Assembly: GCA_025355245.1 (NCBI GenBank)
Contig: JANXZZ010000037.1
Location: 39,338-103,337, forward strand
Origin: Pseudomonadota bacterium
GTDB taxonomy: Bacteria; Pseudomonadota; Gammaproteobacteria; Steroidobacterales; Steroidobacteraceae
Direction of reading: 5' to 3'
Length of the DNA: 64,000 bases
In this document: piece after piece, positions 1-64,000 of the stretch
Layout of the letters: every line of letters starts with the position of its first letter
Numbering within the stretch: position 1 is the stretch's first letter
Program-made: the position numbers and the translations under genes
Notes under the pieces: generated by a model
What the model was told of the DNA's origin: nothing
Seen by the model: the letters and a program-made list of their open reading frames with translations, nothing else
Databases searched by the model: none

Positions 1-1
1 C

Positions 2-295
2 CTCCATCAGGACGGACTGGTTACCCCGTCGCGGATCGCGGGTCATTCCGGAATGGACAAGATGCTGGTGTCCGATCTTGTGAGGGCACTCGAAAGAAAG
101 CGCCTCATTCGCAAGCGACCGAACCCGCAAGACGGTCGTTCCTGGCTGCTCGAGCCTTCGGCGCTCGGAGTCACGATCACCAACTCGGCCGTCAAGGACG
201 TGGAGACGGTGGACGCGCGCTACTTCAAGCGGCTCAGGAAGCTCAACGAATTTCACGACGACCTCCGCGCGCTGGTGGACGGGTCGAACACCTGA
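2..295 (+). CDS. MarR-type winged-helix regulator, C-terminal part (5' end outside window)
   Basis: Frame stays open upstream of the listed ATG to the window edge (LHQDGLVTPSRIAGHSGMDKMLVSDLVRALERKRLIRKRPNPQDGRS), a MarR wing motif. Confidence 0.75.
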   Translation, partial: LHQDGLVTPSRIAGHSGMDKMLVSDLVRALERKRLIRKRPNPQDGRSWLLEPSALGVTITNSAVKDVETVDARYFKRLRKLNEFHDDLRALVDGSNT

Positions 296-318
296 CCGAC
301 GCGGGCCGGCCGCATCGG

Positions 319-816
319 TCAGTGCTGGTCGAGCGAGGAACCTGTGGAGCCGGCGGATGGATCCTTCAGAATCGTGTCGCTCGGGCCGTACCCCGCGATC
401 TGCACGACTACCTCTTCGGTCTTCGCGCCATCGTAGTGGTACGCGTTGGCCGGATGCATCATGTAGCTGCCGGGCTTCAACGGCACGGTTCGCTCGGGAT
501 CGAACGTCGGCCCTTCGCCCGTGTACCACGTTCCCGAGACGACGATCGCGTGGCGATCCTCGGGATGGCGGTGGGGTCGCGTCATGAGCCCCGGCGGAAA
601 CTTCACGCGAATTACGTAGAGGCCGACCTTCGAGGGGTCGCCCGCCAGAACCGCGACTTTAAGCCCCCCGTAGCCGGGCTCATCGTGCCACTGGATCTCA
701 TCGGGGCGGATCCTGACGAAGCCGAACTCGTCCCCCACAGGCGCAGCGGACGCGAGGACGGTGAGCAGGACAGCGCCGAGGGTGAGTGACAGAATTCGTA
801 GGTGACGTGCTCTCAT
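319..816 (-). CDS. Secreted cupin-domain protein
   Basis: Signal peptide MRARHLRILSLTLGAVLLTVLASAAP; cupin motif PHRHPEDRHAIVVSGTWYTGEG; start moved to the internal Met. Confidence 0.75.
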   Translation of the reverse strand: MRARHLRILSLTLGAVLLTVLASAAPVGDEFGFVRIRPDEIQWHDEPGYGGLKVAVLAGDPSKVGLYVIRVKFPPGLMTRPHRHPEDRHAIVVSGTWYTGEGPTFDPERTVPLKPGSYMMHPANAYHYDGAKTEEVVVQIAGYGPSDTILKDPSAGSTGSSLDQH

Positions 817-988
817 CGTTCCTCCGAGCTTTTCACAATTTTGGCACGCTTCCGTCAGCGTGGACATGGCGGCGCGGAGACCGACCCGCCACCCTCCCCT
901 GCAGAGGACGCTGCGCCCGCGTATCCTTGCGCGGCCGCCTCAACGCCGCGCACGCACGGTGCGACGTGACTTTCCACGGAGCCAGCAC

Positions 989-2455
989 ATGCCGATCACC
1001 GACGTGACCGAAACACTGGACCCGGCCGACTGGGAGGCGATGCGAGCACTCGCGCACCGCGCGGTCGACGACGGGTTCAACTGGCTGCAGACGGTCCGCG
1101 ACCGTCCCGCCTGGCAGCCGACGCCGGACAAGGTCATCGCCGAATTCCACCGGCCCTTGCCGCAGGAACCGCAGGGAGCGGAGAGCGCGTACCAGGATTT
1201 CGTGGACCTCGTGCTCCCTTACCCGCTCGGCAACGTGCACCCGAGGTTCTGGGCGTGGTACATGGGCAACGGCACGCCGCTCGGCGCGATCGGGGATTTT
1301 CTCGCCGCGATCGTCAATCCCAACATGGGCGGAGGCAATCACGTCGCCAACCATGTCGAAAGCCAGGTCGTCGACTGGTGCAAGGAGATCGTGGGTCTGC
1401 CGCTCGACTCCGGAGGCCTTCTGGTCAGCGGCGGCTCGACCGCGAACCTCGTCGGCCTCACGGTCGCCCGCAACACGGCTACCGCGGCTGACGTGCGTGT
1501 CGCGGGCGTGCGTGGGTTGCCCGCGCCGCTCGTTTTCTATGCCTCGGTCGAAGCGCACAGCTGCATGCAGAAATCGCTCGAACTGCTCGGGCTCGGCAGC
1601 GGCGCGCTGCGCAAGGTTGCCGTCAACGCCGAATACCAGATCGACCTAAACGCCCTTGAATCCGTCATCGGCGCCGACCGCGCGGCGGGCCTCGTGCCCG
1701 CGTGTGTCGTTGGCAATGCCGGCACTATCAACACCGGAGCGGTCGACGACCTGGCCGCGCTGGCGCGAATCTGCGAGCGACACAAGCTCTGGTTCCACGT
1801 CGACGGCGCCATCGGCGCGGTCGTCGCACTCGCGCCCAAACATCGCCACCTTGTTGCCGGGATCGAGGAGGCAGATTCGGTCGCGCTCGACCTGCACAAG
1901 TGGCTGCACGTGCCCTTCGAGGCGGGTTGCGCCCTGGTTCGCGACCGCGGCGCACAGCGCGCGACGTTTTCTCTCACTCCCGAATATTTGCAGCATGCCG
2001 CGCGCGGCTTGGCGAGCGGACCAATCTGGTTCAGCGAATTCGGTCCGCAGCTCTCGCGCGGCTTCAGGGCGCTCAAGGTCTGGCTGTCGTTCAAGGAACA
2101 TGGGCTCGCCAAGTTCGGCCGCCTGATTGACCAGAATATTGCGCAGGCACACGAACTCGCTGCGCTCGTGCGCGCCGAGCCGACTCTCGAATTGATGGCT
2201 CCCGTAGTGCTCAACATCGTCTGTTTTCGCTACCACCCCGCGGGAGTCGCGGATCCGGAGCTGAGTGCGCTCAACCAGGAACTGCTGATCCGGCTGCACG
2301 AGAGCGGAATCGCGGCGCCGTCCTACACGACGCTGAACGGACAGTATTGCCTGCGCGCAGCGCTCCCGAATCACCGCACGCAGTCGTCGGACCTCAGAAT
2401 CCTGACGGACGCCGTCGTCCGAATCGGGCGGGAGCTGAGCGGACCGCGCACCTGA
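989..2455 (+). CDS. PLP-dependent decarboxylase (aromatic-L-amino-acid/glutamate decarboxylase family)
   Basis: HVDGAIGA and SVALDLHKWLHVPFEAGC PLP-lysine motif; GGNHVANHVESQVVDW; likely start MPITDVTE. Confidence 0.85.
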   Translation: MPITDVTETLDPADWEAMRALAHRAVDDGFNWLQTVRDRPAWQPTPDKVIAEFHRPLPQEPQGAESAYQDFVDLVLPYPLGNVHPRFWAWYMGNGTPLGAIGDFLAAIVNPNMGGGNHVANHVESQVVDWCKEIVGLPLDSGGLLVSGGSTANLVGLTVARNTATAADVRVAGVRGLPAPLVFYASVEAHSCMQKSLELLGLGSGALRKVAVNAEYQIDLNALESVIGADRAAGLVPACVVGNAGTINTGAVDDLAALARICERHKLWFHVDGAIGAVVALAPKHRHLVAGIEEADSVALDLHKWLHVPFEAGCALVRDRGAQRATFSLTPEYLQHAARGLASGPIWFSEFGPQLSRGFRALKVWLSFKEHGLAKFGRLIDQNIAQAHELAALVRAEPTLELMAPVVLNIVCFRYHPAGVADPELSALNQELLIRLHESGIAAPSYTTLNGQYCLRAALPNHRTQSSDLRILTDAVVRIGRELSGPRT

Positions 2456-2498
2456 GCCGCATGCCGGCGTACGCCGACGGGGCCCTGCCAACGGCCGG

Positions 2499-3839
2499 CT
2501 AGCGCCCGCTACCCGGCGGGTGGTGTGCTGCGTCGTACGCCTGGATGTCGGCGGCACCCACGTTTTCAGCCTTCCAGATCATCGCCCGGTGGATGCGATT
2601 CCAGCCGCTCGGGTGGTCAAAGAAAACGAATTCCTCGACCGGGCCAGGCTGCATCTTGCGGTACTCCGACAGGTGCAGCGCGGCCTGCGCGAATCCATCG
2701 GGCTGGCGCGCAGCGTTGAGGCCGAAAATGTCTGCCTCGATCTCCATGGCCCGGCTGATCGTGTTGAGCACCGGCGTCAGCGCGAACATGTAGACGCTGA
2801 ACAACGCCACCAGGAGCGGCAGTCCCGTGACATCCGTAACCCCCCGGATTCCCCAGCGCGACGCATGTCGCGCCGATATCCGCTCGAATGACCAGGACAG
2901 AAACGCAAAGCCGAACAGAACAATCAGCGCCACGAACGCAAAGCCCTTGTACTCGTGGTTGAGTACGTAATGGCCCATCTCGTGGCCGAGCGCCGCCGTC
3001 ACTTCCTCGGGCGCGGCGCGTTCCATCAGATTGTCATTGATGCTGATTTGCGCGCTACCCCCGAAGCCACTCACGTGCGCACTCATCTTCGTCGTCTGCT
3101 TCGACTCGTCGAACTCGTATACGTTCGTGACCGGGATCTCGTTGGCCCGCGCAAGCGATAGGATCTGCTGCTTGAGGCGGCTTTCCGGGAGCGGGTAGAA
3201 CTTGTTGAAAACGGGTTCGAGGTAGGTAGGGCCGATGTAGGACCCGGCCATGAAGCACGCCAACACGACGCCGGCGCCCCAGATCCACCAGCTCTTTCCG
3301 GCCTTGCGGACAACGGCGTAGATGATGACCAGCGCTAGCGATCCCAGGGTCACGCCAAGCAGCAGCGCCTTGAACTGCTCGCCGAGCCAGCCGAGGAGGC
3401 TCAGGTTCGACATCCCGTACTGGTGCTCGCGGAAGTAGCCCTCGTACGCCGCCCAGGGCAGCAGGATGAGCGTCGATAGGACGAAGTACTGGACCGAGTA
3501 GAGGGCAGTCTGCAGCCATTTGAACCGGGTGGTTCGCTCAGCCCAGTCCCGCATGCGCGCCGACAGCCTGGTGCGCAGCAGCAGCCACGCGGCGAATACA
3601 GTCGCGATCGCGTCCCACAGGATGAGCCAGTAGCCGCCCTCGAAGTACGCATTCGAGCGCGCGACGGCCTGGGGGGTCATCGTAGCCATGTAGGCGGCGG
3701 TGGCGGCATCGGCGTCGAAGGCAGCGGCGCCTGGCGCGGCGGCGTCGACAACCACGGGAGCGGCAGGCTCGGCCCACGCCTGCGACATTGCCGCGGCCAA
3801 TAGCAACGCGGCCAACAGGACGAGTGTGCGAAAGCTCAT
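2499..3839 (-). CDS. M48 family metalloprotease (Ste24/CAAX prenyl protease-like)
   Basis: HEMGHYVLNH zinc motif, multiple TM segments, EIEADIFGLNAARQ. Confidence 0.9.
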   Translation of the reverse strand: MSFRTLVLLAALLLAAAMSQAWAEPAAPVVVDAAAPGAAAFDADAATAAYMATMTPQAVARSNAYFEGGYWLILWDAIATVFAAWLLLRTRLSARMRDWAERTTRFKWLQTALYSVQYFVLSTLILLPWAAYEGYFREHQYGMSNLSLLGWLGEQFKALLLGVTLGSLALVIIYAVVRKAGKSWWIWGAGVVLACFMAGSYIGPTYLEPVFNKFYPLPESRLKQQILSLARANEIPVTNVYEFDESKQTTKMSAHVSGFGGSAQISINDNLMERAAPEEVTAALGHEMGHYVLNHEYKGFAFVALIVLFGFAFLSWSFERISARHASRWGIRGVTDVTGLPLLVALFSVYMFALTPVLNTISRAMEIEADIFGLNAARQPDGFAQAALHLSEYRKMQPGPVEEFVFFDHPSGWNRIHRAMIWKAENVGAADIQAYDAAHHPPGSGR

Positions 3840-4075
3840 TCGTGTCTCCCCTTATTTCGTTTTGTGCGCCGGTGTGCCCGTCCGCGCGTGGTGCGCATTG
3901 TAGACGCGATTGGGCGAGGCTCGCGATGGCAGGCGACGAACCGAGGCGTTCCTGCGACGGTAACGCGCCGCTAGTCAGCGCTCGCGGGATGACGATGCGG
4001 GGGCGAAAGCGGGCGGCGTATCCCCACCGGCCCAGCTGCATGCGATGAGCGCGAGCGAGGCTCCAAGTGCGGGCT

Positions 4076-4873
4076 TCACGGCAGAACCGTGAAGCCGAAG
4101 CTTTCGAAGACGACTTTCGCGGGCGCCGCACGCAGGAAGTCGTTGAAGCGCGCGGTGTCCTTCGATGCGTTCGCTGTAAGCGCAACCGGGTAGACGATCG
4201 GGGCGTGGGAACTTTCCGGAAACAGGTCCACGATGCGGACCTGCGGATCAATCTTCGCGTCGGTCTCGTAGACGATACCGAGCGGCACTTCGCCACGGGC
4301 GACGAACATCAGGGCACTGCGGACGTTCTCCGCACGGACCAGCCGGTCCGAAATCTCGCCCCAGACGCCGAGCGAGGTCAGTGCCTCGCGCGCGTATCGA
4401 CCCACTGGGACCGACTCGGGGTCCCCGGTCGCGAGCCGTTGGTCGCCGAGAGCCGCGCGCAGCGCGACGTGAGGGGCGATCCTGAGCGTAAGTTTGCTGT
4501 CGGCCGGTGCGACCAGCGCCAGCCGGTTGCCGAGCAAGTTGTGCCGGCTGGCCCGCTGGATGAGGCCGCGCCGCTCGAGATAGTCCATCCACTCGACGTC
4601 CGCGGACACGAAAATATCGGCGGGCGAACCGGCTTCGATCTGGCGGGCGAGCGCGGAACTCGCGGCGAAGGAGAGCTTGACTGGAATTCCCGTGTCCTTG
4701 GTGAAGTCGGCGCCCAGCCGTCGTAGCGAGTCGGTCAGCGAGGCGGCGCCGTACACGGTGATCGACGGCGGCGCATCGGCCGCGCTCGTGGCAGCAAACA
4801 AAAAGAGAGCCGCGAGCATGCCGGAAAGTCGTCCGCCGAGCGCCGCGCGTGCTAGTTTTTTCGTTATATCCAT
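4076..4873 (-). CDS. modA: Molybdate ABC transporter substrate-binding protein
   Basis: ITVYGAASLTDSLRRLGADFTKDTGIPVKLSFAASSALARQIEAGSPADIFVSADVEWMDYL; ModA hallmark. Confidence 0.9.
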   Translation of the reverse strand: MDITKKLARAALGGRLSGMLAALFLFAATSAADAPPSITVYGAASLTDSLRRLGADFTKDTGIPVKLSFAASSALARQIEAGSPADIFVSADVEWMDYLERRGLIQRASRHNLLGNRLALVAPADSKLTLRIAPHVALRAALGDQRLATGDPESVPVGRYAREALTSLGVWGEISDRLVRAENVRSALMFVARGEVPLGIVYETDAKIDPQVRIVDLFPESSHAPIVYPVALTANASKDTARFNDFLRAAPAKVVFESFGFTVLP

Positions 4874-4885
4874 CCGAACATATCG
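4862..4885. promoter_or_regulatory. Candidate ModE-type operator overlapping the modA start
   Basis: CGTTATAT-N8-ACATATCG; right arm matches the inverted repeat ATATAACG at 6/8 positions; resembles the ModE box. Confidence 0.45.
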
Positions 4886-5134
4886 TCGGCGAGATCGGCT
4901 TGGAGCGCAAGCCCGCCCGCCGCTGGCGGCAACGCCCGATCCACCAAGACCGAGCCCCTGCACGGCGCGTTGTGGCCCCGGCGTGACGCCGGAACCCGCG
5001 CACCAAGGGTTTGCGGGATACCGGCGACGGGCGCGCCCGGCCGGTCACGGCCGCGCCTTCGCAGCGTTCCGGCGCTGACCGGCGACTTTCGCGGAGAACG
5101 CCGGTCGGGCTCTTCACCGAATATCAGCACGCGC

Positions 5135-6595
5135 CTATTTACGTGCTTTCGCGAGCGCCGCGCGAACTCCCGCCCCATAGGCGCCGTCGGCGCGCGCAAA
5201 ATGCGCGAGTTGCCGTTCGCGGATCTCGGTCGACACGCCAGCCATGGCGCCCGCGATGTTGTGGACCAGGTTGCCCTGCTGCGACGCCGACAGGATCCGA
5301 TAGAGATTGCCGGCCTGCGTGACATCGTCGTCCGTCGCGCGGGAATCGTATCGCCCTGCAACTCCGTCGAGGGTCCAGCCCGGGTCGCCGTGACCGAATC
5401 CGCGCGGTGACGTCCCTTGCGCGTTCACGGCCGCGTAGTTTGTGGACGCGCCACCGTTTGCAAATGCCATGGCGCCATCGCGCTGCTGGTGATGAACCGG
5501 GCAGCGAGGCCTGTTGACCGGCAACTGCTGATGGTTGGTGCCTACCCTGTAAAGCTGCGCGTCGTGATACGCGAAGAGCCGGCCCTGCAGCATCTTGTCG
5601 GGACTAAGGCCGAGCCCGGGAACGACGTTCGCGGGAGAGAACGCCACCTGTTCTACGTCGCCGTGGTAGTTGTCCGGGTTCCGATTTAGTTCCAGTTGTC
5701 CGACGGGGAGCCGCGGAAAATCGGCGTGTGGCCAGACCTTGGTGAGATCGAACGCACTCCAGTTCGTGCGAGTTTCCCACGCCAGGCGCTCTTCCTCACG
5801 CATGACCTGCACCGAGACGTTCCACCGCGGGAACTCTCCGCGGGCGATCGCCGCGAACAGGTCCCGCTGCGCGTAATCCGGATCCGCACCGGCGAGACGA
5901 ACAGCCTCCGCCGCCGACAGATTCTTGACGCCCTGCTGGGTTTTCAAGTGCCACTTCACCCACACACGCTCGCCGCGCGCGCTGATCAGGCTGAAGGTGT
6001 GACCTCCGAACCCATCCATATGGCGGTAGCCGTCGGGGGTACCGCGATCGGAGAAGAGCATCGTGACCTGATGCAGCGATTCGGGAGCGCGCGACCAGAA
6101 GTCCCACATCATCCTCGGCGACTTCAGATTGGTCTGCGGGTCGCGCTTCTGGGTGTGCACGAAATCCGGAAACTTGATCGGGTCCTTGATGAAGAACATC
6201 GGCGTGTTATTGCCGACAAGATCCCAGTTGCCCTCGTCCGTGTAGAAGCGGACGGCGAAGCCACGCGGATCGCGCTCGGTGTCCGCCGAGCCCCGCTCGC
6301 CGCCGACCGTCGAAAAGCGCGCGAAGGTCGGAGTCTGCTTGCCGACTGCGCCGAAGAGACCGGCCTTGGTATAGGCCGAGATATCGTGGGTGACAGTGAA
6401 GATGCCGAAGGCGCCGGAGCCTTTGGCGTGAACGACGCGTTCGGGAATCCGCTCGCGATTGAAATGCTGGAGCTTCTCGATCAGGTGCGCGTCCTGAAGG
6501 AGCAGGGGGCCCGTGCGACCCGCGCTCAGGCTGTTCTGGTTGTCGGCAACCGGGATACCCGAGGCTGTCGTCAGTTGCGTCGCCTTGTCGTCCAT
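5135..6595 (-). CDS. katA: Monofunctional haem catalase
   Basis: VVHAKGSGAFGIFTVTHDIS, FARFSTVGGERGSADTERDPRGFAVRFYTDEGNWDLVGNNTPMFFIKD; start MDDKATQ. Confidence 0.93.
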   Translation of the reverse strand: MDDKATQLTTASGIPVADNQNSLSAGRTGPLLLQDAHLIEKLQHFNRERIPERVVHAKGSGAFGIFTVTHDISAYTKAGLFGAVGKQTPTFARFSTVGGERGSADTERDPRGFAVRFYTDEGNWDLVGNNTPMFFIKDPIKFPDFVHTQKRDPQTNLKSPRMMWDFWSRAPESLHQVTMLFSDRGTPDGYRHMDGFGGHTFSLISARGERVWVKWHLKTQQGVKNLSAAEAVRLAGADPDYAQRDLFAAIARGEFPRWNVSVQVMREEERLAWETRTNWSAFDLTKVWPHADFPRLPVGQLELNRNPDNYHGDVEQVAFSPANVVPGLGLSPDKMLQGRLFAYHDAQLYRVGTNHQQLPVNRPRCPVHHQQRDGAMAFANGGASTNYAAVNAQGTSPRGFGHGDPGWTLDGVAGRYDSRATDDDVTQAGNLYRILSASQQGNLVHNIAGAMAGVSTEIRERQLAHFARADGAYGAGVRAALAKARK

Positions 6596-6940
6596 TGATG
6601 TTCTCCGCGGTTGGTAGTGGCAGGTGCCGATCGCGCATGCCGCGCGGTGAGGCTTACTGTGGCGAGCGACGACTGATAGATCCAATCGAAAGATCTTCTA
6701 GTAGCGATAGGTCCTGGCTATTGATACGACCGACAAACGGTGTCTCGCCGGCGACGGCGCCGCCGTTGCACCGGGACTCGACGCCCGGGCCTCGCACTGG
6801 CCGCATTCTCGCGAGGCTCCGGTGAACCGGGTCGCCTCCGAAGCGGACTCCGTAGCTGTTGACGGCGTCGCCCATGCCCGTCATCGTCACCCGTCCCGGC
6901 GGCAGCCCCGCCCGAGCCGCGACGCGGCGTTGGAGGCCGA

Positions 6941-7546
6941 GTGAAGAAGCAATCGCGCCCGGCGCGGACGCGCGTGAGCCGACGATCCGCCGAGGATGCG
7001 GTGCGGACGTTGCTGCGTTGGGCAGGAGAGGATCCCGAGCGCGAGGGGCTCCGCGACACACCCAAGCGCGTCGTGGACGCCTACGGCGACTGGTTCTCCG
7101 GCTACGCCATCGACCCGGCGGCGTACTTGCGGCGCACCTTCGAAGAGGTTGCGGGGTACGACGAGCTGATCGTGCTCCGCAACATCGAGTTCGAATCGCA
7201 CTGCGAACATCACATGGCGCCGATCATCGGCCGCGCTCACGTCGGCTATCTGCCGACGAACAAGATCGTCGGCATCAGCAAGCTTGCCCGCGTCGTCGAC
7301 GGTTACGGTCGCCGATTCCAGGTGCAGGAGAAACTGACCGCGGAAATCGCGCGTTGCATCAGTGACGTACTTAAGCCCCGCGGTGTCGGCGTCGTGGTCG
7401 AGGGTGTGCACCAGTGCATGACGACGCGCGGGGTCCACAAGGCGCGCGTCTCGATGGTCACCAGCAAGATGCTGGGCGTGTTCCGCGAGGACGCGCGGAC
7501 GCGCGCCGAGTTCTTGCGCTTCGTCGGCATCGAAGGCATGACCTGA
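6941..7546 (+). CDS. folE: GTP cyclohydrolase I
   Basis: [22 protein letters not shown]...[23 protein letters not shown]...[11 protein letters not shown]. Confidence 0.95.
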
Positions 7547-7649
7547 GGCCGACAGAAGGCGCGTCCAGCGCAGAGCGTACTCATCGCTCAAGGCCTCCTC
7601 GCCCCATACGGTCCCGTTGACCGGCCCGGCGAATTGAGGCAACGTAACG

Positions 7650-7815
7650 AATCACGGCAAGTTCCCCTCACGGGGATTCAAAGGGAACTCGGGTTAAAGA
7701 CCCGGGCTGCCCCCGCAACTGTAAGCGGTGTGCCCAGCATCGAAGACCACTGGATCAGTCGGATCCGGGAAGGTGATGCAAGGGGACCCAGCCGCAAGCC
7801 AGGAGACCTGCTTGC
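7650..7815 (+). ncRNA. Cobalamin riboswitch
   Basis: GGGCTGCCCCCGCAACTGTAAGCGG core and B12-box-like AAGCCAGGAGACCTGC upstream of btuB-like gene; boundaries approximate. Confidence 0.93.
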
Positions 7816-7992
7816 CGTGGTCGTCCATCGAACAGCCGGGGCGCGCTGTGCGAGCGGGAATACCCGAGAGGCGACGGAGAGTTGGGCCGCGTGTGTGCGC
7901 GGGCCTGCGATGCCGTTCCCGTGTCCGGGATATGCTCGCACGCCCGGGAGCCGCGCGGTCCGTGGATCGTCGTCTCAATCGGGAGTGAACTC

Positions 7993-9942
7993 GTGATCAA
8001 CCGGACTGGGTCCGTCGCGGCTGCGACGGCATTGTGCTTCGTTTCATTCTTGGCATGGGCGCAGACGCCGAGCGCCCCCTCACCGCAGGGGTCCCTGGAA
8101 GATGTCGTCGTCGTCGCCAATCGCATGGCGGAACCGGCTTCGAAGGTCGGCAGTTCTGTAACCGTCATTACGGGCGAGGACATCAAGGCGAGCCAGGCGA
8201 TCGTCGTGTCCGACCTCCTGGCCACCACGCCCGGGCTCTCCGTCGTCCGCAACGGCGGTGTCGGGCAACCGACATCGGTGTTCATCCGTGGCGCCGAGAG
8301 TGCGCAGACTGTCGTGCTAATCGACGGCGTCGCGTTCAACGATCCCTCCTCCCCCGCTTCCGGCTACGACTTCGGGAGCCTGCTGACGGGCGACATCGCC
8401 CGCATCGAAGTCCTGCGCGGGGCACAGTCGACGCTGTACGGCAGCCAGGCAATCGGCGGCGTCATCAGCATCGCGACGGCGGATCCGACCGGCGCATTCG
8501 GGGGGGGCATCACCGCCGAGGGCGGTTCGCGCGGCTCGGACTATGTCGCTGGACACCTGGGCGGCAAGAGCGAGGATGTTTCCTGGCAGCTCGCCGGGAA
8601 CTACCTGCGCACCGACGGCATCTCGGCGTTCGACAAGAGCTTCGGCGGCACCGAGCTCGACGGCGCAAAAATCGGCGGGCTCTCCGGCCGCTTGCGCTAC
8701 GACTTCAGCCCGGACGTGCAACTGGACCTGCGCGGCTACTATTCGCATGCGCGCACCGACCTCGACGGCTACCAGCCGCCGACCTACGCCTTTGGCGATG
8801 ACAGCGAGTACGCCTACACGACCCAATCTGCCGAGTACGCGGGCCTCAATTTCAAGAGCCTCGACGGACAGCTCAGCAATCGGGTCGCTTTTCAGTACAC
8901 CGACTCGTACCGCAAGAACTTCGACCCGAACACGGGTCCGATCACCGAGACGTTCTACGGTATCGGCCAGAACAAGCGCGTCGAGTACCAGGGAACCTGG
9001 AAGCCGGTTTCCGGTATGCAGGCGGTATTCGGACTGCAGCGCGAGCGGGCCAGCATCGACACCGACACGCCGGCCTTCGACTTCGTACCCGCGCCGCTCG
9101 AAAGCCACGCGACGATCGACAGCGCCTACCTCGAGCTCGAGGACGAGCTCGTGCCCGGACTGACGGCGACGGCGGGAGGCCGCTACGACAAACACGACGT
9201 GTTCGGCAGCCATACAACCGGCCAGGGCGCGCTGGCGTGGGCGCTCAATGACGGCACGACGATCCTGCGCGCGAGCATCGGGCAGGGGTTCAAGGCTCCC
9301 GCGCTCTACCAGCTCTTCAGTGCCTACGGAAACCTTGCGCTCGTGCCGGAGGAAGCGACCAGCTGGGACGCGGGAGTCGAGCAGCGCGCACTTGGCGGGA
9401 AGTTCGTGGCGTCGGCGACCTATTTCAATCGCGACAGCCGCAACCTGATCGGCTTCTTCGACTGCTTCACTCCGGGCCCGCTGTGCGCGACGGAGCCCTT
9501 CGGCTACTACGCGAACATTGCCCGCGCCGCCGCGCACGGCGTTGAATTGCTCGCCTCGTTCGCGCCGGATGCGAGCCTGAAGCTTTCGGCGAACTACACC
9601 TACACGGATGCGGAAGACCGCTCACCCGGAGCTTCGACGTTCGGCAACGAGTTGCCGCGTCGGCCGAAGTCGAGCGCAAACGCCTCGTTGGCGTACCTGT
9701 GGCCCGGCAACCTCAGCACCGTCGTCGCGCTGCGCTACTCGGGTGCGGCGTTCGACGACGCGGCGAACACGATCGTGCTCGCGAGCTACACCATTCTCGA
9801 CCTGCGGGTGTCGTACCCGCTATCGACGCACCTCGAGGCTTACGGTCGTCTCGAGAATGCGACCGACAAGCACTACGAGACGGCCTACCAGTACGGCACC
9901 GACGGGCGCGGCGTGTTCGTTGGGCTGCGGGCGACGTTTTAG
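7993..9942 (+). CDS. btuB: TonB-dependent vitamin B12 receptor BtuB-like
   Basis: Plug domain EDVVVVANRMAEPASKVGSSVTVITGEDI...VFIRGAESAQTVVLIDGV; C-terminal aromatic end; GTG start with signal peptide; follows the riboswitch. Confidence 0.88.
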   Translation: MINRTGSVAAATALCFVSFLAWAQTPSAPSPQGSLEDVVVVANRMAEPASKVGSSVTVITGEDIKASQAIVVSDLLATTPGLSVVRNGGVGQPTSVFIRGAESAQTVVLIDGVAFNDPSSPASGYDFGSLLTGDIARIEVLRGAQSTLYGSQAIGGVISIATADPTGAFGGGITAEGGSRGSDYVAGHLGGKSEDVSWQLAGNYLRTDGISAFDKSFGGTELDGAKIGGLSGRLRYDFSPDVQLDLRGYYSHARTDLDGYQPPTYAFGDDSEYAYTTQSAEYAGLNFKSLDGQLSNRVAFQYTDSYRKNFDPNTGPITETFYGIGQNKRVEYQGTWKPVSGMQAVFGLQRERASIDTDTPAFDFVPAPLESHATIDSAYLELEDELVPGLTATAGGRYDKHDVFGSHTTGQGALAWALNDGTTILRASIGQGFKAPALYQLFSAYGNLALVPEEATSWDAGVEQRALGGKFVASATYFNRDSRNLIGFFDCFTPGPLCATEPFGYYANIARAAAHGVELLASFAPDASLKLSANYTYTDAEDRSPGASTFGNELPRRPKSSANASLAYLWPGNLSTVVALRYSGAAFDDAANTIVLASYTILDLRVSYPLSTHLEAYGRLENATDKHYETAYQYGTDGRGVFVGLRATF

Positions 9943-10033
9943 GAGTCCAGTAGAATTCACCGGCGGTGCGGCGCGAATCCGCGCCGCCGGTCGAGTTCCC
10001 GCCGGCGCCACCGCTGACCGTGGTTAGCCGTGC

Positions 10034-10690
10034 CTATCGCGCCGCGGACGCAATCGCCGGCGGATCGACGTCGCCCCAACAGGGTGCGAGTGCCGAGGCG
10101 TTCCCATCGACCCAGAGCGCGAGCGGTGAACCGGCGTCCGCGGTCAGGTGCAGGACCGCACCGTAGCCGGTGCCCCGGAAACGCGCCTCGCCCGACCAGA
10201 GGGCATAGCGAATGACGCCGACGGGGATCTCCGAAGGATCGCCTTCGCCCGGTACCGCGATCTCGAGCCGGTCGGAGATCTCCTCGCCCATCGTGCGGAT
10301 CATCCCGTCGAGCGCCGGGCATTTTCCGGAGGACGCCCAATCGATCGTGACCGGTGTGTGAGTTCGATCGGCATCGTTGCCGGTCGCGCGGCGCGCGATC
10401 CAGTAGCTCTCGCGACGGCGAGCGTCGCCCTCCGCGACCTCGCGGTACATCACGTAAAACGTGACGATCGTCCACTCGCGGGCCGGAATCTGGCGGACCG
10501 AAAAACCCGCGAATGGCACCTGCCTTGCGCCGGCCTCGTCGGTCACCGCAAGCGTGCGGGACGCCGAGTCGGCGACGCCAAAACGAACGGCGGGCGGTGG
10601 GTTTCGGGGCGGCTCGGCGCCGGTCGCGGTAAGCGCGCCGAACAACAAAAGCGCGCACGCCCAGCGCGCGGGACCCGCCAGTCGTCTCAT
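10034..10690 (-). CDS. Secreted hypothetical protein
   Basis: Signal peptide MRRLAGPARWACALLLFGALTATGAEP; no recognised domain. Confidence 0.6.
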   Translation of the reverse strand: MRRLAGPARWACALLLFGALTATGAEPPRNPPPAVRFGVADSASRTLAVTDEAGARQVPFAGFSVRQIPAREWTIVTFYVMYREVAEGDARRRESYWIARRATGNDADRTHTPVTIDWASSGKCPALDGMIRTMGEEISDRLEIAVPGEGDPSEIPVGVIRYALWSGEARFRGTGYGAVLHLTADAGSPLALWVDGNASALAPCWGDVDPPAIASAAR

Positions 10691-10884
10691 ACGGCACTCC
10701 TCCCCGCCCCGTCCGGCGCAGTCGGCATCCGGACATCACGCTTCGTTTAGCACCGTTTGGCAGCCGTCGTCCTGTCGATTGGGTCGCGAATTCCCGACGG
10801 TCCGCGCGATTCGTCGGACAATCAGCAACTTACCGGTCGGCTCAACGCGTTGCTGCCCTGCAGCGCGATGGCACCCGGGAGGCA

Positions 10885-12585
10885 CTACGGCGCGAGAAAC
10901 GCGGCCCGAAACGCGACCACGCAGAGTCCGGCGCCGACCGCCGTGATCGACGCGGCGCTCAGCACCGGCAAGAGCGAAGGCCAGCGTGAAGCGCCGAGAC
11001 GACCGCGCAAACGGTGCCGCGCGTACAGGAACGCAAGCCCGACGACCGTCAGCGTCGCGGCGAGCCCGACGCTGAAGCTCAGGACCAGCAGGATCCCGTA
11101 CGCGGTCTTGTTGACCGCGACCGCGGCGAGGAGAAGCACGAGTGCGGAGGGGCACGGCACGAGGCCCCCCGAAACGCCGAGCGCCAGGAGTCCGCCCCAC
11201 GAGAACGCGGTGCCGTCCGCGCCTGGCGGCAGGTGCGAGTGCGCGACCCCGCCGTGCGAATGAACCGTGCCCGCGTGAATCGCGTGAACCGCGTGCGCCG
11301 GGTCGTGCGGCCCGCGTGAAGAAGGCTCGTGGACAAGAATGTTTGCGTGGGTGCGCGCCGAGGCGGGAGATATGCCGCGCGTCAGTACGAACACGCCAGC
11401 CCTCGAGGGTGCGATCGCGGCTGCGGCGCGCGCGGCATTCAGGGCATGGCGCGCGGCGCCTAGGCGCTGCACGAGCATCACGATGCCCATTCCGAGTACC
11501 AGCAGACCGGACACCACGCTCAAGGCGGGTACGAGCCGCTCCGCGGCGAGGAACTGCGACGCGAGCAAGGTACCAAACCCGAGCGCGAAGACTCCGAGAG
11601 TGTGGGTGACGGTGACGGTGAGACCGAGGAACACGGCGTGCCACGGCGTACCGTGCGAGCCGACGAGGTACGCACCCACGATCGTCTTGCCGTGGCCCGG
11701 GGACAGCGCGTGAAATGCGCCGAGCAACAACGCCGCGGCCAGAGCGAGCGCCAGCACCGCCGGCGCGACGGACCGTGCCGAGATCGCCGCCACCAGCGCG
11801 CGCGTTTGTCGCTCCACCCAGGTGGGTCCCACCGCAACGCTGGCCGGAGCCGCATCGCGAGCAGGAAATGGGCGACTATCCGGTCGCGGGCCAAGCGAGG
11901 ACGCTCCGGCGGGCGGCGCGCCGCGAATGAACGAGAGCCGCACGGCCCGCTCCGACAGCGGGCCGTTGTCGGGAAGGCTCTGCAGCGCCTCGGTGAGTTC
12001 GCCGGTCAGGGAATTGCTGTAGGCGTTGGTATTGAATACGGCGATCTGTGCTTCGGCTCCGACGACGATCTCGGCCCAGCCCACGCGTCCCTGGAAATTT
12101 CGGTTGTCGAGTGCGAGCGACCGGGCGTGGCCCTCGCCGGTTCGCGTCAGCGCACCCTCGAAGTCGACATCGACGCGCAGCGAGAAGCCGCCCTGTTCGA
12201 CCGGAAGGCTGCTGGTCCAGTGAGTCGCGCGCAGGGCAACCGGAACGTCGTCCACGGTCACGATGAGCTCGCGTGCGAACTCCGCCGTCTGTCTCGCGAC
12301 ATGCGCGTCGCGTTCGACCTGGGTCGTCACGCCGTCACGGTTCGTATCGGCCTCGCGCAGCTCGCGCAGCGCCGGCAACTGTCCGTAGACGACCGCGTAG
12401 TGGACACGCACGGCGTCGGTTGCGACGTCAAGCTTGCAGAATTGGTTGATCGTGAAGTCGCCGAGCAGGCTCGCAACCGTGTCCGCGCGGCCCGGAGTCG
12501 ACCCGAGCGTCGCGAACGCGTGCAGGCCGACGGCCAAGCCGAAGCGAATTCGACGGTGCCGATGCGTGCCCCCGGTCACTTTCAC
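10885..12585 (-). CDS. NicO-type nickel/cobalt efflux or transport protein with N-terminal extracytoplasmic domain and His-rich loop
   Basis: LGAFHALSPGHGKTIVGAYLVGS, LTVTVTHTLGVFALG, His-rich HEPSSRGPHDPAHAVHAIHAGTVHSHGGVAHSH; GTG start. Confidence 0.85.
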   Translation of the reverse strand: MKVTGGTHRHRRIRFGLAVGLHAFATLGSTPGRADTVASLLGDFTINQFCKLDVATDAVRVHYAVVYGQLPALRELREADTNRDGVTTQVERDAHVARQTAEFARELIVTVDDVPVALRATHWTSSLPVEQGGFSLRVDVDFEGALTRTGEGHARSLALDNRNFQGRVGWAEIVVGAEAQIAVFNTNAYSNSLTGELTEALQSLPDNGPLSERAVRLSFIRGAPPAGASSLGPRPDSRPFPARDAAPASVAVGPTWVERQTRALVAAISARSVAPAVLALALAAALLLGAFHALSPGHGKTIVGAYLVGSHGTPWHAVFLGLTVTVTHTLGVFALGFGTLLASQFLAAERLVPALSVVSGLLVLGMGIVMLVQRLGAARHALNAARAAAAIAPSRAGVFVLTRGISPASARTHANILVHEPSSRGPHDPAHAVHAIHAGTVHSHGGVAHSHLPPGADGTAFSWGGLLALGVSGGLVPCPSALVLLLAAVAVNKTAYGILLVLSFSVGLAATLTVVGLAFLYARHRLRGRLGASRWPSLLPVLSAASITAVGAGLCVVAFRAAFLAP

Positions 12586-12588
12586 GCC

Positions 12589-13755
12589 TCAGCCATGCCG
12601 GCGGACGGTCCGGACGCACGCGTGCAGATGCGGGTGCGAATGCTTGAGACCCTCGCCGTGGCTGTGGTCGTGGCCGTGCGGCGCCTGGCTTGCGTAGCGC
12701 GATTCGAGGCGACCGAATTTCCACACCGCGACCGAAAGGCTCCAGGCCAGCAGGAACAGCCCAACGATCAGGTAGCCGAGGCTGCCGAAATCGAGCCCCG
12801 CGACGTAGTCGAAGAATCGGCCGTGCAGATCGAGCACGTTGACAAAGACCTGCAGCAGTTCGATCGATCCGACCAGCAGCGCGACCGCGGCCGAGAGGCC
12901 GGTTGTCGCGAGGTTGTAGAAGATCTTGCGCAACGGGTTGAGGAACGCCCAGTTGTAGGCTTTCGACATCAGCACGCCGTCGGTGGTGTCCATCAGCGAC
13001 ATTCCGGCCGCGAACAGGATGGGCATCGACAGGATCGCTCCAATCGGCAGGTTGCCGGCGGATGCTCCCGCCGTCATTGCGAGAAGGCCCACTTCGGAAG
13101 CGGTGTCGAAACCGAGGCCGAAGAGAACGCCGAGCGGATACATCTGCCAACTGTGGTTCATGAGCCGCTGCAGTCGCCCGCCGAACAGCCGATTGAGCAA
13201 TCCTCTGCTCGATAGCAGCTGCTCGAGGTGCGCGTGATCGTGCGTGCGGGTCTTCGCCGTCTGCCACACCTTGAAGATATCGAGGACGACCAGCAGGTTG
13301 AGTATTCCGATGAGCCACAGGAACGCGCCCGAAACGCTCGTGCCGATCACGCCACCGACGTTCTGCAGCGCCGGCAGCTGGTGCCTGACCGCGGTGGCGG
13401 CGAACGCGATCGCGATGGCGAGCGCGACGACAACGGTCGAATGCCCGAGCGAAAAAAAGAAGCCGACGCCCAGCGGCCGCTGGCCCTTTTGCAGGAGGTA
13501 GCGGACGGTGTCATCGACTGCGGCGATGTGGTCGGCGTCGAACGCATGCCGAAGGCCGAACATGTAGGCGACGAAGCCGAGGCCAACCAGAGCCGGAAAG
13601 CGCGCAGCATAGTAGAGATAGAGCCCCCACCCCGCCACGTGCAGCAGCCCCACGAAACCATACAGGCCCGCAAGGCGCGCCCATTCCGCCGGCGAGAACA
13701 GCGACTGTCGGGCACCTGACGAAATCGCTGGGGCGTTGAAGACGTACAAGGACAC
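12589..13755 (-). CDS. NiCoT family nickel/cobalt transporter (HoxN/NixA)
   Basis: GLRHAFDADHIAAVDDTVR, FFFSLGHSTVVV, LGFDTASEVGLLA; His-rich C-terminus. Confidence 0.93.
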   Translation of the reverse strand: MSLYVFNAPAISSGARQSLFSPAEWARLAGLYGFVGLLHVAGWGLYLYYAARFPALVGLGFVAYMFGLRHAFDADHIAAVDDTVRYLLQKGQRPLGVGFFFSLGHSTVVVALAIAIAFAATAVRHQLPALQNVGGVIGTSVSGAFLWLIGILNLLVVLDIFKVWQTAKTRTHDHAHLEQLLSSRGLLNRLFGGRLQRLMNHSWQMYPLGVLFGLGFDTASEVGLLAMTAGASAGNLPIGAILSMPILFAAGMSLMDTTDGVLMSKAYNWAFLNPLRKIFYNLATTGLSAAVALLVGSIELLQVFVNVLDLHGRFFDYVAGLDFGSLGYLIVGLFLLAWSLSVAVWKFGRLESRYASQAPHGHDHSHGEGLKHSHPHLHACVRTVRRHG

Positions 13756-13910
13756 GCGCGGCGAACTCCGGTTGGACGTCAGGTGGCCACCCGTCTAGTC
13801 GCAGCGCGGGCGTCGTTGGATTCATCCGGCGCGGATTTCTTGCATCCGAGCGGCCACCGCGTCCGAATCACTCAACATGCGGTCGCTCACCCTGGCGGCG
13901 TGCGAGTTGG

Positions 13911-15197
13911 TTGCGGGGGAAAGTGGTCACTCACATGCACAGCTCCGAGCCCAGCACCGTCGCGCAGCTCTGCCGCAGCGCCTTGTTATTCCTAGCGATT
14001 GTGATGCCCGCAGGCTCCGCCCTCCCTGCCGGTGCTGCGGGCGCCCCGCCGGTGTTCGGAAAGCCCTATTTGCCCACCGACGCGGCGCAAGTCCTGCAGG
14101 CAGTGCCGGGCACGTCCGACCCGGCCGTGCGGGAAATGAAGATTTTGCGCGCCGCATTCGACCGCAACCCGGCGGAGTTTCCCGCGGCGCTGGCACTCGC
14201 GCGCGCCTACGTCAGTTTCGGGCAGCAGGTCGGCGATGCTCACTACGCCGGCTACGCGGAAGCTGTCATCGCGCCCTGGATCGCCGCTGCACGGCCGCCG
14301 GTCGACGCGCTCGTCATCCAGGCGACGATCCTCCAGTACCGCCACCAGTTCCGCGAAGCCCGCGCGCTGCTGCGCGCCGCAATCAAGGGTGATAGCCGGA
14401 ATGCCCAGGCCTGGCTGACGCTCGCGACGCTCGACATGGTTCAGGGTGAGTACAAGTCTGCCGCGATCGAATGCGCTCGCGTCGCGGGCGCGGCGGGCTT
14501 CGGCCTCGGCATCGCATGCTCGGCCTCGCTGCGCTCGTTCCTCGGGCAGGCGCAGCAAAGCATCGCGCTGCTCGAGCAGCTGGAGCAGAGTTCCGCGGGC
14601 GAGTCCGCCCCGTTCAAGGCATGGATCGAGGGGCTCTTAGCGGAAAGCGCCGAGCGACTCGGTCGCTGGACGGACGCCGAGGTCCACTACCGCCAGGCGC
14701 TCGTCTGGGCACCGCGGGACAACTTCCTGCGCGTGGCCTACGCGGACCTGCTGCTCGACCGCCAGCGCCCGCGCGAGGTGCTCGCGCTACTCGCCGACGA
14801 CCTTCAGTCCGACACGGCGTTCCTGCGCATTGCGCTTGCCGAGCACGCGCTCGGGAGCAGGGCCGCCGCCCGCGACGCATGGCTTATGAGCGCACGCTTT
14901 GAGGCGCTGACCCAGCGTGGCAGCGAGTTCTATGGACGCGAGCAGGTGAGGTTTGCGCTCGACATCCAACGGGACCCGCGGACGGCGCTGGCACTCGCCG
15001 AGCGCAACTGGCAGGCGCAGCGCGCGCCGTGGGACGCGCGCGTGCTGCTCGAGGCGGCGGAGGCCGCCCGCGACCCCGGCGCCGCGTCGGAGGTGCTGAA
15101 GTTCGTCGCTGACACGCATCTAGAGGACCCGGTCATCGCGACGCTCGCAGCCAGGCTGCGGTCTGGCGCCGCGACCAAAGGGGCAGGTACGCGATGA
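13911..15197 (+). CDS. TPR-containing exported protein
   Basis: Helical repeats such as ALALARAYVSFGQQ, AQAWLTLATLDMVQGEYKSAAIECARVA; N-terminal signal peptide. Confidence 0.75.
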   Translation: MRGKVVTHMHSSEPSTVAQLCRSALLFLAIVMPAGSALPAGAAGAPPVFGKPYLPTDAAQVLQAVPGTSDPAVREMKILRAAFDRNPAEFPAALALARAYVSFGQQVGDAHYAGYAEAVIAPWIAAARPPVDALVIQATILQYRHQFREARALLRAAIKGDSRNAQAWLTLATLDMVQGEYKSAAIECARVAGAAGFGLGIACSASLRSFLGQAQQSIALLEQLEQSSAGESAPFKAWIEGLLAESAERLGRWTDAEVHYRQALVWAPRDNFLRVAYADLLLDRQRPREVLALLADDLQSDTAFLRIALAEHALGSRAAARDAWLMSARFEALTQRGSEFYGREQVRFALDIQRDPRTALALAERNWQAQRAPWDARVLLEAAEAARDPGAASEVLKFVADTHLEDPVIATLAARLRSGAATKGAGTR

Positions 15198-15730
15198 ATT
15201 ACTCCGTGCGCCTACACGCCCTTGCCGTTTGCATTGGGCTCGCGTGGGGACCGAGCGCCAGCGCCCATTCCGCGAGCGATGCCTATCTGATCCTCGATGT
15301 CGCCACCCCGCAGGGCACATCGGCGCGCACGCTCACGGGTCACGGGCAATGGGATATCGCGCTGCGCGACCTGGATTTTGCGCTTTCGCTCGATGTGAAC
15401 GGCGACGGGAACATTTCCTGGGGCGAGGTTGCCGCGCGCCGCACCGACATCGAGCGTTATGCGTTCGCGAACCTGCAACTCAGTCGCGGCACGCAGCGCT
15501 GCGTGATCCGGCCGACGCAGCAGCTAGTCGATGGCCACGCCGACGGCAGCTACGCGGCTCTCCTCTTCGACTTCAGCTGTCCGGCGGTTGCCGGCGAGCT
15601 GCAGCTGGACTACCACCTGTTCTTCGCGATCGACCCGTCACACCGGGGCATCGTGACGGTCCGCGCCGGCACCAACGTCGCGACGGCGGTGCTCGCGCCG
15701 GATCGCGCGCGCATCGCGCTCGCGCTCTGA
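15194..15730 (+). CDS. N-terminal domain of a HupE/UreJ-2-like protein, membrane domain absent
   Basis: GHGQWDIALRDLDFALSLDVNGDGNISWGEVAAR...LDYHLFFAIDPSHRGIVTV...VLAPDRARIALAL stop; overlaps TPR stop (ATGA). Confidence 0.6.
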   Translation: MNYSVRLHALAVCIGLAWGPSASAHSASDAYLILDVATPQGTSARTLTGHGQWDIALRDLDFALSLDVNGDGNISWGEVAARRTDIERYAFANLQLSRGTQRCVIRPTQQLVDGHADGSYAALLFDFSCPAVAGELQLDYHLFFAIDPSHRGIVTVRAGTNVATAVLAPDRARIALAL

Positions 15731-15900
15731 TGAATCGCGCGGCTGCGGCAGCGCAGCAGACTTCGCAGTCGAGCCGACGCGCGTTCAGCTCAATTTATTT
15801 GGCCGCGTTTTGAATCCAAAGTCACGGCGCGGGCGATCTAGGTTGTGGTCGATCAGGTTGCGCTCAATGCGCGTGCACCATTCAACGTGAGGGGACCCCC

Positions 15901-17376
15901 GTGACTACATCCTATATTCCCCGAGCCCTGCTGCTCGGGGCTGCACTTCTTCCGCTTTGTGCGCTGGCCTCGAGCCACCGCGAGGCACCGGCGATCGCCG
16001 GCACGCCCCGGGTGGACGGAACGGACTTCTACATGTTCCGCAGCTACGAGCCTGGCCGCAGCGCCTACGTGACGTTCATCGCGAACTACATCCCGCTCGA
16101 GGACGCCTACGGCGGCCCGAACTATTTCAGCCTCGACCCCGACGCGGTCTACAAGATTCACGTCAGCAACGACGGCGGCGCGAACCCCGACCTGACGTTC
16201 GCCTTCCGCTTCACGAATACCTACAAGGACTTCGCCGTCAACGCGGGCGGCGTTAAGGTCCCGGTGCCGCTGATCAACATCGGTCCCATCGATGCTTCGG
16301 GTACCAACCTCAACTTGACGCAGAGCTACTCGGTCGCGGTCGAACGACCCGGGCACGGCCGCGAGTGGGCGGACAACCTTTCGAGCGGTGGCACGACGTT
16401 CTTCAAGCCCGCCGACAACATCGGCAAGAAATCGATCCCCGACTACGACGGGTACTCTGCGCACTTCGTCTACGAGATCGGCATACCGGGGTGCCGGACA
16501 CCGGGCCGTGTGTTCGTCGGCCAGCGCAAGGACGGCTTCGTCGTCAACCTCGGCGAGGTGTTTGACCTCGTCAACCTCAACCCCGCCGGCCCGCGTGACG
16601 GTGAGCCAAACACGATTCCGGACAAGAACGTGACGTCGATCGCGCTCGAGCTGCCGATCAGCTGCCTGACCCACGGCACTGAGACCGTTATCGGTGCGTG
16701 GACGACGGCGAGCGTCCGCGAAGCCGGTGATGGCCAGGGCCCGAACGTCGGCGGAGAGCACTGGCGCCAGGTGTCACGCCTCGGCATGCCGCTTGTCAAC
16801 GAACTGGTCATCGGCCTTCCGGACAAGGACCTCTTCAACGCGAGCCATCCGAGCGCGGACACGCAGTTCCTCAAGTACGTGACCAACCCGTCGCTGCCGG
16901 TGCTGCTGAACGCGCTGTTCGGCAACGCCGCGGTGATTCCGGGCATGCCGCGCAACGACCTCGTGACGGCGTTCCTGACCGGAGTGCCCGGCCTCAACCA
17001 GCCCGCGAAAGTGACGCCGAGCGAAATGCTGCGCCTCAACACGGCGGTCGCGGTGACGCCGGTCGGAGCGCAGAACGACCTCGGCGTGCTCGGCGGTGAC
17101 GTCGCGGGATTCCCGAACGGTCGCAGGCCCTACGACGACGTCGTCGACATCACGCTGCGGGTGGCGGAAGGCGCGCTGTGCGGCGCGATCGGCGCCTGCG
17201 GTACGCAGACGACGGATCCTAACCACGGGACGCCGTACACGGACGGTGCGCGTGCGGCGGGACCGGACTCGGCGCATTCGCACGTGACCGGCGCGATCAG
17301 CGCCGGTGACACGTACCTCGACGTGTTCCCCTACCTGCTGACGCCGCTCCCGGGCTCGCCTAACGGCGCGCAATAA
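15901..17376 (+). CDS. DUF4331 family protein
   Basis: SSHREAPAIAGTPRVDGTDFYMFRSYEPGRSAYVTFIANYIPLEDAYGGPNYFSLDPDAVYKI. Confidence 0.9.
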   Translation: MTTSYIPRALLLGAALLPLCALASSHREAPAIAGTPRVDGTDFYMFRSYEPGRSAYVTFIANYIPLEDAYGGPNYFSLDPDAVYKIHVSNDGGANPDLTFAFRFTNTYKDFAVNAGGVKVPVPLINIGPIDASGTNLNLTQSYSVAVERPGHGREWADNLSSGGTTFFKPADNIGKKSIPDYDGYSAHFVYEIGIPGCRTPGRVFVGQRKDGFVVNLGEVFDLVNLNPAGPRDGEPNTIPDKNVTSIALELPISCLTHGTETVIGAWTTASVREAGDGQGPNVGGEHWRQVSRLGMPLVNELVIGLPDKDLFNASHPSADTQFLKYVTNPSLPVLLNALFGNAAVIPGMPRNDLVTAFLTGVPGLNQPAKVTPSEMLRLNTAVAVTPVGAQNDLGVLGGDVAGFPNGRRPYDDVVDITLRVAEGALCGAIGACGTQTTDPNHGTPYTDGARAAGPDSAHSHVTGAISAGDTYLDVFPYLLTPLPGSPNGAQ

Positions 17377-17427
17377 GACTCGTCCGTCCGCTCGCTCGGC
17401 GAGGGGACGCACAGCGGTCGCGTACGG

Positions 17428-17463
17428 CGGCGAGGTCGACAATTCGACCTCGCCGTTTTCGTT
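17428..17463 (+). terminator. Rho-independent terminator after the DUF4331 gene
   Basis: Perfect 12-bp stem CGGCGAGGTCGA-CAAT-TCGACCTCGCCG followed by TTTTCGTT. Confidence 0.85.
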
Positions 17464-17621
17464 CGAGCCTGCCGGTGACGGGGTGCGAAGGGTTGCACGG
17501 CCGCCGGTGTGGATCCGGCATATAGAGGATGCGCAACAGGCACTTAGAGCCGCGGTGCCCGCTGGCCGCGGGCCGCCCGCCCGGCCTGCGGCAGTCGTGG
17601 GATCGCTTGATTTGTAATTAC

Positions 17622-17633
17622 GTTCGTACGAAC
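17622..17633. promoter_or_regulatory. Palindrome upstream of the TA antitoxin (candidate autoregulatory operator)
   Basis: Perfect 12-bp palindrome GTTCGTACGAAC ending 8 bp before the antitoxin ATG. Confidence 0.55.
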
Positions 17634-17641
17634 ATACTGCG

Positions 17642-17866
17642 ATGATCGAACTCAAGCTCACCACGGTCGGCAACTCCCTCGGGGTCGTGCTGCCCAAAGA
17701 GGCCTTGAATCGCCTCAAGGTCGGCAAGGGCGACACGCTCTATATAACGGAGGCGCCGGACGGGTACCGGCTGACACCGTACAACCCGACGTTCGAGACG
17801 CACATGAACGCGGCGCGCAAGATCATGAAGAAGCGGCGCGCGGCGCTGCGTGAGCTCGCGAAGTAG
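17642..17866 (+). CDS. AbrB/MazE-type antitoxin
   Basis: IELKLTTVGNSLGVVLPKEALNRLKVGKGDTLYI swapped-hairpin fold motif; precedes Doc. Confidence 0.85.
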   Translation: MIELKLTTVGNSLGVVLPKEALNRLKVGKGDTLYITEAPDGYRLTPYNPTFETHMNAARKIMKKRRAALRELAK

Positions 17867-17880
17867 TCAGGACCCGCGCG

Positions 17881-18261
17881 ATGCAGGAGCCAGCGTGGAT
17901 CGGCGCGACCACGGTACTCGCCGTGCACGATGAACAGCTTGCCGAGCACGGCGGTGAGTCCGGCGTCCGCGACCAGGGGCTGCTCCAATCGGCGCTCGCC
18001 CGGCCGCGCCAGCGGTTCGCGTACGCCTCGGCGTCACTGCCGGAGCTGGGTGCGAGCCTTGCGTATGGCCTGTCCCGCAATCACCCCTTCGTCGATGGCA
18101 ACAAGCGCACGAGTCTCGTGGTTGCGGAGCTCTTCCTGCATATCAACGGTACGGATCTCGTCGCCTCGGACGAAGACTGCGTCGTGACTTTCCTCAAGCT
18201 CGCCTCGGGCGAGCTGTCCGAGGCAGAGCTGACGGCCTGGATGGCGGCGCACTCCACCTAG
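17881..18261 (+). CDS. doc: Death-on-curing (Doc/Fic family) toxin
   Basis: Fic motif NHPFVDGNKRTSLV; N-terminal VLAVHDEQLAEHGGESGVRDQGLLQSALARP. Confidence 0.92.
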   Translation: MQEPAWIGATTVLAVHDEQLAEHGGESGVRDQGLLQSALARPRQRFAYASASLPELGASLAYGLSRNHPFVDGNKRTSLVVAELFLHINGTDLVASDEDCVVTFLKLASGELSEAELTAWMAAHST

Positions 18262-18383
18262 CGCCGCGGGCCGGCGCTCGCTCGCGGGTGCACGAGGCCG
18301 CACGCTCGCGGAGCAGCGCGCTTGTAGAACTCGACGGCCGCTGCGCAGACGCCGTCGAAGAAGAGATAGGCCTGGATACGCAT
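18258..18383 (-). pseudogene. Truncated PhnB-like VOC protein, N-terminal remnant (41 codons)
   Basis: MRIQAYLFFDGVCAAAVEFYKRA is a PhnB/VOC start; homology ends abruptly and the ORF ends inside the doc stop codon. Confidence 0.6.
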
Positions 18384-18401
18384 CCTTTTGCTCCCGGTCG
18401 A

Positions 18402-18842
18402 TCAGAGCTTTGAGGGGCTGCCGCGTCCGGCGGTTTGCGCGCGCAGGTGCTTCTCGTTCGCGCGGATATCCGGCGTCAGCGCCGGACCGAAATCCTCGGC
18501 TTCGAACACCGGTCGGATCTCGATTTCGGAATCGCCCGGCATCGGATTCGGGCAGCGCTTGACCCACTCGACGGCTTCTTCCATCGACTTGACCTGCCAG
18601 AGCCAGAAACCGGCTATCAGTTCCTTGGTCTCGGCGAACGGGCCGTCGAGGACGGTCCGTTTCGGACCCGTGAAGTGGACACGTTTGCCCTTGGCGCTCG
18701 GGTGCAGCCCCTCGCCCGCGAGCAAGACGCCCGCCTTCACGAGTTCCTCGTTGAATTTCCCCATTTGGATCAATAGCTCCTGCGTCGGCATCACGCCCTG
18801 CTCGCTGTCCGTCGTCGCCCGGACCATTACCATCAGTCGCAT
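18402..18842 (-). CDS. YCII/DGPF-domain protein
   Basis: MRLMVMVRA..., LAGEGLHPSAKGKRVHF...TVLDGPFAETKELIAGFWLWQVKSMEEAVEWVKRCP. Confidence 0.88.
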   Translation of the reverse strand: MRLMVMVRATTDSEQGVMPTQELLIQMGKFNEELVKAGVLLAGEGLHPSAKGKRVHFTGPKRTVLDGPFAETKELIAGFWLWQVKSMEEAVEWVKRCPNPMPGDSEIEIRPVFEAEDFGPALTPDIRANEKHLRAQTAGRGSPSKL

Positions 18843-19043
18843 GACTAATTCTCCTGAATTACCAATGCCCTCGATCGTCTCAAAGATCCGGGACCGGCCC
18901 CTGGGGGCCTCCCGCGCCACCTCGGTGTTTGTACAACGACTGAGGCTCGGCGGAACCGACACGATCCGAATGAATTTGGATGGACAACTTCCGCGGCGCG
19001 GAGTGTGCTGGCAATCGGCCGAGCCGTCGGGCGGCGCGCGGCG

Positions 19044-22000
19044 CTAGCGGCGGGGCCGGCTGCGGCGCGAAGCCTTGGTGCGCGGCGTTGCGGCTTCGGG
19101 CGCCGGCGCGGGCTCCGCAACGTCGGGTGGCGCGCTCGCGCGAACTTCCGCCTGCACCACGCGCCGCGCGGTCCACTGCCCATCGTCTGCCGGCGCCGCG
19201 CCAATCGGTTCGATGCCGAGCCGTTCCAGCATTCCGAACAGATCGTCGAGGACGTTCTCGCGGCGCAGCCAGAAGCTCGAAGCGAAGCATCGCCAGAACG
19301 TCCAGCCCGCGCGCTCGAGAACCCGCTGGCGGGCCATGTCGGCGAACCACTGCGGCGGGCCCTGCCGGCGGTCGCCGTCGCACTCAATCGCCAGACGCCG
19401 GTCGTGCGCACCCTCGACGACAAAGTCGATTCGAAACGCCGCGATTCGAACCTGTGGGCGCACCCGGTAGCCGCGCGCCACCAGCGCATCGTATATCGCA
19501 CGCTCGAAATCCGACTCGCACAAATCGCGCGGCGCGCCTTCTGTCGCGGCGTCGAGTCGAAACGGCTCGCGAAAGTGGCGGATCAGGCGTGCGTTCAGCG
19601 TATCCGCGCCGACATCGCTTTCCTCTATCGAGCGGAACAGGTACATCCGGTCGCAGGCGCGCGACGCGGCGACGTTGAAGCGCTGCGATATCTCGAGGCG
19701 GTTGCCGATCGCTCGATCGTTCTTCGCGAGCACCATCGAGAGCAGCATGATCGCCCGTTCACGGCCCTGGAAACTCGGCGGCGCGCCGGTCGAGATCCGG
19801 CGCGCCACAATGTCGCGCGGAGAAATGCGCCTGCGGATCAGCTTGTCGATCAGCTGCGCCTGGTCGTGGCCGAGGAGTGTGACGATGCCGATCGAGCGGT
19901 CCGCCATTGCGGGATCGGCAATGATCGCCTCGACCTCGCGGGCGATCGCGCGCGCTTCGCCCTCGTTCACATCCCCGACCCGGGACGCGCCCTCCACCAG
20001 CACGTCGATCAGCGGCGGGTCGAGGCGCTCGCTCGAACGGGCGATGCGCAGCGGGCGGATCGCGCCGCCGTAGAACTCGCGATTGGAGTACTCGATGATC
20101 GCAGGCACCGAGCGGAAGTGCTCGCGCAGCATGATCGAATTGCCGGCGAACACGACCCGCGCGAGGTCGTAGATCGACCGGTCCGGCGTCATCTGCGAAC
20201 CGTGCGGCTGGTTCTTCAGGAAGCGACGCGACAGCTCCTTGATCTTCTGCTCGGCGATGCCGACCGCAGAGGGCGAGACCTGCTTGTGATCGCCGACGAT
20301 CAGCAGCTTTTTCCCGCGTACGAGCGCGGGCAATGCCCAAAGGTCCGACTGCGAAGCCTCGTCGATGACGACAAGATCGAAAAGTCCGATTTCCGAGGGC
20401 AGCGTCTCCGAGACGCGCCAATGCGGCAGGATCCAGCACGGAACTGCGCGATACGCGCGCTGCATGGCGGCTCGGGCCACCTGCCGGTGCCGGATCGCCC
20501 GGATCCCTGTCCCGGCGCCGATCGCCTGCATTGCGTTGACGTACTCCTGCAGTGCCTGCCGAACGCGCGCGGGTGAATTTCGATGGACGGCGAGCCACGC
20601 GCGGTCCGAGATCAGCGCCCGGTAGATCCGAGCGAGGTCGCCTTCCGCGGACTTGCGCTTTAGGAACAGCTGCTTCAGCGTGTCGTGTCCCTCGAGACTG
20701 CCGAGCTGCATCGCAGCCACCCGCCAGCGCCACGCGTCGAGCCAGGTCGGCGGCGTCAGTGGGTCGTCGATTGCCGTCGCCGGAAGCGTGCGCAGATTTT
20801 TCGCCCATCCGGCGGCGCCGGACGCCTCGACCGCGGCCGCGACACGCTCGACGGTTGCGAGGAGCGGCCCAAGATCGGAGACGCGGCGCAGTTCCGCCAG
20901 CAGATTGCGCCACTGGGCGGTCAGCGCAGCGTCGGTGGTGCCCGCCTTGCCGATGGCCGTCGTCAGGAACGTCCACAGCGCGTCGACGACCGCGCCGCCC
21001 ATCCCCTCGAGCTTGACGAGTGCCTCGCGGACCTGGCCGCTGGCGTAAGTGAGCTGACCCTTGTCGAGGTGGCTGGCGAGACTCTCCGCGACCGCCTGGC
21101 GGCGCGACCCGTCGTGATCCGAGCTGTCCTCGAGAGCGCGTGCACTGAACACGGCGGGAATTTCGGTGCGGATCGGCGCCTCAATGCGTGTGACCAGCTC
21201 GTGCACTTTGAGCACGTGCTCGGCCCGCGCGACCAGGCTGCGGAAACCCGTCGGACCCGTCTCCTTGACGGGGTCGAGGCCGCACTCGCGGATCATCGCG
21301 TTCCACGACGCCAGCAGCTTACGCGCCTTGATGCGGTGCTCGAGCTCGTCCGCGACCCGCCGCCAGTCCTCGGCACCTTCCGGCTTCATGCCCGCGACGG
21401 TCACGGCGTCGAGGCAGGCGCGCGCTTCCCGCTTGCCGATCGGCATCAGAAACCCGAACTTGCCTTCCGCCAGCCGCTGGACGGCATCGACCACGTCGCG
21501 CTGCAGCTCGGCGTTGGTCGGCGCTTCGACCGCGCGCGCAAGCCGGGCCCGACGAGCGAGTTCCTCGACCGCGATCGAGCGTGCTGCCGTGATGAGCCCG
21601 CGGGCGAGCGGGTCCTCGCGTGCCTCGAACCTCACGCGCAACCGATCGGCCCACGCGAACGGGTCCTTCTGGATGTCGGCGCGCAGCGCGTCGCCCCTGC
21701 GCAGGAGTTCGCGGAGCTTGGCGGCGCGTTCGAGAGTCGCCGGCGTGCCGTCGATTAGCGGCAATACCGCGCCCGAGCCGATCAGGGTCTCGATGTGGTG
21801 GGCCTGTAGGAGGTCCCGGTGCAGCACCAGAAGCGCGGCTTCCGTCGGCAGGCTCTCGATGACGGGCAGACTGTCGTTCAGGTACACCAGATCGGCGCCG
21901 AGGCGCATGCGGGCGTCGCGAAGTTGGGCAAAGTCGGCGGCCGTGATCGCCGGCAGCCGTTGGGATTGCGGGTCGAGCGGATCGGTCAGCCAACCGTGCT

Positions 22001-23576
22001 CCGCCGCCTGCTCGACGACGAGCTGCGCGAGTTCCGAGGGCGCCACCTCCCGGTCACCCGCGCGCACGTGCGTCAGCTGCTTCTCGGCAAGCGCACTTAT
22101 CTTCTGGTCGAGTGCGGCGACGGCCTCGTGGAGCCGGGCGAGCCGCGCCTCGTGGCCGGCGATTTCCTGTTCGAGCGCTGCCGGCTTGAGCGCGCTGATG
22201 CGCTCGGCAATCGTCTGCACGGCGTGCCCGAACTGCTTAAGGCCGTCGCGCTCGCTCGAGAGGAGCGCGACCGTCAGCGAGCGTACTTCCTCCGGGATCT
22301 TCTCCTGAAGGACCGCCAGCGCCGATTCGCCTTTGGAGGTAACGAGAACGCGCTTGCCGAGCGCCAGAAAATGACAGATCACATTCGCGATCGTGTGGGT
22401 CTTGCCGGTGCCGGGTGGTCCCTGCACGACGACGCCGTCGCGCGTCTCGAGCTGCTCGATGATCGACACCTGCTCGTCGTTGTAGGGCAGCGGGAAATAG
22501 AGCTCTTGCACGCCGGCGCCGGCGGCCGACGAGGACAGACCGCGGAACTGCACGCTCTGGTGATCGTCCACCGACTCGCTGCCCGGGACGACGAAGCTCG
22601 CAAGCGCGGCCGGCAGCTCCGGAAGCGTCGCCAGGTGGATCTTCAGGCGTTCGATATCCTCGAGCAGCACGTGCTCGGAGCGGCGTCGCGCAAACAAGAC
22701 CCAGCTGTCCGTGACGAGGACGTGTTCGCCCGGGTCCGGAAGCCGGTCAGCGTGGGTCCCCTCGAGGAAGCGGCCGTTGGCATCGAGGTGCCCGACGGCC
22801 GCCCGCAGCACCGGGGTCGTGCTCGCTGAGTCGAATGGCGACGGGCGATTGGTCGCCGACGGCAAATACTGGTTCCAGAACGCCTGCAGCGCGGCGACGC
22901 CGGGGTTCTGGAGCTCTGCGTACGCATCGAGCTCGATGACCGGATCAACGTTGCGCGGCCGGACGGCGAGTTCGAAGGTCTGCTCGTTGAGCGAGATCTC
23001 GCAGGCCTGGGTGATGAGCGGGAACTTGACCACCGTGCCGTCACCGGGCGGCTTCCAGAGGGAAACGCCCATCCCCCAGACGAGCTCGAGCGGCATCTCC
23101 ACCCCGCCTGTCGCGAGGACCTGGTGGAGCGCGAACAGCCTGTTGTAGAGCGCGATCGCCTTGCGCCGCGGGCGTTCGGCGACGGCCCAGGGCATCCATT
23201 GTTGCTCGAGGTAGGTCGCGAAGACCTTCTTGACGCCTGGAAAGCCGAAGAGGGTGAGCCGCGTCTCGCCGCTCGGGCCCGCGCGCACGACTTCGTCGCG
23301 CAACGTCGGCTCCTTGTCGGCGGTGTGCGAGAGTTCGATCCACGGCTCGAGCGAAGCGGTGGGTTCCGGCGGCGAGATGGGGCCGAGGCGCGGGAGGCTG
23401 AGCCAGACGTCGTCACCGTCGTGGAGCTGATTGTACGTGAGGCCGGGGAGCTCGCCGATTTCCACCTCGAAAGCGTGGAAGAATTCGCCCGGCACCGTGA
23501 ACGCCGCGGACTTGCGGAGCTTCTCGACCTGCTCGATGTACGAAAACAGCGAAACGAGCCCGTTCGCGGGATCCAT
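19044..23576 (-). CDS. SF1 DNA/RNA helicase fused to a C-terminal PD-(D/E)XK-like (MTES_1575/Vsr-type) nuclease, 1510 aa
   Basis: Walker A VVQGPPGTGKTHTIANV; DEAS box VVIDEASQSDLWALP; REHFRSVPAIIEYSN; C-terminal FRIDFVVEGAHDRRLAIECDGDRRQGPPQWFADMARQRVLERAGWTFWR. Confidence 0.88.
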   Translation of the reverse strand: MDPANGLVSLFSYIEQVEKLRKSAAFTVPGEFFHAFEVEIGELPGLTYNQLHDGDDVWLSLPRLGPISPPEPTASLEPWIELSHTADKEPTLRDEVVRAGPSGETRLTLFGFPGVKKVFATYLEQQWMPWAVAERPRRKAIALYNRLFALHQVLATGGVEMPLELVWGMGVSLWKPPGDGTVVKFPLITQACEISLNEQTFELAVRPRNVDPVIELDAYAELQNPGVAALQAFWNQYLPSATNRPSPFDSASTTPVLRAAVGHLDANGRFLEGTHADRLPDPGEHVLVTDSWVLFARRRSEHVLLEDIERLKIHLATLPELPAALASFVVPGSESVDDHQSVQFRGLSSSAAGAGVQELYFPLPYNDEQVSIIEQLETRDGVVVQGPPGTGKTHTIANVICHFLALGKRVLVTSKGESALAVLQEKIPEEVRSLTVALLSSERDGLKQFGHAVQTIAERISALKPAALEQEIAGHEARLARLHEAVAALDQKISALAEKQLTHVRAGDREVAPSELAQLVVEQAAEHGWLTDPLDPQSQRLPAITAADFAQLRDARMRLGADLVYLNDSLPVIESLPTEAALLVLHRDLLQAHHIETLIGSGAVLPLIDGTPATLERAAKLRELLRRGDALRADIQKDPFAWADRLRVRFEAREDPLARGLITAARSIAVEELARRARLARAVEAPTNAELQRDVVDAVQRLAEGKFGFLMPIGKREARACLDAVTVAGMKPEGAEDWRRVADELEHRIKARKLLASWNAMIRECGLDPVKETGPTGFRSLVARAEHVLKVHELVTRIEAPIRTEIPAVFSARALEDSSDHDGSRRQAVAESLASHLDKGQLTYASGQVREALVKLEGMGGAVVDALWTFLTTAIGKAGTTDAALTAQWRNLLAELRRVSDLGPLLATVERVAAAVEASGAAGWAKNLRTLPATAIDDPLTPPTWLDAWRWRVAAMQLGSLEGHDTLKQLFLKRKSAEGDLARIYRALISDRAWLAVHRNSPARVRQALQEYVNAMQAIGAGTGIRAIRHRQVARAAMQRAYRAVPCWILPHWRVSETLPSEIGLFDLVVIDEASQSDLWALPALVRGKKLLIVGDHKQVSPSAVGIAEQKIKELSRRFLKNQPHGSQMTPDRSIYDLARVVFAGNSIMLREHFRSVPAIIEYSNREFYGGAIRPLRIARSSERLDPPLIDVLVEGASRVGDVNEGEARAIAREVEAIIADPAMADRSIGIVTLLGHDQAQLIDKLIRRRISPRDIVARRISTGAPPSFQGRERAIMLLSMVLAKNDRAIGNRLEISQRFNVAASRACDRMYLFRSIEESDVGADTLNARLIRHFREPFRLDAATEGAPRDLCESDFERAIYDALVARGYRVRPQVRIAAFRIDFVVEGAHDRRLAIECDGDRRQGPPQWFADMARQRVLERAGWTFWRCFASSFWLRRENVLDDLFGMLERLGIEPIGAAPADDGQWTARRVVQAEVRASAPPDVAEPAPAPEAATPRTKASRRSRPRR

Positions 23577-23689
23577 TAGCGGGCGATCCGCCAGATCAGG
23601 CGCGAACCCTGCGGCGGCGGCGTCCTGCTGCGCACGCCCGCGTCGCGGGCCGCGGTCAGAAAACGTACGGCGTCGGTCAATCGCACCAT
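23576..23689 (-). CDS. Short ORF whose stop overlaps the helicase start (TAATG)
   Basis: 37-aa ORF MVRLTDAVRFLTAARDAGVRSRTPPPQGSRLIWRIAR; frame stays open further upstream. Confidence 0.4.
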   Translation of the reverse strand: MVRLTDAVRFLTAARDAGVRSRTPPPQGSRLIWRIAR

Positions 23690-23930
23690 GAGTCGAGGCG
23701 TCCCTTCCTCGTCGGCATTGTAGAGGTATTGGTCAGGTGCGCCCGCACCCTTGGCGCGCAGCGATGCCGCAGCCTCGACGTGTCGCGTGCGTTAGCCACC
23801 GTGGACACGAATTTCACACTAATTCAAAAAGTTGCGGGCGCATCGAGGCCAATATACTGCATGACCGCGCGCCGCGGCGAGCGCCGTCGGCGGGAGCGGC
23901 CCGAGCCGCTGGCGGGCTCGCCGACGACCG

Positions 23931-25484
23931 CTAATTGACGGGACCTACGTTGAACGTGAATTGACCGGTCTCGAACTTGTCCACGTACTCGCCCCGGAAG
24001 ACGCCGTTCGCAATTCGGCCGCGCATGGTCACCTGTGTGCTCGTGGTGCCATCGGCGTACTTCAGCTGGATTAGGCCGAATTTCTTCCCGAGCTGCGTGA
24101 AGCCTGTACCGGAAACGTTGTTCGGGTTTGAGAGGTTCAAGCTGCCGCGAAGTCGCGCGCCGTTCTCGCCCACGTAGGAGAAGCTTCCGTCTCTCATCAG
24201 GGAGAAGTTGCCGGGCAGGTTGGCGCCTGGAACCAAGGTACTCGTGATGACGCCGTTGAAGGATCCGGACGTGCCCGTGGCGCTGCCGGGCGACGGTGCC
24301 GCGGTTGCCGTCGCCTGCGGAAACTGCCCGTCGTTCGCTGCGGCCGCGGGCGGCGCGTCCGCCGGGCGCGACGCCGCGGTTGCGGCACGCGTGAGTTTTC
24401 GCGACATCAGCGAAGCTTCGGCGGCGTGAACTCCCTTCGGAAACTGTGTGCGATAGTCGGTGAAGTCGGCTGGGTCGGTGCTGTCCTTGATGCGATCCCA
24501 GAACGACTGGTCGAGCTCCGCCGCCGATTCCACGTGGATCGTCGCGGGCAGTTGCACGGGGCCGCTCGGGGTCGCCTCGACATGGGCGGCGGAATCGGGC
24601 GGCCCGGCCGCGCCGGGCCGGAAAAAGAATTCGCCGATCGTCTGGTCGTAGAGTGCCGGCACCTGTTCGTGGCTCGCGCTCTTCGCGAGTTGCACGACTT
24701 CGTCGCGCACGACCTTCAGCATCCGGTCGACGGGCACGCCGGGCTTCTGCATCTCCTTCAGCAGCACCCGCGTGAATACGCCGTTGGGATCCCGGTCGTT
24801 CGGCCCCAGTCGATCGAGCGCGGACTGCCCCGCGCCTGCGGAGTAAAGCACCATCTGCCCGTTGGCCGCCGTCACGGGCGCGAGGCCACGCCCGCCTATC
24901 GCCCGCCCTGCCCCCTTGAAGGGATTGTCGCGGCACGCATCGACGATTGCGAGCGAGAATCGCGCCTTCTGGTCGTTAAGGTCATCGAGCACGCGCTGCA
25001 GCGGCACCGCGTCGTCCGCCACCTGCTGTTCGTTCTCGGCGACAATGTCGATGGGGACCAGGTAGTTGGTGCCCTCGAACTGCACGCCGTGGCCCGAAAA
25101 GTAGAAGATGACCTCGTCGCCGCCGTTGACGCGGGCCTTGAACTCACGCAGGGCACCCTTGAGGGCCGTGAGCGTGAGGTCCTCCTTCAGCGTTACGTCG
25201 AAGCCGAGACCCTGCAGCACCGCCGCAACGGCCTTCGCGTCGGAACGGGCATTCTTGAGCGCCGCGACGTTCCTGTAGCTGTCATTGCCGACCACGAGCG
25301 CGAGCCGGCGAGCCTCGGCCGTCGCGGCGAACGCGACCAGAGCGACAGCAGTCACGAGTGCGCCAGCCCTCCGTTGCCACGACGCCGCGCGACGATGTGC
25401 GTCCGGATCGCGACGCACACCGCCGCGCAGACGCGGGCCGCATCCGTTGTTGGAAGACAGCAAAGCAGGATCCCCGGTCGACAC
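23931..25484 (-). CDS. Caspase family (C14) protease with N-terminal signal/TM and C-terminal beta-rich domain
   Basis: RRLALVVGNDSYRNVAALKNARSDAKAVAAVLQGLGFDV, FYFSGHGVQFEGTNYLVPID (His), LAIVDACRDNPF (Cys). Confidence 0.92.
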   Translation of the reverse strand: MSTGDPALLSSNNGCGPRLRGGVRRDPDAHRRAASWQRRAGALVTAVALVAFAATAEARRLALVVGNDSYRNVAALKNARSDAKAVAAVLQGLGFDVTLKEDLTLTALKGALREFKARVNGGDEVIFYFSGHGVQFEGTNYLVPIDIVAENEQQVADDAVPLQRVLDDLNDQKARFSLAIVDACRDNPFKGAGRAIGGRGLAPVTAANGQMVLYSAGAGQSALDRLGPNDRDPNGVFTRVLLKEMQKPGVPVDRMLKVVRDEVVQLAKSASHEQVPALYDQTIGEFFFRPGAAGPPDSAAHVEATPSGPVQLPATIHVESAAELDQSFWDRIKDSTDPADFTDYRTQFPKGVHAAEASLMSRKLTRAATAASRPADAPPAAAANDGQFPQATATAAPSPGSATGTSGSFNGVITSTLVPGANLPGNFSLMRDGSFSYVGENGARLRGSLNLSNPNNVSGTGFTQLGKKFGLIQLKYADGTTSTQVTMRGRIANGVFRGEYVDKFETGQFTFNVGPVN

Positions 25485-25611
25485 GCTAGTTCTCGGGGCA
25501 GCATTTCACCAAAGCGCGCGGCGTGCAATGCCCGGGCGAATCCGGGATCCGCGCCATCGCGGGGTCTCGTGCCGCGACGTACCGGCGCTACCGCGGTATG
25601 TTAAACGCCGC

Positions 25612-26154
25612 TCACATCTGCGGATGTTCGTCCGGCGTCGCGGGCTTGGCCATAGGCGGGGCCGGTTTGGCCGGCTTCTCATCGGCCTTGAATCCCGCCA
25701 GCTCGCGGGTACGGGGTTGGCACTCCGTGCTCAGCGCGCGCGTGCCGGCCCAGGCGCCGGTCTCGAGCTTCTGGCAGATAGCGGCGTGCTGAGGCGCCTC
25801 GGCGAGATCGGCGCTGGTCACGACCCAGCGCGCGCTGATCCAGAGCTTGCCCGTGCCGGCTCCGCAAGCGGAGTCGTTCGGGATCTGCAGCAGGCTGCCG
25901 TGGAAGCAGCCGCTCACCGGCAAGGCCTCGTTCTTCGGGCTGATGACACTCCACGTCACCGAGCACGCTGGCGTAAACGTGTGTTCGGAGGTTTCCCTAA
26001 GCAGTGGCATCGGCCGGTTGTCGCTGCGCGGACCGAGGATCCGATTGTTCAGCATCAGGCACGCGTCGGCGGGCGTTGCTGCCGGCGGATCCGCGGCCAG
26101 CGTTGCGAGCGCCGCGAGCCCGAGAAATGCCCCAGTCAACGCCTGGATCGTCAC
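25612..26154 (-). CDS. Exported hypothetical protein, translationally coupled to the CHASE2 gene
   Basis: GTG start overlapping upstream stop (GTGA); signal peptide VTIQALTGAFLGLAALATLAA; Cys-containing body. Confidence 0.65.
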   Translation of the reverse strand: MTIQALTGAFLGLAALATLAADPPAATPADACLMLNNRILGPRSDNRPMPLLRETSEHTFTPACSVTWSVISPKNEALPVSGCFHGSLLQIPNDSACGAGTGKLWISARWVVTSADLAEAPQHAAICQKLETGAWAGTRALSTECQPRTRELAGFKADEKPAKPAPPMAKPATPDEHPQM

Positions 26155-27833
26155 TTGCTCGTCCCCTGTGACTGTCGCGCCCCGTGGATCGCATCGACGT
26201 TGCGCGCGAACTCGAGTATCGCGGCGTGCGCGACGAAGAAGCCGAAGGCCGCGAAGGACAGATAGCCTACCCAATCCACCGGCGGCAGAGAAAGCCACTG
26301 GTAGCCGAGCCAGATCGCGACCGCGACGACCAGCAGCGACAGCGCGAGCGCCGCGACATACAGGGCCAGGTTGCGGAGCCGGCCCTGGAGTTCACCTTCC
26401 GAGGCGAGGCGAACCTCGATCAGCACGAGCGCTACAATCGCCGTGAGAACGGCGATCATCTGCAGGAGCTGGAATGCGGCCAGCAGGACAAGCACGATCG
26501 CCATCGCCGCGACCCACAGCGTCGTCGGCAGACGGCCGATGATCGCGGCAATCAACGATCGCGCGGCCGGCGAGAGTTCGAACGGCCCGCGGCTCCCGGG
26601 ACGCCCCACGCTGATCCATGACTGGCGCTTGAGGAAGATGGCCGCCAGAACCCAGAGCACCATCAGGTCGAAGACGTAGTAGCCGAGCCGCCGGCTGCGA
26701 AATTCCTTGCGGATCTTGGGGTGCCCGTCGAAGGCCAGCAGGTTGTCGAGCGCGACCGCGTGGTAATAGACGCCCGGCAGCCGCGTGTGCAGCGGCGTCG
26801 TCATGAGGTCGCCGCCGCCGCGAAAATTCCCGCCGACGAAGACGAAGGAACCTTCCATGAGGTTGAACAACTCCTCGTTCCTGAGCCCGAACGATGCGTC
26901 CTCCGTGGGACTCAGGAGCGCACTCGCGAACAACGTGGCGACGGGCGGGCACTGCGTCTCGCGCGGCAGTGGTTTCTTGAAGAGGACCGCCTGAGTGACC
27001 GAAGGGACCTGGTCGCACCGGGCTTCCGACCATCGCTGGTTGAAGGGATCGCCTTCGGGTGACCATGCGAGTTCGAAGCCGGCGTCTACGGAGCGCTCGC
27101 GCGTCAGGCGGTCTACGCAGGTGGCGGAGTCCTTGGTGGAATCGCAGAACATGCGCACGGCGGCACTGCTGACCCCGGAACCCGGCGCGTCCTTGGGAAG
27201 CCGGTCCTCGAACGGGTAACGACGGTTGACGAAGTCCGTCGTGTCGATCTGCAGGCGCACCGAGACGGGCGTCAGTACGTGCGCGGCGTCGAGCGCAGGT
27301 CCCGAGCCGGCGCGGCAATCGCCTGCATCGAGGTTCGACAAATCGTCGCTTCGCGTCACCGCAACGTAAGTCGCGGTACCCGCCTCGTGCAGGCTCTGCG
27401 CCGCCTGTAGCAACGCGCAGGTGGCACTCTGCGAGGCGCGATCGATCAGCAGGAAGTCGAGCATGACCGCGCGCGGCTTGAGCACCGCGAGCTCACCGAG
27501 CAGCTGTGCGTGGAAGTCCACCGGTACCGGCCAGCGCGCTCCCCGCAGCGCGAGCGCGTCGTCGTCGACCAGCATGACGACGACCCGCGGACGTGAGCCG
27601 GGCGTCGGCTTGGCCTCCGGCGCCAGCCGCGGATAGAGCCAGCTCGCGTTACCGAACCAGGCGTAGACGAGATCCTGCGAGAACCGGTGACCGACGCTCA
27701 TCGCGCCGAGCGGGTTGAAATTCAGGAAGAACAGCGCGACCGCTGCAAGTAGCAGACTTTCAAGGATAACCCCCCGGCCCGCCGAGACCGCCGGCGGCTT
27801 CACCGAGGCGGGCGCTGTCTTGGGGGCGGTCAT
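26151..27833 (-). CDS. CHASE2-domain membrane protein without an obvious output domain
   Basis: VVVMLVDDDALALRGARWPVPVDFHAQLLGELAVLKPRAVMLDFLLIDRAS; 'FVFVGGNFRGGGDLMTTPLHTRLPGVYYHAVALDNLL'; several C-terminal TM helices. Confidence 0.85.
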   Translation of the reverse strand: MTAPKTAPASVKPPAVSAGRGVILESLLLAAVALFFLNFNPLGAMSVGHRFSQDLVYAWFGNASWLYPRLAPEAKPTPGSRPRVVVMLVDDDALALRGARWPVPVDFHAQLLGELAVLKPRAVMLDFLLIDRASQSATCALLQAAQSLHEAGTATYVAVTRSDDLSNLDAGDCRAGSGPALDAAHVLTPVSVRLQIDTTDFVNRRYPFEDRLPKDAPGSGVSSAAVRMFCDSTKDSATCVDRLTRERSVDAGFELAWSPEGDPFNQRWSEARCDQVPSVTQAVLFKKPLPRETQCPPVATLFASALLSPTEDASFGLRNEELFNLMEGSFVFVGGNFRGGGDLMTTPLHTRLPGVYYHAVALDNLLAFDGHPKIRKEFRSRRLGYYVFDLMVLWVLAAIFLKRQSWISVGRPGSRGPFELSPAARSLIAAIIGRLPTTLWVAAMAIVLVLLAAFQLLQMIAVLTAIVALVLIEVRLASEGELQGRLRNLALYVAALALSLLVVAVAIWLGYQWLSLPPVDWVGYLSFAAFGFFVAHAAILEFARNVDAIHGARQSQGTSK

Positions 27834-28194
27834 CGCATGCCCCGGTTCGCCCGCCGCTTCGGGTGGCCCCCGCGGCACGGCGATCGATCGGATGACGTCG
27901 CGGATGACATGACGCTGCGCCGCATTCCCGGGGCCCGAAAGTTTGCCGGATATTGGATTGACACTGAGGAATGCTGTCGTATGCTGATCCTGGACACAAG
28001 AACACTCGGCGTCGCATTCGGGGGTGCGGTCGGGTGCGCTGGGCGGCGGGGCCCGGGAGCTCTCCTACGACTCACAAGTCTGCGCCCCGCTAGTGCTGGG
28101 TCGGCGGCCGGTCGTCGCACGGTTCCCTGCCAGCCCCTTCCCACGTGCACGCGGCGCAAGCGCCGCGCTCCATTTTCTTAAGGGAGTCGTACCG

Positions 28195-29583
28195 TTGAAC
28201 ACCAGGCCCTGGACATACGTCGCCGTCGCCGCTCTTGCGCTGCTCCTCGGGAATCCGGTGTTCGCCGGATCCAAGGCGCTGTTGATCGGCGTCGGCAAGT
28301 ACGAGCTTCCCAACAACGACCTGCCGGGCATCGATCTCGACATCGAGAACATGAAGCACGTGTCGAAGATCATGGGCTTCCAGCCGAATGAAATTAAGGT
28401 CCTCTTCGACGATCAAGCGACCTACGCGGGCGTCAAGGCGGCGCTCGCGGGTTGGCTGCGCGACGGCGTCGGGCCGGATGACCGCGTCCTCATCTATTTC
28501 AGCGGTCATGGCACGCGCGTTCCCGACCCACGACCGAATGCCACCTCGCCGCTCGACGATGCGCTCGTCATGCACGACGTGAAGACGACCCGGATAAACG
28601 GCAAGGCAAGCCTGGCCAACGTCCTGCTCGGCTACGAATTCGGCGACGCTCTGGCGGCGATCCCGAGCAAGCACATTCTGGTGCTGGTCGATGCGTGCCA
28701 CAGCGGTACCGCGACGCGCACCCTGTCGCTCGGCAATCGTCGGCTGGGCGACGGTCACGGAGCTGTCAAGTACTTCCATTGGGACGGTGCCCCCAGCGGC
28801 GGCGCGACGCGCGGGCTGCACGTGCACACGGGCAACGAGAACTACGCTGCGGTATCCGCTGCCCGCGACGATGAATACGCCCTCGCGACCGAACACGGCG
28901 GGCTCTTCACGCTCGCGGTCCTCGACACGATCGACGACGCCTCGCGCAGCGCGAAGCGGCCGACCGTCGCCGACCTGCGCGCCGCAACGACGGTGTACAT
29001 CGAGAAGCACACCGACGAGCAGTCCCGGCACCACCCGGTGGCCGATGGCAGCAAGGCCCTCATCGATAGCCAGCTGCCATTGGTACCACTGCGCAACGGT
29101 AACGGCCCGACGTGGGCCGCGTTGGACGCACTCGCAAAGAAAGGCGAGATGCTGACGGTGAAGGCCGGCGCCTCAGAGCTTCGCGTGGGTGACGAGATCG
29201 TGCTCACTGCCGTCGTGCCGCGCTCGGGCTTCCTCAACGTCGTCGCGATCGACAGCCAGGATCGAGCGACGGTGCTCTATCCGAACCAGTTTTCGCCGAG
29301 CAACGACGTGGTCGCGAGCACGTTCGAGTTCCCCTCGCCGAGCATGGGCTTTGTGCTCAGGGCGACGGAGCCGGTCGGGCCGACGCTCGTGGTCGCGTTC
29401 CTAACGGACAAGAAGGTTAACCTGCTCGACCTCGGCGTCGAAGGCCGGGACGCGGCCGGCAAGATGGAATCGACCTTCACCGAGGTGAACACGATGGCGA
29501 CGCGCGCGCTCAGCGTTGAGGCGCGACACCAGGGCTTTGCTGCCGGCACCGTGACGATCAACGTCAAGCCCGCGGGCAACTAG
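28195..29583 (+). CDS. Caspase family protease with C-terminal DUF4384-like domain
   Basis: SKALLIGVGKYELPNNDLPGIDLDIENM, LIYFSGHGTRVPDP, HILVLVDACHSGTATR; DUF4384-like LRVGDEIVLTAVVPRSGFLNVVAIDSQDRATVLYPNQ; TTG start with RBS AAGGGAG. Confidence 0.9.
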   Translation: MNTRPWTYVAVAALALLLGNPVFAGSKALLIGVGKYELPNNDLPGIDLDIENMKHVSKIMGFQPNEIKVLFDDQATYAGVKAALAGWLRDGVGPDDRVLIYFSGHGTRVPDPRPNATSPLDDALVMHDVKTTRINGKASLANVLLGYEFGDALAAIPSKHILVLVDACHSGTATRTLSLGNRRLGDGHGAVKYFHWDGAPSGGATRGLHVHTGNENYAAVSAARDDEYALATEHGGLFTLAVLDTIDDASRSAKRPTVADLRAATTVYIEKHTDEQSRHHPVADGSKALIDSQLPLVPLRNGNGPTWAALDALAKKGEMLTVKAGASELRVGDEIVLTAVVPRSGFLNVVAIDSQDRATVLYPNQFSPSNDVVASTFEFPSPSMGFVLRATEPVGPTLVVAFLTDKKVNLLDLGVEGRDAAGKMESTFTEVNTMATRALSVEARHQGFAAGTVTINVKPAGN

Positions 29584-29656
29584 TTTGCGCTTCCGGGTCC
29601 GCGCCAGTGCGAGGCCGCGGGGCCGAATCGCCGGCTTCTCCCACCCAAGGCGAGAC

Positions 29657-30616
29657 ATGAGCAGAGCGCGAACCTCGATACTGGCCGTCGGCGTAATGAG
29701 CGCGCTTGGCGCTGCGCCGACCGCGACTGCGGAATCGGTGGTGATCCCGCTCGCGCCGACGCAAACCGAACTCGTGATGATCGAGGGCCGCGATGCCGCG
29801 CGCTCGCTCCTCGACCGGCGCCTCAAGCTCGTCGACCCCGACGGTGCGTCCGAGCGTGATCTCCTCGCCTTTTGCTCGAACGGCGAGCCGCAGCGAACCG
29901 CGGCCGACAAGGGGCTGCTCACCGAATTCCTCGGCCAGATCCTGAGCCTCACGCTCGAGAAGGTCGCGGACAAGATACGCACGGAGATGGGCAAGTACAG
30001 CGCGCTTTCGGAGCGTACCGTGCGGATCGATTACTACCGCGGCGTCCCTTCCTCGCAAGGCGCGGGGCGTCTCGACAGCCGCTACCAGTGCGTGCGCTTC
30101 GTCCGTATCGCGCCGGAGTCGCCGAACGGCTCCGAGGTCGCGCTCGATTTCGTGGCGGGCATCGGTCTTGATTCCGGGCGGGACGCGATCGTGCTGCGAC
30201 CCTTGCGCCTTTACGTGAGCAAGACCGCGGCGCGCAGCGCTACCGGCAAATACGGCGTGGCTATCTCCCTGCACGCGGATGCCGTGTGGCGCGATGCAAG
30301 TGTCGGCCATTCGGCGACGGTCTTCGAGCAGACGATAGCGTCGGAACCGATCGACCTCACGACCGGTCCGTACCTCAAGTACTACCCCGTCGATCCTATG
30401 AGCGGGCATCGCGTGCCGATCGTGCCGATTTCGGCCGATATCGACCACACGAAGGACTTCGGTCGCGTGGATTTGACACTGGGTGCGGCCGAAATCGGCA
30501 CGCCGCCAGCGGCGCTCGCGCTCCTCGCGCAGCTATTCCCATTGACGACCGAGCGCCGCGCGCGCCTCATGATCGAAGCGGCCATCATTTCGAGCCTGCC
30601 GATCCCCTCGCCCTGA
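29657..30616 (+). CDS. Exported hypothetical protein downstream of the caspase
   Basis: Signal peptide MSRARTSILAVGVMSALGAAPTATAE; no recognised domain; 73-bp gap to caspase stop. Confidence 0.65.
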   Translation: MSRARTSILAVGVMSALGAAPTATAESVVIPLAPTQTELVMIEGRDAARSLLDRRLKLVDPDGASERDLLAFCSNGEPQRTAADKGLLTEFLGQILSLTLEKVADKIRTEMGKYSALSERTVRIDYYRGVPSSQGAGRLDSRYQCVRFVRIAPESPNGSEVALDFVAGIGLDSGRDAIVLRPLRLYVSKTAARSATGKYGVAISLHADAVWRDASVGHSATVFEQTIASEPIDLTTGPYLKYYPVDPMSGHRVPIVPISADIDHTKDFGRVDLTLGAAEIGTPPAALALLAQLFPLTTERRARLMIEAAIISSLPIPSP

Positions 30617-30676
30617 GCGCGAGCGAATACGTGCTGGCGCCGCAAGGCGACACAGCCGGTCCGCGCGATGCCGCCG

Positions 30677-31900
30677 CTAGTTCGAGCCGTCGCCGTGAAC
30701 GACCTGCTGGCGGGTCCAATTCCCCGGTAGCGTCCCGTTGGGATTCGCGTTGGCATCGTTGGTCTGGTAGCTGGCCTTGCCGGAGCTGTCGACCCAGGTC
30801 GCGTTGTAGCCGCTCGCGACCTTGCTGACCTGCCCGGTATGCGGGTCGCGGACGGTCTGCTGGTCGAGCGAGTAGTCGACCCAGTCCTGGGCGATGGCGT
30901 GGTTCGAGTTGGCCACCTGTGCCGCCCGCGCCATGGAAAGGTCGGTACCGCGCTGCATCGTCGACAGGAACTGCTCGTGCATCCGCTGGCGCACGGCCTG
31001 GTCGTGGTTGAACTGCGCCGCGCTCGCAGCTAGCTGCGCCGCGCCCTGCTGGGCGATCTGCTGCACCATCTGCTCCCCCTGGCGCTGGTTTCGCTGGAGC
31101 CATGCCTGTTCCCAGGCTGCATTGGGGCTGGCACCGATCGCACCGGACGCAATCGTGGCGAGCACGCGGGGGAAACGGTCCTCGGGAGCGACCGTATAGC
31201 GGACACCCGCGTTGCACTTCGCGGTGGTCGTGGGCGGCCGGTCCGGGACACCGCGCAGCCCCGATTTCATGCCTGGAAGATACGACTCCATGCAATCAAC
31301 AGTGGCCTGCAGGAGGCCCTTCATCACGAAGCTGCCGTTCTTGAAGCGGACGATCGCGCGCGCGAGTTCGCGGGTCTGATGCGGAGGCTTGATACCGCTC
31401 GCGGCGTATTTCGGGGCGTACACGGCGGCGGCGTCCGCGAAGTTTTTTTGCGCACGTGCGTTCTCTTCGGCGGGCACCGGCGCGTCAGCCACGTACTCCA
31501 CCTTCAGCGTGGACGAAAGGAATTTCAGAAACTGCTGCGCCGACACCCCTTCCTTGAGCGGCAGGCAGTCCTTGTTGCTCGGGAGGCCGGGGCCGCTGCC
31601 CCACGACCAGCCGAGCGTCGGCATCCGCTCCACGAAGCTGAGTCCGTCCGGACTCGTCAACCGAAACACCTGGAACGGAACTCCGACGCACTGGCCGCCC
31701 TGGCCGAGCGTGCCCTGGAAATGCCAGTCCGCTGGAACGCGAACGTCGAACGCGACCATGCCGTTTAGCGTCGGGTCGGTGATGTGCTCGGTCCGGACGT
31801 CGCCCGCCGCCGCTGGGCGGCACCAGCAGAACGACGAAACGATGAACGTGGCTGCGACGGCATTCAGGCGGACCCGAGCCGTGGAATCAACTAGTGACAT
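30677..31900 (-). CDS. Exported hypothetical protein, Gln/Ala-rich C-terminal half
   Basis: Signal-like N-terminus; EQAWLQRNQRQGEQMVQQIAQQGAAQLAASAAQFNHDQAVRQRMHEQFLS. Confidence 0.6.
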   Translation of the reverse strand: MSLVDSTARVRLNAVAATFIVSSFCWCRPAAAGDVRTEHITDPTLNGMVAFDVRVPADWHFQGTLGQGGQCVGVPFQVFRLTSPDGLSFVERMPTLGWSWGSGPGLPSNKDCLPLKEGVSAQQFLKFLSSTLKVEYVADAPVPAEENARAQKNFADAAAVYAPKYAASGIKPPHQTRELARAIVRFKNGSFVMKGLLQATVDCMESYLPGMKSGLRGVPDRPPTTTAKCNAGVRYTVAPEDRFPRVLATIASGAIGASPNAAWEQAWLQRNQRQGEQMVQQIAQQGAAQLAASAAQFNHDQAVRQRMHEQFLSTMQRGTDLSMARAAQVANSNHAIAQDWVDYSLDQQTVRDPHTGQVSKVASGYNATWVDSSGKASYQTNDANANPNGTLPGNWTRQQVVHGDGSN

Positions 31901-32001
31901 GCGTCCCTCACCTCAGATTGGACCGACGCCGACCCACGCGCCGGGCGAGCGATGCGGCAGAGGAAACGGCCGAAGCATCCCCTGCACGGCGCACCGGTTC
32001 A

Positions 32002-33507
32002 TCAGTGACCGCGGAACCGCCAGTAGAGGCCGACCGCCGCATCGCGGACGCGCTCGAGCGCAAAATGCTCGCGCTCCTCGGGCGGCAGGCTCTTGCGGAT
32101 CACGTACATGAGGTCGGACATCACTGTGTCGCTGTCCCCGAAGTAGGAATGGCCGAGGAATTCCGTGCTCACGGCCGATGCGTCCACCGTGTCGAGACCC
32201 TTCAGCACCACGATGTCCTTGCCGCTCTCGCCCAAGCGCACGTAGCCGCCATGTACGCCGCGCGAGGCGGCGAGCGCCTTGTCGTTGCTCGAAGCGTAGA
32301 GAGTGACCCGCGGACCGACGCCAAGGATAGCCGGTGCGATCTCGCGCTTGAACACGTCCGCATCGATGTCAGGCGCCGCCAGCACGATCTGCTTGAACGG
32401 CAGTCGCTTGGCCGGATCGTCGGCCAGCAGCGCCTTGAAACCGCGCGTGAATACGCGATTGCCCATGCTGTGGGCGACCACGTAGATCGGGGTGTTCGAG
32501 GCCAGGGTCGCGAGCGAGGCCAGCACGTCCTTCATGTCCGGCACCGACCACTCGGCGGCCTGCTCGTCGACGGTGTACTCGACCGTCGATGCGCGCGAGG
32601 GCCACGAGAAGAGGACCGTCGATCCGCCGAACTTGAGGTCGAACGCGAGCTGCGCCGCGCGTCGCGCGGCGTCGGAAAAGCTCGAGTTATAGCCGTGCAC
32701 GAACACGAGGATGCCCGGATTGCCGAGCTCGGTTGCGTGCTTGGCGACGTCGGCCCGCCAACTGGCGAGGTTCAGAACCTTGAGCGACTGGACCATGACG
32801 TGCTTGTCGGGATCCGCGGTGAACTCGAGCCGCAGGATCGAAGGCGCCTCGAGCTGGCCGACCTCGTGGGTCTTAGGCAACGCGACGTTGACGATGCCGT
32901 AGGCGAGCGCGCCGCGGTCGCCGCCGAAATGCGCGTCGGGCGAGGAATCGCCCGTCGCCTTGCGGTTCGTCGCATAGAAGACGCGCACGACGTGGTATCG
33001 CAATTTCCCGCTCGAATCGACGACCGGCTCGCCGACGTCGGGCGTGCCGTCCTTGAAGTCCTTGGTGTGCGCAAGCGCCGGACGGGCGGGTATCGCCGTT
33101 GCGAGCACCCGATCGAGGACGGGCATAGCGCCTCTGCCGACGCCCTGGGCCACTTCCGTCTCAAGGTCGGGCGCCTGCTCCGCCGTCAGGGACAGCGCAA
33201 TATCCTGCTCGGCGGCAACGGTCTCGCCGCACAGTTCCGGGTCGAAGGGCGCCCCGTAGACCTCCTCCGCGCTCCCACCCCAATAGCGCCGATTGGCGAG
33301 CACCGCGCCGAGACGCGCCGCGAAATGCGTGACGTCCACGCCATCGACCTTGAGCCTGAGTCGCGCGGTGCGGGTCTCATCGAGGGACGTACCGCGCACG
33401 CACAGATCGAAGCTCGCGGCGCGGGCGCTCGGCAGTGCGATCACCGAAGCAATCAGCAGCAGCGCGGCGAGCGTCAATCGCGCACGGGGGCGAGCATCAA
33501 TCGACAT
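32002..33507 (-). CDS. Exported DUF900 alpha/beta hydrolase
   Basis: GILVFVHGYNSSFSDAARRAAQLAFDLKFGGSTVLFSWPSRASTVEYTVDEQAAEWS...VVAHSMGNRVFTRG. Confidence 0.88.
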   Translation of the reverse strand: MSIDARPRARLTLAALLLIASVIALPSARAASFDLCVRGTSLDETRTARLRLKVDGVDVTHFAARLGAVLANRRYWGGSAEEVYGAPFDPELCGETVAAEQDIALSLTAEQAPDLETEVAQGVGRGAMPVLDRVLATAIPARPALAHTKDFKDGTPDVGEPVVDSSGKLRYHVVRVFYATNRKATGDSSPDAHFGGDRGALAYGIVNVALPKTHEVGQLEAPSILRLEFTADPDKHVMVQSLKVLNLASWRADVAKHATELGNPGILVFVHGYNSSFSDAARRAAQLAFDLKFGGSTVLFSWPSRASTVEYTVDEQAAEWSVPDMKDVLASLATLASNTPIYVVAHSMGNRVFTRGFKALLADDPAKRLPFKQIVLAAPDIDADVFKREIAPAILGVGPRVTLYASSNDKALAASRGVHGGYVRLGESGKDIVVLKGLDTVDASAVSTEFLGHSYFGDSDTVMSDLMYVIRKSLPPEEREHFALERVRDAAVGLYWRFRGH

Positions 33508-33884
33508 GAACGGCTCCGGTCAGGCGGCTTCGGACCGGGCGGAATGGCGCCGGACCCATCGCAGGGTAGCCGGAGTGCCAGACGGTTGCAGCGGATTCCG
33601 GCGTCCGTCGCGCCGAGACCTAAGCGCGCGGCCGGCCGGTGCCGAGCGCAATTTCCCTCGTCCAATCAATGCGTTGAAAAGCGCTGCCGCGATGCGGCAG
33701 TGGCGCGTCGAGCCGCTCGCCGCGGCATCGCCGGTCAGCGGCTCAGTCCGCGCCAGCCTTCGGTCCGTGGCTGCATTGTGCGGCGGGCTCCCCGCGCCGC
33801 GCCGCAACGTTGGGCCCCACCGGACGCCGTCCCCGCCCATAATCGGGCGCCAAATCGCCGCACGCCAACAACGAGGAGACGCCG

Positions 33885-35339
33885 ATGCCCCGAGTCGCCA
33901 GCCGTGTTCACCGCCCTTCGTCGATAAGCAACCGCCCCGGCGCCTGCGTTGCGGTCCTGCTCGCTTTCGCCTCGGCGGCAGGCATCGCGGCAGCGCCCAG
34001 CGATGCGCGCGGCAGCGACGCGTTCGCACGCGAACTCCTGAAGCAGCTCATTGACCTCAACACGACGCACGCGCACGGCTCGACGATTGCGGCGAATGCG
34101 CTGGCCGAGCGCTTCCTCGCCGCCGGCTTTGCGCCGGGCGACGTCGTGACGCTCGCGCCTCCGGATCACCCGACGAAGGGCAACCTGGTCGTGCGGCTGC
34201 GTGGCAAGGGCCGCGGCGCCGCGGTTCTCTACATCGGCCACCTCGATGTCGTCGAGGCGAAGCCGGAGGACTGGAGCGTCGACCCGTTCAAGCTGACGCA
34301 GAAGGACGGCTGGTTCTACGGGCGCGGCACCATCGACATGAAGGGCCAGGACGCCGCGATGGCGGCAAGTCTCATTCGCCTTAAGCAGGAAGGATTCCGG
34401 CCGGAGCGCGACCTCATCGTCGCCTTCACGGCGGACGAGGAAAGCGAAGGCGACGCCAACGGCGTCGACTGGCTTCTCAAGACTCACCGCGACCTCATCG
34501 ACGCCGGCATCATCGTCAACCCGGACGGCGGCGAAGCGGGCATGAAAGGCGGCCGCAAACTCTACGTCGCCGTACAGACCAGCGAGAAGGTGTTTCTGAC
34601 CCTCGGCCTGACGGCGACCGACAAGGGCGGCCACAGCTCGCGGCCGACGACGGCGAACCCGATCTATCGACTCGCTGCGGCCCTCACGCGGCTCGGTCAG
34701 TTACGCTTTCCGACGCACCTGACCGAGACCACCAAACTCTATTTCGCGCGCCGCGCCGAGCTCGAAACCGGACAGCTGCAGGCCGACATGCGCGCGATCG
34801 CGGCCGGTGCGGCGGACGCCGCCGCAGTCGATCGACTGTCCGCGGATGTCGAGACCAACATCATGCTGCGCACCACCTGCACCGCGACCATGATGGACGG
34901 CGGCCACGCTGAGAACGCGCTGCCGCAGCGCGCGCGGGCCTCCGTGCAATGCCGCGTCATCCCCGGCGAATCCGCCGAGTCGGTCGCGAGGATCGTGCGC
35001 GACGCGATCTCCGAGCCCTCGATTGCGATCAGCACGATCACCGCCGCGCGGCCGAGTCCCGAGTCGGCGCCCAATGCTGCGCTGATTCGCGCGGTGGAAT
35101 CCGTCACGCACGAGCTTTGGCCGGGTGTGGTCGTGCTCCCCGAAATGTCGCCCGGGGCGACCGACAGTTCGCGTTCCCGTTCCGTCGGCATCCCGAGCTA
35201 CGGGATCGATGGCATGTTCGACGATCTCGACGACGGACGCGCGCACGGACGGGACGAGCGGATCGGCGAGACGGCGTTCGCGGACGAGTTCGAGTTCACG
35301 TACCGCCTGATGAAGCGGCTGGCAACCTCCCGCGACTGA
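33885..35339 (+). CDS. M20 family metallopeptidase (canonical metal ligands)
   Basis: VLYIGHLDVVEA, FYGRGTIDMKGQDAAM, AFTADEESEGDANG. Confidence 0.9.
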   Translation: MPRVASRVHRPSSISNRPGACVAVLLAFASAAGIAAAPSDARGSDAFARELLKQLIDLNTTHAHGSTIAANALAERFLAAGFAPGDVVTLAPPDHPTKGNLVVRLRGKGRGAAVLYIGHLDVVEAKPEDWSVDPFKLTQKDGWFYGRGTIDMKGQDAAMAASLIRLKQEGFRPERDLIVAFTADEESEGDANGVDWLLKTHRDLIDAGIIVNPDGGEAGMKGGRKLYVAVQTSEKVFLTLGLTATDKGGHSSRPTTANPIYRLAAALTRLGQLRFPTHLTETTKLYFARRAELETGQLQADMRAIAAGAADAAAVDRLSADVETNIMLRTTCTATMMDGGHAENALPQRARASVQCRVIPGESAESVARIVRDAISEPSIAISTITAARPSPESAPNAALIRAVESVTHELWPGVVVLPEMSPGATDSSRSRSVGIPSYGIDGMFDDLDDGRAHGRDERIGETAFADEFEFTYRLMKRLATSRD

Positions 35340-35403
35340 AGCTGCGGCCGCGCGGCGTGCGCGCACGCCGCGGCGAGTGGCCGCAGTGCGCGACCGCACC
35401 TCG

Positions 35404-35540
35404 TCAGTCGGAAAGGCTGGTCGCGCCTCCGTAGCTCATCGCGTCACGCACCAACGCCGTCACGGCGTGCTCATGCGAGAGTGCCTGTTCGATGGGTGCG
35501 ATCCGGTCGCGCCGGTCCCGCCGATGAGGAGCACCCTCAC
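35404..35540 (-). pseudogene. Remnant of an NAD(P)-binding Rossmann (SDR/NmrA-like) gene
   Basis: VRVLLIGGTGATG then, after a frame change, IAPIEQALSHEHAVTALVRD; both parts match the start of this family. Confidence 0.55.
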
Positions 35541-35613
35541 CCCGGATTTCCCGAAGCCACGATAAAACCGTAGGGCCGGATTCGCCACGCCGCCCACTGC
35601 GCCGGTGAAGCTT

Positions 35614-36747
35614 TCACGCCGACCACACCTCGCTGAACAAGCGCGCGAAGTTGCGGCCGAGAATCTTCTCGATGTGTCCGTCGGTCCAGCCGCGGTGGGA
35701 GAGATCGTCCGCCAGCGTCTTGAAGCGGCGCGGATCATTGTATTCCGGGACGATGTTGAAGACGTCGGCCGCCTCGCCCGGCGCCGCAATGCCCGCCTTC
35801 TGCCGATCCTCGAAGAACTTCTTCTGGAACTCCGCGTAGCGTTTGTCGAGCTTGGGGCCCGAGATCGAGCCGTCGGTCCCGAGTCCGACATGGTCTTCAC
35901 CGCACACGTTGACCGCGTGCTCAAGGTGGCGGATCAGGTCTTCGGCGTGTGGTTGGCCGGAGGCACGCAGGAACGGCATGAAGTAGATGCCGGCGACGCC
36001 GCCGCGGTCGGCGAGCGCCTTGAGGGAGCTGTCACTCGTGTTTCGCGGCACATCGACCAGCGCCCGGCAGCCGGTGTGGGTGATCGCCATGGGCGAGGTG
36101 GACGCCGCGATCCCCTCAGCGATCGTGCGCGGCCCCGCGTGACTCAAATCGAGCAGCAGGTGCAGGCGGTTCACTTCCGCGACGAACTCATGCCCGAGGC
36201 GGCTTAGCCCGCCGTCGGCCGCTTCGAGGCAGCCGTCGCCGACGAGATTGCGGCGATTGTAGGTCGGTTGGGTAATCCGCACGCCGAGGTTGTAGAACAG
36301 CGATAGCCGCGACAGGTCTCCCTCAAGCATGCTGCTGTCCTGGAATCCGAAGATCAGCCCCATTCGGTTCGTCGACTTCGCGAGGCCGATGTCCTTGCCG
36401 CGGAGGACCTTGAGGAAGACATCCGGGTGTGCCGCGAGCTCGTGCTCCATCGACGCGATCGCGGCGATCGTCTTGTCGAAGATTCCGGGACCGTTGCCCA
36501 CGTCGTTGACCGTGACATTGACGGCCGTGACGCCGGACGCCCGCACGTCGGCCAGGGCCTGCGCCGGCAGCGGCGCGTCGTCCGGCAGATCGGGATCGAC
36601 GCCACCCGGCCCCCCGAGCGAGTCAATCACCGTTGCCCGCGCGTAGCGCGCGTTGTCGAAGCCGTCGGTTCCCGAGGCCGCGCGCGCCGAACAGGCAGTG
36701 GCATATCCGGCGAGTGCAATCAGAATGGCTTCGCGGCGCGTGAGCAT
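35614..36747 (-). CDS. M19 membrane-dipeptidase homologue
   Basis: LGVRITQPTYNRRNLVGDGCLEAADGGLSRLGHEFVAEVNRLHLLLDLSHAG...ITHTGCRAL; GLGTDGSI. Confidence 0.88.
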   Translation of the reverse strand: MLTRREAILIALAGYATACSARAASGTDGFDNARYARATVIDSLGGPGGVDPDLPDDAPLPAQALADVRASGVTAVNVTVNDVGNGPGIFDKTIAAIASMEHELAAHPDVFLKVLRGKDIGLAKSTNRMGLIFGFQDSSMLEGDLSRLSLFYNLGVRITQPTYNRRNLVGDGCLEAADGGLSRLGHEFVAEVNRLHLLLDLSHAGPRTIAEGIAASTSPMAITHTGCRALVDVPRNTSDSSLKALADRGGVAGIYFMPFLRASGQPHAEDLIRHLEHAVNVCGEDHVGLGTDGSISGPKLDKRYAEFQKKFFEDRQKAGIAAPGEAADVFNIVPEYNDPRRFKTLADDLSHRGWTDGHIEKILGRNFARLFSEVWSA

Positions 36748-36953
36748 GCGGTCGCCCCCTACGGATGTGGACCCGGCAGTTCATACTCCGTATTCGTCCG
36801 CCTGAAAAGCCCCGGCCGCCGGGCGGCCCCGGGGAGGTTGGTCGCCAGGTCGGCGCAAATGCGAAAATATCTCCGCCGGCGTGTCGAGAAGAACCTTCGA
36901 GCTCCGACTGGTAGTCGAACGCAGCGATACGGCACTCGACAAAGGGGAAATCC

Positions 36954-37338
36954 ATGAAATACATACTGATGATGCAATTCCCGCTGCGTGAGTGGAAAAT
37001 CAGGCGAATCGAGCTTTGGCCACCCGCGGACATCGCGCACACGTGACGTTCCTGCACAGCTTCAACAAGAAGCTGACCGACGCCGGCGAATTCGTCCGGA
37101 CCGAAGGCCTCGGCGGGCCCGAGTACATCCGAATCGCGCGCGCACCCGGACGGAACGCCGGCCGTCACCGACGGCCCGTTTCCCGAGTCCAAGGAGGTCC
37201 TCGCCGGCTTCTGGGTCGTCGACGTGGACAGTACCGCGCGTGCCCATGAAATTGCCGCAACCGCGTCCGCAGCGGGAGCTTGTTTACCTGACACTGTAGG
37301 CGAGCAAGCTCTCGACGACGTCGTGCGCTCCGGGTGAC
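36954..37338 (+). pseudogene. YCII/DGPF-domain gene with two frameshifts
   Basis: Three frames join as MKYILMMQFPLREWK..WPPAD / RAHVTFLHSFNKKLTDAGEFVRTEGLGGPEYIRIARA / TPAVTDGPFPESKEVLAGFWVVDVDSTARAHEIAATASA. Confidence 0.75.
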
Positions 37339-37342
37339 GGCG

Positions 37343-38041
37343 CTACGCGGGGATCTGCAGTCCGCGGCCCACCGCCGGGCGTTCAAGGAACATAGCCAGC
37401 GCGCGCGTTACGTGAGAATACCCTTCGATGCCGACAAGATCGCCGGCCTCGTAGAATCCGATCAGATTGCGAACCCAAGGAAAGGTCGCGATGTCGGCGA
37501 TCGTGTACGTGTCGCCCGTGAGCCACGCGCGAGTCGACAGCCGCTCGTCGAGAACGCCGAGCAGGCGCTTAGACTCGGCAACGTAGTGATCGCGAGGGCG
37601 CTTGTCTTCGTAGCTCTTGCCGGCGAACTTGTTGAAGAAGCCGACCTGGCCGAACATCGGGCCGACGAAGCTTATCTGGAACATGAGCCACTGAATTGTT
37701 TCGTAGCGTCCGGCAGGATCCGACGGAATGAACATCCCGGTCTTGTCGGCGAGGTAGATGAGGATCGCACCCGACTCAAACAGCGGCAACGGCTTGCCAC
37801 CCGGTCCGTTCGGGTCGAGGATCGCGGGGATCTTGCCGTTCGGATTGAGCGACCGAAACTCCGGTGACAGCTGGTCGTTCGAATCGAACTGCACGCGGTG
37901 TGGCTCGTAAGGCAACCCGGTCTCTTCCAGCATGATCGAGACCTTCACGCCGTTCGGTGTCGGCAGCGAGTACAGCTGCAGCAGATCGGGGTGCGCGGCC
38001 GGCCACCTGGCCGTGACGCGAAACGCAGAGAGGTCAACCAT
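37343..38041 (-). CDS. Glutathione S-transferase (YfcG/Ure2p-like)
   Basis: LQLYSLPTPNGVKVSIMLEETGLPYEPHRV...LNPNGKIPAILDPNGPGGKPLPLFESGAILIYLADKTG. Confidence 0.92.
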   Translation of the reverse strand: MVDLSAFRVTARWPAAHPDLLQLYSLPTPNGVKVSIMLEETGLPYEPHRVQFDSNDQLSPEFRSLNPNGKIPAILDPNGPGGKPLPLFESGAILIYLADKTGMFIPSDPAGRYETIQWLMFQISFVGPMFGQVGFFNKFAGKSYEDKRPRDHYVAESKRLLGVLDERLSTRAWLTGDTYTIADIATFPWVRNLIGFYEAGDLVGIEGYSHVTRALAMFLERPAVGRGLQIPA

Positions 38042-38080
38042 GCATGAACTCCCGGCAGATGCGCCGCGCTCCCGTGGTTG

Positions 38081-38515
38081 TCAGGTCGCGAACAGCTGGT
38101 CGGCGATGTTCTGGAATGCCTTGAACTCGAGGGCGTTGCCCGAGGGATCGAGCAGGAACATCGTCGCCTGCTCGCCCGGCTCGCCGCGAAACCGAATCGT
38201 GGGCTCGACCACGAACCGGAGCCCGTGGCGACGAAAGCGTTCGGCGAGCTCGGTCCACTGCTTCATCTCGAGCACGACCCCGCTGTGCGGGACGGGTACG
38301 CCCTGCCCGTCGACCGGGTTGTAGTGAGAGGCGATCATTCCCGAAGGCCCGAGCGTCGGGTTCAGGTGGCAAACGAATTGGTGCCCGTAGAGATCGAAGT
38401 CGACCCAGTGCACGTCGCTGCGGCCTTCGGCGCAGCCCAGCACCTCGCGATAGAAACGCCGCGATTCCTCGATATCACGGACCTGAACTGCGACATGAAA
38501 GGGTGTGAGCGTCAC
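38081..38515 (-). CDS. VOC family (glyoxalase-like) protein
   Basis: FHVAVQVRDIEESRRFYREVLGC...FLLDPSGNALEFKAF. Confidence 0.9.
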   Translation of the reverse strand: MTLTPFHVAVQVRDIEESRRFYREVLGCAEGRSDVHWVDFDLYGHQFVCHLNPTLGPSGMIASHYNPVDGQGVPVPHSGVVLEMKQWTELAERFRRHGLRFVVEPTIRFRGEPGEQATMFLLDPSGNALEFKAFQNIADQLFAT

Positions 38516-38554
38516 GTGCCGCCTCCTGAATCCCGCCCGCGACGGCGCGCGAGG

Positions 38555-40207
38555 CTAGATCTCGCCACGCTGCGCGAAACGACCGATGTGTTCCGCCGCC
38601 CGGAACGCCAACGCCTGGATCGTCATCGTCGGCTGGCCGCGCCCACTCGTTACCATGCTGCTGCCGTCGCACATGAAAAGATTCGGGACGTCGTGCGCAC
38701 GATGGTAGCGGTCGACCACCGATCGCGTCGCGTCGTTGCCCATGCGGCACGTGCCGAGAAGGTGCACGGCGCGCTGGCTGGGCTCTGGAGGGCTGCCCCA
38801 CACCTTGAGAGCGCCGGCCGCGTCGAGAATCTCCGCCGTACGCTTCTGCAGCCATCCCGCGAACTTGAGGTCGTCCGGATGATCCTTGTAGGTGGTGCGA
38901 ATCGCCGGCATTCCCCACGCATCCTTGAGTTCCGGATCGAGCGAAATGCTGTTGGTCTCCACCGCGAGAGAAGTCACGTGCCCGGACGCAAACATCGTGC
39001 GGGTGAACGTGCCAAGGTGTTCCTTGTACGCCTTCCCCCAGCCCGCGCCCCCTGGCCCGCTCAGCGCCCAAATGATCGGGTTCGGCCCGATGCGCGCGTC
39101 GATGCCGCCGCCACCGTAGAACCCGCGCTTCGGGTCAGCGTCGTAAAAGTCGAGCACGACGCGCGTGGCCTGCACGCTCTTGTACTCGTTGAGCTCGTGC
39201 TCGAAGTTGCCGAAGAAGCCGCCGCCCTGATTGAACATGAGGTACTTGCCGACGAGGCCACTCGAGTTCGCGAGGCCCTGCGGAAATTGCACGCTGGCGG
39301 AATTCAGCAATAGGCGCGGAGTCTCCGCACCGTTCGCGGACAGGACGATCGCCTTGGCGTGTTGAAAGTGCTCGCGCTTCTCCGTGTCGAAGTAGTGCAC
39401 GCCCGTGACGCGCCCTTTCGGGTTGGTCGCGACCCGGAAAACGTAGCTGCCGGTGCGAACCTCGCAGCGATTGGTCGCCTCGGCCTCCGGGATCATCGTG
39501 TAGAGGGTGGATGACTTCGCGCCCGCTTCGCACCCGAAGCCCATGCAGAACCCGCAGTGCACGCACGCAGCGCGGCCGCGGTACGGCACGGAGGCGATCG
39601 CAAGGGGCGCCGGAAACGGGTTGAGCCCGAGCTTGCGTGCGCCGCGTTCGAGCAGAACGCCCGAGGACTTCACCGGCATCGGTGGCATCGGGTAGGGTCG
39701 GGAGCGCGGTGGCTCGTTCGGATGCGTGCCCGCGAGGCCCGAAACGCCGATTTCCCAGTCGACCTTGCTGTAGTAGGGCTCGAGCTCTTCGTAGCTGATG
39801 GGCCAGTCATCGAGCGCGGCGCCGGGGATGCTGCCGAGGAGGCTGCGCTCCTTGAAATCGACCGGGTGCAGGCGCCAGTAGTTCGCCGTGAAATGTACGC
39901 TGCTGCCGCCGACCATGCGTGCATAGAAGAGCGGGTTCATTTGCCCCGGAATCGAGCGCTTCGCGGGACCGGCCGGCGTCTGCCGGAAGGTCTGCGGACT
40001 CAGCGTCGCGTCGTTGGTGATTCCGCTCGTGAACCAGTACTTAAGCTCGTCGTGCTCGAAGTCTGACGGCTGGTAGCGCGGCCCCTGCTCCATCACGACC
40101 ACGTGAAACCCGGCGCGCGACAGCTCCCGCGCGATCACCCCGCCCGCCGCGCCCGATCCGACCACGACGAAGTCGACCGCTTCGCTTTCCTTGTAGGTGC
40201 GCGTCAT
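38555..40207 (-). CDS. GMC oxidoreductase (gluconate/choline dehydrogenase-like large subunit)
   Basis: VDFVVVGSGAAGGVIARELSRAGFHVVVMEQG; GTCRMGNDATRSVVDRYHRAHDVPNLFMCDGSSMVTSGRGQPTMTIQALAFRAAEHI. Confidence 0.92.
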   Translation of the reverse strand: MTRTYKESEAVDFVVVGSGAAGGVIARELSRAGFHVVVMEQGPRYQPSDFEHDELKYWFTSGITNDATLSPQTFRQTPAGPAKRSIPGQMNPLFYARMVGGSSVHFTANYWRLHPVDFKERSLLGSIPGAALDDWPISYEELEPYYSKVDWEIGVSGLAGTHPNEPPRSRPYPMPPMPVKSSGVLLERGARKLGLNPFPAPLAIASVPYRGRAACVHCGFCMGFGCEAGAKSSTLYTMIPEAEATNRCEVRTGSYVFRVATNPKGRVTGVHYFDTEKREHFQHAKAIVLSANGAETPRLLLNSASVQFPQGLANSSGLVGKYLMFNQGGGFFGNFEHELNEYKSVQATRVVLDFYDADPKRGFYGGGGIDARIGPNPIIWALSGPGGAGWGKAYKEHLGTFTRTMFASGHVTSLAVETNSISLDPELKDAWGMPAIRTTYKDHPDDLKFAGWLQKRTAEILDAAGALKVWGSPPEPSQRAVHLLGTCRMGNDATRSVVDRYHRAHDVPNLFMCDGSSMVTSGRGQPTMTIQALAFRAAEHIGRFAQRGEI

Positions 40208-40806
40208 GGCTTTGCGCCGGGGGGTGAGAAACCGGGATAATCGCGGTCGTAATAGCCGAACGGGGGCGCGAAAGCGTGTTGGTCGTCGAAACCGATCAGG
40301 CGCCAGCCGATGCGGTCGCGATTACCGCCGTATCGGGGGAGCGCAAACAGTCCGATGAGCGTCAGCGTGCGCACCCCTCCAAAAAAGGCACCAGCCTCGA
40401 CCGACTTCAAAAAAGCGATCTGCGCGGCCGAGTCCGCGTCGGCGAAGCGACTGGCCGGGTGGGAGGCCGCGAACTGCGCCTGGAAGTCCTTGAGGCCCGC
40501 GCGGAACTGCGCGGCCTCCGCGGCCTGCCAAGTGCGCAGCGAATAATCGATGAAGTAGACCGCCCCTGCCTCGTGCGCGCCCGGCGTCTCGTCGCTCGGG
40601 ACGATCTGGCTCGCCATCGCATCGACGTCGCGTGCTTCTTCCGCGGACAGGAAGCCGAAGGTCGCCGCGTCGGGATTCGCGACGGCTGCGGTAGCGTGGC
40701 CGTGGGCGCTGGCGATCGCGGGCCAGTGAGTGGCGACCCACGCCGCCCCGAACGCTGTTCCCGCGCTCGTCAGGAATTCCCGACGGCTCTTCGACAACTG
40801 ATTCAT
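40204..40806 (-). CDS. Gluconate 2-dehydrogenase subunit 3-like protein (TAT signal)
   Basis: SRREFLTSAGTAFGAAWVATHWP; DVDAMASQIVPSDETPGAHEAGAVYFIDYSL; overlaps the GMC gene start. Confidence 0.88.
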   Translation of the reverse strand: MNQLSKSRREFLTSAGTAFGAAWVATHWPAIASAHGHATAAVANPDAATFGFLSAEEARDVDAMASQIVPSDETPGAHEAGAVYFIDYSLRTWQAAEAAQFRAGLKDFQAQFAASHPASRFADADSAAQIAFLKSVEAGAFFGGVRTLTLIGLFALPRYGGNRDRIGWRLIGFDDQHAFAPPFGYYDRDYPGFSPPGAKP

Positions 40807-40902
40807 GCCATCCCCCGATGTGCGCCACAGTCACTTTGACGGTTTCGGCAAGGCGCCGCAAGGCGATGCGGGCCCGCACGCGGCGAATCCGCGCGACTCG
40901 GG

Positions 40903-41931
40903 CTACTGAGTCGTTTTGCCGGTGACGCCCCACGTGTCGGCGACGACGTAGCCCTCCGGGAAGGGATCCGTCGTGTCGAGGACGTAGTTGTGGAATCCCG
41001 TGATCCACGCGCTTCCTCGAAGCGCCGAAATGATCGCCGGGCGGCCGCCGACGAGCGTCTCGGCCTTGATGCGGCCGCGGAACTCGGAGCCGATGAACGA
41101 GCTGTGCACGAGCTCATCGCCCACCTGCATCTGTCCGCGCGCGTGCAGAACCGCCATGCGCGCGCTGGTCCCCGTTCCGGTCGGACTGCGGTCCGCCCGC
41201 CCGGGCGCCACGATGCAGGTGTTTCGCGTGACCTTCCCGGATCCCTGGTACGGCTGGTCGAACTGGACGATCGAGACGCCGCGAATGCCGGGGTTTTCCG
41301 GATGGACGACGTCGAGCTGCGCGCGCGCCGCCGTACGGATTCTCTCGCCGAGCTCGGCGAGCTGCCGCGCTTCGGATGGCTCGACCCGGTAGCCGAGCGC
41401 AAGGGCATCGACGATGGCGAAGAACATGCCACCGTAGGCAATGTCGACCGAGATCTGGCCAAGGCCTTCCACGTCGATGCGCGCATCGAGCTCGTGAGCG
41501 AAGCAGGGAACGTTTTCGAACTCGACGGACTCGCACTTGCCACCGCGACACGACGCCGTGGCTGTGACGACTCCGCCCGGCATGTCGAGGCGCACGACCG
41601 TCGTGGGCTCCGTCATCGGCAGGATGCCGGTTTCGAGGAGCACCGTCACCGAGGCGATCGTATTCGACCCCGACATGGGCACGTATTCGGTCGGCTCCAT
41701 GATGATAAGTCCGACGTCGCAATCTCCGCGCGTCGACGGGACGATGAGATTGACGTGCCTCGCAACGCTGCCGCGCGGCTCGCACAGCAGAAATTTGCGG
41801 ATATGGTCGTGTTCACGTTCCATCGTTCGCATCTTCTCGTACATTGTCGCGCCCGCCGGTGGCAGCACGCCGCCGACGATGACATCGCCGACTTCGCCCG
41901 CCGCGTGGCAGCCCACGACCGAAATCATTCT
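40903..41931 (-). CDS. Proline racemase superfamily protein (Ser/Thr active-site pair)
   Basis: VVGCHAAGEVGDVIVGG; YVPMSGSNTIASVTVLLETG; ADRSPTGTGTSARMA; GRPAIISALRGSAWITG. Confidence 0.9.
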   Translation of the reverse strand, partial: RMISVVGCHAAGEVGDVIVGGVLPPAGATMYEKMRTMEREHDHIRKFLLCEPRGSVARHVNLIVPSTRGDCDVGLIIMEPTEYVPMSGSNTIASVTVLLETGILPMTEPTTVVRLDMPGGVVTATASCRGGKCESVEFENVPCFAHELDARIDVEGLGQISVDIAYGGMFFAIVDALALGYRVEPSEARQLAELGERIRTAARAQLDVVHPENPGIRGVSIVQFDQPYQGSGKVTRNTCIVAPGRADRSPTGTGTSARMAVLHARGQMQVGDELVHSSFIGSEFRGRIKAETLVGGRPAIISALRGSAWITGFHNYVLDTTDPFPEGYVVADTWGVTGKTTQ

Positions 41932-42164
41932 CTTGAAGCTCACCGCCCACCTCGTCGTCGCGCGTACACCTCGGCTACCCCCAGCCGTGCCGTTCTTGCG
42001 GTCGGCGTCCGGGGGGGCGGCCGGGAGCGACCGTAGCTGACGCCCACCCACAAAGAAAGCTCCCGGGGCGCCACGCTGATTCGACCGCCCGGTCCGCCCG
42101 AAATCGGCGAAACTAGCAACCGTCCACCCAGCACCTTGCTGTCGGCCCGATCGAGGAGTCCACG

Positions 42165-42545
42165 ATGTCCACGTCCGTCACGGCCCAAGAGATCCATTAC
42201 CGCTGGAACGACCTGCCCGCCGAGCCCCTGAAGGGCACCATCTCGCGCCGCCTCGTCACCAGCGAGCGAATGATGATTGCTCACGTCTACTTCAAGAAAG
42301 GCGACGACGTGCCGCGCCACTCGCACGAGAACGAGCAGATTACGTACATCCTCGAAGGCGCGTTGCTCTTTTGGTTCGGTGCCGAAGATAATCGGCAGGT
42401 GATCGTGCGCGCCGGCGAGGTCGTGGTGATTCCCTCGCACCTCCCGCACCGCGCCGTCGCGCTCGAGGACACGCTCGACGTCGACGTGTTCTGCCCGCCC
42501 CGGCAGGACTGGCTGACGGGCACCGACGCGTACCTGCGGGGCTGA
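42165..42545 (+). CDS. Cupin-domain protein
   Basis: GDDVPRHSHENEQITYILEGALLFWFG...VRAGEVVVIPSHLPHRAVALEDTLDVDVFCPPRQDWLTG. Confidence 0.9.
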   Translation: MSTSVTAQEIHYRWNDLPAEPLKGTISRRLVTSERMMIAHVYFKKGDDVPRHSHENEQITYILEGALLFWFGAEDNRQVIVRAGEVVVIPSHLPHRAVALEDTLDVDVFCPPRQDWLTGTDAYLRG

Positions 42546-42546
42546 G

Positions 42547-43614
42547 GTGCGCAGCTACGACGTCGCGCCGGGGGTGGACGCCGCGCTTGCCCGGTTCACG
42601 GTCCCGGAGAAGCTCGGCTTTGGTGCGGTGGACGCGCCCGTGATGTACAGCGTCGACTGGGCGGCGGGTGCATGGGGACGCGGTCGGCTTCTGCCGCACG
42701 GGCCCATCGCGATTGCGCCCGGTGCGCGCGCACTTCAGTACGCGGAACTCGTCTTCGAAGGGCTCAAGGCGTACCGGATCAACCGCGACGTGCCGAACCT
42801 CTTTCGACCGCTCGAAAACAGCCGGCGCCTCGCCCGCTCGGCCGAACGGCTGTCGATGCCCTCGGTTCCCGAGGCACTCTTTCTCGAGGCGCTCGATGCG
42901 GTCGCGGGTACCCTGTCGCGCTTCGTCCCGGGCAAATCGGGCCAAGCCCTCTACCTGCGGCCGTTCCTGTTCGGAACCGAGAGCGGCTACCTGATCCGCA
43001 ACTCCTCGACGTTCCGTTTCATGGTCATCGCGAATCCGGTCGAGGCTTACTCGACCGGCCCGATGCGGGTCGCGATCGAGCGCGAGGACGTTCGGGCGGC
43101 CGTCGGCGGCGTCGGGTTCGCGAAGGCCGCTGCGAACTACGCCGCCTCGCTCAGGGCGTCGTCGCAAGCCGCAGCGCGCGGCTACACCGTCGCGCTGTGG
43201 CTCGATGCGACCGAACACCGCTACATCCAGGAACTTTCCGGGATGAACATCTTTGCCGTGATCGACGGGGAGCTGCACACGCCATCACTCGACGGCGCCA
43301 TCCTGCCCGGCATCACGCGCGACTCGCTGATCACGCTGGCCCGCCACCTCGGACATCGCGTCATCGAACGCCCGATCGCAATCGACGAGCTGCTCCGCCA
43401 GATCTCAACGGGAGCCTGTAGCGAGCTGTTCGCCTGCGGCACCGCCGCAATCGTCAATCCGATCGGGGCCCTTGCCGACCGGAATGGCGCGGATCACCTG
43501 CCCAAGTGCATCGGCGAGGTTGCCGCCGAGCTTCGCGAGGCGCTGCTCTCGATCCAGGAGCGGCGGGCGCCCGACCCGTTCGGCTGGGTCCGGGAGATAG
43601 GCCCCGCGGCTTGA
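42547..43614 (+). CDS. ilvE: Branched-chain amino acid aminotransferase family
   Basis: LQYAELVFEGLKAYR, LYLRPFLFGTESGYLI, VGFAKAAANYAASL, GMNIFAVIDGELHTPSLDGAILPGITRDSLI; GTG start. Confidence 0.85.
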   Translation: MRSYDVAPGVDAALARFTVPEKLGFGAVDAPVMYSVDWAAGAWGRGRLLPHGPIAIAPGARALQYAELVFEGLKAYRINRDVPNLFRPLENSRRLARSAERLSMPSVPEALFLEALDAVAGTLSRFVPGKSGQALYLRPFLFGTESGYLIRNSSTFRFMVIANPVEAYSTGPMRVAIEREDVRAAVGGVGFAKAAANYAASLRASSQAAARGYTVALWLDATEHRYIQELSGMNIFAVIDGELHTPSLDGAILPGITRDSLITLARHLGHRVIERPIAIDELLRQISTGACSELFACGTAAIVNPIGALADRNGADHLPKCIGEVAAELREALLSIQERRAPDPFGWVREIGPAA

Positions 43615-43678
43615 GCGCCGTGCGCCCCGGACGTCGACGGGGAGGGAAAATCGCCCCACCGCAGGCTAGGATTGGTAC

Positions 43679-44308
43679 ATGAAGCCCCGCAATCGTCGCA
43701 GTCGTCCGGCGCACGATGACGTGCTGACGCCCGCCGAATGGCGCGTCGTGCACGCGGTGCAGCACGGCATGACGAACCGCGAGATCGCGGCGCGCCGCGG
43801 CGTGAGCCTCGACGCCGTCAAGTTTCACGTTGCGAACGCTTTCGCGAAGGTCGGCGTTGGGAGTCGCAAGTCACTAAGGCAATGGTTTCGCGTACCCAAG
43901 GGCAGCGCGCTCAACAGCAAGGAGAATGAAGTGAACGCCGCAGCGCCGCTCGGACGGATCAGCCAGATCTCGCGCACCGTCAAGGATATCAAGCAGGCAG
44001 AACACTGGTACGCCGAGGTGCTCGGCCTGACGCATCTGTATACCTACGGCCCGCTCGCGTTCTTTGACTGCGGTGGCACGCGTCTGATGCTGACTCAGTA
44101 CGGCGAGCCCTCGCCCGCCGAGTCCATCCTGTACCTGGCGGTCGATGACATCGTGAAATCGCACGAGGAATTCCGTCGGCGCGGGGTCGAGTTCATCAAC
44201 GCGCCGCACATGGTTCACACGCACGCAGACGGCACGGAAGAATGGCTGGCGATGTTCAAGGATCCCGAAGGACGGCCCCTTGCCATCATGGCGCAAGCCC
44301 GTGCGTAA
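43679..44308 (+). CDS. LuxR-type HTH fused to a VOC (glyoxalase) domain
   Basis: LTPAEWRVVHAVQHGMTNREIAARRGVSLDAVKFHVANAFAKVGVGSRKSL followed by ISRTVKDIKQAEHWYAEVLGLTHLYTYG...FKDPEGRPLAIMAQ. Confidence 0.85.
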   Translation: MKPRNRRSRPAHDDVLTPAEWRVVHAVQHGMTNREIAARRGVSLDAVKFHVANAFAKVGVGSRKSLRQWFRVPKGSALNSKENEVNAAAPLGRISQISRTVKDIKQAEHWYAEVLGLTHLYTYGPLAFFDCGGTRLMLTQYGEPSPAESILYLAVDDIVKSHEEFRRRGVEFINAPHMVHTHADGTEEWLAMFKDPEGRPLAIMAQARA

Positions 44309-44361
44309 CGGCGCCCAGAGTCGACCCGGCCTCGCCGGCGGCGCCCGACCGGCGTCCTAGC

Positions 44362-45177
44362 GTGGCGACGGACATCGAGGCGATCGCGGATCGGCTGATC
44401 CTCGCCGCGGACACCGCGACCCAGATCGCGACCCTCACCGCGGCCGACCCCGCACTCGACGTCGAAGTCGCCTATGCGGTCCTCGCGACGATAGGCGCTC
44501 GCCGACGCGCCGCCGGATGGCGGATGCTTGGCCGCAAAATCGGCTTCACGAATCCCAACATTTGGCCGCGCTACGGGGTCTCGCAACCCCTATGGGCACC
44601 GATGTGGGATCGGACGGTGCATTTCGTCGGCGCCGGCGGAACGCTTACCGTGCACGCTTTCACGGAGCCCCGCATCGAGCCGGAGGTCATCCTCAAGCTG
44701 CGCGCGCCAGTCGCAGCGGGCGCCGACGCAGGCGCGGTGCTCGATGCGGTCGATTGGATCGCAGCGGGATTCGAGATCGTGCAGAGCCCCTACCCGGGGT
44801 GGAAATTCAGGCTCGCCGACTGCATCGCCGCTTTCGGACTGCACGCGGCGCTCGTGGTCGGGGAGCCGCTTGAGCTAACCCCGGCGCTGCGCGGGACGCT
44901 CGTGGGCGGACTCGGCTCCTTCGCGCTGACGCTCGCCCGGCAGGGTCGCGTCGTCGACCGCGGAGTCGGCGCGAACGTACTCGGGAGCCCCGTCAATGCG
45001 CTCGCCCATCTCGCCACGCTCCTCGCCTCCCAACCCCACTCGCCGCCGCTGGCCGCGGGCGAGATCGTGACCACCGGCACGATCACCGATGCGTGGCCGG
45101 TCCGGGCTCAGGACACGTGGTCAAGCGACTACGGCGAGCTCGGCGTGCTCGGGCCCACGCTCACCATCGGCAGCTGA
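44362..45177 (+). CDS. 2-keto-4-pentenoate hydratase family (FAH-superfamily MhpD-like)
   Basis: GRKIGFTNPNIWPRYGVSQPLWAPMWDRTV, RIEPEVILKL, GFEIVQSPYPGWKFRLADCIAAFGLHAALVVG; likely GTG start. Confidence 0.82.
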   Translation: MATDIEAIADRLILAADTATQIATLTAADPALDVEVAYAVLATIGARRRAAGWRMLGRKIGFTNPNIWPRYGVSQPLWAPMWDRTVHFVGAGGTLTVHAFTEPRIEPEVILKLRAPVAAGADAGAVLDAVDWIAAGFEIVQSPYPGWKFRLADCIAAFGLHAALVVGEPLELTPALRGTLVGGLGSFALTLARQGRVVDRGVGANVLGSPVNALAHLATLLASQPHSPPLAAGEIVTTGTITDAWPVRAQDTWSSDYGELGVLGPTLTIGS

Positions 45178-45209
45178 GTCTCGCGCCCGCGGCGGCACGG
45201 CCGGGCGGG

Positions 45210-46469
45210 TTACTCGAGCCGTTCAACCTTACGGAGCGCTGGAAAAAGCTTCATCCACAGGAGCGCCACCACGATCGTCCCGATGCCGCCCAGCACCGCC
45301 GCCGGCATCGCTCCGAGCCAGGCGGCGGTGATACCGCTCTCGAACTGACCTAGCTCGTTGGAAGCATTGATGAAAAGGTAGTTCACCGCCCCCACGCGCC
45401 CGCGCATCTCATCGGGGGTTCCGAGCTGGACGAGGGAGAAGCGGATGATCACGCTGACCGTGTCGGCCGCACCCATGACCAGGAGCGCCGCAATCGACAG
45501 CCAGATCTGGCGGGAGACCGCGAACACGACCGTCGCTAATCCGAAAATGATCACGGCCTGAAACATGCGAATGCCCACGCGACGGGTGATTGCGTGTCGC
45601 GCGAGCGCTGCCGTCATCAGCAAGGCGCCAAACGCCGGCGCGCCGCGCAGCACGCCGAGTCCCCACGGGCCCGTGTGCAGAATGTCGCGGGCGTAGATCG
45701 GCAGGAGCGCAGTCGCTCCACCGAGCAGGACGGCGACGAGATCGAGCGAGATCGTCCCCAGTATCGCCGGGTTGCGCCTGACGAAGGCGACGCCCGCGAA
45801 CAAGCTCGCAAGCGTGGGCGGTTCCTTCGGAGCGAGCGGCCGGTCGACCCGGATCGCGCCGCTGAGGACGCCGCCCGCGAGCCAGCAGACGGCCATCGCA
45901 ACGTAGGGGAGCGCCGGGGAGATCGCGTAGGCGAGACCGCCGAGCGCGGGGCCGCCGATCGATGCCAGCTGGAAGGCGCCCGTCGACAGTGCGCTCCCCT
46001 TCTGCAGGCCGCCCTCGGGAACGACGCCGGGCAGGAGCGCAGCGGCGGCGGGGCTCTCGAACGCGGTCGCGGTGCCGAAGATGGCAACCGCGCCGAAGAT
46101 TTCGGGCACGGTCAGCCAAGCGCCGAGTGTGCCCCACGCGAGGAACGCCGCGGTTAGGCCCTCTACGACCTGACAGACCTGCACGACGCGATTTCGGTCG
46201 TACCGGTCGGCTGCGTGACCCGCTGCGAATACCAGCACGGCCGTCGGGATGAACTGAACGAGGCCCACCATACCGAGATCGAAGGCGCTGCCGGTCAGTG
46301 CATAGACCTGCCAGCCCACCGCCACCGCGCCGATCTGGTAAGAGAACTCGGAAAAACTCCGGCCCCAGAAGTACAAAAAGAACGGTCGATGCGCGAACAG
46401 GCTTTTCGCGTTGGCGGGAGTTGGGATTGGCACCGAGCGCACTTTACGACAGGCACGGGTTCGACCCAA
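45210..46469 (-). CDS. MFS transporter (enterobactin exporter EntS-like fold)
   Basis: 12-TM pattern; RSFSEFSYQIGAVAVGWQVYALTGSAFDLGMVGLVQFIPTAVLVFAAGHAADRYDRNRVV. Confidence 0.88.
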   Translation of the reverse strand: MGRTRACRKVRSVPIPTPANAKSLFAHRPFFLYFWGRSFSEFSYQIGAVAVGWQVYALTGSAFDLGMVGLVQFIPTAVLVFAAGHAADRYDRNRVVQVCQVVEGLTAAFLAWGTLGAWLTVPEIFGAVAIFGTATAFESPAAAALLPGVVPEGGLQKGSALSTGAFQLASIGGPALGGLAYAISPALPYVAMAVCWLAGGVLSGAIRVDRPLAPKEPPTLASLFAGVAFVRRNPAILGTISLDLVAVLLGGATALLPIYARDILHTGPWGLGVLRGAPAFGALLMTAALARHAITRRVGIRMFQAVIIFGLATVVFAVSRQIWLSIAALLVMGAADTVSVIIRFSLVQLGTPDEMRGRVGAVNYLFINASNELGQFESGITAAWLGAMPAAVLGGIGTIVVALLWMKLFPALRKVERLE

Positions 46470-46510
46470 ACCGCGATCGCAAGTCTTCCGTCATTGGACG
46501 CGGGACCCGC

Positions 46511-47329
46511 CTACGTCCTGACGGCGACGACCCCGTCGGTGTCCGCCGTCGTCGTGAATCCGGCATTTCTCAGTCGCACCGCGACCTCGCTCGCAAGGTC
46601 GCGTCCGCGACTCTGCTTGTTGGGTGTACCGGTGTAGTGAAAGAGCCTGCCGCCGCGCGTGATCACCCGCGCCAGCTCGAGGTAGAACGCTCCCGAATAA
46701 AGCTCCCCCGCGATGCCGAAGCGCGGCGGATCGTGCAGGATCGCGTCGACGGACTTGTCAGGCAACGCGCTCACGCGTGTGGTGATGTCCGCCTGCGCGA
46801 ACTCGAGGCGCGCGTCGGGGAGCGGTGACCAGGGGTTCAGGCCTCTGAGCCAGATTACATCGGCGTTCTTTTCGAATGACAGCACCCGCGCAGCTCCACC
46901 CTCGAGGCAGCACGCGGCGAAGTAGCCGAGGCCACCGCAGGTGTCGAGGATGCGTTTGCCGCGCGGCCGGATCAGCGCGACCTTGCGTGCGGCGTCGTTG
47001 CACGGCGAGACGCGGGCGGTCGGCAACATCTTGATGCCGTCGATCTCGAAGGTCGGTGGTCCCCACGACGTCGGCACTAGCTTGATCAGCGCCGTCGTGT
47101 AGCGAGCGACGGGCTGGAACGTACCCTCGCTCCAGTGGTAGATCGTGCGCTCTTTGCAGCCTATCGGAACGGGGAAGCGCTGACCATTCCATTGCCAGCG
47201 CGCGCCGTCAAGGTCGACGGCGGTCCTCGAGCGCCCGAGGTCGAGCGAGCACTCGACCGAGGCCGCACCTGCACGGATCGCGAGGCGCAGCTGATCGGCT
47301 ACCGAGGAAGTAAGCAGCGGACCGATCAC
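46511..47329 (-). CDS. SAM-dependent methyltransferase
   Basis: KRILDTCGGLGYFAACCLEGGAARVLSFEKN (SAM motif I); SVDAILHDPPRFG. Confidence 0.85.
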   Translation of the reverse strand: MIGPLLTSSVADQLRLAIRAGAASVECSLDLGRSRTAVDLDGARWQWNGQRFPVPIGCKERTIYHWSEGTFQPVARYTTALIKLVPTSWGPPTFEIDGIKMLPTARVSPCNDAARKVALIRPRGKRILDTCGGLGYFAACCLEGGAARVLSFEKNADVIWLRGLNPWSPLPDARLEFAQADITTRVSALPDKSVDAILHDPPRFGIAGELYSGAFYLELARVITRGGRLFHYTGTPNKQSRGRDLASEVAVRLRNAGFTTTADTDGVVAVRT

Positions 47330-47583
47330 TCAGTTGAACCTGTGCGGTGAGACCGTCCGGGCGCGGGTCGCGAATGACGAATTTCCAGGCACCGGCGCGG
47401 AGCCCAGGCCGTTGGCGTGCGTTGCCCATGATCCACCGTTTCGGGCGCGGCTGCGCACGAAAAAGCGCGCCGGGACTGCAACGCTCCGGGCGCGAATGCC
47501 GGGAATTTGCGGTATCGTGACGGCGCGTTCCGGCACCTTCTCCACGAGTGTTGCCGCCAAGCGTCGCCGGTCCACGAGGAGAG

Positions 47584-48714
47584 ATGAGAATGCGCTGCAC
47601 GCGGCGTCACTTGCTTCAGCACGCGGGGCTCCTCGTCGCCGGCGGTGCTCTCACCGCCGGCCTGGATGCGCCCGCCGCATCGGAACGCGAGGCGGGCGCC
47701 GGCTCGAAAGAGATGCCGCCTGTAACACCGTTCGCCCGCGCGCGGTTCTTCCGGGATGCGCTCGTGTGGGACAACCATTCGGGTTTCGACCCGCGTCCCG
47801 AATTCGACCTCGAGCATCTCGAGGATTGGCGAAAGGCTGGAATCAACTACCTGTCGATTGACGTCGGCTACGACGTGATCGACTGGCAGCTCGCGATCCG
47901 GAACCTCGCGAGCTACATCACGTGGCTCGAGAAGCGGCCGGAGCGTTTCGTGCTCGCGCGACGGGCCGAGGACGTGCTGGACGCGAAGCGTGCTGGGAAG
48001 ATGGCGATCACTTTCGACCTGGAGGGAATGAACGCGCTCAATGGGGATGCGAGCCTGGTCGCGCTCTACTATCGGCTGGGCGTCCGCCAGATGCTCGTTG
48101 CCTACAACCGCAACAACCTCGCCGGCGGTGGCTGCCACGATGACGACCACGGCCTGACCGAATTCGGGCGTGCCGTGATCGTCGAGATGAATCGCGTCGG
48201 CATGGTGGTGGATTGCTCGCATACCGGGCACCGGACGACGATGGAAGTGATGGAAATGGCCACGCATCCGGTCATCTTCTCGCATTCCAACCCGAAGGCG
48301 CTGCGCGCGCACGGCCGGAACATCGCCGACGACCAGATCCGAGCCTGTGCACGCACCGGCGGCGTGGTCGGCATCAATGGTATCGGGCTGTTCCTGCCCG
48401 ATCACGACGCATCGACCGGCGCGCTCGTCGATTGCATCGAGTACGTTCGCAACCTCGTTGGCGCGGACCACGTCGGCATCGGCCTCGACTACTCCCCGCC
48501 CGCAATGGAGGACGCGCTCAACGATCAGCTGAACCAGCACGCGGAGTTCTGGCCGCCGAGTGAATACGCAGGACAGGGACCGACGAAGGACGCAGCGCCG
48601 GACCGGTTTGCCCTGATCGCGGATTCGCTGTTCGCGCGCGGCTGGTCGCCGGGCGACGTGACAGGCGTACTCGGTGGCAACTTCCTGCGCATCGCGCGTC
48701 GGGTGTGGAAGTAG
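47584..48714 (+). CDS. M19 membrane dipeptidase, exported
   Basis: CTRRHLLQHAGLLVAGGALTAG; ALVWDNHSGFD; MAITFDLEGMNAL; GMVVDCSHTGHRT; VGIGLDYSPP. Confidence 0.9.
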   Translation: MRMRCTRRHLLQHAGLLVAGGALTAGLDAPAASEREAGAGSKEMPPVTPFARARFFRDALVWDNHSGFDPRPEFDLEHLEDWRKAGINYLSIDVGYDVIDWQLAIRNLASYITWLEKRPERFVLARRAEDVLDAKRAGKMAITFDLEGMNALNGDASLVALYYRLGVRQMLVAYNRNNLAGGGCHDDDHGLTEFGRAVIVEMNRVGMVVDCSHTGHRTTMEVMEMATHPVIFSHSNPKALRAHGRNIADDQIRACARTGGVVGINGIGLFLPDHDASTGALVDCIEYVRNLVGADHVGIGLDYSPPAMEDALNDQLNQHAEFWPPSEYAGQGPTKDAAPDRFALIADSLFARGWSPGDVTGVLGGNFLRIARRVWK

Positions 48715-48731
48715 CGGCGCCGGGCGCCCAT

Positions 48732-50580
<1,849 letters not shown>

Positions 50581-51102
50581 GGCAGTTGTTTGTTCTGGTG
50601 CGAGGGCGGGCGGGAGTCGTGGCACACGACCGACGGGCGACACGGCGCCGGTTGGCGCTACTTCTGTCGGCGTGCCCGGGCCTTCGCGGTGCTTAGATCC
50701 TGCAGGGATTTTCTCGATCGAGCCACCGCAGATACCGGATTCGGCGCAGCGGGATCGGGCTGGCGATTTTGCGCGCAGCGGCTCTGTATGCAACCGCCAA
50801 AACGAGACGTGGCGCAGCGCGCACCAAATGAATTCCGCGACGTTGGCGGAGCGCGATGGGACGTTCGCCACGACGAACGGCTGGCCGTCGATGTTCTGTT
50901 AGCCCGGCGACGTTTGCTCGACGCCGGAGCCGGTATTTGCAGGCCCGCCGGGCGCGGGTCTTTACATAAGGGTGGCTCGCTGCACTGCGCGTTTTCCGCC
51001 GCGGCAGCACCCGCTTCGCGTTTAGGGACAGGGATCAACTTTCGAATTCGGGCGAGGCGGCACGATGGGGCGAGCCTGCTCCATAACCTGGGAGATTGAC
51101 GC

Positions 51103-53946
51103 GTGGGTGGAGGCACCGACGATTCCGCGCCGGATGACCTCTGGCATTTGACCCTGGACGATCTCTTGGTCGAACCGGGTGAAATCGCGGCTATTGGCGG
51201 ATCAGGGCCGTACGTCATCACGCTCAGTTCCTCGACCGCTCCGCTGAGCATCCCGCCGTCCGGGCTGCTCAACTTCGAACACCTGCACGTGTTCCAGATT
51301 CAGCACCGCGAAAACGGCCAGCTCCGCTATCGCCTGCGCCTCGGTCCGATCACCACCGAGCTCGAGGCCGATGTCGTGCTCGCGTCAGTGCGCGAGCACT
51401 ACCCGCGTGCCTGGATGGCCTCGGCCGACGAGGACGATATTCGTGCGCTCGAGCTGAAGAACAATCGAACGTCAAGGACGGCCGCGCCGAAGGTGCCAGC
51501 TCCGAAGGGGCCTGCTCCGGTTTCGAGCGTGGCTCGTCCGTCCGTCCCGCCGGTTCCGCCAGCCGCAGAACAGCGCCCGCACGTCGAGCGCGATCCCGCG
51601 AAGTCGCCCGCCCTTCCGTCCGCGCGAGCGGCATCGCCCCCGAAGCGGCCGCCATCGGAGGCCGAACAGCAGGCCGCGCTGCGCGAGCTCGCGGCCGCAG
51701 TGCTCTCGATTTCCGATCCCGTCGAATGCCCCGCGCCGAGGCAAGAGGCGGCACGGCAGGTCACGCGTAGCGAATCGCCAGCCGCGCCCGTAGAAATTGT
51801 GGCGGATCCCATTCCGGTGGCAACGCGCACCGAGCCGCCGGCCAAGCCAGCAGTTGCTCTGGCGGATCCCGCTCCGGTTGCGACGTGCGCCAAGCCGGTC
51901 GCCGCCCCAGCTTCAACCGCGGCGGACCTTTTTCCAATCGCGGCGAGAGGCGCGCCGCCGGTACCACCGTCCGTGATGCAGCCTGAGGCGCCGCGTCCGT
52001 CCGGCTTGGCCATCCGCCAAGCCTACGCGATGATGCGGCCGGCGAAAGACATGCGCTCGGACGGCCCGCCGCTCTCGGCCTTCTCCGACGACAGGGTGAC
52101 GGCAACAGTCACCGTCGAACCGCCCGCGGCGTTCGCCTCCGCTCCTGCGGCGGTCGCGACGCCGGTCTCCCCGTCCGCACCGGCCGGCCAACCACGGCCA
52201 AGCGTCGCACCCGTCACCAAGCACTCGAAGCCGGTCCCGCGCCTCGACGTTCCTGTCCTCGGCGCATCCGCACGCGTGAGCGACGCCCCCCGTACGAGCA
52301 AGCCCCCGGCGGCAGCTCGCGCGCCTTGTGTAGCGTCCGCGCTGATCGGATCGCTCGCGGAGCCCGCGGCGCCGCCGCCCGTGCTGGCGGTTCCGCCGCC
52401 GGCGACCGTTCCGTCCGCTCCGCCGCCCGCCCAGGTGTGCAGCGCGCCAATCGCCCCGCCGAAGCCGGCGTCTGCTCCGCCTGCGGGGGACCAGGCCGCC
52501 GCGTCCGTGCCGACCCGGCTTGCGCTGGCAGCGCCACCAATCGCCGTCGCACCACTCGCGGCCGCGAACGTGGCGCCGCTTGCGCCGGTCGAGGCCGAGT
52601 CGCCGGCGCCGGCGATCCTTTCATCGGAGCTCTCACTGCTTGAATCGACGCCTCCCGCGGCTGTGAAGGCCGGGCCTTCGGTTCCGCCGGTCGAGGCCGA
52701 GTCGCTGGAGCCGGCGATCCTTTCGTCAGAGCTCTCACTGCTCGAATCGGCGCCCCCCGCCGCGGTGAAAGCCGCGCCATTGGTTCCGCCGGTCGAGGCC
52801 GAGTCGCCGGCGTCGACGTTGCTTGCGTCAGAGCTCTCACTGCTTGAACCGATGCCTCCCGCCTCTGCGAAAGCCGAGCCTCCGGTTCCGCCGGCCGAGC
52901 CAGCCGCGCCGGAGCCGGCGCCGTCCGCGGCGGCGTTCTCGCTGGCCGATGCCGCGTCGCCGATGCCGTGGCGAACCGTGGACTTTGTGCCGCCGGTCAC
53001 AGCGGTCGGGACAGCGCCCTCGGCACTGCCGCCGATTGAGTTCGAGATGGATTTAGTTCTGGAGGACGCGCTGTCCATCCCCGGCATCGATGCCGCTGCG
53101 CCGGAGCGCGTGTTGACTGCGGCTTCCGCGCCGGCGGCGATCGCCCCGATCGCGATTTCCGTCCCGACGGTCGCGATTGCACCAACCAGTGTCGCTCCGC
53201 CGTTGCCCACTTCAGCGATTCCGCCACCGCGCGCGGCGCACGGCGCGCGCTCGACGTCTCCGGCCAAGGCAATTCCGCCGGCTGGCGCGTCACGCGTTCT
53301 CGCGCCTCGATCCGTCGTGAAAGCAACGGTTCGCAGCGCACCGCCGGCGGTGAGCCGAGCGTCCGCTGCGAAGCCGGCCTCGCGAATGCCAACCCTACCT
53401 CCGGCGCCGCCCAAAATCTCGCCCGCTGCGCGTCCGGCGGCGATGCCCGCCGCGATTGCGAAATCGAACGCGCCCCCTCCGGCGGCGATTCAACAGAAGC
53501 CAGTGCCGGCGCTCGACAAGACGCAGACCCTGCGCGCACTGACACCGCTCGAGCTTGCGGACGACGTGGCGTCGCGGCTCTTCGTTATCCAGCTCGTCGT
53601 GTCGGAATCCGAATTCAGTCCCGAGAGCGTGCCAAACCTGGGAATCTTCGATGAATATCGCCTGTACGCGGCGGTGGGTCTCGACGGTGACAAGATCCGG
53701 CACGCGCTGCGTCTCGGCTTCTTCACTGACGAAGGTGCGGCGGCAGCGGTCGCCGGCTACCTGCGCGGACACTTCGAGGGCGCCGCGGTAAAACGCGTCA
53801 GCGAAGCCGAACGCGCGCGTTTCGCCGATCGCCGGCTCGAGGCGCGAAAGGATGCGGGTTCGACCGGTGTCCACGCCGCGATCGAGCTGAGTTGCCCTGA
53901 CCCCGTGCCGACCACCCGCCTCGCCGAGTTGTCACGAAAGAAATAG
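51103..53946 (+). CDS. Large Pro/Ala-rich protein with SPOR-like domains at both ends
   Basis: N-terminal SPOR-like HVFQIQHRENGQLRYRLRLGPITTELEADVVLASVREHYPRAW; C-terminal FVIQLVVSESEF...RLYAAVGLDGDKIRHALRLGFFTDEGAAAAVAGYLRGHF; low-complexity linker. Confidence 0.7.
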   Translation: MGGGTDDSAPDDLWHLTLDDLLVEPGEIAAIGGSGPYVITLSSSTAPLSIPPSGLLNFEHLHVFQIQHRENGQLRYRLRLGPITTELEADVVLASVREHYPRAWMASADEDDIRALELKNNRTSRTAAPKVPAPKGPAPVSSVARPSVPPVPPAAEQRPHVERDPAKSPALPSARAASPPKRPPSEAEQQAALRELAAAVLSISDPVECPAPRQEAARQVTRSESPAAPVEIVADPIPVATRTEPPAKPAVALADPAPVATCAKPVAAPASTAADLFPIAARGAPPVPPSVMQPEAPRPSGLAIRQAYAMMRPAKDMRSDGPPLSAFSDDRVTATVTVEPPAAFASAPAAVATPVSPSAPAGQPRPSVAPVTKHSKPVPRLDVPVLGASARVSDAPRTSKPPAAARAPCVASALIGSLAEPAAPPPVLAVPPPATVPSAPPPAQVCSAPIAPPKPASAPPAGDQAAASVPTRLALAAPPIAVAPLAAANVAPLAPVEAESPAPAILSSELSLLESTPPAAVKAGPSVPPVEAESLEPAILSSELSLLESAPPAAVKAAPLVPPVEAESPASTLLASELSLLEPMPPASAKAEPPVPPAEPAAPEPAPSAAAFSLADAASPMPWRTVDFVPPVTAVGTAPSALPPIEFEMDLVLEDALSIPGIDAAAPERVLTAASAPAAIAPIAISVPTVAIAPTSVAPPLPTSAIPPPRAAHGARSTSPAKAIPPAGASRVLAPRSVVKATVRSAPPAVSRASAAKPASRMPTLPPAPPKISPAARPAAMPAAIAKSNAPPPAAIQQKPVPALDKTQTLRALTPLELADDVASRLFVIQLVVSESEFSPESVPNLGIFDEYRLYAAVGLDGDKIRHALRLGFFTDEGAAAAVAGYLRGHFEGAAVKRVSEAERARFADRRLEARKDAGSTGVHAAIELSCPDPVPTTRLAELSRKK
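52585..52890 (+). repeat. Three tandem 102-bp (34-codon) coding repeats
   Basis: CCGGTCGAGGCCGAGTCG recurs at 52585, 52687 and 52789; encodes PVEAES..ILSSELSLLES.PPAAVKA.P.VP. Confidence 0.9.
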
Positions 53947-54170
53947 CGGTCGGGTCCGCTCCGGCAGGGCGGATTCAAACGCCACGCGCCGACCCCGAAT
54001 GGCGGGCTCGGTCGCCGTCGTTACTCCGATGCCGAACGTCCCGTTTCCCGCCTGCGCGCTCCGGCTGCGACCCCTTACGCCCGCGTCGGCGGCCACCGGC
54101 TCCCCGGGGGCGGTGCGATTTTCCAGGGCTGGCATCCTGGGATTGCACTGAATTCGACTTAAGCGGCTAA

Positions 54171-54185
54171 GATATAATATATTAT
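54171..54185. promoter_or_regulatory. AT-rich element with TATAAT and 12-bp palindrome upstream of the dapA-like gene
   Basis: GATATAATATATTAT contains ATAATATATTAT palindrome; GATAYAATATAT core shared with 57147-57158. Confidence 0.45.
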
Positions 54186-54223
54186 TCAGCTTAACCTCTG
54201 GCGGCGCTGCAATTGGAGTCTCC

Positions 54224-55135
54224 ATGAAGCCATGGTCTGGTGTTTTCCCGGCGAGCACGACCCAGTTCGAGGGCGACGAGAGCCTGAATCTCAAGGCCAC
54301 GCAGCACGTTGTGGACCAGCTGGTTCAAGACGGCGTGCACGGCATCATCTGCCTGGGGACGGTCGGCGAGAATTGTTCCTTGAGCGCGGCCGAAAAGCGC
54401 AGCGTCCTCGCAGGGGTCAAGGAAGTGGTTGCCGGCCGCGTGCCTGTGATCTCCGGTGTCGCCGAGTACACGACCCGCCTCGCCTGCGAGTACGCCCGCG
54501 ACGCCGAGAAGCTGGGAGCGGACGGGCTCATGGTCCTTCCCGGGATGGTCTACAAGTCGAGCCGGCGGGAAACGCTGCAGCACTTCAAGGCCGTTGCCGG
54601 GGCGACGGGGCTGCCGATCATGATCTACAACAATCCGGTCTCCTATACCGTCGATGTGACAGTGGAAATGTTCGCGGAGCTCGCGAGCGTCAAGAACATC
54701 GTCGCCATCAAGGAATCCTCCGAAGACACGCGTCGCCTGACCGACCTGCGCAATGCCTACGGTAATCGCTTCACGCTGTTCGCCGGCGTCGATGACATCG
54801 TCCTCGAGAGCCTCATGCTCGGCGCCACGGGTTGGGTCTCAGGGCTGACGAGCGTGTTCCCGCGCGAATCGGTCGCGCTCTACAACCTCGCGGTCGCCGG
54901 GCGCTACCGGGAGGCGCTCGCGGTCTACCGCTGGTTCATGCCGCTGCTGCACCTCGACACCATTCCGACGCTGGTCCAGTGCATCAAGCTCGCCGAGCAG
55001 GTCATGGGCCGCGGCTCGGAAATGGTGCGCGCACCGCGCCTGCGCCTCGAAGGGACTGAGCGCGCGGAGGTCGAGAAGCTCGTGCAGCACGCCGCGGCCA
55101 ACCGGCCGGCCCTCCCCGCGCGGGCCGTGGCGTGA
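54224..55135 (+). CDS. Dihydrodipicolinate synthase/N-acetylneuraminate lyase family
   Basis: GVHGIICLGTVGENCSLSAAEK, LPIMIYNNPVSYTVDV, NIVAIKESSEDTRRL (Schiff-base Lys). Confidence 0.9.
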   Translation: MKPWSGVFPASTTQFEGDESLNLKATQHVVDQLVQDGVHGIICLGTVGENCSLSAAEKRSVLAGVKEVVAGRVPVISGVAEYTTRLACEYARDAEKLGADGLMVLPGMVYKSSRRETLQHFKAVAGATGLPIMIYNNPVSYTVDVTVEMFAELASVKNIVAIKESSEDTRRLTDLRNAYGNRFTLFAGVDDIVLESLMLGATGWVSGLTSVFPRESVALYNLAVAGRYREALAVYRWFMPLLHLDTIPTLVQCIKLAEQVMGRGSEMVRAPRLRLEGTERAEVEKLVQHAAANRPALPARAVA

Positions 55136-55136
55136 C

Positions 55137-56348
55137 ATGACGATCGGCGTCGGCGGCTCCAGCGCCGAGCGCGAACTCGCCGGGCTCGGCCAGGGCGCGC
55201 ACGGGGCAGTGCCGATCACCGACGCCGAGCGCCGCGAGCGTTGCGCTCGCGGCGCGCGCCTGATGGCGGACCGCGGCATCGATGCGATGCTGCTGCCTGC
55301 CGGGACCAGCCTTTACTACTTCACCGGATTGCGCTGGAGTCCGAGCGAGCGACTGACCGGCGCACTGATCCTGGCATCGGGCGCGGTCCACTACGTGTGC
55401 CCCGCGTTCGAGATCGGCACGCTGCGTGACGCGAACACGGTTCCGGGTCCGATCCACGGGTGGGAGGAAGCAGAGGATCCCCACGCGCTGGTCGCGCAAG
55501 TGCTCACCCGGGAAGTTCCGGGCCCGCGCGTTCTCGCGCTCGACGAAGGCGCGCCGTTCTTTGTCGCCGAGGGCCTGCGTGCGTCCCTCGACCGCGTGCA
55601 GCTGGTCAGCGCGGTCGCGATCACGAAAGCCTGCCGCATGCACAAGTCGCCGGCGGAGCTGGCGATCATGCAGACAGTCAAGGACATGACGCTCGAGGTC
55701 CAGCGGCGGGCCGCCCGGATACTGCGCCCTGGAATCACCGGCAACGAGGTCAAGGCCTTCATCAACGAGGCGCATACGCGCCTGAGCGGTGCCGGGTCGA
55801 CGTTCTGCCTCGTCTACTTCGGCGAAGCAACTGCCTACCCGCACGGCGTGTCGGCGCCCCAGGTGTTGAAGGACGGCGACGTTGTGCTGATCGACACCGG
55901 ATGCGAGCTCGAAGGCTACAAGTCCGACATCACGCGGACCTACGTGTTCGGCAAGGCAAGCCCACGGCAGCGCCAGATCTGGGATCTCGAGAAGCGCGCG
56001 CAGGGCGCGGCATTCGCGGCCGCGCGGATCGGCGTGCCCTGCGAGGCCGTCGACCGCGCTGCGCGTTCAGTGATCGAGGCCGCCGGCTTCGGTCCGCGCT
56101 ACCAGGTCCCTGGTCTGCCGCATCGCACCGGGCATGGAATCGGCCTCGACGTGCACGAGTGGACCTACCTCGTGGAAGGGAACACCCAGCCGCTGGCCGC
56201 GGGAATGTGCTTCAGCAACGAACCGATGATCTGCCTCTACGGCGAATTCGGCGTGCGCCTCGAGGACCACTTCTTCATGTCGGATTCGGGTCCCGTGTGG
56301 TTCACGCAGCCCGCGCATTCCTGCGACGCGCCGTTCGGCGAAGCCTAG
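55137..56348 (+). CDS. M24 (Xaa-Pro aminopeptidase/creatinase family) with intact metal ligands
   Basis: VVLIDTGCELEGYKSDITRTYVFGKAS, GLPHRTGHGIGLDVHEWTYLV, GMCFSNEPMICLYGEFGVRLEDHFF. Confidence 0.92.
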   Translation: MTIGVGGSSAERELAGLGQGAHGAVPITDAERRERCARGARLMADRGIDAMLLPAGTSLYYFTGLRWSPSERLTGALILASGAVHYVCPAFEIGTLRDANTVPGPIHGWEEAEDPHALVAQVLTREVPGPRVLALDEGAPFFVAEGLRASLDRVQLVSAVAITKACRMHKSPAELAIMQTVKDMTLEVQRRAARILRPGITGNEVKAFINEAHTRLSGAGSTFCLVYFGEATAYPHGVSAPQVLKDGDVVLIDTGCELEGYKSDITRTYVFGKASPRQRQIWDLEKRAQGAAFAAARIGVPCEAVDRAARSVIEAAGFGPRYQVPGLPHRTGHGIGLDVHEWTYLVEGNTQPLAAGMCFSNEPMICLYGEFGVRLEDHFFMSDSGPVWFTQPAHSCDAPFGEA

Positions 56349-56361
56349 TTGCGGGCGACGG

Positions 56362-57021
56362 CTAGGTCGCGTTTTGCCTGAGGTACTTGAGCAGGTTGTC
56401 GCGAACGCCGTTGATATGGCGGGACAGGAGCGCCGCTGCCTTTGCCTGATTGCCTGCCTCGCAGAGGTCGATCAACTGGATGTGCTCCTTGTGGGCGCGT
56501 CGGCGATTGTCCTCGGCGAGCGACAACTGGATGCGCACGTACCGGTCGAGGTTGTCGTGTACCCTGCGCACGAGCTCGAGCGTGATCGGTCGCCGCGCGG
56601 GGGCATAGAGCTCTTCGTGCAGCTTCCAGTTGAGCTCGCCCCAGCGTAGCGGCGGTGCGGAGTCCATTTTCTCGACGAGCTTGCGTGCGCGCGTCACCGC
56701 GTCCGCGCCGATGTCCTTGATAGCGCGCTTCAGCAGGTCGACCTCGAGCGTCGCACGGATATCGAAATACTCCTCGATCTCCGCGACCGACAGGCGCGTC
56801 ACGACCGCGCCTTTGTAGGGCACGTTCGTGATCAGACCTTCCGACTCCAGTTGCAGGAACGCCGCGCGCACGGGAATGTGGCTCACGCCGAGGCGCCGTG
56901 CCACCTCGTCCTGGCGTAGCTGGTGTCCCTGGGCGTAGGCGTTCGAGACGATGAGTTCGCGGAGCGTATCCGCGACCTGTGCCGATAGCGATTTTCGCGA
57001 GACCGCGATTGACCTTGCCAT
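56362..57021 (-). CDS. GntR family regulator (FCD subfamily)
   Basis: SLSAQVADTLRELIVSNAYAQGHQLRQDEVARRLGVSHIPVRAAFLQLESEGLI; helical FCD C-terminus. Confidence 0.92.
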   Translation of the reverse strand: MARSIAVSRKSLSAQVADTLRELIVSNAYAQGHQLRQDEVARRLGVSHIPVRAAFLQLESEGLITNVPYKGAVVTRLSVAEIEEYFDIRATLEVDLLKRAIKDIGADAVTRARKLVEKMDSAPPLRWGELNWKLHEELYAPARRPITLELVRRVHDNLDRYVRIQLSLAEDNRRRAHKEHIQLIDLCEAGNQAKAAALLSRHINGVRDNLLKYLRQNAT

Positions 57022-57146
57022 TTACCACCTGACAGCCAGAGACGGTTCCCGTCCACGAAAGATGCGGTGGCGGGCGCCCCACCGGCGACGCTCGCGGCGG
57101 CTGCGGCACGCCGGGATGGCGGTCGCGGCGCGGGACCTTCCCCTTT

Positions 57147-57158
57147 CGATACAATATA
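57147..57158. promoter_or_regulatory. Second GATAYAATATAT element, between gntR and the divergent M24 gene
   Basis: GATACAATATAT; 11/12 identity to 54171-54182. Confidence 0.4.
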
Positions 57159-57225
57159 TAGCACCTCAACGACGCCTGCCGCAGGCACTACGAGACTCCA
57201 CCACGATCCGCCAGAGGACCCGAAC

Positions 57226-58611
57226 ATGATGAATCGACGCGCACTCCTCTCGAATGTGGCTGCGGCCGGCGCCGTGATTAGCGGCGCCGCGGCGCTGCAC
57301 CCGGCGCTCGCCGCGAGCGTCGCGAAGCCGGATTCTGCGAGTCTCATGCTGCCTCCCGACCACCTTACGGCCTCGACCACGGATCGACTGCCGCTCACTT
57401 GGCACAAGGCGCGCACAAAGATTCTTCAGGCGCGGCTCGCGGCGGCCGGGATCGACGGCATCCTGCTGACGGACCAGTGGAACATCATCTACTTCACCGG
57501 GCTCTTCCACACCAATACCGAAAGGATGATGCACGCATTCATTCCGACGGTCGGCGACCACCCGGTGTGGTTCTATCCGGCGCTCGATCGTGACCTCGTC
57601 CGCACGTGGTGGTTCGAAGACGGGGACATGTACTTCGACTGGCTAAACGTCGAGGGCGCGGCGCCTCAGGAAGGCAAAGTCGTTAAGGGGCCGACCCAGG
57701 ACCTGTGGCGTTGGGCGCTGACCGGCCTCAAGAAGCGCGGCTTCGCAGGCAAGACACTCGCCGCCGACAAGGAATTGGTGCCCTCCGCGCAAGCGACGGT
57801 CGTCGACGTGCTCGGCAAACCGATGGCTGCCGCGGCCAGCGACTGCATGTTCCTGCGCGAGCGCAAGACGCCCGAGGAGCTGGCGCTGACGCGTCGTGCC
57901 TACGCTTACTTCGATCGGATCCACGCCTTTGCCCGGGACCTCCTGCTGACCCACGGCACGGATCTCACGGATTTCGACGTTGCGAGCGCGGCGACCAAGT
58001 TCGGCACTGACCTGATCATGGCCGACATCAAGCACGACGGGCGCCCGCATACCGCAGTCGGGATCCAGGTCGACATCGAGTGCCGCGTCGGCCAGGCGAC
58101 GGGCTACCCGCATCCGAATCAGTTCCTGTACAACAAGATCGAGCGCGGCAAGGCGCTGCAGATCGCGGGCGGCGTTCAGATCGGCGGCTGCGGCGGCGAG
58201 CTGTACCGTCCCTACATGATCGCGCCGAGAACGGCGCACATGGAAAAGCTATGGACGGTCACTCGGGACTGCTGCCTCATGCAGATGGACCTGTCCCGCA
58301 AGGGAACGGAGTGCGCGGACGTAGCGTTCCCGATCCATAGCTATCAGGTGAAGCAGGGCGTGCAGAAGTACGTCTATCACCGTCCGGCCCACGGGGAAGG
58401 AATGGAGGGGCACCAGCCTCCGTACCTGGCGCTCGGCGATCACACCGTGCTCGACACCGGCATGTGCTTTTCGGTCGAACCGGGACTGTTCGACCCCGAA
58501 ACGGGCACCGGGTCGAACTTCTCGGACATGTTCGTGGTCGAGCCGGCCGGGCCGTCGCTGCAGATGTCGCGACTGCCGTGGAGCGAAGAGTGGGCCTGGA
58601 TCAAGATCTAG
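57226..58611 (+). CDS. Exported M24-fold protein lacking canonical metal ligands
   Basis: MMNRRALLSNVAAAGAVISG; LTDQWNIIYFTGLFHTNTERM; HRPAHGEGMEGHQPPYL; MCFSVEPGLF. Confidence 0.85.
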   Translation: MMNRRALLSNVAAAGAVISGAAALHPALAASVAKPDSASLMLPPDHLTASTTDRLPLTWHKARTKILQARLAAAGIDGILLTDQWNIIYFTGLFHTNTERMMHAFIPTVGDHPVWFYPALDRDLVRTWWFEDGDMYFDWLNVEGAAPQEGKVVKGPTQDLWRWALTGLKKRGFAGKTLAADKELVPSAQATVVDVLGKPMAAAASDCMFLRERKTPEELALTRRAYAYFDRIHAFARDLLLTHGTDLTDFDVASAATKFGTDLIMADIKHDGRPHTAVGIQVDIECRVGQATGYPHPNQFLYNKIERGKALQIAGGVQIGGCGGELYRPYMIAPRTAHMEKLWTVTRDCCLMQMDLSRKGTECADVAFPIHSYQVKQGVQKYVYHRPAHGEGMEGHQPPYLALGDHTVLDTGMCFSVEPGLFDPETGTGSNFSDMFVVEPAGPSLQMSRLPWSEEWAWIKI

Positions 58612-58708
58612 GCGCACGACCCAGCCGCTGAGGCGAGCCGAGGTCGAACGCGCCCTCCCCGCCGCGCCGGGTCGCTCGACCCGGCGGCGCATGCAGGCGC
58701 GCCCGCGA

Positions 58709-60244
58709 TCAGGCGATCGCGTACAGGTACTCGACGAAGGACGCGACTGCGCCGTCGAGCCCCTGCACCTTCGGATTCGTCGAGTCGATCAGGTAGTACT
58801 CGTCCGGCGCGTGCGCGCCCGTCCCGTGACCGAGCCCGAATCCACCGGCCGGAAGGCTGAGCGGCGCGTTCGTGAACCGGTAGCCGGGCCAGGATCCGGG
58901 GCTGCGCGGCAGGACCTGCGGCGTCAATCCGAGCTTGCGGTAGGTCGCGAGCACCGCCTGCATGAACTTGCTTTCGAGCGCGGTTTGCGTCGGATCGTAT
59001 CCGCCGCTCATGTTGACCTCAATGTCACCGAAGCCGTGCTTGGCGAGGTGCGCTTTCAGTTTCGCGAGCGTATCGACGGCGGTCATGTCGGGGACGAGCC
59101 GCATGTCGATCTTGGCGACGGCGCGGTGCGGCAGCACCGTTTTGCCGCCCGGCCCCGTATAGCCGCCGACGAGTCCCTCGATGTTGATCGTCGGCTGCGA
59201 GTACAGGCGCAGCAGCGAATCGTGCCAATTGAGGTCGTGAACCCAGTGCTGCACGCCGAGCTCTTTCTTGACGACTTCCTCGGGCACGGCGGCGGCGTAG
59301 GCTTCGATCATCTGGATCTGCTGGGGGGTCAGCGGCTTCGCGAGTTCGGAGAAGCCCTCGACTGCGGGCGTGTGCCCGTCCTTTTCGACGAGCGTATTGA
59401 GTGCCTGAACGAGATGCCAAGATGGCGAATCGACCTGCGCTTCCAGGCTCGAATGCACGTCGCGCCTGGGCCCCCTGCCCCACGTCTCGCCGCTCGAGAC
59501 GAGTTCAAGCTCGACGACTCCCTTCGCTCCGAGCTCGACCTGCAGGCTGCCGTCCACGGCCTGACCCGCCTCCGGGAGCAACACGCCTACGCAGTTCTTG
59601 AGCTGGGCCAGAATGTCAGGCGTCATCACTATCTCGCCGAAATGCGGGGAGGCAATTTCCTCCTCGCCCTCGCAGACGAGGACCAGGTTCACGGGCAGCT
59701 TCCTGCCGGTTTCCTTAAACGCGATCAGTGCGCTTAGAAACGCATTCTGCGGGCCCTTCTGGTTGACGGCGCCGCGGCCCATGCAGACCGTGCCGAGACC
59801 GTCTTTCTTCACGAGGCGCGCCTCGAGCGGCGGCGAGCTCCATTCCGATGCCACGAACTGCTTGACGTCGTACATGAAGTAGACCGCGACCGTGGTGCGC
59901 GCACCGGCGTCGAGCCTGCCAAACACGCCCGACTTGCCCGAGGTAGGCACGAGGCGCACGTCCGTGAAGCCCGCTTGCGTCGCAAGGTTCGCCATGTACT
60001 GCGGCCCTTCCGGGTAGTTGCGGTTCTCGGCCGCGATCGAGGGCAGCGCAATCCAGTCCTGCAGTCGCTTCACATTGGCGTCGTGCATCTTAGGAACCTG
60101 CGCCAGTACCGCTGCCTTGTCGCCACTCTTGGCGCCGCCGGCGAGCGCCGCCATCGGGGCGGCCGCCAGCACGGCGCCGGCCACGGATCCCTGGACGAAT
60201 TCGCGTCGGTTCAGGCCCTTGTCGGACGAGTCAGTCATGCTCAT
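58709..60244 (-). CDS. TAT-exported M20-fold protein with altered metal ligands
   Basis: LNRREFVQGSVAGAVLAAAPMAALAG; VAVYFMYDVKQF; GRGAVNQKGPQNAFLSAL; LVCEGEEEIASPHF. Confidence 0.87.
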   Translation of the reverse strand: MSMTDSSDKGLNRREFVQGSVAGAVLAAAPMAALAGGAKSGDKAAVLAQVPKMHDANVKRLQDWIALPSIAAENRNYPEGPQYMANLATQAGFTDVRLVPTSGKSGVFGRLDAGARTTVAVYFMYDVKQFVASEWSSPPLEARLVKKDGLGTVCMGRGAVNQKGPQNAFLSALIAFKETGRKLPVNLVLVCEGEEEIASPHFGEIVMTPDILAQLKNCVGVLLPEAGQAVDGSLQVELGAKGVVELELVSSGETWGRGPRRDVHSSLEAQVDSPSWHLVQALNTLVEKDGHTPAVEGFSELAKPLTPQQIQMIEAYAAAVPEEVVKKELGVQHWVHDLNWHDSLLRLYSQPTINIEGLVGGYTGPGGKTVLPHRAVAKIDMRLVPDMTAVDTLAKLKAHLAKHGFGDIEVNMSGGYDPTQTALESKFMQAVLATYRKLGLTPQVLPRSPGSWPGYRFTNAPLSLPAGGFGLGHGTGAHAPDEYYLIDSTNPKVQGLDGAVASFVEYLYAIA

Positions 60245-60313
60245 TCTCCTGCGTCGTGAAATTGCCGAGAACGCGACGCTCTGCGTCAGGTAGTGGCCGG
60301 CGCATGCCCGGGG

Positions 60314-61291
60314 TCACGGCGTCATATCGGGGTTGTACCAGTCGACGACGTCGATGAAGTCCGTGACTTCCTGCATGTCGTGGCCGACGAAGCGGATCGT
60401 ATGGGCGTCGAGGCGTTGCACCGTGCGCAGATAACTCAGGATTTCGGCCGGCATGTAGCTCTTGAACGTGAGATCCAGCGTCACCGGATGGGCCAGCGTG
60501 TAGGGGTGCCGCCGTTCCCTGCGCGTGAGTGCCGCGAGCACTCCGTCGAAAATGCGCTCGCACGATGCCGCCGGTGTCAGCGTCTCGGCCGAGTGAAAGC
60601 CGAGGGTCGCCTTGGTCGTGACGGTGTCGATGTCGCCGAGCCGCCCCTTGATCTCCGCGACCGCAGCGTCGTCGCCCGAGGCAAACACGACCGGGACGCC
60701 GAAATCCCCCGCGTACGCCGCGTTAAGCTCGGCCTCGGTGACCGGCGCGCCATTGAGGGCGAGCTTCGTGAAATGCGCGCTCGAGATGGTGTGGGCGCGG
60801 ACTCCCTTCGGATTCGTCGTCGAGGCGTGGTAGCCGATGAAGACCGCGGCGCTGAAACTCTTGTCCAGCCCAGCCATCATTGCCCCGTGCCGAGGCCACG
60901 AGCGCACGATCCTGACGTCGTTCGGGAACAGCTCGATCAGCAGGTTCTCGCCGTTCGCGTGCGAATCGCTGACCACGATTTCCGTGGCGCCGGCCTGCTT
61001 GGCCGCACGCACTGCCGCGAGCGCCTCGTCGGTCATGAAATGGCGAAAGCGCTCGTATTCGAAGCCTGCGGGGTTGAGCTGATCCGCGGTCACGACCCCG
61101 GCGACGCCTTCCATGTCGACCGAGATGTAGACCTTGGTGTTGGCGGCGTGCGCCGCGGCCGGAGTCTCGACCGCGACTGCTGCGGAGCCCAGACCGATCG
61201 CGCCGAGCGCGATCGTGGCGAGGCACAGTAGCTTCTGTCGCGGATTCGATTCACGCACCCAACCAACCCACGTTCTGATTTGCGTAGCCAA
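60314..61291 (-). CDS. dppA: M55 family D-aminopeptidase (DppA-like), exported
   Basis: KVYISVDMEGVAGVVTADQLNP, AAVFIGYHASTTNPKGVRAHTIS, NGAPVTEAELNAAYAG; TTG start preceded by GAGGAG RBS. Confidence 0.88.
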   Translation of the reverse strand: MATQIRTWVGWVRESNPRQKLLCLATIALGAIGLGSAAVAVETPAAAHAANTKVYISVDMEGVAGVVTADQLNPAGFEYERFRHFMTDEALAAVRAAKQAGATEIVVSDSHANGENLLIELFPNDVRIVRSWPRHGAMMAGLDKSFSAAVFIGYHASTTNPKGVRAHTISSAHFTKLALNGAPVTEAELNAAYAGDFGVPVVFASGDDAAVAEIKGRLGDIDTVTTKATLGFHSAETLTPAASCERIFDGVLAALTRRERRHPYTLAHPVTLDLTFKSYMPAEILSYLRTVQRLDAHTIRFVGHDMQEVTDFIDVVDWYNPDMTP

Positions 61292-61689
61292 ATGAATTTC
61301 TCCTCGGAGGGCAGCCGTCTGGGCCGATCGCCAGATCAGGTCGGATCCGCGTGCCTTCTCGGGGCACGGCGCGAGGCGGAAGTGTACGACGCCGAAATCG
61401 GCGCGCGAATTATTCTGATGGGCGCCCGGCACGCGCGACTGGGTGCCCGGCGGGAGGCGTGCAGGTGGGCCACGAGTGCCCCTGGTGCCGGTTGTCTGAG
61501 TTCCGGTGGATGGCACGGTCAATGTCAGAAATCTGTCAGAATATCGCCGTATTTGCTCCATTATTAGGAGGAGCGTGGAAATGGTGGGTGCGCATTCATT
61601 CGGGCTCGCGCCAGGGGCGGCGCGCGCATGCAGGCCCCATCGCCCGGCCCGGGCCACCGAGCGAGGAGGCAACCCGCACCGTAAAGAGG

Positions 61690-62700
61690 ATTCCCGGCTA
61701 CGCCGCCGTCCGCGACGACCCGGGCCCGGAACGGCCACCTCGATTCGACCTCCTGATGCTGATCCTGGTCGGGATCGGCGTCGGTGCGTTCGGGGTCGAC
61801 CTCAACGCGCCCGACACCGTGGCCGACGGCTTTCTCCACGTGCTCGCCGTCCCGGCATGCGTATCGGTCCGTCATCCCCGCGCGGGGCTCATCGCGGCGG
61901 GCACGCGGATGATCCCGATGGCCATCGGATTCGCCGTGTCGCCGTCGGCGTACTCGCCCTGGGAGAGCGCCGTCGACCGCCTGCTCGGTAGCTCCGCGAT
62001 CTGGCTCGCCGCGATTGTCGTCTGGCGAAACGCGCCTCGTGCGCGACCGCGACCGCACGCTGGCGCGATTGCGGGACCTGCACAGCGTCGCCGCGCGTGC
62101 CGCGAGCGCGGAGCGCGTCGAGCTCTCCCGCTGGCTGCACGAAGGACTCGCGCAGGAACTCGCAGCGGTCGGCTGGGGGCTTGATTGCCTGGGCGATGCC
62201 ACGCTCGATCCGCGCGCCGACGCGAGCAAACTGCGGGCGATCGTCACGCGCGAACTCGAGACGGTGCGGGGGACCGCAAGCAGCCTGCGCGACACCGAGA
62301 TCGAGACGGGCGCTTCTCTGGCGTCGATCACGGAGCGCTTCGTTGCTTCGTTCCGCAGCCGCACCGGGCTCGAGATCGCCGTCGGCGGCGCACAAAGCCT
62401 CGTCCTGCGCCGAATGCCCACAAGGCCGTGTGCCTGAAGCTCCTGCGGGAGGCGCTGACCAACGTCGCATGGCACGCGTGCGCGGCGTGCGTGCGAATCG
62501 AATCTCGCGAGACGGCGACCGCATTCCGCGCCTCGATCACCGTCGATCGCTGCGGGCTGAGCGCGAACGCCCGGGCTAAGCCGGATTCCCTCGGGCGGCT
62601 CGGTCTCGCCGCGAGGCTCGAGGCGATCGGCGGATCGTTGACGGTCGCAAACGCCGAACCGCACGGCGTGAAGGTGTCCGCCCGAATCCCGCTGCGCTGA
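61690..62700 (+). pseudogene. Sensor histidine kinase (HisKA_3-type) split by two frameshifts; 5' end uncertain
   Basis: TM region LLMLILVGIGVGAFGVDLNAPDTVADGF, then ERVELSRWLHEGLAQELAAVGWGLDCLG in a second frame, then LKLLREALTNVAWHA...GRLGLAARLEAIGGSLTVAN. Confidence 0.65.
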
Positions 62701-62816
62701 TCGGCCCCCGTCGCGACGGGCGCAGGATGCGACCGGGCACTCCGAAACCTCGAGGAACCCGCCGTCGCGTATTTTCCCAGTAAACTCGCGATTCCGTCCT
62801 CGGGAGTACGGCAACG

Positions 62817-64000
62817 ATGGCGCGGACTCTGAACCCGGCGGACCGGCCGGGACCCTCGCTGCGCTTCTCGCGTCGCGCGATGCTCGGTCAACTGCTTCTC
62901 GCGGCAGGCGCGACGGCGCTTGAGCATGCCGCGGCACGAGCCGCGGAGTCACCGACAGCGGCGGCGGACGATCCGGACCGCCTGACAGAGCTCGGCATGG
63001 AGCTGACGGCGGGGCAGCGCGCGGCGGGCGCTGCGTTTGTCGAGCGCTTTCCGAGCGTCGATGTGCACAGCCATCCGGGTCGCCTGTTCCAACGAAACCT
63101 GCCGTACGAAACGCCGACATCGCGTTTCTTTGGCGCGCCATTCGAAAGCCGCGCGCTCGCCGACCTCAATGCCGGGCGGGTGAGCGCTGCGCTGTTCGCC
63201 GCTGTCGCTGACATGCGCCTCCTCGAACTCACCCCACAAGGCGTCCACGCCGTCGGCGAGTTCGGGCCGGGCGAGGCGCTTGCCGACTACCAGCGACAGA
63301 TCGCCGTCCTCAAGGCGCTGGTGTCGAAGCACGAGGCACTCCCCGGCCTCGCGCCGCGCGACATCCGGCTGGCCGCGCGGCGCCATCGCACGGCCGCGGT
63401 CTTCGCGATCGAGGGCGGCGATTTCATCGAGGATCGCCTCGACCGCGTGCACGAGGCATTTCGCGACGGCGTCCGCGCGATCACGATCGTGCACTACCAC
63501 GTCAACCAGATCGGCGACATCCAGACTGCGGCCCCGGTCCACAACGGACTGACAACGCTCGGCAAATCGATCATCCGCGAGATGAATGCGGCGGGAATCG
63601 TCGTTGACCTCGCCCACGCCACCTTCGAGGTCGCGAGGAGCGTGGTCGAACTCTCCACGAAGCCGGTGATGGTTTCACACACGAATCTCGCGACGCCGAG
63701 CCTGAGCCATCCGCGACTGATTTCACCCGAGCACGCAAAGCTCGTCGCCGCGGCCGGAGGCATCATAGGTTCCGTTCCTTCCGGCATCGGCCAATCGACG
63801 TTCGGCGAGTACGTCGATTCGATCCTGCGACTGGTGGACGCCGTGGGTGTCGATCACGTCGCGATCGGTACCGACATGGACGCGAACTACCGTCCGATCG
63901 TGAAGAGCTACCGGGACTGGAGCCTGATCCCCGCGGCGCTGCTTGCGAAAGGGCTCGACGAGGGCTCGGTCGCGAAGGTGATGGGCGAGAATTTCCTGCG
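62817..64000 (+). CDS. M19 membrane dipeptidase (3' end outside window)
   Basis: Open frame from ATG 62817 to window end; FPSVDVHSHPGRL, AVFAIEGGDFIEDRLDRVHEAFRDGVRAITIVHYHVNQIGD, VMVSHTNLA, HVAIGTDMDAN. Confidence 0.88.
   Translation, partial: MARTLNPADRPGPSLRFSRRAMLGQLLLAAGATALEHAAARAAESPTAAADDPDRLTELGMELTAGQRAAGAAFVERFPSVDVHSHPGRLFQRNLPYETPTSRFFGAPFESRALADLNAGRVSAALFAAVADMRLLELTPQGVHAVGEFGPGEALADYQRQIAVLKALVSKHEALPGLAPRDIRLAARRHRTAAVFAIEGGDFIEDRLDRVHEAFRDGVRAITIVHYHVNQIGDIQTAAPVHNGLTTLGKSIIREMNAAGIVVDLAHATFEVARSVVELSTKPVMVSHTNLATPSLSHPRLISPEHAKLVAAAGGIIGSVPSGIGQSTFGEYVDSILRLVDAVGVDHVAIGTDMDANYRPIVKSYRDWSLIPAALLAKGLDEGSVAKVMGENFL

Follow-up and report, generated by a model that had tools for sequence, protein, structure and literature searches.

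Exported caspase-family proteases genetically coupled to an exported DUF900 hydrolase: a possible protease switch in the bacterial envelope

In a 64,000-nucleotide stretch of gammaproteobacterial DNA (hereafter, the window; positions 39338-103337 of a contig in an assembly of 4.0 Mb, 348 contigs and 87% completeness) and in related loci, genes for exported caspase-family proteases are coupled to those for an exported DUF900 hydrolase and an exported companion protein, either unk343 or p500. Often, the coupled set also includes an inner-membrane CHASE2 protein that lacks an output domain and/or an OmpA-type protein, and, in the subgroup of loci to which the window belongs, a single conserved promoter block lies between divergent operons. 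Tentatively, and with somewhat less than even confidence, we interpret the set as a patchily distributed, co-regulated periplasmic module that would act in the envelope as a two-step switch, from protease to hydrolase. Bacterial caspase relatives have so far been discussed chiefly as effectors of cell death or defense in the cytoplasm; the module may represent an unrecognized protease switch of the envelope. A module with exported caspases, a dedicated hydrolase and, in some loci, an output-less CHASE2 protein would point to periplasmic proteolytic signaling, could explain why some CHASE2 proteins terminate in membrane helices, and places DUF900, a family with no assigned function, in a testable biochemical context.

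The gene set of the window

The gene set delineated in the initial annotation is present, and the domains named there exceed the respective Pfam cut-offs. The two proteases attributed to the caspase family indeed carry the catalytic dyad, with SGHG and DAC(R/H) motifs in both. The first, casp1 (23931..25484, minus strand), is a MALT1/paracaspase-like C14 protease (Peptidase_C14, Pfam E 1e-33, 117 bits against a cut-off of 21.4), with SGHG at 130 and DACR at 182 and a C-terminal extension without a known domain. By sequence comparison, its closest PDB matches are to the MALT1 paracaspase, the dyad is retained in 5 orthologs, dN/dS is 0.23-0.33, and the protein is predicted to adopt the caspase fold. 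The second, casp2 (28189..29583, plus strand; open frame 28024-29583, with the start corrected, probably, to GTG 28186 or 28189), is metacaspase/orthocaspase-like, with SGHG and VDACH motifs, and combines Peptidase_C14 (E 6e-15, 56 bits against the same cut-off of 21.4) with a C-terminal DUF4384 domain (E 9e-13). The His and Cys columns are conserved in all 19 aligned relatives of casp2. The AF2 model of this protein (pLDDT 86, pTM 0.86) likewise predicts a caspase fold, matching in Foldseek metacaspase 9 (E 9e-15), GSU0716 (TMt 0.70) and also MALT1. Residues 173-188 of the model, directly behind the catalytic Cys, are poorly ordered and could be an activation loop.

The CHASE2 membrane protein (26151..27833, minus strand; open frame 26151-27878) scores 60.8 bits against a Pfam cut-off of 26.3 (E 2e-16) and has one transmembrane segment ahead of the periplasmic sensor domain and four or five behind it (5-6 predicted in total). 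Only 20 residues follow the last segment, and no output domain was found in the protein, which has no second Pfam match; lacking a cytoplasmic output, it might serve periplasmic partners as their sensor or anchor in the membrane. CHASE2 orthologs are present in L042, L049 and L123, and CHASE2 genes also occur in L045, L048 and L129. The smallexp gene (25612..26154, minus strand; open frame 25612-26298) encodes an exported protein of ~180 aa with a Cys (dN/dS 0.16-0.37). Its corrected GTG start at 26154 overlaps the CHASE2 stop codon (GTGA), which suggests translational coupling, and smallexp orthologs immediately follow CHASE2 in L042, L049 and L123.

Beside casp2 lies unk343 (29657..30616, plus strand; open frame 29585-30616, start corrected to ATG 29657), an exported protein with no recognized fold (mean pLDDT of the structure prediction 30, no usable model), with dN/dS of 0.31-0.50 and an ortholog immediately after casp2 in L042, L043 and L049. 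In other related loci, the exported companion is p500, a protein of ~480 residues; either unk343 or p500 adjoins in 13/13 related loci. The two were considered as distant homologs and are similar in position and layout, but hhalign gave E values of only 0.12-0.66, too weak to establish homology, and a profile search of the PDB with both returned nothing significant. Beyond the order, no p500 was detected among 369 genomes of the class, a sample without a known positive. The accessory protein unk407 (30677..31900, minus strand) has an ortholog only in L049, in the same place, and has a C-terminal motif that recurs in a protein encoded close to the TPR-CHAT/DUF900 pair of L150. The lipase-like alpha/beta-hydrolase (32002..33507, minus strand) is a clear DUF900 (PF05990) protein, at E 7e-47 and 160 bits against a cut-off of 20.5, with the Ser nucleophile elbow AHSMG. 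Both unk407 and the hydrolase are probably exported, as the initial annotation had it, but both lie on the minus strand and hence outside the plus-strand operon that it had them follow.

The export signals and transmembrane segments claimed for the members of the set were borne out by a hydrophobicity scan. An N-terminal hydrophobic stretch is present in every soluble member, including both caspases, whose exported-type N-termini the earlier interpretation had been staked on, and, in most, an AxA-like site follows the stretch. These calls come from hydrophobicity only and make export of the soluble members likely. Searches of smallexp, unk343 and unk407 against Pfam, NCBIfam and PADLOC gave zero matches. 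Pairwise dN/dS is 0.16-0.50 across all seven genes, indicative of purifying selection.

The divergent promoter block

The intergenic region between the divergent operons, which had been described as common to both, gains weight from a conserved block at 27955..28001. Within this block, TTGACA (27958-27963) and TATGCT (27980-27985) are separated by 16 nt, and the resulting element at 27958-27985 is the sole sigma-70-like site within 10 kb, where 0.7 would be expected. The block, from ATTGACA through ATGCTGTCGTATGCTG, is identical in 4/4 subgroup A loci (see below), with diverged flanks. Each of the four genomes that carry the cassette has a single exact copy of the 16-mer, at this site, and the eight other genomes examined have none. 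As a regulon motif, the 16-mer was rejected, being exact only at the cassette, with few two-mismatch sites elsewhere, unlinked to the cassette. We interpret the block as a promoter whose spacer is conserved, probably as an operator; the block may also drive the minus-strand operon.

Related loci and distribution

A search with casp2 in 148 genomes of the order recovered three orthologs (~40% identity); among 85,462 species representatives, 80 loci were retrieved. Related clusters are carried by 13 loci, all from one order, with gene order rearranged among them. The neighborhood conservation that the initial annotation had proposed as a check was found: homologs are co-located in other genomes. 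The taxa in the records of the named loci are mostly Gammaproteobacteria or Proteobacteria; L044, a short contig with casp2 alone, is recorded as Rhodospirillales. Subgroup A, with the gene set of the window, comprises the window, L042 (casp2 80% identical), L049 (casp2 78%) and L043+L123, two contigs of one genome with the break inside casp2, where smallexp-CHASE2 is divergent to OmpA-casp2-unk343-casp1, so that casp1 has switched operon yet remained in the set. A neighboring helicase-nuclease gene was rejected as a member of the module, being common to the window and L042 only. Subgroup B (L045, L047, L048, L124 and L126) has TPR-DUF900, p500 and casp2, with an OmpA-type protein in some loci and CHASE2 in L045 and L048; a 302-aa exported protein adjoining CHASE2 in L048 was considered as a FecR protein and dismissed for want of a Pfam match. 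In subgroup C (L128, L129+L133, L130 and L131/L132), TPR-DUF900, p500 and OmpA stand opposite one or two caspases. The L129 operon runs caspase>CHASE2>caspase, with overlapping genes for CHASE2 and the second caspase, and the facing operon of L129+L133 runs casp1>TPR-DUF900>p500>OmpA>TPS exoprotein>ShlB transporter; L129 casp1 is 55% identical to that of the window over the caspase domain. More distant relatives of casp2 (34-39% identity) have neither CHASE2 nor DUF900 nearby and cluster with other caspases and with DUF4384-like and OmpA-type proteins.

The constant part of the related loci consists of the caspases, the DUF900 hydrolase and the exported companion. DUF900 adjoins the caspase/companion cluster in 12/13 loci, with G712 the genome from which it is missing, and CHASE2 is adjacent in 7/13 and missing from 6/13; therefore, neither is obligatory. 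In the genus of the window, a DUF900 ortholog is present in 3/3 casp2-positive genomes and in 1/12 casp2-negative ones (the probability of 3/3 falling inside the four is 4/455 = 0.009, with phylogeny ignored). In the casp2-negative exception, G654, the genes for DUF900 and for an exported TPR-CHAT protein (CHAT E 3.5e-58) overlap. CHAT is a caspase-fold peptidase domain, so that the hydrolase keeps a caspase-fold neighbor in G654 despite the absence of casp2; with this swap included, DUF900 adjoins a caspase-fold protease cluster in 13/14 order-level loci. Outside the order, two Sulfitobacter plasmids (Alphaproteobacteria) carry adjacent genes for a CHAT protein and for a caspase and a DUF900 protein that are both exported. 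However, 9/11 inspected plasmid DUF900 loci have no annotated caspase or CHAT neighbor, so that DUF900 is not universally tied to a caspase and the link is confined to a subset of DUF900 proteins.

Recurrence in other genomes, together with the dN/dS values of all seven genes, excludes chance clustering. The tested genomes contain only 0-4 DUF900 and 0-5 CHASE2 genes each, so that kilobase-scale adjacency in most of them is unexpected by chance; no p-value was placed on the adjacency because the 13 loci are related. A weaker form of association, in which exported caspases, CHASE2 and DUF900 co-occupy envelope gene islands but do not act in one pathway, would fit the differences in composition between loci and the plasmid DUF900 genes without a partner. 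Nevertheless, the overlapping genes, the unique divergent promoter block common to loci, the placement of DUF900 beside a caspase-fold protease cluster in 13/14 order-level loci, and its recurrence in Alphaproteobacteria argue against such loose clustering, and we consider it very unlikely.

The outer-membrane genes in these loci bear on a different possibility, namely, that the caspases are maturation proteases for exported or outer-membrane proteins (autotransporters, TPS exoproteins, OmpA-type proteins), with the hydrolase modifying or remodeling the surroundings. Clan CD proteases such as gingipains and PorU process secreted cargo. In L048, casp2 adjoins an autotransporter beta-domain protein and a third, Sel1-caspase protein, with homologs in L045 and L036/L047; in L133, the TPS exoprotein and ShlB transporter directly follow OmpA; and an OmpA-type protein is present in 7/13 related loci. 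Yet the window, L042 and L049 contain no such cargo, the partners in the outer membrane vary from locus to locus, and CHASE2 would not be required for surface-protein maturation, which we regard as a rather unlikely function of the set.

Within the family of the window, casp2 orthologs occur in 6/200 genomes (3/15 in the genus), p500 is also found in 6/200 genomes, always beside TPR-DUF900, and G515 retains a casp2 remnant in three pieces, with stops inside it. The pattern is that of an accessory set, gained and lost. Such patchiness and decay would be compatible with defense through regulated cell death, in which the caspases, once phage or damage to the envelope has been sensed, would turn the hydrolase against the envelope of their own cell (abortive infection). 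Also in line with this possibility, the helicase-MTES_1575 nuclease gene that adjoins in the window and L042 resembles Hhe/ProA, both caspases match the generic PADLOC caspase profile, and caspase-linked conflict systems have been described (PMC8195603). But the caspase conflict systems described so far are cytoplasmic, the nuclease neighbor is missing from L049 and other loci, and no phage-sensor or toxin domain was found; CHASE2, smallexp, unk343, unk407 and DUF900 have no defense-family match in PADLOC or in NCBIfam, and the cassette matches no named anti-phage system in either. We regard a defensive function as unlikely. The outer-membrane cargo in several loci and the patchiness of the set keep both surface-protein maturation and defense or cell death as live rivals.

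A putative envelope switch and known systems

Under the protease-to-hydrolase switch that we tentatively prefer as the most economical explanation, with CHASE2 as an optional sensor or anchor, an envelope signal would lead to the release of casp1 and casp2. Characterized orthocaspases and metacaspases cut after Arg/Lys; by analogy, the window caspases might cleave envelope proteins at such sites, the hydrolase or the proteins without recognized domains included. The DUF900 hydrolase would be the likely caspase substrate or effector, subsequently acting on lipid or ester substrates in the envelope. A more specific and distinctly unlikely version is a periplasmic caspase-to-lipase cascade, in which caspase-fold proteases (C14 or, in G654, CHAT) would activate DUF900, and the cell's own envelope would be broken upon damage or infection sensed by CHASE2. 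With a similarly low probability, such a cascade would constitute an envelope-executed counterpart of the bacterial caspase/CHAT-gasdermin death systems.

The view that no named system has this composition agrees with the literature found, but fusions of CHASE2 to a cytoplasmic caspase have been published. In the cyanobacterium Trichodesmium erythraeum, a metacaspase-CHASE2 fusion with the caspase predicted to be cytoplasmic has been described (PMC3501461, PMC2853523); as in the window, a C14 caspase is coupled to a CHASE2 receptor, which in the fusion has one transmembrane segment before it and three after, whereas the window caspases are exported products of separate genes and the window CHASE2 has no output domain. 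CHASE2 is also one of the variable C-terminal domains of EACC2 caspase proteins in the EACC2/TRADD-N conflict systems (PMC8195603). By contrast, the proteases of the window are exported products of their own genes, neither a STAND NTPase nor a TRADD-N partner was seen in the window, and the EACC1-associated caspase model gave 57.3 and 42.7 bits for the two window caspases, below its curated cut-off of 140. The BiofilmReg operon of FecR and a CHASE2-histidine kinase (PMC5192318) similarly places a CHASE2 membrane sensor next to an exported partner, but the window genes matched neither a kinase nor a response regulator nor FecR. In the literature searched, with preprints and most subscription journals outside its scope, we found no description of a split, periplasmic CHASE2-caspase form, and none of the papers listed for DUF900 also names caspase, CHASE2 or DUF4384. 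No function has been assigned to DUF900 (PMC11878206), and the caspase/CHAT partnership proposed here for a clear member of the family is not among the properties described there. The window caspases share the fold and the His/Cys dyad with orthocaspases, the p20-only bacterial C14 proteases (PMC5756287), but differ from these in being exported and clustered with a hydrolase and CHASE2; an extracellular location of some metacaspases has been remarked on in general terms (PMC3501461).

Genes flanking the cassette and a second casp1 caspase domain

On the minus strand of the window, a gene at 19044-23576 encodes an SF1 helicase of 1510 aa with a C-terminal MTES_1575 nuclease, bearing a likeness to the Hhe/ProA/PDC-S37 anti-phage proteins. 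Its counterpart in L042, a locus of subgroup A like the window, is 55% identical; L049, of the same subgroup, has none. The C-terminus of the cassette protein unk407 (30677-31900) has a 38% match across 55 aa in a Cys-rich protein (L150:3997-5550) that adjoins the TPR-CHAT/DUF900 pair of G654, a congener lacking casp2. The M19 membrane dipeptidase at 35614-36747 (minus strand) belongs to an expanded family, with seven matches in the window's assembly and eight in G600.

A further casp1 caspase domain lies at the end of another contig of the same assembly (G000:C186; L033:13932-14655), with a DNA identity of 83% across 725 bp. This copy is truncated by the contig end, has neither CHASE2 nor smallexp upstream, and could represent either a recent duplication or a mixed strain.

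Outer-membrane, surface and kinase neighbours

In the subgroup B locus L048 (11609-17492), casp2 is adjoined by an autotransporter beta-domain protein and a Sel1-caspase protein of about 1100 aa, with homologues in L045 and L036/L047. In subgroup C, a TPS exoprotein (ESPR and YDG repeats) and a ShlB transporter (L133:4108-11392) are encoded immediately downstream of a caspase/DUF900/p500/OmpA cluster, and a Ser/Thr kinase with a Calx-beta domain adjoins the caspase pair at L130:4226-6373.

Distant and plasmid-borne relatives

Distant casp2 relatives (L057, L058, L059 and L062, from Lamprocystis, Gallionella and others) neighbour more caspases, stand-alone DUF4384-like lipoproteins and OmpA-type proteins, in clusters without CHASE2 or DUF900.

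On a Sulfitobacter THAF37 plasmid (L159:7309-12981), the genes that come after the caspase-DUF900 pair encode a mechanosensitive channel and another caspase. A Pseudosulfitobacter pseudonitzschiae plasmid of about 80 kb (L162), of a type present in many strains of this species, carries two caspase genes, accompanied by a patatin-like phospholipase, a trypsin-like protease, a two-component system and a CHAT gene.
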